Source: Chromera velia
Lineage: Eukaryota > Sar > Chromeraceae
Direction of reading: 5' to 3'
Length of the DNA: 48,635 nt
NCBI GenBank assembly: GCA_018398765.1
Contig: JAHBMJ010000359.1
Span: 1-48,635, forward strand
This document shows, in pieces, positions 1-48,635 of the stretch. Under the pieces are notes generated by a model. It saw only the letters and a list, made by a program, of their open reading frames with translations. It did no database searches and was not told the DNA's origin. Numbering within the stretch: the first letter of the stretch is position 1; each line of letters starts with the position of its first letter. The translations under genes and the position numbers were made by a program.

Positions 1-2389
1 CCCCCTTCATTCCCTTCTAAGTCCAGGGTCTGCAGAGAGAGCAGCTTTCTCGTCTGCAGGGCCTTGCCCAGTGCCTCCACTCCCTTTGCCTTCGCCCTCG
101 TTCGGGCAAGCTTGAGGGACTGGAGAGGGATCACCGCAGAGGGTGAGAGGGGGGAAGAGAGACTCTGGGCAACTGTGGTGACCCCAGAAGGGCCGAGGGG
201 GTTGTCACTCAGGTCAAGATGCAGAAGAGTCGGAAGCAGAGTTGGGAGACCCCCAGTCTGAGAGGCAGAACACAGCGTCTCCATGGAAGCGCCTCTGAGT
301 CGATTTCCTGCAAGACCCATGCAGACAGATGAGCATGCAGGGACCGCAAGCAGAGCGATCGAGGCCGTGGCAGCTGATCGATCGTTGGGGGGGGCAGCTG
401 TGAGAGTGCGACATGGGATAGGCGAGAGGAAGACGGAGCACAAAGTGAGAACGGCAGCAATGAGCGACCACCCGCATGCGGCTGAAAAAAAAGGAGGTGG
501 CAGACAACAGCCAAATCGATCACTTCGATCCCTTTGAGCATAGGGCGGTCAGGTCGATCTTTCTTGGCACCCCTCAAGTCAGCCAGCCCAAGGTCCCCCT
601 GACCGACCGGAGAGGTCCAGTGACTCCACAGAGCGCGGGAGTGACTGTACAATCGCAACACTGGCCTCATCACTATCACACTCTGCGGAAAGTAAGGGGA
701 AAAGAAAAGCATGCAACATAGAGGGACCATCGATCATTGGTGGAGGGATCCAGTGGGATCTCTGACGCACGCACGGATGACCTGTCACTCCAGCAACGTA
801 AAGCGACGAGTGGGTGGGTGTGATGACGCAAATTGAGCGATGTGAATGTGGGTTGGGTATTCCGTTCCTCACCCTCAAGCAGCGAAGTCCGGTTGCACAG
901 CCACAGAAGGGTGCAGATACTGTCGCATTGTCTTTCTGACTCTCTCGTTGTTCCACTGAAGCAAAGCCTCGAGATAAGAAGTTCGCTTGTCTGCAGAAAT
1001 GTTTTCTTGTTTCAGCTGAGAAGGACAGAGAAAGGGACAAAAAAGCCGAGAGAGAACACAGAACTGACGGGCAAGGTTCAGGGATCGCAGAGAGTTCCCT
1101 CGTGTTCCTTCGTTGCCTTCTTCTCTGATTCGCTGAAGGAAGGAGAGGAGCACCGGCAGGGCCGCATTCTTGCACACGTAGGGGCCTGCAAACAAAGATC
1201 ACAGAAGGGAAGGTGTACGATACGCAGGGATGATGGACGGACGGAATTTGATCTCGGCGTGTTTGTTGTCTTCCGGAAAGGGTTAATCGGATTTGCTTTC
1301 TCGGCGTTCAAATTTTCGGTGATCCGCTTTCCGTTTCCTGCCGCGTTGTCTCCTTCATTCTCCCCACCCCTCACCTTGTGCCCTTTCTCCTGCTTCTCTT
1401 CCTTGAGGTTTGGGCACAGCAAAGCACAACTCGGACCTACCGCATCTCAGCGTCTCCACAAGAGCGGAAGGAACGGAGCGTAACAGGAGATCTAGTTTGC
1501 CGGCACTTAGAGAAAAGCCTGCAACCAGTTGCCGTCGGGAGTGATGATGCGGAAATCAGCACACACGGGCATTCACATGCGCTCGCACTGAGAAACGCCT
1601 ACACGACAAACGCGGACTGACACCCGGACAGAGAAAGAGAGCGACAGGAACGTACACGAACATATAGCATGGTTTTTCTTCCCTTGTCACTGGCTCACAA
1701 GAATGGATATTCCACAGTCCGGCAGGTAGAGAAGCAAGGAGAAGACAAAAACGTGCCGGCAAGGAGAGAGAATCACGGCCCCACTCAAGCCCACACAGGA
1801 GTGCTGGAACGCAGAAGGCACAAAGACGAACGACACGAGCTTACGCCGAAGTTCGATGCGACCCATGCACTCTATTTCTCACGTACAATTGATGATCTGC
1901 GTCCTGCTTACCTGACAGATCAAGGCTCGGAATGGGTATACGGCAGCGCCCCTGCAGCCAAAACATCAGAGAAGGTAGGATTCAATTTTTGTGTTGCCAC
2001 ATCATCAGAAGCAAGCTTTCGAAGAACTCGGCTCTCGATGAAAAAAGAGGCAGCTAGGTCTTCTTGATATATGCGGCACTGTCTGCTTCAGCTGACCTTC
2101 TTGATGAAGTCGAAGAGCAGCCAGGCCAGGCCAAAGCCCTGTCGCTTGGATGCCAGCTCAGATGTCACCTGCAGCGGGACCAAATACAGCTGTATTGATT
2201 TGACACAAGGAACCGACCCGCGTTGGTGTACTGAAGGAAAGCCGGCAACCCGAGTCACAAGTACGAAGTTGGACGGACAGTCGCTCACCTCTGAAGCGGG
2301 ACACGCATGCCTGAAAACCACTTCGAACACGCTGATCGCCGAAGTGTCAACATTCAACGGAGCTGCACTGTGCGGTGAGTTCTCCTCCC
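1..2389 (-). CDS. Leucine-rich repeat protein, partial, multi-exon
   Basis: The gene reads right to left and leaves the window at base 1. Exons are placed at about 2289-2389 (upper limit uncertain), 2097-2168, 1912-1951, 1069-1185, 608-682 and 1-307. From 2168 down, all joins are in frame (intron phases 0, 0, 1, 1, 1), and each acceptor ends in GCAG. The spliced product shows six regularly spaced LRR strands: IPSLDLSG, LRSLNLAQ, VESLDLSGNRLRG, LLHLDLSDNPLG, LQSLKLAR and LQTLDLEGNEG. Two strands (SLDLSG|NRL and LNLAQ) are completed only across splice junctions, which supports the model. The spacing suits the ribonuclease-inhibitor type of LRR, usually a protein-interaction scaffold; the partner is unknown. 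The 40-bp exon is unusually small. No start codon was fixed, and no signal peptide or membrane segment is visible in the part seen. Confidence 0.72.
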
Positions 2390-3241
2390 CTGCAACCGGG
2401 CAGAGGACAGGGGAGACAGAGGGTGTTAAAAAAAAAAAAAACTGTCTGCCCTCAACTCCCGGGTACACACTTCACTGCAAGTTGATGTACACAGAATGAA
2501 CGCACCTGGAGAGGAACACTGGAGCTTGGCATCGGGTTGCGACATCTCGTCCGGCAAAGCGATGGTATGCTAAAGGGGAACTCTCGACGTGATACCTGTG
2601 CACGCCAGAGACAGCCGAAGAACAGACTCAGCTTTAAGAACCGTCAATTTTCTTCTCCGCAGGCTCAACCTTTCAAACTTTCTGATGCTGTGCGTGCTTA
2701 TTTTGGTGTGAGTCTGTTTTGGTTTGAGATGCTCTCAAGTCCTGACAGGTCCGATCCGGATCGATCCGGGTCCCTCAAGGAATCTCAAGGATCCTAATGC
2801 TGGTTGTCAGCCGTATGTCAGCCGTAGAATGCCGCGGCCTCTTGCATGGGGTCCGACCATGTCCGCGACCAATGCATGCACTCACCCTCATGCAGACGCG
2901 CGCATGCAGGTCCCGGCCCGCGCGCAACATTAAAACAACGTACCAACGTACATCAAACAACATCAGCCCTGCAACAATACGGAGCTCCCGTGAGCTGGCC
3001 TTATGCTTCTCCTGTGTCAGCCTTCATCATCCCGTATCTGCAGCGATTCCTAGCGTGTGAAAGTGACGAGCCTTTGTTCAGCACGACGATGCTTCGTCTC
3101 TCTGTATATATTGTGTCGATCCACGGGAGTCGCTCTGGCTTGCAAAAGCATTTTTTTTTCGGTCGGCCGAGCCGTCTCTCTGCTGTTTGTCTGCATGTTC
3201 GTCCTTGATTCGTGAGCTTTCGGCCTGGAAGGCTCAAAAGG
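2390..3241. other. Intergenic, between LRR and ankyrin genes
   Basis: No gene is supported here. An A13 run lies at about 2428-2440. A GATCC/GGATC-rich stretch lies at 2753-2772, and a patch rich in GCATGC and CGCG at 2836-2930. The stretch probably holds the 5' region of the minus-strand LRR gene and the promoter and 5' UTR of the ankyrin gene that starts at 3242. No clear TATA box was seen. Confidence 0.4.
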
Positions 3242-6084
3242 ATGGCGTCGACAGACTCAAATGCTGCAGCTGTTCTTGTAGCAAGTGGAATTCTAGGCTT
3301 TCTGGGTTTCTTGAAACTGTCTTCTGTCTCAAAGGCACTCCTCTCCCTGAGGGATGACCCCTCGTCGCTGGGATACGGAAGCGTGCACCCAGCTTTTTCT
3401 TTTGTGCATGAGAGGGATGACGTCTGGCGTTTCATTGATAACTGTTTTCGGTTTGACGACGCCGAATCCCTGCAGCAGTTCTGTGCTTTGAAGGGGGGCA
3501 CAGCTTGTCTCCCCTTTCTGTTCAAACGCGTAGTGGAGAACTCGCCGGCCTCGCAGAAGTGTGTGCAGTTCCTTTCGAAGCGGGGGGCCACGCCACTGTG
3601 CACAGAAGTCCAGTATGACCGCATTCCTTCCTTGACAGACGCACACTTCGAGGCAATGATCACTCACGGCATGATGCCTCCCAATTCCTGGTTCTCGAGA
3701 GCGGACGTGCAGGGGCAGGGGGAACTGTACGTCCCCATGCTCAGTGCATTGATAGAAGCAGACAAGTTCGGCGCGGCAGAGAGGCTCCTCGAGAAGGGGG
3801 CGAATGCCGACGTCTGCTCGTGGTATACTCGTTTTCCTCCCACACCCCAAACCAGCAGCCGATTGACCCCCCTCCGCATTCTCATTTCCCGATTGGCACG
3901 CGTCAGAGACCCAGAAGATCCCGTCAGTGTGTTGAAGAGACGCGAAGGTCTCTCCCTCCTCCGCCGTCTGGTGTGTGTATGCAAAAAGGCTGGGTGCCTC
4001 CTCTGGAGGGCACGGCCAGGGGTCCAGGGCGGGTGGGGGGAAGGGATCGGCATCATTCATCAAGACCTGACACCCTTAGTCCTTGCATGTATGTACAGAG
4101 ACGCAGAGGCAGTGGGGGTGTTGACAGAGGTACAGGATGTCAATGTTGCTCTTGTGAAGGCTCCTTCTAGGGCTCTTTCCATTCTCTTCCATGTGCTGGG
4201 CCCCACCTGTCGCAATGGTGTCAGTACAGACACAGTTGACTCCCTTTCTGCAGCGACGATAGGACGACTGACCAATTGGGGGGGAGTGGATGTGAATGCA
4301 GTGGACACAAACGGTCACACAGCCCTGTCCCTTGCATGTTCGCTAGGGATGCCGAAAAGTGCAGAGGCGCTCATGAAAGGGGGTTCGACGCTAGGGATGG
4401 TGAAGTGGGGGAAACGGATGAGTGAGTCTCCTGTGCTGAAATCGTTGGAGGCAGATGGAGACTCTCAGACCCGAGTCACTCTATTCAGCCTGCTGCTCGA
4501 GTGGGCAGTCAGCAAAGACTCAGATAGAGAAGGGTTGCTTAGACTTTTTGCTCGTGAGTGCCCCATTAGACTCGTCATGATGACGACAGCAAAGGCAAGA
4601 AGGGAGGCAGAGGCTATCACACTTTTGAACGTCCTCGCTCAGAGGGGGTATGATTTGAAAGTTTTGATGGCCGACGGCCACACAGCCTTGTCCCTCGCGT
4701 GTGATCTTCGTCTGACCTCATCCTTCATCGAATTTCTCTTTGATAAGGGACTGTCAGCAGGGGGTGTGGGTGAGGGGAGAGTGCATCTGCCTCTTGTGGA
4801 GGCTTGCGATAATTTCTCCAACCTGAGAATCGTCTCTCTCCTTCTCCAGAAGGGGGCAGACCCGAACAGACTTGGACTGCGTCAGGGTGTTCTCACTTCG
4901 CCCCTCCAGGCAGCCCTAGATCAGGACCCCACGCGGCTTCAGGGGGGAAGTCCTCTCCTAGAGGCTGTCGTGAGTGTGGTGAGGGTACTGATTGATGCGG
5001 GGGCTCGATGTCCTCGTGCCCCGCCTCCCCTTTCTCAGACAGCGAGCGTCACTAGGTCAAGTGAGAACCTGGGGGCTCCTCCACTTCGGTACAGTCACCT
5101 TTCCCCTGTGATGAAGGTTTGTGAGATGCGGGACGCATGTCTGCTGGGATTTCTGTGTAAGAAGGGGGGGGCAGTGCCGATCGGGGAAAAGGAGCTGGCA
5201 GAGGTCGTTACAGTCTATCTTTCGGACAGAACCAATGACAGCGAGACGCGTGGGGAGGAGGGGGAAGAGATGCAGAGGGTCAGACTTCTCAATCAGTGGC
5301 GCCAGGCAGAAGCACTTTTGCAGGTTGGTGTTTCATGCACATGGTCATACATTCAATGGAGGGGATGGACGTACGTTGTCAATGCGGCAATTAACCGTTT
5401 TCCTTTCTACAAATTCGAGACAACAAAGACATTCTGTAGCATTGGACGATCTCGCTGTCCTTTGTGGCGATCTTTGGAGCATACAACGAGTGTTTCCCTC
5501 CGTGCTTCATGAGCTGTCTTTTTTTTTTTCGGGTTCCTTCCTTCACTTATTGCGCGCGTGCTCGCGAGCAAATACTTGAACATTTGCTTCTCATGTCTGC
5601 ATGCGTGTCCTTTACACGTCCTTTGCTCAGCCTGAACCTCCTTGTGAATCAATCGATGCAGGGCCAGACACTGACAGACGTCTCTGCCCTTCTCTTGACA
5701 CACTGGCCTCCGCATTCAGCGACGTCTCGACGTCCTACGCGCTTCGGTTGTGGGTCATGGCTGATAGATCTGATCTGCCTCGAGGAAGCGCGAGGCCCCG
5801 TTCTGCTGAAAATCATCGAGTGCGTTCCTTCACACGAGATCCTCTATGAATCAATCAAGGATTCCGAGGCAGAGAAAATGATTCCAATCGGCTGGAAGGA
5901 CGGAGTTCAAGCCTTGATAAAGAGAGCGCTTCCAGCCCTTGCCACCGCATTCTCACAGCAGCTTTTGTCTGCATTCCACCACATCATGACAGGAGCCCCC
6001 CTGCGGTTTGAAAAAACCCGAGGGGACCGCAAATCGAAGAACGAACTGGTACAGGAGGTGGTTGCTGCGGCTTGGCAGCTGTAG
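3242..6084 (+). CDS. Ankyrin-repeat protein, two exons
   Basis: Exon 1 is 3242-5323 and exon 2 is 5662-6084, joined in phase 0 (TTGCAG|GTTGGT ... GATGCAG|GG), giving about 834 residues. The reading frame continues into the intron to a stop at 5512, but the codons after 5323 look non-coding. The start is the ATG at 3242 after AAAAGG; upstream in-frame codons lack an ATG. A hydrophobic stretch (about residues 9-30, VLVASGILGFLGFLKL) could be a membrane anchor. Ankyrin units are recognised by repeated NGHTALSLACSLG, DGHTALSLACDLR and LLLQKGADPNR patterns, with looser copies elsewhere (LTPLVLACMYRDAEAV, RLLEKGANADV). Ankyrin repeats mediate protein binding, and no enzymatic domain is visible. Exon 2 encodes a non-ankyrin, helix-rich tail ending VAAAWQL. 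Function is unknown. Confidence 0.85.
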
Positions 6085-6509
6085 GTTTGCAGAGGGACTG
6101 AGACAAGTGTTGATTGATTGATTGATTGATTGATATGTTCCGCCCGAGGGCCTTCCCGCTATGTCTATCTGTCGCCAGAGCTAGCAGGGACTGTGTGCCT
6201 CATGCACTAGCGCGCATCCTAAACGGCTACCTCGAGAACCCCGGCATCTCCGGCCGTGCCCCGAGGCGGTGCGGGCAGCAGGCCCAGGCATGACAGTGAC
6301 ATCAGCATATTTGTTCCATCCACTGCACCCGCACCAACAATTCTGGCTTTGACAGCACAGTCTTTGAATTAATTATGATCAATTGGAACAGGCCTTCCTC
6401 TAGGCTTTCCTTTATACTCCGAATCTGGGATCAACTCTTCGGATTGAAATCCCCCTGGCAGAAAAAAAACTACGGAATTAAATTGTACCTTTAACTACTA
6501 CCTTAAGTT
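6085..6509. other. Intergenic with (TGAT)n tract
   Basis: A (TGAT)6 microsatellite lies at 6111-6134, directly after the ankyrin gene. It is followed by GC-rich sequence to about 6300 that is unlike the AT-rich DNA after it. On the minus strand this looks like a retroposon 3' end with an (ATCA)n tail, because similar tails occur inside the satellite near 19097, 20934 and 21576. No coding region is supported. Confidence 0.35.
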
Positions 6510-6759
6510 CCTGTGATGATTGTAATGTGACTCCAATCCTAGACGCTATCCCTATCATATTTGGAACTTATTGGGAGATTCCCCCAGGGAGAATTGGAAT
6601 ACCCAATTTAAATTTTATAGGAATTTGAAGTTTTAAAAGTAAACGTATGTTTATATAGTTTTTTAGGATTATATAATTGATCGAAAGAGGTTTTCTTCGC
6701 GCATGAGGCTATCGATCATCAATATGCATACGCCTAGGCGGGGACATTGATTGATCAAC
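6510..6759 (+). repeat. Left 236-bp direct repeat flanking LINE
   Basis: It matches 9534-9769 in the same orientation with a few mismatches. It also carries an extra 14 bp (TTCCCCCAGGGAGA) near 6575, which accounts exactly for the length difference (250 versus 236 bp). The repeat stops abruptly at ...GATCAAC on both sides. The LINE coding frame begins immediately after it. Confidence 0.85.
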
Positions 6760-9533
6760 GGTTGGGTCTTTCCTGGGAAGAAAGGCTGGCAGACAGCAAA
6801 GTGGGTGCAGTAGTAGATGGAGGAAAGACATCCAAGAAGAGAAGACAGTCTGTGAGAAAGCAGAGCACCCGTCAGGCTTGGTGGGACTCACAATGCCGCC
6901 TGATATATTTGAAGGTGAAGGAGGCAGAGGAAAAGGCAAGACATGTTCCAAACCCTTCCCACCCTCTGCGAAAAGAATATGTTAAACTGAGAAGGGAAAG
7001 AGCTCGACTGTTTGCAGTAAAAAGGAGTAAGCTCGAGCAACACACAGCAGAGAGACTAGCTAGAAAAGCAGCAGTTGACCCCTTGAAAGTTTGGCAATGG
7101 AACAGGAAAATCAAAATACAGAGGGGAGGGGATAATAAACCCGCTGCATCTTCTTTCACTCAGTTTTGGGCAGGGGTCTTCGACGGTCCTGGTCTTCCGC
7201 CTGCACCTGTTGGTCTGGCCTTCCCCCCTCCTTCTTAGCCCGCCTTCTCTATACACATGATCGAAGAAACACTGAGAGGAATTGACCCAAAGAAGGCGCT
7301 GGGTTTAGATGGGGTTGGCCCCTGTCACCTCTCGTTATCTTTTGGTTTTTCTCCTCTCTCCCGCTTGCTGCTCTTTGTCTTTTTCAATTTGTTTCACCTT
7401 TTTTCTTTTTGGCCTGAACGCTGGAATGTATTGCGCATTGCTCCCATCCCCAAGGGCCCGCCGAGTCTCGACTGTAACGAATGGCACCCGATCCACATTG
7501 TGGGGCTTCTGAGTAAGATTTTTACTTTATTGATGGACTTAAAGATCAGGAAGGAGATGAAAATTGACGAAAGGCAGCTCGGCTTCAGACAGGGGGTAGG
7601 GACAAGGGAGGCCTTCGCTGCTCTGTCTTCATTAATTCTCAGCTCCAAAAAGAAGAAAAGCCCTCTGATTGCCGCGTTTGTTGATTTCAGCAAGGCGTTT
7701 GATACAGTTTCTCAGATCAAAATATTAGAGAGGCTTAGGGAGGAAGGAGTAAGCCAAGCCGATGTTTGGATGATTCATTCGATATATAGTCAGGTGAAGG
7801 TTTGGGTAGATGGGGCAACAGAATGCTTTCCAGATGGTGGAGGAGTAAAACAAGGCGATCCTCTCTCTTTTCTCCTTTTTTTTCTTTTCATCAACAATCT
7901 GCATAAGTTTGTCAGCTCCAATAATAAAAACAGGAATCAAAGCTTGGCTGGGGGTACTGATAGAGAGACTCCTGTCAGACTGTCTGACGTTTTAATCGAA
8001 AGCATCGGATACGCTGACAACCTTGTTCTGTTTGCTTACAGTGCTTCTAACTTGCAGAAACGCCTGTCTCACCTCGAGGACTATTGTAAGGAGCACGGCC
8101 TGAAGGTGAATTTAAAGAAGACAAAAGTTATGCGTCTCTCCTCCCCCCACCCCGACCTAGTACCCCAGACCCCTTTCCTTTATGAAGGCAGACCAGTGGA
8201 AGCGGTGAGTAAATATAAGTATTTGGGCAACTGGGTTTTTGAGGGCGGGGACCTTAGTAAAACAGTCGAAGCCCACATTTAGGTGGCAGAGAAGGCTTTG
8301 GGGGCGGTGTTTGGTACTCTCTCTTCTCTGGGCTTTGTTTCTCCCTTTTGTAAAATTACTTTGTTCAAGGCCCTCTGGCTGCCAGTCGCGCTGTATGGAT
8401 TGGAAACGATCCCGCTGAGAAAGACAGATGTTGCCTGCCTCGATGCATTACAGTTATGTTTTGTTCGATGTTGTTTTGGTCTCTCCCATCACTCCTTTGT
8501 TTCGCCTTCCCTTCTCTTTCTCTCTCTCAAGCCATTCAGTTCTCTACTTGGTAAGTTGAGTGGGGGCTTCATCCAATGCATTAAATCAATCGACCGTGCT
8601 CTACCCCGGGCAGTGTGGAATGAGTGTTTGGCTGGCTCATGTAAACCCTTCGTTAAGACAGTAAAATGGCTGGCCGTTCCATTAGATTGCTCCCTTTTGT
8701 GGCCTCCATTGCCAAGCACGGTGGGGGACAAGTTTAAAGGGAAGGGCAAGAGCAGAATGAAAAGGGCGGCAAAAAAGATCGTAGAGGGTGCCTGGCTGTC
8801 CGACTGGTTGAAAGAAGAAACTAGAAACATTAGAGACAGAGACGGAATTTTTCCCCACCTTGCAAATCTCTCCCCTTTCCAATCAGAGAATCTGTTCAGA
8901 CAGTGTTTGGCTATGCACCTTCTGAGTGAAAGGAAATGGTGTCCGAGAAGTGAAATGATAGAGTGCAATGTTGAACCTCTGCCAAAGAGTCTGTTGCAGT
9001 CCTCCGCAGGCTTCCGTACGCTTTTCAGGGCTCTCACAGGGGGGGATATAGATAGAACCCAACCGGAACGGCTGTGCAATAAATGTTTGTTCCCCTTGCG
9101 TATGATCAAAGATGAGGTTCATGTTCTGACGGAATGTAAGGACACAGAAAGGGAACAGAACCGGCTGAAAGAACTGTACGAAATTGCGAAGCAGAAAGCA
9201 CCCATTGACATAAGAATACAGATCGCACAACGCATTGCAGGTGCAACCGGGAGGGGCACTTCTGATAATAAGAAAAAAATAAAGGATATGGTGTTACTGT
9301 TATGCACAATTCTGCCTAGAAGCGGTTCCAAAGCTATAGCCGACTGTCTCAAGAAGGTCCATTCTGTCAATAAGGCAAGTTGAGGCGAATCGATCCGATT
9401 GGCATGCAGGCTTCCTCATCCCCCCCCCCATGAATGTGTGCTCTGGGTTGTCCTCAAAGCCTTGCTAGTGGCTTAGGATTTGACGTCGCTAAATCTAGGA
9501 TTTAACCCTCAATCATCATTATCATCATCATCA
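6760..9533 (+). mobile_element. LINE-type non-LTR retrotransposon, 5'-truncated
   Basis: One frame stays open from the left repeat to 9383 except for two TAG stops, at 7236-7238 and 8280-8282; no frameshifts occur. Reverse transcriptase motifs appear in order: KALGLDGVGP, NEWHPI, GFRQG, FVDFSKAFDTV, GVKQGDPLSFLLF, the catalytic box YADN (usually YADD) near 8010-8021, and KVNLKKTKVM. After the second stop comes the thumb region (VALYGLETIPL) and a C-terminal zinc knuckle, C-x2-C ... H-x4-C (CNKC ... HVLTEC) near 9079-9137. The 5' part (endonuclease, ORF1) is missing. The 3' UTR ends in an ATC-rich tail at about 9510-9533, typical of LINEs. The two TAGs are consistent with CAG-to-TAG decay. The element is probably inactive but fairly young. 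Confidence 0.88.
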
Positions 9534-9769
9534 CCTGTGATGATTGTAATGTGACTCCAATCCTAGACGCTATCCCTATCATATTTGGAACTTATTGGGA
9601 GAATTGGAATACCCAATTTAAATTTTATAGGAATTTGAAGTTTTAAAAGTAAAAGTATGTTTATATAGTTTTTTAGGATTATATAATTGATCGAAAGAGG
9701 TTCTGTTCGCGCATGAGGCTATCGATCATCAATATGTATATGCCTAGGCGGGGCCTTTGATTGATCAAC
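9534..9769 (+). repeat. Right 236-bp direct repeat flanking LINE
   Basis: It begins CCTGTGATGATTG directly after the LINE tail and ends TTGATTGATCAAC. It is the partner of 6510-6759. Its position, starting exactly where the LINE ends, fits a long target-site duplication or an LTR-like terminal repeat. Confidence 0.85.
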
Positions 9770-9828
9770 TAATTTTAACACATTGCACTTCACCATTAGT
9801 CGTCGTCTTTCAACTGTAAAGGTATAGA

Positions 9829-11714
9829 TAGGGATAGTTATCGTATCGTATCGGTATCGAATCGGTATCGTATCGGAATTTAAGGTTCCCAAAAAAAGGG
9901 GTATCATCAATAATTTTGATACTGACATAAAATTTTTAGCGTACAAGGCTAAAACCTAGTGTAAATAGTATCATTTGTAAAACTGTAAACTTTTTATAAA
10001 AATTTAATTCATGTTTTTAAAGAGTTAACTTTATTTAGAAAATGGGCTCCGAAACATTCAGAAGGCCAAACTATAAAGGGGGCTTCGCCTCCCTAACCCC
10101 CCCCTTAAAAAGAGTCAACATATCATAAGATTGAGAATAACTTCATCAACACGTCGTTCCTGGAAATCTTATGCCAGATACAAACTGTTAGACTCGATTT
10201 TATTCTGATGTGTGTGCCAAAATCACCCAAATGTAAGTGAATGTATACAAAATTTACAGCAAAACACAGATATCCACATATTATTCTGCACTCACGAAGG
10301 AACCATATAGATTTGCAGTATAAACAAGAAAGAAAAAACAAGCTACGCAGCAAGCAGCTTAGGTTGAACTCTCTTGAGCGACGTGGTGGTTGATACTCAG
10401 CGAGCGGAGTGAAGAGAAAATTGAGGTCAAAGGTCTGATAGTGTGCAGCGGTCTGTATGCTTATCTGTATGTGTGTGCATCTCCATGAAAATCAACCAAT
10501 ACGCAAAACGGCCAGCTAAGACTTCAAAGCTGCAACAATTGGGTGGAACACATCCATGGTGAGACACTCTTTAGCTTTCTAGACATTGGGGAAGCCCTTT
10601 CCTTCCTCTGCGGAGCGGCTATAAGTGACAAACTCACCGGTCATTCCAGGGAGGGTAAATCCAGTTCCGGAAAAACGAAAACAGCACTGCTTGCGGTATT
10701 AGGAGTTCTTTCTACATAAATGAAAGTATAAAAGAGACCAAGACAAACACGTTGGACTATAAAGGTTCCCACAGGGAAACAGATAGGCGGTCCTGGTCTA
10801 TGTTTTATGATTCACAGGGTGTGAAGACCAAACCGTTGCTGGAAGCTAGATCAACGTCGAAAAACGAGCAGCGAGTCGCCAAGTGGCAAGCTTTTGTAAA
10901 AGATGAGGTCATCAGAGCTATGTTCAGTGGCTGAACATCAATGGTAAAGTGGCAAGCTTCAATGGCAGGGTATAGATGTCACCAAATGACAGTGACCTCA
11001 CTCGTGACTGACCTTTCTGAATCTCAGTTCGCCCATGTTGATATCCTGGTCGATCCGGTCACTCCTGAAGCTCTAAGACGGCACAAAAAGAAGAGACAAC
11101 AGTGTGGAAAGACGATTCTTAGACTACTGTCCTTGAGCTGTTTGGACGTTGGCCAGTGAGCCAACTCCGACAGGGCAACAACGGGTTAAATAATTCTGCA
11201 TCCTGACTCAGAGGAGACGAAATTTCTATCCGGCCACCTAACGTTTATAATATGTCCACACTTTACCTTGTTTTTTCCCCTTCTGGCTGTTATGATGTTT
11301 TGATTGTCCAGAAGCGGTCTTGTTCAAAAAACGGAAATGATGAAGCTCTGTTAGATCGGACGCAGTGTATATACAGTCTTGTCTTGAAGCCAAGTCGGGC
11401 TTTTCTGGCCGCTGAGGCTGCATGAATTCGATCAGTGCACGTTGGAGCTAGCCGGTTTGAGCTGGTTCCACATTCATCCATGCATGGATCCGGTTGGAGA
11501 CGGACCCAGGTATACGTGTTACTGGGCCCGGCTGTGCCCGGTCTTTGCCCCCGGCCCGGCGCTCGCCTTGTCACATAGTAGCGAAGCTCCAATCCTTCAC
11601 AAGCTCTAAGCAAGCCGATACTAACCGATACTCGGCCGCTCAAGAAAGAACCGATAGTCAATATTTCAATACCAATACCGATACGATACGATATCGATAC
11701 GATAGCTATCCCTA
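9829..11714. mobile_element. DNA transposon, hAT-like (8-bp TSD), non-autonomous
   Basis: The ends are inverted copies starting TAGGGATAG: left TAGGGATAGTTATCGTATCG from 9829, right its near-complement ending CTATCCCTA at 11714. Both ends continue into TATCG/ATCGG subterminal repeats over about 50 bp. The element is bounded by an identical 8-bp duplication, GGTATAGA, at 9821-9828 and 11715-11722. An 8-bp target duplication with TAG-starting ends is typical of the hAT superfamily. No transposase is recognisable. A weak same-frame stretch at 10752-11159, broken by one TGA, may be a relic. A palindromic G-rich/C-rich motif (GGGGGCTTCGCC...CCCCCCC) lies at about 10079-10105. Confidence 0.8.
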
Positions 11715-11722
11715 GGTATAGA

Positions 11723-12561
11723 TTTAATACACCACAGGGGGTATGACTTAGTTTCAGATGAGATGTCAGCACTATACGTACCTCTACAGTCCACTCCCGG
11801 CAGGAAAGGGGGTCTCCCTCGGTAGCTACTGCGGTGAGTCCGCATGGTTGGTTCAAGTCTTCCCCTGTACTGTCCTGGGTGATACCTCAGGTGGAGTGTA
11901 ACTATGTCATCCTTAACTGATGATTGTCGGCGCCTTAGGAGCTACGAGAAAGTGTCAGTAGCTCTTGGGGTCCGTGCATAACAGGGTCCGAGAAACTTCT
12001 CAGGGACCTGGGACTTGTGGGGTACCAAGTAGTTTTTTATTTTTTATCTTTTTATGTGTGTAGACGCATATACATGCTAGAAGACTTTTTTACATTATGG
12101 TTTCTACAATAATCTTTCAATATGATAATAGAATCTTTTGAACACATAGATATGGTGGAAAGACCTAGGAAAAGACCCTCGATCAGAAAGAGTCTAAAAG
12201 ACCCTTGGGCAGAACAATTTATATTTAAATCGAGCATAGGAGAACCTAGAGCCTAGCTTAGAGTAGAACTCGATCTAGAACTTAATTCATGTCTACTACA
12301 TTGCATGTTCAGATTCATGTTTAAGAAATACGAGAACAAATGAATAATTAAATAAAAAAACGAACGATGTATAACCAATAGCTAGATCAATAGTAATAAA
12401 AATGCCATTAGCAATGCTAATGATGTCAATTATGACGATGAATCCTTATAAATCATCGGAATACTGAAAATGATCAGAGAATCTTATATGCAGAATTGTA
12501 AAACCTCCGTCAAATGCTACTAAGTTACGCTCATTTAGCCTCTTGTTTCCAGTTTTTTGAA
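11723..12561. other. AT-rich intergenic DNA
   Basis: No gene is supported. The stretch has CTAG/TAGA-rich, low-GC sequence at about 12080-12480. Its composition is unlike the coding DNA on either side, so it is likely old element debris. Confidence 0.35.
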
Positions 12562-15500
12562 TCATGCAGCCCTGAAAAAGTCTCTACCGGAGCACCAACA
12601 AATGCCGTTCTTATTGGGAGTGACGGTAAAACCGAAAGTCTTCTCCCACCGCACCCCGAGCTGATGAGAGCCAAACTCGATGACCTCAAAAACACCCTCT
12701 GACTTCTTCGAACGCCCCACCGGCTTCGATCTTATAGCGGACTTCAAGACGGTCTCCTTCTTGGACTCCCCGCCCCGTGGCGTTACACGAAAAACCTTCG
12801 GGAGGCTCCTCTACCTCATTGTCACTTGTCACGGACGACTGTCTTTCTCTTTTCCTTTCAACTCCCTTGTCTGCCTCAGGTTGATTGTCTTCTTCTTTTG
12901 GATTCTCTCTTGCCACCTTCTTCTTCTTATTCTTCGTTTTTGTCCTCTCGTTCTCTTTGTTTTGCAACCCCTTTTTGTTTTTCCCTCCCTCTCCCTTCTT
13001 TCTTTTTTGTCCCCCTTTTTCTTTTTTGTTCACTGTCTTCTTTTCTTTTTTTCTCCTCGCGGCCCAACTTCCGTCCAAGTCAGAACGCTCGTCGGCTTCT
13101 TCGTCGGACACCTCTCTCGGCTTCTTTCTTTTCTTTTTCGTCTTTTTCTTTTTCTTTGGGGACTCTTTCTCCTTCTCCTCGCCTCTGCCCTCCTTCTGCT
13201 TCCGCTCTTTCTTTTTCAAATCTGAAAATCTCATCTCCGTGGAAACCTCATCAACACTCTCGGTCTTCGTCTTCTTCGTTCGACTGCCTTTTGATCCGCT
13301 CCCGACTTTTTCTTTCTCTTTCTCTTTGACCTTCTCGGACCGTCTCTCTCCTGGCTCTTCTGTCAAGCTCGCAAGTCCCTCCTCATGGACTTCCGCCTGT
13401 TTCCTCTTTCGCGAAGGCAAACGGAAAGATTCTTCAGCAGCAGGGGAAGGGTCAGCAGAATCATCAAACAAGCCCCCCCCCCNGCTGCATCGAATTCGAT
13501 GCACATGCCACCAACGGAGAGCCAAGAATTGGTGGAGCCTCACACGCCGACACAGTGACTGGTTCTTCCTCTGTCTCCTGGACAACTTCTGGAGGTTCTC
13601 TGATCTCCTGAAGAAGACTCGGACTTTGACGGAAATCAGAAACCTGCTGTTGCTCTTCCTCTGTCCTTTGCTCCTTGTCCTCTGCCTGTTCAACCAACTC
13701 TCGCAGACGTTTGCGAATCTCCTTGCGCTCCTTTTGCGCCTTCATCCGAATGTCTGCATGCAACGTGCATGCACAAGCAGGGAGGGAGACAAAAACGGAG
13801 AGCCGAAGGAGGGCGGGACACCTGGCATGCAGACCCACCTGCAGCACTCGCGTGGACGTTCAAGTGAGCGCCAGAAATGGCCAGAGGCTGCCCGCAGGGT
13901 ACCAGGGGGCGAGCAAAAGGATAGAGGAATGCAAGGGGCTGCAGAGACACGCGAACAAAGATGGGAAAGAAAAGCGGTTGATACCAGTCCTGGCACGCCT
14001 GGCTCACCTCTTGTCGTAGGGTTGCAAACAGGTGGGGGCAGATGTCGTCTTTCGGCCCGATGTTCTGCAGGGCACAGGTCTCCCCAGGACGTACCCATGC
14101 ATGGGCCTGCATCAAGGACACAAAACAAAGTCGACACGCGCTGAGAAGAAAGCGAAGGCAGACAGAGAAAAAAAAGACGCACGTTCCCCCAAAGGAGAAG
14201 GTGCGAGAAGCGGGCATCGCTAGGGGCAGATGAAAGGGCGGGAAAGGAGCAGACGGGACGCAAGTCGCACTAGTGGCCAGAAGAGAAAGAGCGAAAAAGG
14301 ACCAGACAGAACAGAAGAGAGCCCAGGGCCATAGAGAACGGAAGAAGGGGGAGATATGAGCAGTCCGGGATCGCAACAGGAGGAGGTGGCGTGGCGGGAA
14401 GCAGGGGGGAGAGAGCAGGGAGAGGAGAAGGAGAGGTGGGGAGGCGGAGAAGGGGGGGAAGGAGGGGGGGGGGAGAAGGAGTCCGGTGGGAGGCCCGGGA
14501 GGGAGAGGAAGGAAGGGTTCCTGCCGCAAGACCGTCGGAGAAGGCAAACAGAAAACTAAAAGAAGTAAGAAAGAGACTCGAAGGTTCAAGCCTGATAAAG
14601 GGGCCACACAAACCAGCAAAGAGAGCGAGGTGACACATCCAACCGCGGGTAACAGTCTTCGAACCGAAGTGTCACCCACCCAAGAAGGTGAAAGCACCTC
14701 ACCGGTGACACTAGTGGCACCTCTTTAGAAAAAGAATGCAAAGAAAAAAAGAGGGGGGCTGTATAGAAAAGAAAAGTTTTGAAAAACGGTGTCCCAACTG
14801 TCACCACTGTCACCGACACCTTGCTTTCAGCTTCGAATGGTGGTGACAGCTGGATGACGCTTCCTTTGCGGAGGGTGAGACTCCCTCCGAAAAAAAGGGC
14901 ACTACAGCCTCGAGTCGAACCGGCGAAAAGGAGAACTGAGAGAACTGCGCGGCCATTCAGGCAGAAAACCAAAAAAACGACAAACATATCCGTTGGGGAC
15001 GCACCTACGGAAGGAAAAACGTCCCGTTCGACCTCCGGTGGGGCACGGGGAGTCTTGAGAGGCTGCACGCAGAGGGGGAATGATATAAGAAGTCTACCAA
15101 CGGAGGCGGCACGTCGGCAGGCCGGACACGCGCGACCCACCACTTCTCGTTGGACTGCAGACATGCCGTGTTCCTGTCCCAGATTGGGCAGGACAAAGGT
15201 TATCCCGAGATCCCCCCAGGCACCTGCAGGAAGGGGAGGGGAAGAAATTATTTGGCCTTTCGAGAAAGACCCAGCTCGAGGGACACACAAAGAAGTGTGG
15301 AAGGCAGTAAGTAACCACGGAGGTCCCAAGAGGTAAGGACAGGACGCAACTACGAAGGGTTGGCAAGAGGTGAGGACAGAACGGCAGGGGGGAATGAAGG
15401 GCATGGCGGGACCGAGGACGTAAGCAGAGAAAGGAGGAGCGGGGGGTGAGGACCGAACGGCAGGGGGAAAGAAGGAACCACGAAGGGCATGGAGGTAAGC

Positions 15501-16114
15501 GCAGAAGGGGGGGGACAGGCAGGAACTATGGAGGGAGGGAAAGACAAAACAACCAAGAGGGCAGGACAGAAGAACAGGGCACAAAAGGAAACCACACGGC
15601 ACCCTAGAGGTGCTTGGGGGCGAGGAAGGTGGGAAAGAAAACTACGAACCAAAGGGATTCAGATTTGGTGAGGGCAAAAAGGGGGGAGCTGTGAAGGGTA
15701 GGAAGGGACCTGGGAGGGTGAAGACGCTCAGGAACGAGCAGACAAAGCAAAAGGGCGAGGCGAAAGGCGGAGAGGGAGGGTGAGGATAAGAGGAAAGCAC
15801 CCAACGGGCAAAAGGGGTCCGAGGCCCGTAGGCAAAAAAGGGCAGGGAGCAGAAAGAACTGCGAAGAGCAGGGAGGTATTTGACCTTAAGGTCCATACTG
15901 GGGAGGTCCATACTGGGGAAAAAACAGCTTGGGCGAGTGAGCACAGGAATCGTGAAGATCGGGAAGGGCACCAAGAACTGCTTCAGAACAGAAAAAGGGC
16001 GGACCTGTCTCGTGAGCATCTCGCCAGTCAGGCAGTCTCTGCTCGTCCAAATGCACCCGCCCCCTCCTTCCAGAGTCCGCCCCCTGAACAGCATCCTGAT
16101 CCGTGAACCCGTGG
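12562..16114 (-). CDS. Multi-exon gene with Lys/Glu-rich tail, unknown function
   Basis: I do not recognise this family. Proposed exons on the minus strand are 16005-about 16114, 15141-15223, 14008-14106 and about 12683-13753. The first three join in frame (DAHET|G, then REV|AHAW) with GCAG acceptors. The fourth begins after a GCAG at 13754 but needs a different phase, so one junction or a small exon is missing. The large exon encodes a coiled-coil start (MKAQKERKEIRKRLREL), an acidic segment, a Gly run containing the unknown base at 13483, a very Lys/Glu-rich low-complexity region, and a conserved-looking end (GDRLEVRYKIEAGG). The frame stops after VRGCF at 12683, but the next frame continues convincingly (EVIEFGSHQLGVRW) to 12562. 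That suggests a one-base error or frameshift in a T run. A nuclear, chromatin-type role would fit but is inference. Confidence 0.45.
14008..14106 (-). other. Exon homologous to 15141-15223
   Basis: Read on the minus strand, this 99-bp phase 0-0 exon encodes PGETCALQNIGPKDD. The upstream 83-bp exon at 15141-15223 encodes GITFVLPNLGQEHG. They align as G-x-T-x-x-L-x-N-x-G, and their DNA stays alignable past both donors into the introns. This indicates an exon-plus-intron tandem duplication within the gene. Confidence 0.5.
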
Positions 16115-17483
16115 CTGCCCTCCTCGTGAAGCCTCAGAGCAGGTCACGACGCGATGTGTTGGTTGCAGACGTCCACGTTCAAGGAGAGACGAGACCAGAC
16201 TGACGCCCTCAGTGTCCACTCCAAATCTGCCTCCCCGACTTCCTCCTGGCCCCCATTGTATATTCTCGCGGCTTCGCAGGTTGCTGCCACTCCCTGAGTC
16301 GCTGACCACCGACAGGCCGCCACTCGGGGCGAGAAATGCCTCTTCTCCCCCATCAACCCCAGTTCGAAGAACAAGCACGGGAATGGACAACACCCAGCCG
16401 CAGTAAGCGAAAACGATGGACCTAGTCTCGCTTCCCAGCGTCCCGATAGCTGCTGGACGCGATGTAGACTCGTCAAGAGACACCACGGAGGTTCTGGGGA
16501 CAAAAATTCTGCCGCCTGTATACAGAGTTGCCGTTTTATATTGTTGCATGCGAAACACGCGACATTGTGGTGTTGCATGGTCCACTCTTTCTTTGAGTTG
16601 CAACATTTTATGTTGAAATCCCGCGTTTTGACCCACTCTTTCTTTGAATTGCAACATTTTTGTGCATGAACACTGTGCGGTCTCGTCTGACTGATCGGTA
16701 TTGGAAGATCTTGGGCTGCACGCTGCAAAGGTATGTGGCGATCAATATCCTGACCTCTGCTTTCCATGACAGGGGTCAGCGCGGCCCTTTCCAACCGGCA
16801 TCTCTCCTGGGGCGGGAGCTGTCCACACAGCTCTCCCACGATCGGGAGGTGTTTGTGCAGGGAGGGGCTGAGCAGGCAGCATAGGCGTCTACGCCGTTTT
16901 TGCATGCATGTGGTAGTCAACTTCGATTCTGATGGTATGTGGTTTTCTTTGTTGGTTTTATGTGCCCTCTTCGTGTATTAGCATGTTCGTCTGTGATCCG
17001 TGGGGCCTTTTTTATACGTGTTTGAGAGCTCATTCGGTTTTTTGGATCTCTTTGTATTTCGTACGAGGAGTCTGCTCCGTGTTCTAGTCCGTGTTTTCTC
17101 TTCATGTCGAAAGCTTCTCACGTTCTTGTAGACAATGACGGAAGTTTGAGCTTGAGCTTTATGCTCGTCTGTACGTCCTGTTTTGTACTCGATTTGGCAT
17201 TGTCTTTTCTGGTTCTCTTTCGTGCGTGTGCTGTCCTTTGGTGTGTTCTGTTCTTCAGCATTTTTTCGTCATGTGTCGTCATGCAACGCCGTGCTTCCGC
17301 TTGAGCATGCCACCGCGGAGTTCGTTTTTCCGTATTTCGCTGATTGATTACTGCGGCCCAGTCGTATTGTCAAGCCGCCCTAGGGTTTTTACGGTGCTCT
17401 GACTTTCTAGCTCCTAGCGTACTTATGCATGTCGAACTTCACCGGTGTTTGATACCGGGCGGTGAGCTCTGTGATGATGATTT
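16115..17483. other. Intergenic with stray satellite units
   Basis: No gene is supported. Two diverged copies of the 52-bp satellite unit sit at about 16570-16665, some 800 bp left of the main array. The sequence to 17480 is T-rich on the plus strand and has short open frames without recognisable motifs. The 5' end of the preceding minus-strand gene may reach about 16210. Confidence 0.4.
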
Positions 17484-19080
17484 TTGTGTTGAAATCCGGC
17501 GTTTTGCCCCACTCTTTCTTTGAGCTGCAACATTTTTATGTTGAAATCCGGCGTTTAGACCCACTCTTTAAGTTGCAAGATTTTTGTGTTGAAATCCCGC
17601 GTTTTGACCCACTCTTTCTTCGAGTTGCAACATTTTTATGTTGAAATCCCGCGTTTTAACCCACTCTTTCTTTGAATTACAACATTTTTGTGTTAAAATC
17701 CGGCGTTTAGACCTACTCTTTCTTTAAGTTACAAGATTTTTGTGTTGAAATCCCGTGTTTTGACCCACTCTTTCTTTGAGTTGCAACATTTTTATACTGA
17801 AATCCGGCGTTTAGACCCACTTTTTCTTTGAGTTACAACATTTTTGTATTGAAATCCCGTGTTTTGACCCACTCCTTCTTTGAGTTGTAACATTTTTGTG
17901 TTGAAATCCTGCGTTTTGACCCACTCTTTCTTTGAGTTGCAACATTTTTGTGTTGAAATCCAGCGTTTGGACCCACTGTTTTTTAAGTTGCAACATTTTT
18001 GTATTAAAATCCCGTGTTTTGACCCCCTCTTCCTTTGAGTTACAACATTTTTATGTTGAAATCCCACATTTTGACCCACTCTTTCTTTGAGTTGCAACAT
18101 TTTTGTATTAAAATCCGGCGTTTGGACCCACTCTTTCTTTGAGTGGCAACATTTTTGTGTTGAAATCCCACGTTTGGACCCACTCTTTCTTTGAGTTACA
18201 ACATTTTTATATTGAAATCCGGCATTTAAACCCACTCTTTCTTTGAGTTACAACATTTTTATGTTAAAATCCGGTGTTTAGACCCACTCTTTCTTTAAGT
18301 TACAAGATTTTTGTGTTGAAATCCCACGTTTTGACCTACTCTTTCTTTGAGTTGCAACATGATTTTTATGTTAAAATCTGGCATTTTGACCCACTCTTTC
18401 TTTGAGTTGCAACATTTTTATGTTAAAATCCGGCGTTTGGACCTACTCTTTCTTTAAGTTGCAACATTTTTGTGTTGAAATCCGGCGTTTTGACCCACCC
18501 TTTCTTTGAGTTGCAACATTGTTGTGTTGAAATCCGGCGTTTTACCCCACTTTTTCTTTAAGTTACAATATTTTTATGTTAAAATCTGGCGTTTTAACCC
18601 ACTCTTTCTTTGAGTTGCAACATTTTTGTATTGAAATCCGGCATTTTGACCCACTCTTTCTTTGAGTTGCAACATTTTTGTGTTAAAATCCCGTATTTTA
18701 ACCCACTCTTTCTTTGAGTTGCAACATTTTTGTGTTGAAATCCTATGTTTTGACCTACTCTTTCTTTGAGTTGCAACATTTTTGTGTTGAAATCCCATGT
18801 TTTGACCTACTCTTTCTTTGAGTTGCAACATTTTTATGTTGAAATCCCGTATTTTAACCCACTATTTCTTTAAGTTACAACATTTTTATGTTAAAATCCC
18901 GCGTTTTAACCCACTCTTTCTTTGAGTTGCAACATTTTTGTGTTAAAATCCCGCGTTTTGACTCACTCTTTCTTTGAGTTGCAACATTTTTGTGTTGAAA
19001 TCCGGCGTTTTGCCCCACTCTTTCTTTGAGTTGCAACATTTTTATGTTGAAATCCCATATTTTGACCCACCTTTTCTTTG

Positions 19081-19250
19081 AGTTGCAACATTTTTGTTTG
19101 ATTGATTGATTGATTGATTGATGCCAAACCCTAGTTTTAAAATCCCACATATTGACCTACTTTTTCTTTAAGGTACAACATTTTTGTGTTAAAATATGTT
19201 GAAATAGGTTGAAATCCCGCGTTTTACCGCGTTTTAGCCCACTCTTTCTT
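19081..19250. repeat. Higher-order insert in satellite, copy 1
   Basis: A (TGAT)n run from about 19097 is followed by GCCAAACCCTAG and variant satellite units (AAGGTACAACATT, AAATATGTTGAAATAGG, TTTACCGCGTTTTAG). The same compound block recurs at about 20925-21080 and 21565-21715, and a partial copy without TGAT is at about 23870-23975. These blocks mark a higher-order repeat structure. Confidence 0.8.
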
Positions 19251-20924
19251 TGAGTTGCAACATTTTTGTTTTAAAATCCGGCGTTTTGCCCCACTGTTTT
19301 TTTAAGTTGCAACATTTTTGTGTTGAAATCCGGCGTTTGGACCCACTCTTTCTTTGAGTTGCAACATTTTTATATTAAAATCCCGTGTTTTGACCCATTT
19401 TTTCTTTGAGTTGCAACATTTTTATGTTGAAATCCGGCGTTTTGGCCTACTCTTTCTTTGAGTTGCAACATTTTTGTATTAAAATCCGGCGTTTTACCCC
19501 ACTCTTTCTTTGAGTTGCAACATTTTTGTGTTGAAATCTGGCGTTTGGACCCACTCTTTCTTTGAGTTGCAACATTTTTGTGTTGAAATCCCATGTTTTG
19601 ACCTACTCTTTCTTTGAGTTACAACATTTTTATATTGAAATCCCACGTTTTGCCCCACTCTTTCTTTGAGTTACAACATTTTTATGTTAAAATCCGGCGT
19701 TTAGACCCACTCTTTCTTTGAGTTGCAACATTTTTGTGTTGAAATCTGGCGTTTTGCCCCACTTTTTCTTTGAGTTGCAACATTTTTGTATTAAAATCCG
19801 GCGTTTTGACCCACCTTTTCTTTGAGTTACAACATTTTTGTGTTAAAATCCCGCGTTTGGACCCACTCTTTCTTTGAGTTGCAACATTTTTGTGTTGAAA
19901 TCCTGTGTTTTGATCCATTCTTTCTTTTTGAGTTGCAACATTTTTGTGTTGAAATCCTGCGTTTTGCCCCACTCTTTCTTTGAGTTGCAACATTTTTGTG
20001 TTGAAATCCCATGTTTTGACCCACCCTTTCTTTGAGTTGCAACATTTTTAGATTGAAATCCGGCGTTTGGACCCATTCTTTCTTTGAGTTACAATATTTT
20101 TGTGTTGAAATCCGGCGTTTTGACCCACTCTTTCTTTGAGTTACAACATTTTTGTGTTAAAATCCCGCGTTTTAACCCACTCTTTCTTTGAGTTGCAACA
20201 TTTTTATGTTGAAATCCCGCATTTTGCCCCACTCTTTCTTTAAATTACAACATTTTTGTGTTGAAATCCCGCGTTTTGACCCACTGTTTCTTTGAGTTGC
20301 AACATTTTTGTGTTAAAATCCGGCGTTTTGACCCACTTTTTATTTTAATTACAACATTTTTATGTTAAAATCCCACGTTTTGACCCACCCTTTCTTTGAG
20401 TTGCAACATTTTTGTATTAAAATCCGGCGTTTTGACCCACTCTTTCTTTGAGCTGCAACATTTTTGTGTTGAAATCCGGCGTTTGGGTCCACTCTTTCTT
20501 TGACTTACAACATTTTTATGTTAAAATCTTGCGTTTTGACCCAATTTTTCTTTGAGTTGCAACATTTTTGTGTTGAAATCCGGCGTTTTGCCCCACTCTT
20601 TCTTTGAGTTGCAACATTTTTGTGTTAAAATCCCGCGTTTTAACCCACTTTTTCTTTGAGTTACAACATTTTTGTGTTGAAATCTGGCGTTTTGACCCAC
20701 TCTTTCTTTAAGTTACAACATTTTTATGTTAAAATCCTGCGTTTGGACCCACTCTTTCTTTGAGTTGCAACATTTTTATGTTGAAATCCGGCATTTTGCC
20801 CCACTCTTTCTTTGAGTTGCAACATTTTTGTGTTAAAATCCGGCGTTTTTCCCCACTCTTTCTTTGAGTTACAACACTTTTATGTTAAAATCCCATATTT
20901 TGACCCACCTTTTCTTTGAGTTGC

Positions 20925-21080
20925 AACATTTTTGTTTGATTGATTGATTAATTGATTGATGCCAAACCCTAGTGTTAAAATCCCACATATTGACCTACTC
21001 TTTCTTTAAGGTACAACATTTTTGTGTTAAAATATGCTGAAATGGGTTGAAATCCCGCGTTTTACGGCGTTTTGACCCAC
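20925..21080. repeat. Higher-order insert in satellite, copy 2
   Basis: It has the same compound block as at 19081, with TTTGATTGATTGATTAATTGATTGATGCC from about 20934 split by one TTAA variant. It lies about 1.84 kb from copy 1. Confidence 0.8.
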
Positions 21081-21564
21081 TCTTTCTTTGAGTTGCAACA
21101 CTTTTGTGTTAAAATCCGGCGTTTTGCCCCACTGTTTTTTCAAGTTGCAACATTTTTGTGTTGAAATCCGGCGTTTGGACCCACTCTTTCTTTGAGTTGC
21201 AACATTTTTATGTTGAAATCCCGTGTTTTGACCCATTCTTTCTTTGAGTTACAACATTTTTCTGTTGAAATCCGGCGTTTTGGCCTACTCTTTCTTTGAG
21301 TTGCAACATTTTTGTGTTGAAATCCGGCATTTTGCCCCACTCTTTCTCTGAGTTGCAACATTTTTGTGTTGAAATGCGGCGTTTGGACCCACTCTTTCTT
21401 TGAGTTACAACATTTTTGTGTTGAAATCCCACGTTTTGCCCCACTTTTTCTTTGAGTTACAACATTTTTATGTTGAAATCTTGTGTTTTGACCCACTTTT
21501 TCTTTGAGTTGCAACATTTTTATGTTGAAATCCTATGTTTTGACCCACCTTTTCTTTGAGTTGC

Positions 21565-21715
21565 AACATTTTTGTTTGATTGATTGATTGATTGATGCCA
21601 AACCCTAGTGTTAAAATCCCATATATTGCCCTACTCTTTCTTTAAAGTACAATATTTTTGTGTTAAAATATGTTGAAATGGGTTGAGATCCCGCGTTTTA
21701 CCGCGTTTTGACCCA
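21565..21715. repeat. Higher-order insert in satellite, copy 3
   Basis: It has the same compound block, with the TGAT run from about 21576, and lies about 640 bp from copy 2. The uneven spacing (1.84 kb, then 0.64 kb) indicates unequal exchange. Confidence 0.8.
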
Positions 21716-21802
21716 CTCTTTCTTTGAGTTGCAACATTTTTGTGTTGAAATCCAGCATTGTGCCCCACTGTTTTTTTAAGTTGCAACATTTTTGTGTTGA
21801 AA

Positions 21803-22728
21803 AGTGAAGAATGAAGACAGGGGAGATTGAGGTACGTCGCCGGCCAGACAAGATTGAGGGCGGCGCCGGGGTGCAGGTCTGCCGCGCCTGCCGCCCTACC
21901 ATAACGACATACCTTCACCTTCCGGGGCCGCTTGCATTGCGCGATGCGTCATGCACCTGATTTGCTTGCATTCAGATCGATTGACAGTGCATCATTCATT
22001 AAAGCTTCTAGCTTTGCAAGAACGTTCGTCCTTCTCTGTATGACCAAACTGACAGACTTTCCTAAAAGAGCTCTGATGGAAGGAAGCCTTGGGTACTTGC
22101 GCTCTGGCAGCTCTAGCTACACATGGCTTAACTGCGGTTAACATGGGTTGATAGCTTGTTATGCATGCAGTTTCTCTATCGTCAGGATCTGACAAGCAAC
22201 AATCCTTTAGATTTGTGAGAAAAGCATGAATTGCATTTTCAGCACGCATTACTATGACAAACGATCAGTGAGGGAAGAGAAGAAAGATTTTGGGCTCAGT
22301 GGATAGAGCATGCAGCTGACCTTTATTTTCTTTACTTTATATTCTTCCTGTCTCGCTCCCTCCGTTCTTGTGTGTTACATCGGAATCGAGGGGGGGAGTG
22401 AAGAATAAAGACAGGGGAGATTGAGGTACGTCGCTGGCCAGACGAGATTGAGGGCGGCGCCGGGGTGCAGGTCTGCCACACCTGCCGCCCTACCGTAACG
22501 ACATGCCTTCGCCTTCCGGGGTCCCTTGCATTGCGCGATGCGTCATGCACCTGATTTGCTTGCATTCAGATCGATTGACGGTGCATCATTCATTGAAGTT
22601 TCTAGCTTTGCAAGAACGTTCGTCCTTCTCTGTATGACCAAACTGATAGACTTTCCTAAAAGAGCTCTGATGGAAGGAAGCCTTGGGTACTTGCGCTCTA
22701 GCAGCTCTAGCTACACATGGCTTAACTG
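21803..22728. mobile_element. Small LTR-type element (TRIM-like) inside the satellite
   Basis: Two 332-bp direct repeats (21803-22134 and 22397-22728) differ at only scattered positions and enclose 262 bp. The flanking satellite reads ...GTTGAAA before and GAAATCCGG after. Removing the element and one GAAA restores an intact satellite unit, so this is a clean insertion with a 4-bp target duplication. A purine run (GAGGGGGGG) directly precedes the right repeat, as a polypurine tract does in LTR retrotransposons. No coding capacity is present. A tRNA A-box-like stretch (GGGCTCAGTGGATAGAGCATG) lies at about 22290-22311 in the internal part. Confidence 0.75.
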
Positions 22729-24230
22729 GAAATCCGGCGTTTTGACCCACTTTTTCTTTGAGTTGCAACATTTTTGTGTTAAAATTCTGCGTTTTGCCCC
22801 ATTCTTTCTTTGAGTTGCAACATTTTTGTGTTGAAATGCGGCGTTTGGACCCACTCTTTCTTTGAGTTACAACATTTTTATGTTGAAATCCGGCGTTTTG
22901 CCCCACTCTTTCTTTGAGTTACAACATTTTTGTGTTGAAATCTGGCGTTTTGCCCCACTCTTTCTTTGAGTTGCAACATTTTTATGTTAAAATCCCGTGT
23001 TTTGACCCACTTTTTATTTTAATTACAACATTTTTGTGTTAAAATCCGGCGTTTGGACCCACTCTTTCTTTGAGTTGCAACATTTTTGTGTTAAAATCCG
23101 GCGTTTTGCCCCACTGTTTTTTCAAGTTGCAACATTTTTGTGTTGAAATCTTGCGTTTTGCCCCACTTTTTCTTTGAGTTGCAACATTTTTGTGTTGAAA
23201 TGCGGCATTTTGACCCACTCTTTCTTTGAGTTGCAACATTTTTGTGTTAAAATCCGGCGTTTGGACCCACTCTTTCTTTGAGTTGCAACATTTTTGTGTT
23301 GAAATCCTGTGTTTTGACCCACTTTTTCTTTAAGTTACAACATTTTTGTGTTAAAATCCGGCATTTAGACCCACTCTTTCTTTGAGTTACAACATTTTTG
23401 TGTTAAAATCCCATGTTTTAACCCACTTTTTCTTTGAGTTACAACATTTTTGTGTTGAAATCCGGCGTTTTGCCCCACTCTTTCTTTGAGTTGCAACATT
23501 TTTGTGTTGAAATCCTGTGTTTTAACCCACTCTTTCTTTGAGTTATAACATTTTTGTGTTAAAATCTGGCGTTTTAACCCATTCTTTCTTTGAGTTACAA
23601 CATTTTTGTGTTAAAATCCGGCGTTTTGCCCCACTCTTTCTTTGAGTTGCAACATTTTTGTGTTAAAATCCGGCGTTTGGACCCACTCTTTCTTTAAGTT
23701 GCAACATTTTTGTGTTGAAATACCGTGTTTTGACCCACTCTTTCTTTCAGTTACAACATTTTTGTGTTAAAATCCCACGTTTTGACCCACTCTTTCTTTG
23801 AGTTACAACATTTTTATGTTGAAATCCCGTGTTTTACCCCACTCTTGCTTTGAGTTACAACATTTTTATGTTAAAATCTTACATATTGACCCACTCTTTC
23901 TTTAAGGTACAACTTTTTTTTGTTAAAATATCTTGAAATGGGTTGAAATCCCGCGTTTTACCGCGTTGTGACCCATTCCTTTGAGTTACAACTTTTTTTT
24001 ATGAAAATCCCGTGTTTTGAGCCACTGTTTCTTTGAGTTACAACATTTTTGTATTAAAATCCCGTGTTTTAACCCACTCTTTCTTTAAGTTGCAAGATTT
24101 TTTTGTTGAAATCCGGCGTTTTGACCCACTTTTTATTTTCATTACAACATTTTTGTGTTGAAATCCCACGTTTTGCCCCACTCTTTCTTTGTATTTCTTT
24201 GAGTTGGAACATTTTCATGTTCAAATTAGT
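22729..24230. repeat. 52-bp satellite array, right block (about 28 units)
   Basis: This continues the same 52-bp unit after the inserted element. Units become degenerate from about 23870, and the last recognisable ones end near 24230, with a stray relic at about 24375-24430. Decay toward the edge is typical of satellite margins. Confidence 0.93.
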
Positions 24231-25092
24231 TCAAATCTTATATGTTTTGACTCACTATTTTAAAATTAAGTCTTTTTCTTTGAATTGCCCTTGCAGTTGT
24301 CACGCTTTTATTTTAAAGTCCTACGTTTTTACTTATCGATCTTTTCTATGAGTTGTAATAATTTTATTTTGAAATTCTACTTTTGACCCACTTTTTCTTT
24401 GAGTTACAACATTTTTATATTGAAATCCTACGCTATATATTCGATCCCATCTTTTGACTAGTTTTGAATCCAACTTTTGACTCACTCTTCTTTTAGCTAG
24501 AAAGCTAGAAAGCTGTAGTTTTTACTCTTTCACACCGCCAAAGTTTGTATGCAAGAGCGTTTGGTCAGTGAAAGACAAAAGGTGCTGCTTTGCCATTGCT
24601 GATGAAACAGCCAAAGGGCGACCTATTATCAATTGATCGGGCCACGTCAACTGAAATCAGGAGACGCACGATGATTAATTTTAATGCCAGTGAGACATAC
24701 CATAGCCTATTTTCAACCACGTTTCATATAATCGCAACACTATACTACAACGCTGCCCATTGTCTCTTTGCCTTCATAAATGCATACATCTAATATATTC
24801 ATCTAGAATGAATCGCATATAAAGAAAGAAATGAATTCAAAGTAAAACAAATCAAAGCAAACACACAAAATGTAACAACAGTATGGATCCAGTGAGATGC
24901 GGATTGCTACATACTAACTTGTATCTTCAATTCATTCCAGCACCGCTTGATCTCGTTTCTGTGGAAACCTACGGCTTCGAGTTCCCTAAAAAATGCCTGT
25001 CACACCATCTCAAACTCTGCATCTGGATACAGTGAAAACAAGAATGCCCGTTGCAAGTGATCTTTCAGGATTGCACGAGAGCGGGAATGCGG
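24231..25092. other. AT-rich intergenic DNA right of the satellite
   Basis: The sequence is AT-rich, with one degenerate satellite unit and no supported gene. From about 24900 on, the minus strand may be the 3' part of the retroelement relic described next. Confidence 0.35.
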
Positions 25093-25907
25093 TCAAGCAG
25101 TCAAAGCATGAGCGAAACGAGGAATACTCAGGTAAATGCTTTCCTCACTTCCATTGTTTTGTTCCCCTCTGATTCCGTTTGGGTCCTTTGGTAGTAACCA
25201 CAGCCGCAGGCCATAGCCATACACTTTCAGTTTAAACTGTAAAAAGTTTTCGGTCCTTTGCTTTTCTAATACGCATTCTTTTGCATAAAAGTCCTTCTTT
25301 TGCAATGCAATATACAGTCGGTCTCTCTTTTGCTTGCATGCCAGTCGTGTCATAATAATGTGATCGTCTATCTATCTGTGAATGAGACAAGCGCTGTCAT
25401 TTATTTCCACCCTGTCTTGCTTGATCGCCCACTCTCTTTCTTTCAGCCCTGCTGTCAGGTTTGCAAGCGCTGGAGAAAGAGGTGATCCCTGTGTAAATCT
25501 TTCTCTCTGCCATATAAATATATGTCCCACCCACCCTCACCACACATGTATCAAAGTCTTGCTGCACCACATGCAATACATCATAAAATGAAAATGCATC
25601 AGCATTCAAAAAGTTTCCATGCATAGATATATAGGCCTGTACTTTCCGATACTTTCCGGTGTCCCGCCGGAGTCCATCTTCTCCTATCCCTGCCTGCAGC
25701 GTGAGACCGGAAGGATCTCTGAGCCACCACTTTGTCTCTCACTTTTGGTATGACCAGAAACCTCCCTCTTCTCTCTGAACATAACTCACTGCACGCTGAA
25801 TCAAGAAGGTGAGTGATAAGTGCACGGGGGATAGAGGGATAAAAATTTTTGATGTCTTCCACTATGAATGTGACTTTAAATTTGAAGACTCTGGCACATC
25901 CGGGCAT
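25093..25907 (-). pseudogene. Reverse transcriptase pseudogene, YIDD type
   Basis: The minus strand carries reverse transcriptase motifs in order: FIVEDIKNFYPSIP near 25845-25890, QGSPLSPALANL near 25450-25490 (in another frame), then IDDHIIMTRL near 25340-25370, where the usual Tyr of Y-I-D-D is replaced by a TAG stop. A C-terminal segment follows (KKDFYAKECVLEK, KVYGYGLRLWLLPKDPNG). Frames change at least once, so this is a decayed copy. The motifs differ from the LINEs in this window (FVDFSKAFD, YADN), so it belongs to another RT lineage. Penelope-like or similar is possible but not shown; no GIY-YIG domain was seen. More remnants may lie upstream to about 26330. Confidence 0.65.
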
Positions 25908-26576
25908 ATCAGGGAAAAAGGCAGCGCGGTAAGACCGGACGGATACGCACGGTAAAGCAGATATGCACGAGTTGAATTTTGCAACTACTTAAAGTTTCAT
26001 GAATTCAAATGGGGAAAAGAGCGTCGCATAAGGATTTAAGCCTTTGGGTAGAAGGAGTGCATTCAACATCTTGCACACCTTTGAATACACTTTCTTCCAT
26101 CCATGTTGTGCATACGAAACAAGTGGTCGCCACTTCAACTCTGCCAGTAAAACGGGTTGTCCATTCATAAACGTTTTCTATTTTAGCCACACAATTCCCA
26201 GTCCACATCTTTTTGGAGTATGAAATCTTTATGTTAATTGAATTAAACATAACGCGTTTAGTTAAACTTTTTGAATCCATTTTTTTTTCAGTCATAATGA
26301 ACGATTGAACAAAGACCAGACCCAAAAGGGTGATGAGGATGGTGAAAGTGAGAATTTAGCTTAATTCAGCTTGCAATGATCAGAGTTTCCATTAGCTTCG
26401 ATTTACTCTAGGATTTACTGCATGAGGCGGGAGAGAAAGTCAAGAAAGCAACCACGAGGAGAGTGTTCCTTTGTCAATGCCGGGGCTATCATTGCTGCGG
26501 CGCAGACACCGGACAATTAAAAGTCTAATTCGGAGTAAATTAATAGTAGTAAATGGATAGTAAATGGAGAGCGTAC
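25908..26576. other. AT-rich DNA, possible element remnant
   Basis: No gene is supported. The stretch sits between the RT pseudogene and the left LTR-like repeat. A minus-strand open frame at 26005-26325 lacks recognisable motifs. Confidence 0.3.
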
Positions 26577-27055
26577 TGTGGAGTCCTACCCTGTGGCGCC
26601 GCCCTCTGGACCCTGAATGCGCCCTCATGCGCTGTATCTGAATGAGCCTACATGCTGACGCCATGCTCCGCCGCCGCGTATATACGCAATCGACTTGCAT
26701 GCATATACGTATCGTGCACGTCGGTCAAAGTTGTCGAAGTCGAGTCTGCATGACCTTTATATTCAAGCAACACGTCACTTGAGCAACGGATAACATTGTC
26801 TGAGTTTGATGTCTGTTCGTCACAGATCAAGAGATCTCCTAAGAGTCTGAGAGAGAGGAATGAGTAGAAACTGTACAATGATAGAATGAACCCAGTTGAT
26901 TGGAATCCTAGATCACTCTAGAGCTAAACCTGCTGTAAACTGTTGCCTGAATAAGTGTTGCTCATGTTCCTTCTCTAGAGTTTCCCTAAGGTTCTTGTCC
27001 TTGCTTTACCTTCTGTCTGGACGCCATAAGGTGGCCGGACAGGAGGGACAAAGCA
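26577..27055 (+). repeat. LTR-like repeat, copy A (479 bp)
   Basis: It starts TGTGGAGTCC and ends GGGACAAAGCA, the TG...CA ends of LTRs. It is nearly identical to 30579-31048, apart from a short indel near 26617 and scattered substitutions. Three bases after it comes TGGTGAACGCCC, a possible primer binding site. Exact flanking duplications are not seen. Confidence 0.7.
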
Positions 27056-28078
27056 TTGTGGTGAACGCCCAGCTCGATGAGTATCGACTCTCAAGTACCT
27101 TCTATGATGGAGACCAGATCTGTCCTTTTGCGCAATAGTTGGAAACCGATTGCAACGATACGGGCACGGTCAGGCAAAGACCGTGAGTAGGGGAATTCAG
27201 CATCCCCTTGCGTCCCAAGCTGTCTGGAGCCCTGTTTCGGAGATCCCCTTCGAGTCTGATCCTGGACTTTGCCTTTGTCCTTGGATGGAGAGCCTGAAGA
27301 TCGTTGGAGGTTGCCAAAGCCGGTGGTGGAGACGTTGCTTGGTGTTGCTTAGACTTTCGAGGAGCTTGATTTCATTGAGACCGCCACCTACAAGCAGATC
27401 GCAATTCAAACGGCCAGTCGGGTACTTTCCTTATGTCTGTTGATTCTGTAACTGTCTCCGTCTTCCGGACGAGTGTCGGCTGATCACCTTCACTTGTCTT
27501 TCAAATTGCTGTTAATGCAATTGGTTGCTTGCTTGTCTGCACGAGGTTGACCACCTTTGTGGCCTGTAAACACCTCCAGCGTGTCTGGGTCTGTCTGAAC
27601 TGGTCCTCCGACAGTGTCCAAACATAAGAAGATGCCCTTCGCCTCTCCCATATGTCTGCAAGGTTGTCACTTTCTTCCGAGAGAGAGCTTGATAATGTCG
27701 CTTCTGAATGTCCGTCTGTCGTGTGGATCATTCAATGAGTGGCCATTCAATCGGACGTGCAAGACTCTGCTTGCATGTTAAACAGACAGAAGGGACGGAT
27801 GGCAGCATACCACATGGACCAACGTGGTGACGGCCGGTATGCCAGCCGGGGAAGGCCTTCTGCTCTGGGACTCCGACGCGGCGAGCCTGGAGTAGGAAGG
27901 AGGGGGAAGTAAAGAAGGGGTATAAAATGACATCGAGCCTGCCCTCGACGGCAAGAGAGGCAGAAGGGTCACGGCAGACCTATTGAGAGACAGAGTAGGG
28001 CACACGGCAGCTACCGCCTCGTCTCTCGCCGGCGCCGGCAAAATTTTTAACAGGGATTAGGAAGGGCAAAGCGGGTCA

Positions 28079-28178
28079 TGGGGGAAGGGGGAGAAGGGGG
28101 GACAATGGGGAAGGGGGGAGAGGGAGGGAAAGGGGGGGAAAGAGGGGGAGAAGGGGGTTACTTCGAAGTGGGGGGGTG
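28079..28178 (+). repeat. G-rich tract, G-quadruplex-prone
   Basis: About 100 bp consists almost only of G and A on the plus strand, with many runs of three to seven G (GGGGGAGAAGGGGGG and similar). Closely spaced G runs make four-stranded folding likely. Confidence 0.7.
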
Positions 28179-28380
28179 AATCGAATCGAGGCTGGCCAAG
28201 AGCATGCGAAGTACTAGCGACTGAGTGTGACTGGAGCGTCTTTTGTCCAGAGTTGAGAGTTTATGTATCGAAAGGAGCAGCAAAGAGATGAAACGAGACA
28301 GAAAGAAGAGATGAGATAGAAAAAAACCAGCGGAGCAGTCTGCAATGTGTCCGGTCCCTTCCCTCTCTCCCTTTATGCAG

Positions 28381-29204
28381 CTACTGACACGCGCGAAAAT
28401 ATGTTTGTGCTTGACGAGCCGGCCAAGTCCTTCTGTCAACGAGAACTCGATGTCGATTGCCTACCCCTACGTCAGCTACGTATGAGACGGGCAGAAGACT
28501 GCCTAATTGCCGCCGCTGTGCGCTTATGCCTGCGCATACCTGCGACTGCCTGTGACCGCCCTTATGCCCCTGCACTGGACTTAGGGGGGGGATTGAGCTC
28601 ATTACGAAGCTGAGCATCAAAAAGATAGACTGCGAGAACAATAAGTCGAGCGCCGCATGTGCCGCGCATTCGAAACTTCTGGAACTCCTTTTGGAGGAGT
28701 GATCTTTCTTCTCTCTCAACTTCTCTTGGCTTTGTTTTGCGCGTGACTTGGGAGTCAAACCCCTCGTGTGGCTGAGAGTACGGGCGTACGAGGGGACGCC
28801 TTTATCCGCTGTCTCCTTCTCGTTTCCTTCTGCTGCTTTGAAATGTTTCGGATTATTCCTGGCTTCTTCCTTTGAGAAAAACAGACTGGAAGAGGCGGAG
28901 AGAAAATAAGTAGAGGAGGAGCAAAGAGAGAAGAAATCTTGAAAGAGATGTCTATTGAACGAGAAAGAAAAAAGAAAAAAAGTGAGGGGACAGCCCGTGC
29001 ATGTCTTGGTGTCCGTTCTGCATCTTTTCCCTGCAGGGGGATGCCGGTGCTTTGGAGGCCCTCTGGGTTCTCTGGGTATCGCCTCTCCCCCTCGCAGCAC
29101 GGGGGTTGACGGGAGCCTTAGTGGAGCGAGCCGTCTCTGCGCGAGCATCTGCGTGGAGCCAGACAGTGTACTGCCAGGCGTCTCCCTTTGATAGGCCGGC
29201 CTGA
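28381..29204 (+). CDS. Possible gene fragment, exons 28381-about 28477 and 29037-29204
   Basis: Two stretches follow good acceptors: a pyrimidine run then TTTATGCAG before 28381, and TTTTCCCTGCAG before 29037. Frames after them are open (ENMFVLDEPAKSFCQREL; GDAGALEALWVLWVSPL), and the second ends at a TGA at 29202-29204. DNA between them is pyrimidine-rich on the plus strand, as in other introns here. I recognise no domain, and the junction was not resolved. It may be spurious. Confidence 0.22.
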
Positions 29205-30578
29205 GAAAGAGAGAGAGAGAGAGAGAGAGTAGGAGCAAGTGAAACAAAGTCGTTTTCGAAGTTGGATACGTCTTTCTTTCCGCCAGTTTCGCATCTTTCT
29301 TTTCGCTTGGTCTATCATTGGTGGTGTTCGATCTGCGTCTTTGTTTCGAGGCCACGGAGGTGTGGAATTGCTTTGTTTTTCCGTCTCACTTCAAGGGGAA
29401 CGAAGGCAGTATAAAAGAGAAATGAGAGGAAAAGGAAACGGTTGCACTGCGTAAGAGTTTGAAGAGTAAACATTTGTCAGAATGCGCTTGTCCGTTCCTC
29501 TCAGAATTTTTGCATTGGCGTTGTTTCCGCTTTTTCATTTACCGCCTTCTAGTGCTGTCCCGTTTATGAATGTGAAGATCTGATGTAGTGGGAGCGTGTA
29601 CACGTGCACGTGCATGCCTGAACTTTTGTCCCGTTAGTTCTTTGGTTGGCTGCACATGTCCCTCTGAGTCTATCTGTTTGTTGCTCAGTAAAAAGTCAAT
29701 CGGTCTGCTTTTTTCTTTTCCCAGTTTTAGCTGTTTGCTTCTCTGGCTTCTCGCTGTGGCTGCTTTTTCTACTGGCAGCATTGAAATGAACTCTTGTCAT
29801 GCGGGGTGTGTTGTTGAGAGTTCATGTCCTTTACTTTTGCCTCCATGTAGCTGCGTTCGCTCGTCTGACTTTGCCGTATTGGTACGAGACCGGCGCCTCG
29901 AAAGAGGAAAGAAGACAAAGAGGGGAAAGCAAAGCGGGAGTGAGAAGTAAGAAAGTGAAAGAGGGAAAGATAAAAAAAAGAAAATAAAAAAAAAAATGAG
30001 GTGGACGACTATGAGCGTATGCATCAGCATGGGGATGCATGCATGTATGTGACCGCACGGATACCGCGCAGGCCTGACTGTATCCTATTCTCTGCCGCTC
30101 TTTCTGTCTAGCATTTCTGTCTCGTTCTTTCTTTCTGAGGGGTACGAAAAGTTAATAGAAAGCTGGGAAATGTAAGACCTTGCAATGGGAAACTTGCGGC
30201 CGTCGAGTGATGGGCTCTGCCGTCAGGTAGAGATGGTGTGCTTTTGCAGGCCACGAGTAAGCCAACGTCCCTAAAACAGGTTTTTTGAGGAAAGACCTGG
30301 CGGGTTGGCGTTGCCGGCGAGGCAGTGATGATAGTACCTTTGCGTACGTTAATCTGATTGACTTGTATCGATGGGAAGAAAAAACTTTTCTGCTTGTCAG
30401 CTTTCGCGTCTAGATTTTTTCGACTACCTCCTTGAAGGTGTTCTGTTGGTTGCATGGGTTTGCATTGTGTCTTATTGATCATGTCCTTTTGCTCGCCTTT
30501 TTTCCCTTTCCGCGCATGCTTGAATGTATCTGACTGATCGCGGGGACGCGATTTTCTTATCCGTAGCCGGGGGGGATC

Positions 30579-31048
30579 TGTGGAGTCCTACCCTATGGCG
30601 CCGCCCTCTAGACCCTCGTATGCGCTGTATCTGAATGAGCCTGCATGCTGACGCCATGCTCCACCGCCGCGTGTATACGCAATCGACTTGCATGCATATA
30701 CGTATTATGCACGTCAGTCAAAGTTGTCGAAGTCGAGTCTGCATGACCTTCGTATTCAAGCAACACGTCACTTGAGCAACGGATAACATTGTCTGAGTCT
30801 GATGTCTGTTCGTCACAGATCAAAAGAGCTCCTAAGAGTCTGAGAGAGAGGAATGAGTAGAAACTGTACAATGATAGAATGAACCCAGTTGATTGGAATC
30901 CCAGATCACTCTAGAGCTAAACCTGCTGTAAACTGTTGCCTGAATAAGTGTTGCTCACGTTCCTTCTCTAGAGTTTCCCTAAGGTTCTTGTCCTTACTTT
31001 ACCTTCTGTCTGGACACCATAAGGTGGCCGGACAGGAGGGACAAAGCA
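30579..31048 (+). repeat. LTR-like repeat, copy B (470 bp)
   Basis: This is a direct copy of 26577-27055. A G-rich run (CCGGGGGGGATC) lies just before it and could be a polypurine tract. It ends AAAGCA, after which the two copies diverge at once. Confidence 0.7.
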
Positions 31049-31249
31049 CTACCCTATAAAATTAAAGGTACGTGTTTTAGGGTTTTTAATTCTCCAAAAT
31101 ACTCCAAAAAGTGGTTTGGAACTCCAAAAAGTTTAGAATTATAAAAAAAAAAGAAGTCCTATAGGAAGGTCCTAATTAATTATATATAGCGCTCCTAACG
31201 TAGAAATACGTAAAAAATGATGGAAAACATATTTCTAACACTTAAAAAA

Positions 31250-32050
31250 AAACTGATCTACAGTGTATGTGGATCGTTGACCCCGGTATGGGCCAATTCA
31301 GCCAGTAGCATGCTTCAGACAATCGCATCAGATCTTTTGAGAAAAGAAAGCCAGAGAGGGAGAAACGGAATGAATAAATGGACACTGAGGCAGAAAGCAA
31401 GGGAAAGGGAAGCCTCAGAATGGTTGTTGGAATGGTTGACTTCAAGACCCGTCGGCAAGCATAGGCTCACCCGTTCATATGGCATCTATCCACGCAACTC
31501 CCGACTGAGTAATTTTCAGATAGAGAACCGATCACACCAGCGTCTGGCCATGTTGCTTTTAGGGGGGAGGGTTAGAAGGGGGTGGGGTTACACAGTTCAA
31601 TTGCATACCCTGCTTTGCTCTCTCTTGTCTGGTAATTCTCTTTTCACTTCTCTCCTTCAAGCATATGCTGGTGGGGGAAAGAGATACGGTGGATCCTGCG
31701 AAGAACACTGTATTCACTGTCCTGCAGTCGAAGGTAAAAAGGTGATTGACGATACGGTGCATCGATTGTCTGTGTACGTTCGAATAGAGCAGCTTAGATC
31801 CAAACTTCACTCGCTGGTAGAGAGAGTGAAAGAGAGAACAGGAATTGGTGAAAGGGTTTGCAGAGCAAGATGGACTGCTGCAGGCTGCAGCTGGGAGAAG
31901 AGGTATCAGGGAAGAAGAGACATATATAAGAGAGCTCGTTTTATCCATTGTGGACCGGGAGCCGAAGAAGGCAAGTGCACTGATCAAAGCTTGTCTGAAA
32001 TGAGTGCGCGCGCGTTTTGTATGGTTGTTCAGCCTTTAGCTTCAGCCTAG
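31250..32050 (+). mobile_element. LINE fragment, C-terminal part only
   Basis: An open frame ending at 32050 encodes sequence like the 3' end of the LINE at 6760-9533. LSNFQIENRSHQRLAMLLL here matches LSPFQSENLFRQCLAMHLL there, and a Cys/His cluster (C-x3-C-x2-C ... H) near 31697-31765 sits where the zinc knuckle should be. The RT domain is absent. The AT-rich stretch 31049-31249 before it is of unknown origin. It is a 5'-truncated relic with some intact coding sequence. Confidence 0.6.
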
Positions 32051-32776
32051 GCTGCGGAGGGTCGTGGTTGTTCATATTCATGCGGAAGCAGGCTAAGCTG
32101 CGGCGGTTTGCTCCTTTTGTTTACAACTGCATGCATGGGTTGCCATTTGTCTCTGGTTTCAGAGACTCTAGGCTTAACCACAATTAAGTAAGTATAAAGA
32201 TACATTGCCAAAAGTTTGGGTGAACAATGAGCATCACTGTCAGCGTGATGCTCTCTCTACTGCTTAGTCTAGTGTTCTTTTTACAGGCTCTCTCATTGAA
32301 ACGTCTCACATCGTGTTGTAAGCTGGCTAGTAAGCTGGTTCAAGTGTCTTCTGCATGCAAGCATCTTTGAACCAGGCACTCAGATTAGTTCTGCACTGAC
32401 GCGTACGTTGGGCCGCATCAAAACGAGTGGAAGATTCTAAGGGAACGTTGTCCATCCAGTCGATCTCCACTGCACCCTAGACTGTACTCAGCTTTCGTAG
32501 CAAATGCGCAAAGTTGTGCTATTGTGTCTGGAACGTGCTTGTCGTGCCGGGGCCTCACCTGAAATTCACATGCATGAATCATCTATTCCTTCCTGCGTTC
32601 TCTCTCGTTTCGCTCCTCCGCCTTGCCTCCAGCTTCTTTGAACGCTGACAGCAAGGGCCAGAAAACGAAAAGAACATCGCTGCACCATCAAATGAACCCT
32701 TCAACCTCCGGCGGAGGTTGCAGTCTCTCCTCGCCAACCTTTTGACGCCCACTGATCCCTCCCCCCACTACTTCTG
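32051..32776. other. Intergenic, 3' of copper transporter gene
   Basis: No gene is supported. It contains the 3' flank of the minus-strand transporter gene and a TGCATGCA-like motif near 32127. Confidence 0.4.
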
Positions 32777-34005
32777 TCACACCCCGTTCGCACCTGTTCG
32801 GTCGGTGCTGCAGCATCTCTGCGCCCCCCCCCTCTCACGGGGGCCCTCTCCCACTTCCTCCGCACCCTCTGCGTCGAGAAGGTGGGCCTTCGCTCCGTCT
32901 CGCAACACCGACGTGATACGATTTCTCTGACCGACTCTGTCTACAGAGTCTGCCCCCAGAGAATGTGTGGTTGCAGGCGCGCTTTCCGTTTCACTGTTGG
33001 GTGACGACAAACAGCAGGGCTCTGCAGACTCGCCAACTGGCTGTCTCCTGTTCAACACAAAGTGACCAGTCGTCAGACCGAGACACGTTGACATGAACAA
33101 CTCAAAGTTGTATGTCATCGCTAGAAGCATCGCCAGGTACCTGCATTAATTCATGAACAGGGAGGGAAACAGAGCACATGCAATAGGAAAATCAATATGA
33201 CTTCTCGAGCTGCAAAGAGCACGCAAGAAAGAAAGTGCGCTGGAAGGGAGGGAAATGGAGACAAGAAAACCACCTCTGGACTGCGCTATACCCCTTCCAG
33301 CAGTTGCAGGGCCAAATCCAGTTGAAAAAAAAGACGTCAGAGAGACGGACCGGAAGAGCAACCAACCAAAAAAAAACGGATCCTGAACGAACACTGACCC
33401 AACGATGATGTTGCAGAGGAACAGCAGGAAGGTGAGTGTCTCTGTTTGCCACGTGACACCGCGTTTAGACGCCCTCAGCATCAGTAGTCGTCTGCTTCCA
33501 CACACAAAGGGGGAAAGAAGGTTTTCATGATCGTCTCAATCTTCGTCTCGTCAAGTGCGGACTTGCAACACGACCAGCAAGCACAGCACCGGGGGGGGGG
33601 GGCACGCTTCTACTTCGAGACAAACACACACAGCGGGGGGGACAGAAATGGGGTGTTCCACGGGTGTAAGCGTAAGCAAAAAGAGAGACGAAGAGTGCGT
33701 CACGCTGTCTAGAAGACCGCTGACTACCCCTCAGGAAAGCGTTCTGACCTTGAGAAGATGAGGACATCCGCGAGGAAACCCAAGCCGAAAGCCAAGAGGC
33801 ACCCCAGAGCAAAGAGAAGAGGCGTTCTCAGAACGAATCCGGGGAAAAGCCAGACGATGCACGATGTCTGTGTCTTGCCCCCCCTCATGGCTGACTCGAA
33901 TCTGCACACACCAAGGCACCCACACATACACACATACACATGCAGACACATGCACACATACACACATACACACACATGCACACACTTCACACACACCTTC
34001 ACACA

Positions 34006-34049
<44 letters not shown>

Positions 34050-35788
34050 CAGCGGTTGCAAATAGCAAAACGGGAGCTTCTGTGGAGCTGCCACAATCGA
34101 AGCAGGTGGGATTGCGTAGAAGAAATCAGGAGGGAGAGAAAAAGAGAGGACAGACACACAGACTGAATGACCTTTTCTTTCCTTCCTTGCTTCATCTCAT
34201 CCAGCCAGCCAGCCAGCCAGCCAGCTAGCCAGCCGCCACACACACACGCACACACACAAAAGGGGGGGGGGGGCAGGGAGGAAGGGACAGGAAGAGAGGC
34301 CAACACACGCTGACGAGGGAGGCTTAACAGCAGGCCTCTAGCTGCACCCACAAGGCAAGGCTCTCACCCACCCGAGCATGAGCATCGAAGTGGCCCCACT
34401 GCAGAATTCGTCCCCCCCCCCCNCCGCTGCCTTCGATGCAGGCGGACACTTCAGCCCGCATTCGAAGTGATGCACTCCGTCGTCTGGGCACAGGTCGCTC
34501 TTCTCCCAGTCCCAGCACACCGCCTTCTCTCCGCAAGTGTCGTTCCTCATGCACTGCATCCAGCAGTACACCTCCCCTGCAGCGCACTGCGTGTCTGCCA
34601 AACGTCTCCACATACTCTCTGCATCCCCCCCCTCTATCTGCTCGGCCAGTTCTCTCCTGCTGATGATGTGCAGATCCTCAGAGGACGAAGAAGAAGACGG
34701 TACTTGAGGGGGCGCTTTGCCTTCATAGAAGAAGTCGAAGAATTCCCTTCCCTTATCCCCAGCATAGACGGCAGTGACACCCTTCTTGGGCATAAACATC
34801 CTGCCGAACACCTGTCGCTCCTCGTCAAACCGCTTCACTGCATGCAGACAAGGACGCACACCCCGACCCAGGCGGTCAACGTTCAACCCTGCCCACGACG
34901 CCAATCCATCCCCTACCAAGACCAGAGCTGTGCGTTCAACGTCCTTGAGTTCCACTGCCCCGAGCTCTGTGACCAGGCTCTGGTCCTCTGAGGGGGCTAG
35001 GACGAGGAACAGGCCCCTGTCTGTGTGCAGAGGCATGGCCAAGGAGTCAAATTGAGGAGGGCGTGCATGCTCCTCGTCAACGGGAGGCCTGCAAGCAGAC
35101 ACGGAGAAGCGAGGGAAACTTCATGGAGAAAGGAGGAAGAGGAGGCCGCCCTCCTCGATTTCTCGTTCCGACAGCGACAGCCCACCTTCCATCAAACCAA
35201 TCCCTCATGCACCCACACGCACTTGTCTCAGACTGACTTGTACACATGGAAGTGATCCAAGTGTGTCCCCTCCAACACCGTCTCCACCAAACCCCTTCGA
35301 CCCCCATCCACCCCCTCAAACTCCAGAGCCCCCGCACCCAGAGAACTGTGCACCAGAGTCTGCACAAAGGCGTCTCCAATGGAGAACATGGATTCCCGGA
35401 GAGACCGAGCACCCTCACTCAGTGTTTCTGAACACCCGCTCGGTGTGGTAGGAAAGTGCTGATCGGATGTCAGGGCCAGAGTCGCTCTGGTGGACCCATC
35501 CACAAGGTCCACCCTCGAGGCCTTTCCCGTCTCCAGCGCTTCCTCCACACACGCAGGAAACTCCCTGCGAAGAGTCTCGATCCCAGCTGCCCATCCTGGG
35601 GCGTCTGTGACAGCGACGATGCCGTCGTGTTGCACTGCGGAGACGAATCGTTTGTGCTCAGATCCCACCAAGCCCCTTTGGAGGCTCTCAAAGCTGAGAG
35701 TCACCGGCGTCCATGCAGAGGCTCCCCATACAAATGTGAGCAAAAGAAACTCACCAAAGGTACAGGAACCAGACAATCGGCGAGACAT
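32777..35788 (-). CDS. 2OG-Fe(II) oxygenase-like domain fused to CTR copper transporter
   Basis: Five exons on the minus strand, 35238-35788, 34372-35088, 33749-33901, 33399-33491 and 32777-33140, join in frame (all phase 2) into about 625 residues. The N-terminus (MSRRLSGSCTFGEFLLLTF) looks like a signal peptide. Residues about 30-290 resemble an isopenicillin-N-synthase-like dioxygenase: HTD (His205, Asp207) and His266 (CLHAVKR) form a likely iron triad. Arg275 follows, but Val277 replaces the usual Ser. A Cys-rich segment follows (CWMQC, CGLKC; about 360-405), then a Gly run with an unknown base at 34423. The C-terminus is a CTR channel: an M-x-M-x-G-F motif (MLMLGF), TM1 (FPGFVLRTPLLFALG), TM2 (TLTFLLFLCNIIVG) and TM3 with MTYN and GLTTG. 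CTR proteins import Cu(I) as trimers. The oxygenase half should face outside the cell or the lumen. Introns hold CA/GA and CAGC repeats. Confidence 0.85.
33906..34050. repeat. (CA)n(GA)n microsatellite in transporter intron
   Basis: CA-rich sequence from 33906 to 34022 is followed directly by (GA)14 to 34050. It lies in intron 2 of the transporter gene. On the sense (minus) strand it reads CT then GT. Confidence 0.9.
34201..34231. repeat. (CAGC)n microsatellite
   Basis: Seven or so tandem CAGC units with one CTAG variant lie in the same intron of the transporter gene. Confidence 0.9.
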
Positions 35789-36282
35789 TCTGAAACAAGG
35801 AAAAAAAGTGCAGATGCGAACTGATACAGAGAGTCTGGGACAGGTCAGACGCCCCTTTTCATACAAGCCCAAAATTCACGACACTCGGACCCCTCTGCAT
35901 CGAAGCTTCCTGAACACGTCCCGAGACGAACCACTTTGCAATTTTCGGACAGCTCCTTCGGATGCAGAAGTTTGAGGTGTCCCTATGGTGTCCCTCAAGC
36001 TCCAGAGACAGTCCAGAGAGCATGCATGCAAAGGGTTCATTCGGTATTCATTGGGTGAAAGGCGAGCACTGACCGAGCTAAGGATCGCGGAGACGGCAAA
36101 GGTGGAGACGCGGGAGACTTGCAAGCAAACTGACCAGCCTCGCAGAAGTCTGGTGACGCTGGTCCGACATGATTGGTCCGACTGACAGTGAGAGGAAGGG
36201 GAAGCAGAACAAAGATTGAAGTGAGTCACGTCGTCCTCGATCTTTCTCGGGGAGTCTTGCTCACTTACGTCGTGGATTGTGT
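35789..36282. promoter_or_regulatory. Divergent promoter region, transporter and phosphatase
   Basis: 494 bp separate the start codons of two oppositely oriented genes, so both promoters must lie here. A GCATGCATGC palindrome is at about 36020-36029. Just upstream of the transporter ATG on the minus strand, TTGTTTCAG|AATG could be a 5' UTR acceptor. No TATA box was identified. Confidence 0.5.
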
Positions 36283-36828
36283 ATGAGATTTGGGGGAGTG
36301 AGGAGGTGTATCGCCCCATTCGTTTGCGCTTTCTCTCTCATGCGACTTCTGCTTCCTTTCTGCTTCGCGGGTATCGGGAAGATGATGCAAAAGTCTGGAA
36401 TGACCCCGGAGCTTGAGCAGCTCTACAGCCATATCGCCAGTAAGCGCCCCGTGCAGAGGTCGAAATTCAAGGAATGGATGAAGGTGATGGATGCGAAGAG
36501 CGACTACTCAAATATCTTGAAGAAGCAAACGGCCGAATTGGGGCTTGCCTATGATGAAGAGACAGGCAGATTGAAGTACACCAAAGATTTTGAGCCTGTC
36601 CCGATCTCTTATGAGATCTGCTACGTGCGACACGGAAAGACTGCAGGAAACACCGAGCCGAGGGTCTATCAGGTCGGTGGGGTGGAGAGTGCTCCTTGAC
36701 GGTCTCAGAAAGATAACCGAAGAGAAGTTCAAGCAGGACGCTGAATCCTTTATGCCTCATGTCTGTGCAGGGACAGGTGGACTACCCGGAGAATGCTCTG
36801 AACGAGATCGGACTGCAGCAGGTCTGTG

Positions 36829-36867
<39 letters not shown>

Positions 36868-37371
36868 TCTGACCCCGTCTCCCGTCTCCTCAATTCCTTT
36901 TGTCTGAGGCCAGTCCGACTCCGTCTCCAGTCTCCCACCTGAAAACCCGAAACAAAATCGGTGGCCCGCTTTCGCGATTGCAGGCAGAAGATGCAGCGAA
37001 ACTGTTGGACAAGGCTGTCGCTGACGGGTGGAAACCTGATCTAATCGTTTACTCTCCGCTTTCTCGTGCAAAGGTCAGTGGGGAGGGGTTGTGCCGTGAC
37101 TGTTCTGTGTTCTTTCCCTGTCTTCCTCGATGAGTGGTACAAGATTCTTGTACTGCGCTTCGTCATGGGATGTGCTCTGTGAGTCACCTTTCTCCCCTCG
37201 CCTCGTTTCGTTCGTTGTTTTGCTTTTCTAAGTCGGGCTCTTTCTGCGTCTCGTTTTCTTCAAGTCTCTCCTACACTGGCCAGATAAATTCCGTCGTGTA
37301 CTTTCTTCAACACCAGAGAATGTCTCTACTTCCAGTAGTTTCTTTTCTCTGTGTTCATATATACGTATATA

Positions 37372-37408
<37 letters not shown>

Positions 37409-37648
37409 GTTATATTATATAAATATTCATTCATTTATTCATTCATTCATTCATTTCGATCTCGAGGAGAGGAAAAAGAAAAAAGTTAGTGTGTCTGTCA
37501 CCCTTTCTCTGTTTTGCGCTCGTCCTGTCTCTCTGTCTTTTTTCTCGTCTACTTCTTCCTCCCAGCCATCTGTATTCTCCTTTTGTATCTCTGTCTCTGT
37601 CCCTCTCTCTTTCTCGCTTTGTCGTTCTCGGCACGCTGCCCTCTCTCT

Positions 37649-37700
<52 letters not shown>

Positions 37701-38511
37701 TTGCTTCGGATGTGCATCTTTCTTCATGTCTGCATACTCTGTTTTCGTCCTTTCCCTTCTGGCAGAACACGGGAGAGGCCTTCGCAAAGCTGCACCCCGA
37801 CATCCCCACAGAGACGATGGACTCCACTGCAGAGATGGCATTCGGGGAGTGGGACAACATGATGGTCAGTCAGTCAGTCGGGCAATCAGACGATCTGTGT
37901 GAGTCTGGGCAGTTGGGTGAGAGGAGAGACGAGCAAACAGACGGAAGACATGCTTCGCTGCCTGAAGGACACTTCTGTGACGGTGTTTTGCCTCTTCGTC
38001 GTTTCCCACCGTGTTTCTGTTTTCTTCCAGAGGATTCACGAAGACAGACGTGTAGCCAAATAATGTGCGTCTCGCACTTATGGGACTCCGCACATTCCAT
38101 CGTCTCCTCACTTCGTGTGGTCACGCTTCTGTTTTTATTTCATCAATACCCACACATCGATCCACTGTTTGATGAACAGAAGTCATCATTGTCCCTCCCT
38201 CCCTCCCTCCCTCTCATGCAGGTGAAGGACGTGGACCCCGAGGACACCGCCCACCTGTTCTACCTGGACCAGAACAGCCTCGTGAAGGCCGACAAGCCCC
38301 ACGTGTTGACCTACGAGGGCAACAGAGAGATCCCGGCAGAGAACTTCGTGGACATGCTGATCCGAATGAAGGGCGCACTGCTGGCCATCAACGAGCACGA
38401 AAAGGTCAAAGGCAAAACCGACGCCAAGGTTCGTCTTCTATTCACACGCAAGGAAAGGAATGGAGAGGGACCCGTTGGTGTGTGTGATCAGCAGTTGGCG
38501 TGTTGCAGAGC

Positions 38512-38548
<37 letters not shown>

Positions 38549-38730
38549 GCAGGCAACAGGCACGCAATGCGACCGAAAAAGAGGCGCGGACAGAGGAGAG
38601 GAACACACCCAGAAGAATCACAGGGAGACAGACAAGCAGGGTGGAAGACAAGCCAGAGGCCCAAAAGTGAACGGAACAAAGCACAAGCTATTGCACACTT
38701 GCACTCCCGCAACACACGGACATGCATATG

Positions 38731-38800
<70 letters not shown>

Positions 38801-39151
38801 CAGAGGGAGAAGAAAAGAAGAGGAGAGGAGACGGAAGAGAGAGAAAGACGCACATGTGTGTACAAAAGGCCGAGATGTCGGCTTGCGTGTGCACGAAAGA
38901 GCTCTTTAGCGTCTCGACTCGTCGATTTCCTTTGCTTCCCGTGTTGCATATACCGTATCTTTTTTTCTGTGTCCTTTTCTTTTGTGTGTTGCCCCCTGTT
39001 GCAGGTTGCGATCTACGGCCACTCCATGGCGGGTGCGGCTCTATTGATTCTTGTTGGGAACGGCAAGCAGGACGAGCTGGGGCTGGGGTTCGACGGGTCC
39101 TTCATCATGGCCAACGCGACTCCCTGCTTCTTGAAGGCCAAAAAGCCGTGA
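36283..39151 (+). CDS. Histidine phosphatase / phosphoglycerate mutase-like protein
   Basis: Six exons, 36283 (or 36382)-36672, 36771-36821, 36984-37073, 37766-37864, 38222-38428 and 39005-39151, join in phase 0 throughout. The product is 294 residues from the ATG at 36382, or 327 from 36283. The longer form adds a hydrophobic, signal-like leader (CIAPFVCAFSLMRLLLPFC). The catalytic RHG is in exon 1 (YVRHGKTAGN, His84 of the short form). Exon 2 has DYPENALNEIGLQQ, exon 3 YSPLSRAK, and exon 4 the acidic FGEWDN. The second histidine is in the last exon (IYGHSMAGAALL). These mark the branch-1 histidine phosphatase fold, which covers mutases and sugar or lipid phosphatases; the substrate cannot be told. 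Introns carry long microsatellites. The gene is divergent from the copper transporter gene. Confidence 0.88.
36831..36865. repeat. (TG)n microsatellite, phosphatase intron 2
   Basis: About 17 TG units start 10 bases after the exon 2 boundary. Confidence 0.9.
37357..37456. repeat. (AT)n and (CATT)n microsatellites, phosphatase intron 3
   Basis: AT-alternating sequence at 37357-37405 is followed by CATT tandem units at about 37426-37456. Confidence 0.9.
37652..37697. repeat. (CT)n microsatellite, phosphatase intron 3
   Basis: About 22 CT units lie upstream of the exon 4 acceptor, within a long pyrimidine-rich stretch from about 37490. Confidence 0.92.
38516..38799. repeat. (GA)n, (CA)n(GA)n microsatellites, phosphatase intron 5
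   Basis: (GA)16 is at 38516-38547, (CA)15 at 38741-38770, and (GA)14 at 38771-38799. Unlike the other introns, this one is purine-rich on the sense strand over this part. Confidence 0.9.
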
Positions 39152-39790
39152 GAGGAAAGAGGAAGGAAGGAGGAAGAAACAGGAAAAATGGTTTCGCACA
39201 TGGCGGGTCTCAGGCGAGAGGAAACAAGAGGCGTGGAGGAAGTTTGGGAAGGTTTTTGGAGTGTTCAGGAAAAGTAGCTGTCGTCGATGCGTCACATTTT
39301 CATGGGGTTGCTCGGTAGGCAAAAAAAGAAGATGATAATTTTGTTCGTGAAGCATGACTTCAAATTATTAAATTTTTTGGGAAGTTGATGGCAAAGATGC
39401 ATGCAGAGGCTCGTGTACGGCTGTTCAAGTTTGGCAGTCACAGGTCCGACCCAGGCGCTCCGACTTGACCTCCGGGCATCGAAGCACGGTGAGTTTAGTC
39501 TCGATGGCACAGGAATTTCTTCACAAATCTGAGTCAGACTCCATGTGGCACAACATGCAACCATGATCAACCATGCATGCATTAATTGTAATTTAAAGCC
39601 GGTAGTGTAGCCGGTAGTTCTCTGGTAGCTTTAACTATACTAGCTTAGTACCTATGAGCTGAGCTTAGTTTTTTAACCGCTAGCAGCACTGATAGTTCAA
39701 GTAAAACATATTAAATTGTTTCTAAGATGTTATAAGCCTTCCTATATAAGTGTTTCAAAAAGTTGTATTAATTAAAACGTATCATAGATT
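39152..39790. other. Intergenic, 3' of phosphatase gene
   Basis: No gene is supported. The first 400 bp is the 3' flank of the phosphatase gene. After 39590 the DNA is AT-rich with GCCGGTAGT repeats at about 39598-39626. Confidence 0.4.
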
Positions 39791-39798
39791 GATGTTCA

Positions 39799-42700
39799 TA
39801 GTGACCAGGTTTGATTTGATTTGAGGCAGTGCTTAATTTCAAATCAAATCTGCACGTCTGATGGGGCTTGCTGAGGCTTGCTTTAATACCCCTATGGGGC
39901 CCTATCAAATTTATATCAAATCTGACTTTTAAACTGAAATCTTTACCCTGGGGGGCTCCACCCCCCAGACCCCCCATTTAGTGATTAGTGATTAGTGGTG
40001 TCCTAGAGCACTGTCGCCGTTTTGTCTTATAGAGGTCGCCCCCCTAGTCGCCCCTGCAAATGGCAGGGGGGTGTACCTCATCGCTGAGGCTCAGACTACA
40101 CCCTGTGGCCCGCCTGGTTTCCCAGGCCGCTAACAAACAACAATCTGTCTGCGCTTTGCATGCTTTGGTCTATGGGCTGCTCAGAAGGGACTGCTCCAAA
40201 AATCGATCCAATAACACAGGATGAAAGGACACTTTGGCTTTGTGTACGCCCTCTCTCCATTCTTCTCTCAGCAATTTCTCCTTCTCCCTCCCTTAGCTGT
40301 CTTCCTGCTTCCATTGCTTCCAGGATGGTCTTGTATTCTTCTTTTTTTCTTTCCATTCCTCCCTTTCTTTTTATGATCACTCCGTGTCTCTGTGCTAGCA
40401 CTGTTTCATCTAACGAGCTTCCAGGTGCGTACCTTCCTGAGCTTTCCTTGAACACTCTTCTTCTGAACGCCGCCCTCCCCAGAAACTCATCCATCGCACT
40501 ATGTATCACTATGCCCTTCGTTCATCAAGAATTTGAACAGAGCCTCAGTGTGCAGTCTTCCTCTTTGTCCTTCTCTTTTCTCTCTGCAAACTTCTCTTGT
40601 TTTCTTTTCTCTTCCCTCGTTCCAGTCTGCTCCTAATATTCTATACATGTGCGCTCTTTCTCTATCATAAATTGGATACTCAGTCAGCATATAGATCTTA
40701 TCCTCCAATACCTCTGTTTCCATCTATCCTTTGCAAAAAGGGCAGAGTCTCTCCTTCAACGGCACTCTCTGCCCTCCTCTTTCTGGAACTTTTCCCTTTG
40801 TTCCCACTAACGTCCTGTCTCCTACTCTACAGGCTGCTTTCCTTCTGTGTTCTCCTCTTGGTGCTACCCTTCCATAATAAAAGGGCACCCATCCCAATTT
40901 TTCTTTGAAATTCTCTACTTTCATTCCCTCTCTTAGTCTTTTTTCTGACGCCTTTTCAAATAAAATGAGCTGCAATCTGTTTCTATTTACTTTTGTTCGG
41001 TGTACATGTACTATATGAACTTTTCTGCCCTTTTCTCTCTCTCTTCTATCTCTCTCTCTCTCTCACTCCCCTCTCAATTCTCCACCTGAAGATTTCTTTC
41101 TTCCTCTCTTTTATTTCTTTATCTGTCTTGCTTACAATCTATCTTTCTATCCTATCTACTCTTTCATTCACTACGTGTGTCTCTATCTCTCCTGGCTAGC
41201 CTGCAAGCTTCTCTTTTGAAAAAGGATGAAGGCCTCTCTCTGTGAATAGTGTCTGTGTGCATTTCTTCAAGTGCAAAAAGAAGTGAAAGGGATGCAACTC
41301 TGTTCTTCTTCCCCTCTTCAGTTCATCCTCCACTCCTCCTCTCAAGCAATGAATGACAGCCTGCCCAATCGTCTCCTTCCTCTTTTCTTTTAGTGCCTTT
41401 CTTGCCCATCTGATCGTCTTCTCTGCCACTTCAATGTCAATTGGAAACATCCCCCCTTCTATCAATATAGTGTCTGCGCTTTTTATCTTTCTTAGCCCCA
41501 AGACCCACCTCACAAAGCGTCTTTATTTTTCGCCAAATTCTGCACAGGCCCTGTTTGTACATGGGTGTATCTTGCATCCATACATCCACACTGCACGCAC
41601 CGTCTGATTAAACAAATGAAAACATTCTATAGGCAGCACAGCTAGCTCTCTGACTAACTTTCCTATCAATCTTTGTATGTATCTCTCTGCTCTCACTCCT
41701 CTGTCTGCCATCATTACGTCGAGGTCGCAGTTTAAGGAAAGAACCAGACCCAAAAATGGCTGTGCTTTCTCTTCTTTCAGTACTATGCTGCCTATTCTGA
41801 TCTCTTCTATCTGCTTTTGCCTTCCAAACCTCAGTACTCTCGATTTATCAGAAAAGAGGAGACGGAGCGGCTCTGCATACTTCCTTAATCCCTCCAGCAG
41901 TTTGTTCAATTCTCTATCTGTTGTATCAAGCAAAGTCGTATTGTCTGCAAATAATATGGAGAAAAAATCTATCCACCTCCCATCCTCTCCGACCGGTACT
42001 TTCGGTCTTTCTCCTTATTCTCCTATTCTCCTTCTCCCAGCCCTCCCTTCCTTTCTTACTCTCTCTGACAGGTCGTGTATATATCCTTTAAAAAAAGTAG
42101 GCCCACTGGATCCCCCTTGTTTCGTCCCTATCTGCTCTAGATACCACTTTCCTGTCCCTTTCACTCTTACTCTTACTTTCTCACGATGCCAGGGCCCATC
42201 GGATTAACTCCTCTGAAACCCTTGCCTCTCTCAGTTGCTGCTTAAGCTTGCAATACCTGACTTCGTCAAAAGCTTAAGTGAAATCAACGAGGGCCACAAT
42301 CATAGAGAGATGGTAGGCAATCACAAACAAAAGAAGAAAGATGGCATCGCATGTTCCTGCTTTCTTTCTATATGTAAACTGCCATAGGTTCTGTCTTGCT
42401 TCTCTATCTACATTATTGCCGAGAATCGTGTCCCCCTATTTTGTGTCTACACATGCAAAGTGCACGTTTCTCTATCCCTCCATCTCTGCCTATGACTTGC
42501 CAGGCTTCGCCAATGCCGTCACCGGTAAATCATTCCATCCCTCTGGCCACCACGCATAATGAAAAGATGCATTGATCAAATCAGCATATACATTCACCAT
42601 CACTTAAGATTTTTTATGCAACCTGAGCAGACCCAAAGGCATTCCATCCTTTCCAGCAGCCTTCTTAGGATTCCCTGCTTTTTTTATTGCCTTCTTCACT

Positions 42701-44122
42701 TCCTTTTTGGTAGCTATCTTCATGTTCTTTTCTCTTACTGCTGTGCATCTTTTGCATTTTTCTTTCTTTTCTGTTTCTACTTCATCGTCTGGGAGCTTTG
42801 TTTATTTTTCCCATCCTTTCGCAACTTGTTCCATTATGAGACTGTCCTTCATCCTCCTCAGTTCTCTCTTCTTATTTTCTGTTCCTAGTCTCTTCCAGAC
42901 CCTCCAACATCCTCCTTCTCCTATTTCTTTCCTTATTCTTTGCATCTTTCTCATTGTTTCCTTGGATGCTTCCCTTTTCCCAATCTTGATCCTCTCTCTC
43001 TCTACCTCTTCTAGTTGTTTTCTTCTCTCTTCTTATTCTCTCTGCCATCTCTCTTCTTGCCCTCTTTCTGTCCCCTCGCCTTTCTTCTGTTTCAAGTTTT
43101 TCATTTTTTTCTGATTTTTCTTTCGAGTGCTCTTATTCTTCTTTACTCTGCCTTTCCTATTCTCACTGACTCATCGGCTTCTAAGACTTCTCCGTTCTTT
43201 TTTCTTTCCCTCTTCTTTTATTGCCTTAGTGCCCACCTGTATGTTTCTTCTCTTACCTGTTTCATTTTCTTGTATTCTCTTTCTAATGCTTCTTTCTCTA
43301 CAGTTTCTCCTTTCTTCCTACCATTTGCTTCTCGGAATACCTCCCCTATCTTCTTTATGGTAACTCTCTTGTCCAATTCCTCTATGAATTCTCTTTCCGT
43401 TCTTTGTGTGAAAGTCCCTTTCCATCTGGGTCTTATTCTATCCTCTTCTTTTTCTGTTTCTTTGAAGATTAGTCTTTTCCGTCCTTTCTTCTCTTTTTGT
43501 CCTCTCTTCTTTTCCTTCTCTTTTCTCTCTCCCTTCTTTTCCTTCTCTTCTTGTGATGGTTTCTTCTTTCCCTCTTTAAGGGTCAGTCTTAGATATGCAT
43601 AATCAAAAGGCGCACTCGTCAACATACACAATAAAAAGGATGCATAAGATAAAAGCAAACAATGAGTTACGCATACATAATCGATGAGGAATTCACCGTC
43701 CCCTGCACTCCGATAGGTGCACTAACCGTCAAAAGCAAAGTCGTGCTCCCTCCTTCCCTCTCTCTTTGAGTACACACTTTCTGAGGCCATTCAGTGGGAC
43801 CAGTTTGAGGTCTTCTTTTAGTTATTACAAAGGCGACTTTAACATAATAAATAAAAAAAATCTTAACAAAATAAAGTGTTCCATCAGTTTTACAAAAAAA
43901 ATGCTTCAAAGTTGCTTCAAATCGAATTATTTCTTCAAAAACAGTCAAAAACCTAAAATTGTGAGTTATTATTAGTAAAACTAGAAAAACTCGCATGTTA
44001 GAGAACCTATGAAGTTTAACCTCAAATCTAACCTCAAATCCGCCTAGATTTGCAAATCCAAAGCCTTGACCTCAAATCAAATCAAATCAAATTCAAATCT
44101 ATCAAATCAAACCTGGTCACTA
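39799..44122. mobile_element. DNA transposon, hAT-like, carrying a nested LINE
   Basis: The terminal 22 bp at 39799-39820 (starting TAGTGACCAGG) are an exact inverted copy of 44101-44122. The element is bounded by a perfect 8-bp duplication, GATGTTCA, at 39791-39798 and 44123-44130. Subterminal AAATC/GATTT repeats continue inward on both sides. Eight-base duplications and TAG-starting ends indicate a hAT-type element. No transposase is visible. The interior is mostly the decayed LINE described next, so the original element was probably about 0.6 kb and non-autonomous. A G-rich/C-rich palindrome (GGGGGGCTCC...CCCCCC) lies at about 39951-39975, as in the element at 9829. Confidence 0.88.
39977..43660 (-). 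pseudogene. Decayed LINE nested in the hAT-like element
   Basis: On the minus strand, pieces of a LINE occur in order: a basic helix-rich segment (about 43218-43600), LVDFT-stop-AFDEV near 42265-42290 (the stop lies in the first RT catalytic box), a QGGSSGPTFF-like box near 42090-42125, the second catalytic box as LFADN near 41940-41955, then thumb sequence (RAVWMYGCKIHPC). A zinc-knuckle region follows in which two ligands have become Tyr (CPFC ... IYMLTEY). Stops and frameshifts are many. The 3' end is marked by three CACTAAT-like units at about 39977-40000, the expected simple-repeat tail. The stretch 42300-43200 is too degenerate to follow continuously. Confidence 0.75.
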
Positions 44123-44130
44123 GATGTTCA

Positions 44131-44744
44131 GGATGCATATATTAAAGTTTGTATATGATGATGATGATGATGTATCATGTATGGGGTTAAAGCCGGTGAG
44201 CCGTATAGACTCTGGCCAACCTAGAGCATCATACAGAGAGTTGAACTTTCGACTTTGGCCCCACTGGAGTAAATTGAATCGATGGGAGCCTAACAGGGGT
44301 GGGGCTCCACCTCTAAGCAAACAGGCTATAATAATCAAAGTTGCTCATACTTGTTCTAAGTTTTTCTATGCTATTAGGGCCGATGACGCCTTAACTAGTG
44401 CTTTAACTCCCCTACAAAAAGGCTATAGCAAAAAGGTTAAAAAATATGTTAGTCTGTCATAGATAAAAATATGTTTAGAAATATGTAAGAAACTAGGTAG
44501 TAGGTAAGAAATATGTTAAAAATACATTAAAAATTAATATGTTAGGAATATGTAAGCAATTAATGTTATAGAAATCTTAAATTATTTAATCTTTTTTTAA
44601 TGAGACACTGCATCTCGACCACTTTTCTTTTTTTCAAAAAATAGAATTCAATCTACTATGATTTCTCATTATTTGAAAATCGGGGGCCTGGGGCTGACGG
44701 CAAATTTAAGAAAGCGCTGTCCAAGCCCTGTGTCAATTGAGGAA
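44131..44744. other. AT-rich DNA with (ATG)n tract
   Basis: A (GAT)6 run at about 44156-44174 is followed by GGGGTTAAAGCC. In reverse this resembles the end of the LINE at 9475-9533 (GGATTTAACCC then ATC units). It may therefore be the 3' tail of another minus-strand LINE or SINE copy extending to about 44340. From 44340 to 44640 there are TATGTTA-rich sequences and no gene. Confidence 0.4.
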
Positions 44745-46640
44745 TCACGTGGAGGGGGCACCCCAGGGGAAAGCCTCTGCCTCTGGGTCCCTCTTCACCG
44801 TCATCGTCGCCGCCTTGTCGAATGCTGTGTAGTTCATTTGCTCATCGACTTTCAGAAGAATAAGGGAGGGAATCCCACGAATCCCAAACTTCCCTGCAGC
44901 CATCCCTGCCTGTGCACTTCCGTGCTTGATGGCAATCCACGGCATTTCAGAGAAATACTCATTGAACTGTTCGGTGTTTCGGTCAAAGGATGCGAAAACA
45001 ATCTCGAAAGGTTCCCCCTCCCCCTTCAACTTTTCATATACCTTTGCGAGTTTCGGGGTGAACCCACGGCAAGGGGGGCACCAATGGGCAGAAAAGTACA
45101 GACCTACGACCTTGTTTTTCATCGACTGCAACGAGGGTGTGTCCCCTGATTTGCCCACAAACTCATCTCCGATCAAATCCTTCAACTGCCCGTCTCCCTT
45201 GCCGGAAGGCTGGGGTGGGGGGGCAGAGCCTTCGCTAGTGTGCAGAGAGGCACCCCAAGGGAATCGGGCTCCTTCGAGATCCCTACTGATGGTACTTCGC
45301 CCCTCTCTGTCAAACATTCGGTAGCTGCCCATCTTTGAGACTTCAAGCAGCACACAGGCAGGGATGCCTCTGATACCGAACGTCGCACTGATTTGCCCCT
45401 TTGTTGCCCTTTCTTCAAAAGGAAGGGCTTTCCAGGGCATGGACGAGAAGTACTCGTCAAACCCCGATTGGTTCTGGTCGCAACTCACGAAGATGACCTC
45501 AAACGGCTTTCCCCCCCCCTGAAGCTTTCTGTAGAGGTCTGCCAACTGAGGTGTGAAGGCACGACAAGGGGGGCACCAGTGGGCAGAAACGTACAGGGCG
45601 ACAACCTTCCCATGCATGCTGTCAACCTTGTAAAGCTTCCCACTGTTGTCAACCACTGCGTCCCCAACCAGATCCCCCAAAGTGCCCGACTGTGACGCTG
45701 CCTTCTCCTCTGGCGGCAGGCCGGTGTCACAGTCGACAGAGAGCCAGGAGGTCTCTCCGGAAGGGGACTTCATGGGGGTCTTTCCTTTCCTCACTGTATA
45801 CCTTCTGGGACCTTCTTTTGTCACACCCCCTGCTGCACCTTTCAATTCAATCACGTGTCTCTTTGCCTCCTCCAAACTCTCGTGAACGGAGTTGCTTCCG
45901 GCTGCGTAACAGCTAAGGTATGTGTCTGGGAGTTTTTTCCAACATCCGTCTTCCTTTTCCTCCTCTTGTTTCCCTCTGTCACTAGCTTTACTGTCAACCC
46001 GAGTGGGAGGCAGACCGTCCTTGTTTACTTTTTTGATTAACCAACTGACCTCTCCTGAGGCGGAGGGTTGGAGTGTCTTTCCCTTTCTGATCGAATACTT
46101 CGACCACTCTCGCGTCACCCCTCCGGCAACAGGGTAGAGCTGTGCTGCACGGATGAGTGCGTCGTCGAGATTTAAGTATTTGGCTCTATCTGCATAACCT
46201 CCCAGGAAACTGTCCTGCTTTCTCTCGAAAGTCCCTGCAGGCACCTCGACCGTTTCACCGGGACTCTCCGGCTTTATGGGATCTCCGTTGAAGATCCAGG
46301 AGACCTCACCTGAAGGGGAGGGACAGGGATTCTTCCCCCTCCTCAGGGTGTATCCTCGACACTCCTTCGTGATGCCTCCTGCCTTGATCTCAAGACATTT
46401 GGTCTGAGCGGAGGCGAGGGTCTGGTGAACTTTCCCTCCCTCTGCGTAGCACCCAAGATACATGCCTGGATACTCCCTCCACTCCCCGCCCTCACCAGAC
46501 TGAACCGCATTCACTGCGGGCTCTTCAACGACAATTGCCGACTCTTCATCAAGCTGCTGGGGCTCGACTGAAACGTTTGGTGCAGAGGGGACTGCAGGGA
46601 CAGTCGCGGCACTACGGTCAACGGAAGCGGAGCAACCCAT
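44745..46640 (-). CDS. Nucleoredoxin-like protein: three novel repeats plus two thioredoxin domains
   Basis: Intronless, 631 residues. I chose the ATG at 46640 because it gives MGCSAS, a classic N-myristoylation plus palmitoylation signal (Gly2, Cys3); the frame is open upstream with no clear coding features. Residues about 53-116, 136-201 and 231-300 are three related units. Each has Y(L)x(C/G)YA near the start, GG(I/V)T(K/R)E in the middle and RKGKT...SGE(V/T)SW at the end. Two tryparedoxin/nucleoredoxin-type thioredoxin domains follow, with identical active sites WCPPC at 355-359 and 520-524 and the cis-Pro signature FGIRGIP in each (421-427, 585-591). Such proteins reduce or rearrange disulphides in partner proteins. 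Membrane attachment on the cytosolic face is inferred from the N-terminus. The lack of introns contrasts with its neighbours. Confidence 0.93.
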   Translation of the reverse strand: MGCSASVDRSAATVPAVPSAPNVSVEPQQLDEESAIVVEEPAVNAVQSGEGGEWREYPGMYLGCYAEGGKVHQTLASAQTKCLEIKAGGITKECRGYTLRRGKNPCPSPSGEVSWIFNGDPIKPESPGETVEVPAGTFERKQDSFLGGYADRAKYLNLDDALIRAAQLYPVAGGVTREWSKYSIRKGKTLQPSASGEVSWLIKKVNKDGLPPTRVDSKASDRGKQEEEKEDGCWKKLPDTYLSCYAAGSNSVHESLEEAKRHVIELKGAAGGVTKEGPRRYTVRKGKTPMKSPSGETSWLSVDCDTGLPPEEKAASQSGTLGDLVGDAVVDNSGKLYKVDSMHGKVVALYVSAHWCPPCRAFTPQLADLYRKLQGGGKPFEVIFVSCDQNQSGFDEYFSSMPWKALPFEERATKGQISATFGIRGIPACVLLEVSKMGSYRMFDREGRSTISRDLEGARFPWGASLHTSEGSAPPPQPSGKGDGQLKDLIGDEFVGKSGDTPSLQSMKNKVVGLYFSAHWCPPCRGFTPKLAKVYEKLKGEGEPFEIVFASFDRNTEQFNEYFSEMPWIAIKHGSAQAGMAAGKFGIRGIPSLILLKVDEQMNYTAFDKAATMTVKRDPEAEAFPWGAPST

Positions 46641-47277
46641 TTGAATTCTCTGTCGACGAGGAGCAACTCTTTCTGGAAGGGAGCTGAAGTGGAAGGACTG
46701 TGGGCGATCTACTTGTGCGATTGAACAGCTGTGGGGACACACCTACTAGACAGATCGTAGGAGGCAATGGGGAAGAAGATCTTGCATGTTGGAACACAGC
46801 TAGCTAGTCTTTGTGTATATACGATCGATCGATATGTGAAATCATGCATGAGTGCACATGGTGCACATGCATGCATGCATGTTTTTGGAAATTAAATTTC
46901 TTCGCGCGGAACATGCATGCATGCGCGGAACATGCGCGCGTGTCACGACGAGAAGTCACGAGATCGAATTAAGTCGATCTTCGAGAAGGTTTTGGGATGT
47001 TTTGGGCCGAGTCTGAAAGCTCTTATTAATATATACGCGTTGTCTAACACAGGCTCAGTGACACTGAGCTTCAACATATCAAATAAACTGTGTAGCTTGT
47101 GACAGCCAGGTTGCTTGTTCAAGCTTCTTGGACTGGGGGATCGTTTGGCGGATATTGATCGACGCACTGAATAAGTAAAGTGCAGAACGTCAAACAACAG
47201 AGACTTGCTGCCCCCGTGATCCGGGGTCCTCTAGGGTCGCATCTGGGAAAGGATTCTGTCACTGCTTTGTTGATGCA
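46641..47277. promoter_or_regulatory. Divergent upstream region with TGCATGCA cluster
   Basis: It lies between the start codons of the nucleoredoxin (minus) and zinc-finger (plus) genes. Between 46845 and 46940 there are repeated palindromes: GTGCACATGGTGCAC, (CATG) runs at 46866-46881, and two copies of GCGGAACATGC followed by GCATGC or GCGCGC. TGCATGC motifs are binding sites of ApiAP2 factors in apicomplexans; a role here is inference. ATCGATCGATCGAT is at about 46820-46833. Confidence 0.45.
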
Positions 47278-48119
47278 ATGGGGGACTCTCAGGAGTGAGT
47301 TTGCGGGCCTTCTCGCGCACGGGACAGATTCGCGTCTCTTGTCTTTCTGATCGACGTTCTGTCCGAACACACTGACTGATCGACCCATTTCTTTCTTCGC
47401 CTGACTGCCTTTCTGCAGGCTCTCCCGAGAGGAGTTGATATCCAGAATTCTACAACTACAAGAGACGCTCGCAGGTGTGTGTCATCGCTTCTCTTTGCGA
47501 ATAATCCTGTTTCTTCTGCTGCTACTGTTCATTTGCTCTACGGTCCCACTGTGCTGTCTTTCTTCCCAGCTTTTCTAGTGTGTGTCTCTCGCTTGGGACC
47601 TCGATTCTCCCGGTCTCCCCGTAAGTCTCACCTTCGGCCTCTCTTGCCCTCTCTCCCCCACTCCCAGTCCCCCGTCCCCTCTCTCTGTGCCTGGGTCACT
47701 CACTGTCAGTCTTTCTGTCTTATCTACCTTTCCGTCTCCGTCTCTCCGTCTCCTCACCTCTCCACTTCTGGCTGATGCTCTGCACCGGCTTTCCTTTCCC
47801 GCTCTTTGCATTCTCTAGCCCCTCTTCCTTCAGTCTTCCATGATGTAGCTGCATGATCTCTCACTCTTTCGCCCCCCCGTTTTCTTCGGTGCTCTGTCCC
47901 CCCCTACTTCTTCCTCTGTCTGTCCGCTATGATCTCCTTTCTTTGATTCCTTGATTGCCGTCAACCGGTGCTGCTCCTCTCAGTCTTCTGTCTGTCTGTC
48001 TGTCTGTCTGTCTGTCCATGAAGAAAAGAAGGGAGAAGAAGAAACATATAGTCTGTCTGTCTTTCTTTTTGTCTGTTGTGTTCATGAAGAAAAGGAGGGA
48101 GAAGAAGAAGAAACATATA

Positions 48120-48150
<31 letters not shown>

Positions 48151-48164
48151 AGAAGAAACATATA

Positions 48165-48218
<54 letters not shown>

Positions 48219-48255
48219 GTTCATGAAGAAAAGAAAGCAGAAGAAGAAACATATA

Positions 48256-48287
<32 letters not shown>

Positions 48288-48635
48288 GCCCGACGAAGAT
48301 AATAGTAGAAATGAATTTCCAGCCCCGTCTCCCAGCCGTGCCGTCCCCCACATTAGAAACGAAGACGAGGAATGGAAGTGTCCAAAATGTAAAGCGACCT
48401 TCTCAAGCGAACGAGGTCTGACGACCCACCAAACCCACCCCAACGGAAAGAAGAGGTGCAAAGAGAACATCCAAGCAGCAGCAGTACTTCATCAGCCCCC
48501 TCCCCCCGCCCCCGTCCCCGCCCCCGCCCCCCCGCAGTCTTCTTCGTCTTCCAATCCGGACCCGAACCCTCCCCTCCCCGATCCCTCCCTTCCCTCTTCT
48601 TCTTCCTCCTCTTCGTCGTCGTCCTCCTCCTCCTC
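47278..48635 (+). CDS. C2H2-type zinc-finger protein, 5' part
   Basis: Exon 1 is 47278-47294 (17 bp, MGDSQ plus two bases) with a strong donor GTGAGT. Exon 2 is 47419-47474 after TTTCTGCAG, encoding a helix (LSREELISRILQLQETLA). Exon 3 probably begins near 48299 and runs off the right edge. Phases agree, but the exon 3 acceptor (GAAG) is weak. Exon 3 encodes one zinc finger, C-x2-C-x12-H-x2-H (EEWKCPKCKATF, GLTTHQTH), with a further Cys soon after. A Pro/Ala-rich stretch and a poly-Ser run follow, reaching the edge. The finger suggests nucleic-acid binding. A finger of the CPxC...F...GL..H type also occurs in N-termini of some retroelements, so a LINE 5' end is the main alternative for exon 3. 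Confidence 0.5.
47990..48288. repeat. (TCTG)n compound repeat
   Basis: Runs of TCTG alternate with a 30-40-bp purine-rich segment (TTCATGAAGAAAAG... GAAGAAACATATAG), making about four higher-order units. It falls in the proposed intron 2 of the zinc-finger gene and gives open frames on both strands that are not genes. Confidence 0.92.

Follow-up and report, generated by a model that had tools for sequence, protein, structure and literature searches.

CTR proteins are usually small. The Chlamydomonas proteins CTR1 and CTR2, which reportedly carry a Cys-Met motif, resemble the protein described here in being algal CTRs with Cys residues in the extracellular part, and neither of them is known to have an oxygenase-like domain. 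The MxxxM-x12-GxxxG motif is characteristic of the COPT/CTR family according to a rice COPT paper, which also describes Met motifs as generally abundant in ordinary CTR N-termini (PMC3103425), and the N-terminus of hCTR1 is described as disordered and rich in His and Met (PMC12731240). Cryptococcus Cbi1/Bim1 is described as LPMO-like and without LPMO redox activity; it binds copper and associates with Ctr1 (PMC9258870).

The window analysed here, meaning the whole stretch of 48,635 nucleotides of Chromera velia DNA (contig JAHBMJ010000359.1), contains on its minus strand, from 35788 to 32777, a predicted five-exon gene with GT donors and AG acceptors that yields a stop-free frame of 625 amino acids. 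The predicted protein is like CTR/COPT proteins (PF04145; CTR1 chimera structures 6m97 and 6m98) in its predicted TM regions, the MxM before TM1, the MxxxM-x12-GxxxG motif and the Cys residues in the predicted cytosolic tail, whereas it differs from an ordinary CTR in having about 345 residues of an oxygenase-like domain and a Cys-rich linker ahead of the pore, and from hCTR1 in having two CC pairs in the tail where hCTR1 has HCH. The ectodomain is like the DIOX/isopenicillin-N-synthase-like oxygenases (PF03171) in the HxD...H...R order, in a G-D/E followed by a Trp before the second His, and in a Pro nine residues after the Arg, but it lies below Pfam detection, has lost the Ser of RxS and is apparently secreted, membrane-tethered and fused to a transporter. 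Cbi1/Bim1 is alike in being a copper-binding oxygenase relative serving a CTR importer, copper binding being putative in the present protein, and differs in its LPMO family, histidine brace, separate polypeptide and fungal origin; the parallel is one of working principle, not of membership (PMC9258870). No CTR with an oxygenase ectodomain was found among open-licence PMC papers judged by title, in agreement with the original prediction, which knew of no described case.

Predicted gene and its exons

Two homologues serve as references throughout: P0001, a predicted protein of 615 amino acids found by phmmer at E 1.8e-23 with about 30% identity, and P0002, a transcript-derived protein of 382 amino acids (source label mmetsp, named as a complete transcript ORF). 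The features of the gene, in the order in which they are read on the minus strand, are:

35238..35788, minus strand: exon 1, residues 1-184, with a signal-like N-terminus and the first part of the ectodomain, LDHFHVYK at its end; donor GTCAGT; LDHFHVY is identical in P0001
34372..35088, minus strand: exon 2, with the remaining ectodomain (H205, D207, G243-D244, W249, H266, R275, FGRM..P) followed by the Cys-rich linker and by MLMLG; top oxygenase-profile score among 56 ORFs of the window
34423, no strand assigned: ambiguous base N in a G-run within exon 2, read as residue X; the frame downstream agrees with P0001 and P0002
33902..34371, minus strand: intron 2, GT-AG, rich in TG repeats, separating the Met motif from TM1
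33749..33901, minus strand: exon 3, the TM1 region of the CTR; this part of the A3 profile is weak alone against 6m97 (i-E 0.56)
33399..33491, minus strand: exon 4, the TM1-TM2 loop and the start of TM2
32777..33140, minus strand: exon 5, the remainder of TM2 with MLLAM, the TM3 region with GLTTG, and the tail with CC pairs at 547-548 and 614-615; best PF04145 match of the genome

All four introns interrupt a codon after its second base. The original prediction had joined five phase-consistent exons and had named the junctions 34372/33901 and 35238/35088; the exons are found at these places in one 625-aa frame, and both junctions lie in the sequence where they had been put. The N at 34423, which is likely an assembly uncertainty, accounts for the single residue X in the protein. 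The pattern HTD...H followed by Arg, with Val after Arg-275, had also been read from the sequence, and it is indeed present: HTD occupies residues 205-207, His-266 and Arg-275 follow, and position 277 is Val.

Exon 1 opens with a Met and a short run of hydrophobic residues, and by eye this N-terminus looks signal-like. In the window protein, hydropathy exceeds 1.6 only within the CTR domain, and P0001 has an N-terminal peak; the N-terminus of the window protein falls below the threshold that the N-terminus of P0001 passes.

Conserved fusion to a predicted copper transporter

A search for the same architecture, which the original prediction had proposed, returned P0001, in which the parts follow in the same full order, and P0002, which has most of them. 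P0001 contains LDHFHVY, HTD, the FGRM strand, GEVYCWMxC, TTMFMDGF and the CTR in one chain. P0002 has the latter half of the ectodomain in one protein with the linker and the CTR; its start lies after HTD, and it is either naturally shorter or cut at its start. The precomputed domains of both proteins consist of PF04145 alone. The ectodomain piece of exon 2 taken by itself matches each of P0001 and P0002 at E 0.004 and beats 100 shuffles, and the Cys-rich piece by itself matches the two relatives at E 2.5e-6 and 5e-7, beating 100 shuffles in each case. Exon 1 gives a weak match: its piece has the seven-residue identity LDHFHVY with P0001 at E 0.012 and no match to P0002. Among single residues, P0001 shares H205, D207, H266 and R275 with the window protein, and P0002 shares H266 and R275.

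The exon 2/3 joint restores the motif M.M.GF. If two neighbouring genes had been wrongly joined here, one for a secreted oxygenase-like protein with a stop near 34338 and one for a CTR whose start would lie among the TG repeats, the unspliced frame would fit, as it stops ten codons past MLMLG. However, P0001 and P0002 hold the linker and the CTR in a single protein and carry TTMFMDGF uninterrupted at the joint, and a separate CTR would be without its Met motif; the two-gene model is extremely improbable and was rejected on these homologues. The uninterrupted motif also backs the splice joint MLMLG|F, which had originally been predicted from phase alone. At the level of sequence, the homologues and the splice phase together make it secure that the ectodomain and the CTR belong to one predicted gene, and the fusion first proposed for this locus appears to be conserved.

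Further relatives were sought with profiles and patterns. The A1 profile, built from two proteins, found nothing beyond P0001 in the protein database, where 7991 candidates sharing most words were scored. NCBIfam searched with A1 and PHROGs searched with A3, a profile of three proteins, gave nothing at E up to 10. Three scans of viral contigs gave 24, 90 and 16 pattern matches and no relatives, one of these scans having used alignment A2, in which exon 1 was misplaced; 48 pattern matches in prokaryote genome contigs likewise included no relatives. Elsewhere in the Chromera genome no relative of the ectodomain was found at E up to 1: all five matches of one search and the single match of a second were the window gene itself.

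The PF04145 match of the window protein covers residues 482-533 and reaches 35.4 bits, the cut-off being 25.3. MxxxM-x12-GxxxG is exact at residues 509-530 and is also exact in P0001 and P0002, and MxM precedes TM1 in all three proteins, as TSMLMLGF in the window protein (from residue 417) and as TTMFMDGF in the other two. Both the homologues and the splice phase support the CTR motif set of MxM and GxxxG that had been noted from the sequence, and the CTR identity of the C-terminal part of the predicted protein is secure. The A3 profile aligns with the solved CTR1 chimera 6m97 at E 3.1e-9 overall; region by region, TM2-TM3 reach an i-E of 1.4e-5, and TM1 is weak. The hydropathy of the CTR part shows peaks for TM1 and TM2. 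With regard to the complete three-TM CTR of the original claim, hydropathy gives TM1 and TM2 and the alignment to 6m97 covers TM2-TM3, but TM3 has no separate hydropathy peak and the alignment of TM1 is weak.

The linker encoded by window positions 34372-34586 contains nine Cys residues, and one more lies at the start of TM1. Counted over the linker and the start of TM1, there are ten Cys residues in each of the three proteins, with partly conserved spacing, and P0001 and P0002 have an extra Cys shortly upstream of the linker, at positions 336 and 120, respectively. Because the number of Cys residues predicted to lie outside the cell is even, disulfides are suggested more than free thiols. On the other side of the membrane, the window protein, P0001 and P0002 each have two CC pairs in their predicted cytosolic tails.

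In the 177.8-Mb assembly, the window gene is the best PF04145 match. PF04145 matches another 31 loci at E up to 5, in five cases above the cut-off, and none of the 31 has MxxxM-x11-13-GxxxG in any of six frames, a count that an intron-split motif would escape. As the sole carrier of the signature motif among the 32 PF04145 matches (E up to 5), the window gene may encode the main copper importer of the genome. Six of the other loci (L002, L003, L026, L027, L033 and L034) were considered as further CTRs and rejected; by eye they are repeat-rich sequence.

Probable oxygenase ancestry of the ectodomain

The original prediction described the ectodomain as a 2OG-Fe(II)-type domain. Pfam oxygenase models give no match to the window protein or to P0001 at E up to 10, and the window is absent from the 16 PF03171 places of the genome found at E up to 1, remaining below the PF03171 cut-off. 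Seven same-genome oxygenases (L005-L008, L010, L011 and L016) of the 16 PF03171 places, with nine left out, were combined in the A5 profile, and residues 28-330 of the window protein were combined with P0001 in an ectodomain profile. The ectodomain profile scores 30.5 against A5, a value that none of 400 column shuffles reaches; the highest of them is 24.5 and their mean 13.3, and reversing the profile lowers the score to 14.6. P0001 alone scores 26.0, the best of 150 shuffles being 22.2; the window ectodomain alone scores 24.8, with one of 150 shuffles higher, and the P0002 fragment scores 16.0, with at least five of 150 shuffles higher. The linker and CTR half of the window protein scores 11.5 against the full A5. 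When the 56 ORFs of the window with 150-700 amino acids are ranked against A5, the exon-2 ORF comes first, at 25.5 against 19.1 for the next, and the exon-1 ORF lies outside the top eight.

A yardstick for these scores is given by holding out each oxygenase in turn. L016 (1339-2577, minus strand) is a divergent oxygenase of the same genome with a PF03171 score of 24.8 bits against a cut-off of 23, and when held out it scores 29.7 against the other six, no higher than the ectodomain against the full A5 profile; the remaining oxygenases, held out, score 102-204. Against the seven leave-one-out profiles of six members, the ectodomain scores 24.0-33.0. In the profile alignment, HTD falls onto the HxD of the family and GD onto its G-D/E. 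The local alignment ends before the second His, and the second His, R275 and the Pro nine residues past R275 were matched by eye to the general family pattern. The Fe-triad pattern HxD...H consists of H205, D207 and H266; P0001 has the same triad, and P0002, which begins beyond HTD, has the second His.

A thin oxygenase profile, assembled from a typed consensus and three PDB rows, gives HMMER E values of 0.16-0.62 for three sequences, which are not significant, and an hhalign score of 7.45, with at least ten of 200 shuffles higher. The hhalign probability for the ectodomain against oxygenases is 12-20%, and AlphaFold run with three sequences gives two models with pLDDT of 36.3 and 32.3, too low for either to be usable. 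These values, together with the absence of a Pfam match, would suit a new conserved extracellular domain on a CTR that does not have the 2OG-oxygenase fold and in which HTD...H...R is coincidental. This is unlikely, however, as the observed profile score is beyond all 400 shuffles, HTD and G-D/E align to the family's own positions, and L016, the weakest of the seven oxygenases, does not outscore the ectodomain when it is held out. An oxygenase ancestry of the ectodomain is probable, with moderate support, and the original description is supported as distant profile similarity, with no Pfam oxygenase match.

The RxS motif keeps its Arg in all three proteins, but its Ser is replaced by Val at position 277 of the window protein and by Trp in both P0001 and P0002. 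Because this replacement is found in three of three proteins, ordinary binding of 2-oxoglutarate by the predicted ectodomain is doubtful, and the doubt about catalysis that had been raised from the window Val alone is strengthened. HxD...H normally binds Fe(II), and therefore the conserved ligands fit an active enzyme too. An active Fe(II) oxygenase, either extracellular or in the lumen of the secretory pathway and coupled to the channel, could modify a copper ligand or an exported substrate, with Arg-275 using a partner other than Ser. The conservation of H205, D207 and R275 with P0001 and of H266 and R275 with both relatives is consistent with such an enzyme, and RxS is not universal among oxygenases. 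The loss of the Ser in all three proteins and the absence of a Pfam match argue against it, as does the scarcity of 2-oxoglutarate outside cells, and we regard an active enzyme as rather unlikely.

Proposed copper loading and the genomic setting

The preferred reading, to which we give slightly less than even odds, is a copper importer of the CTR type whose N-terminal domain would be secreted, would come from the DIOX/isopenicillin-N-synthase branch of 2-oxoglutarate/Fe(II) oxygenases and would bind copper and load the pore. A putative signal peptide would send the N-terminus outside, which is the normal side for a CTR. Retaining the 2-His-1-carboxylate pattern (H205, D207, H266) without the Ser that holds 2-oxoglutarate together with the Arg, the ectodomain would no longer be an ordinary 2OG oxygenase and would bind a metal, most likely copper. 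The linker may then relay copper to MxM and to the MxxxM pore, and inside the cell the CC pairs of the tail may pass Cu(I) to chaperones. The kept metal-ligand pattern and the doubtful co-substrate site fit a sensor as well as a carrier, so that the ectodomain might instead sense a metal or oxygen and gate or regulate the channel without delivering copper, a role that we consider quite improbable.

To our knowledge, the uptake of organically bound copper by algae is poorly understood. It is possible, rather than probable, that the copper-loading importer proposed here represents a conserved class in microbial eukaryotes, in which the transporter's own extracellular metallo-domain, derived from a 2-oxoglutarate oxygenase, would capture copper or oxidatively free it from organic ligands and feed the CTR pore, thereby combining transporter and loading factor in one chain. 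If so, an oxygenase-derived ectodomain fused to the pore would offer a directly testable answer to how algae take up ligand-bound copper, and it would be a second case, beside fungal Cbi1/Bim1, of an oxygenase relative used in copper import.

At E up to 0.001, the assembly has 58 matches to chlorophyll-binding proteins, but it has no match to Photo_RC (PF00124), and because of this combination it is taken as that of a photosynthetic eukaryote without plastid contigs. Four other frames were seen in the window. Positions 36220-36696 (plus strand) hold a frame with YVRHGKTAGN that by eye resembles a histidine-phosphatase exon and has no Pfam match at E 0.001. A reverse transcriptase domain (PF00078, E 3.5e-24) at 7239-8279 (plus strand) marks a retroelement relic or copy. 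A 767-aa frame at 3209-5509 (plus strand) contains ankyrin repeats (PF12796), and a 664-aa frame at 44751-46742 (minus strand) contains two thioredoxin-like stretches (PF13905, E 4.3e-48).
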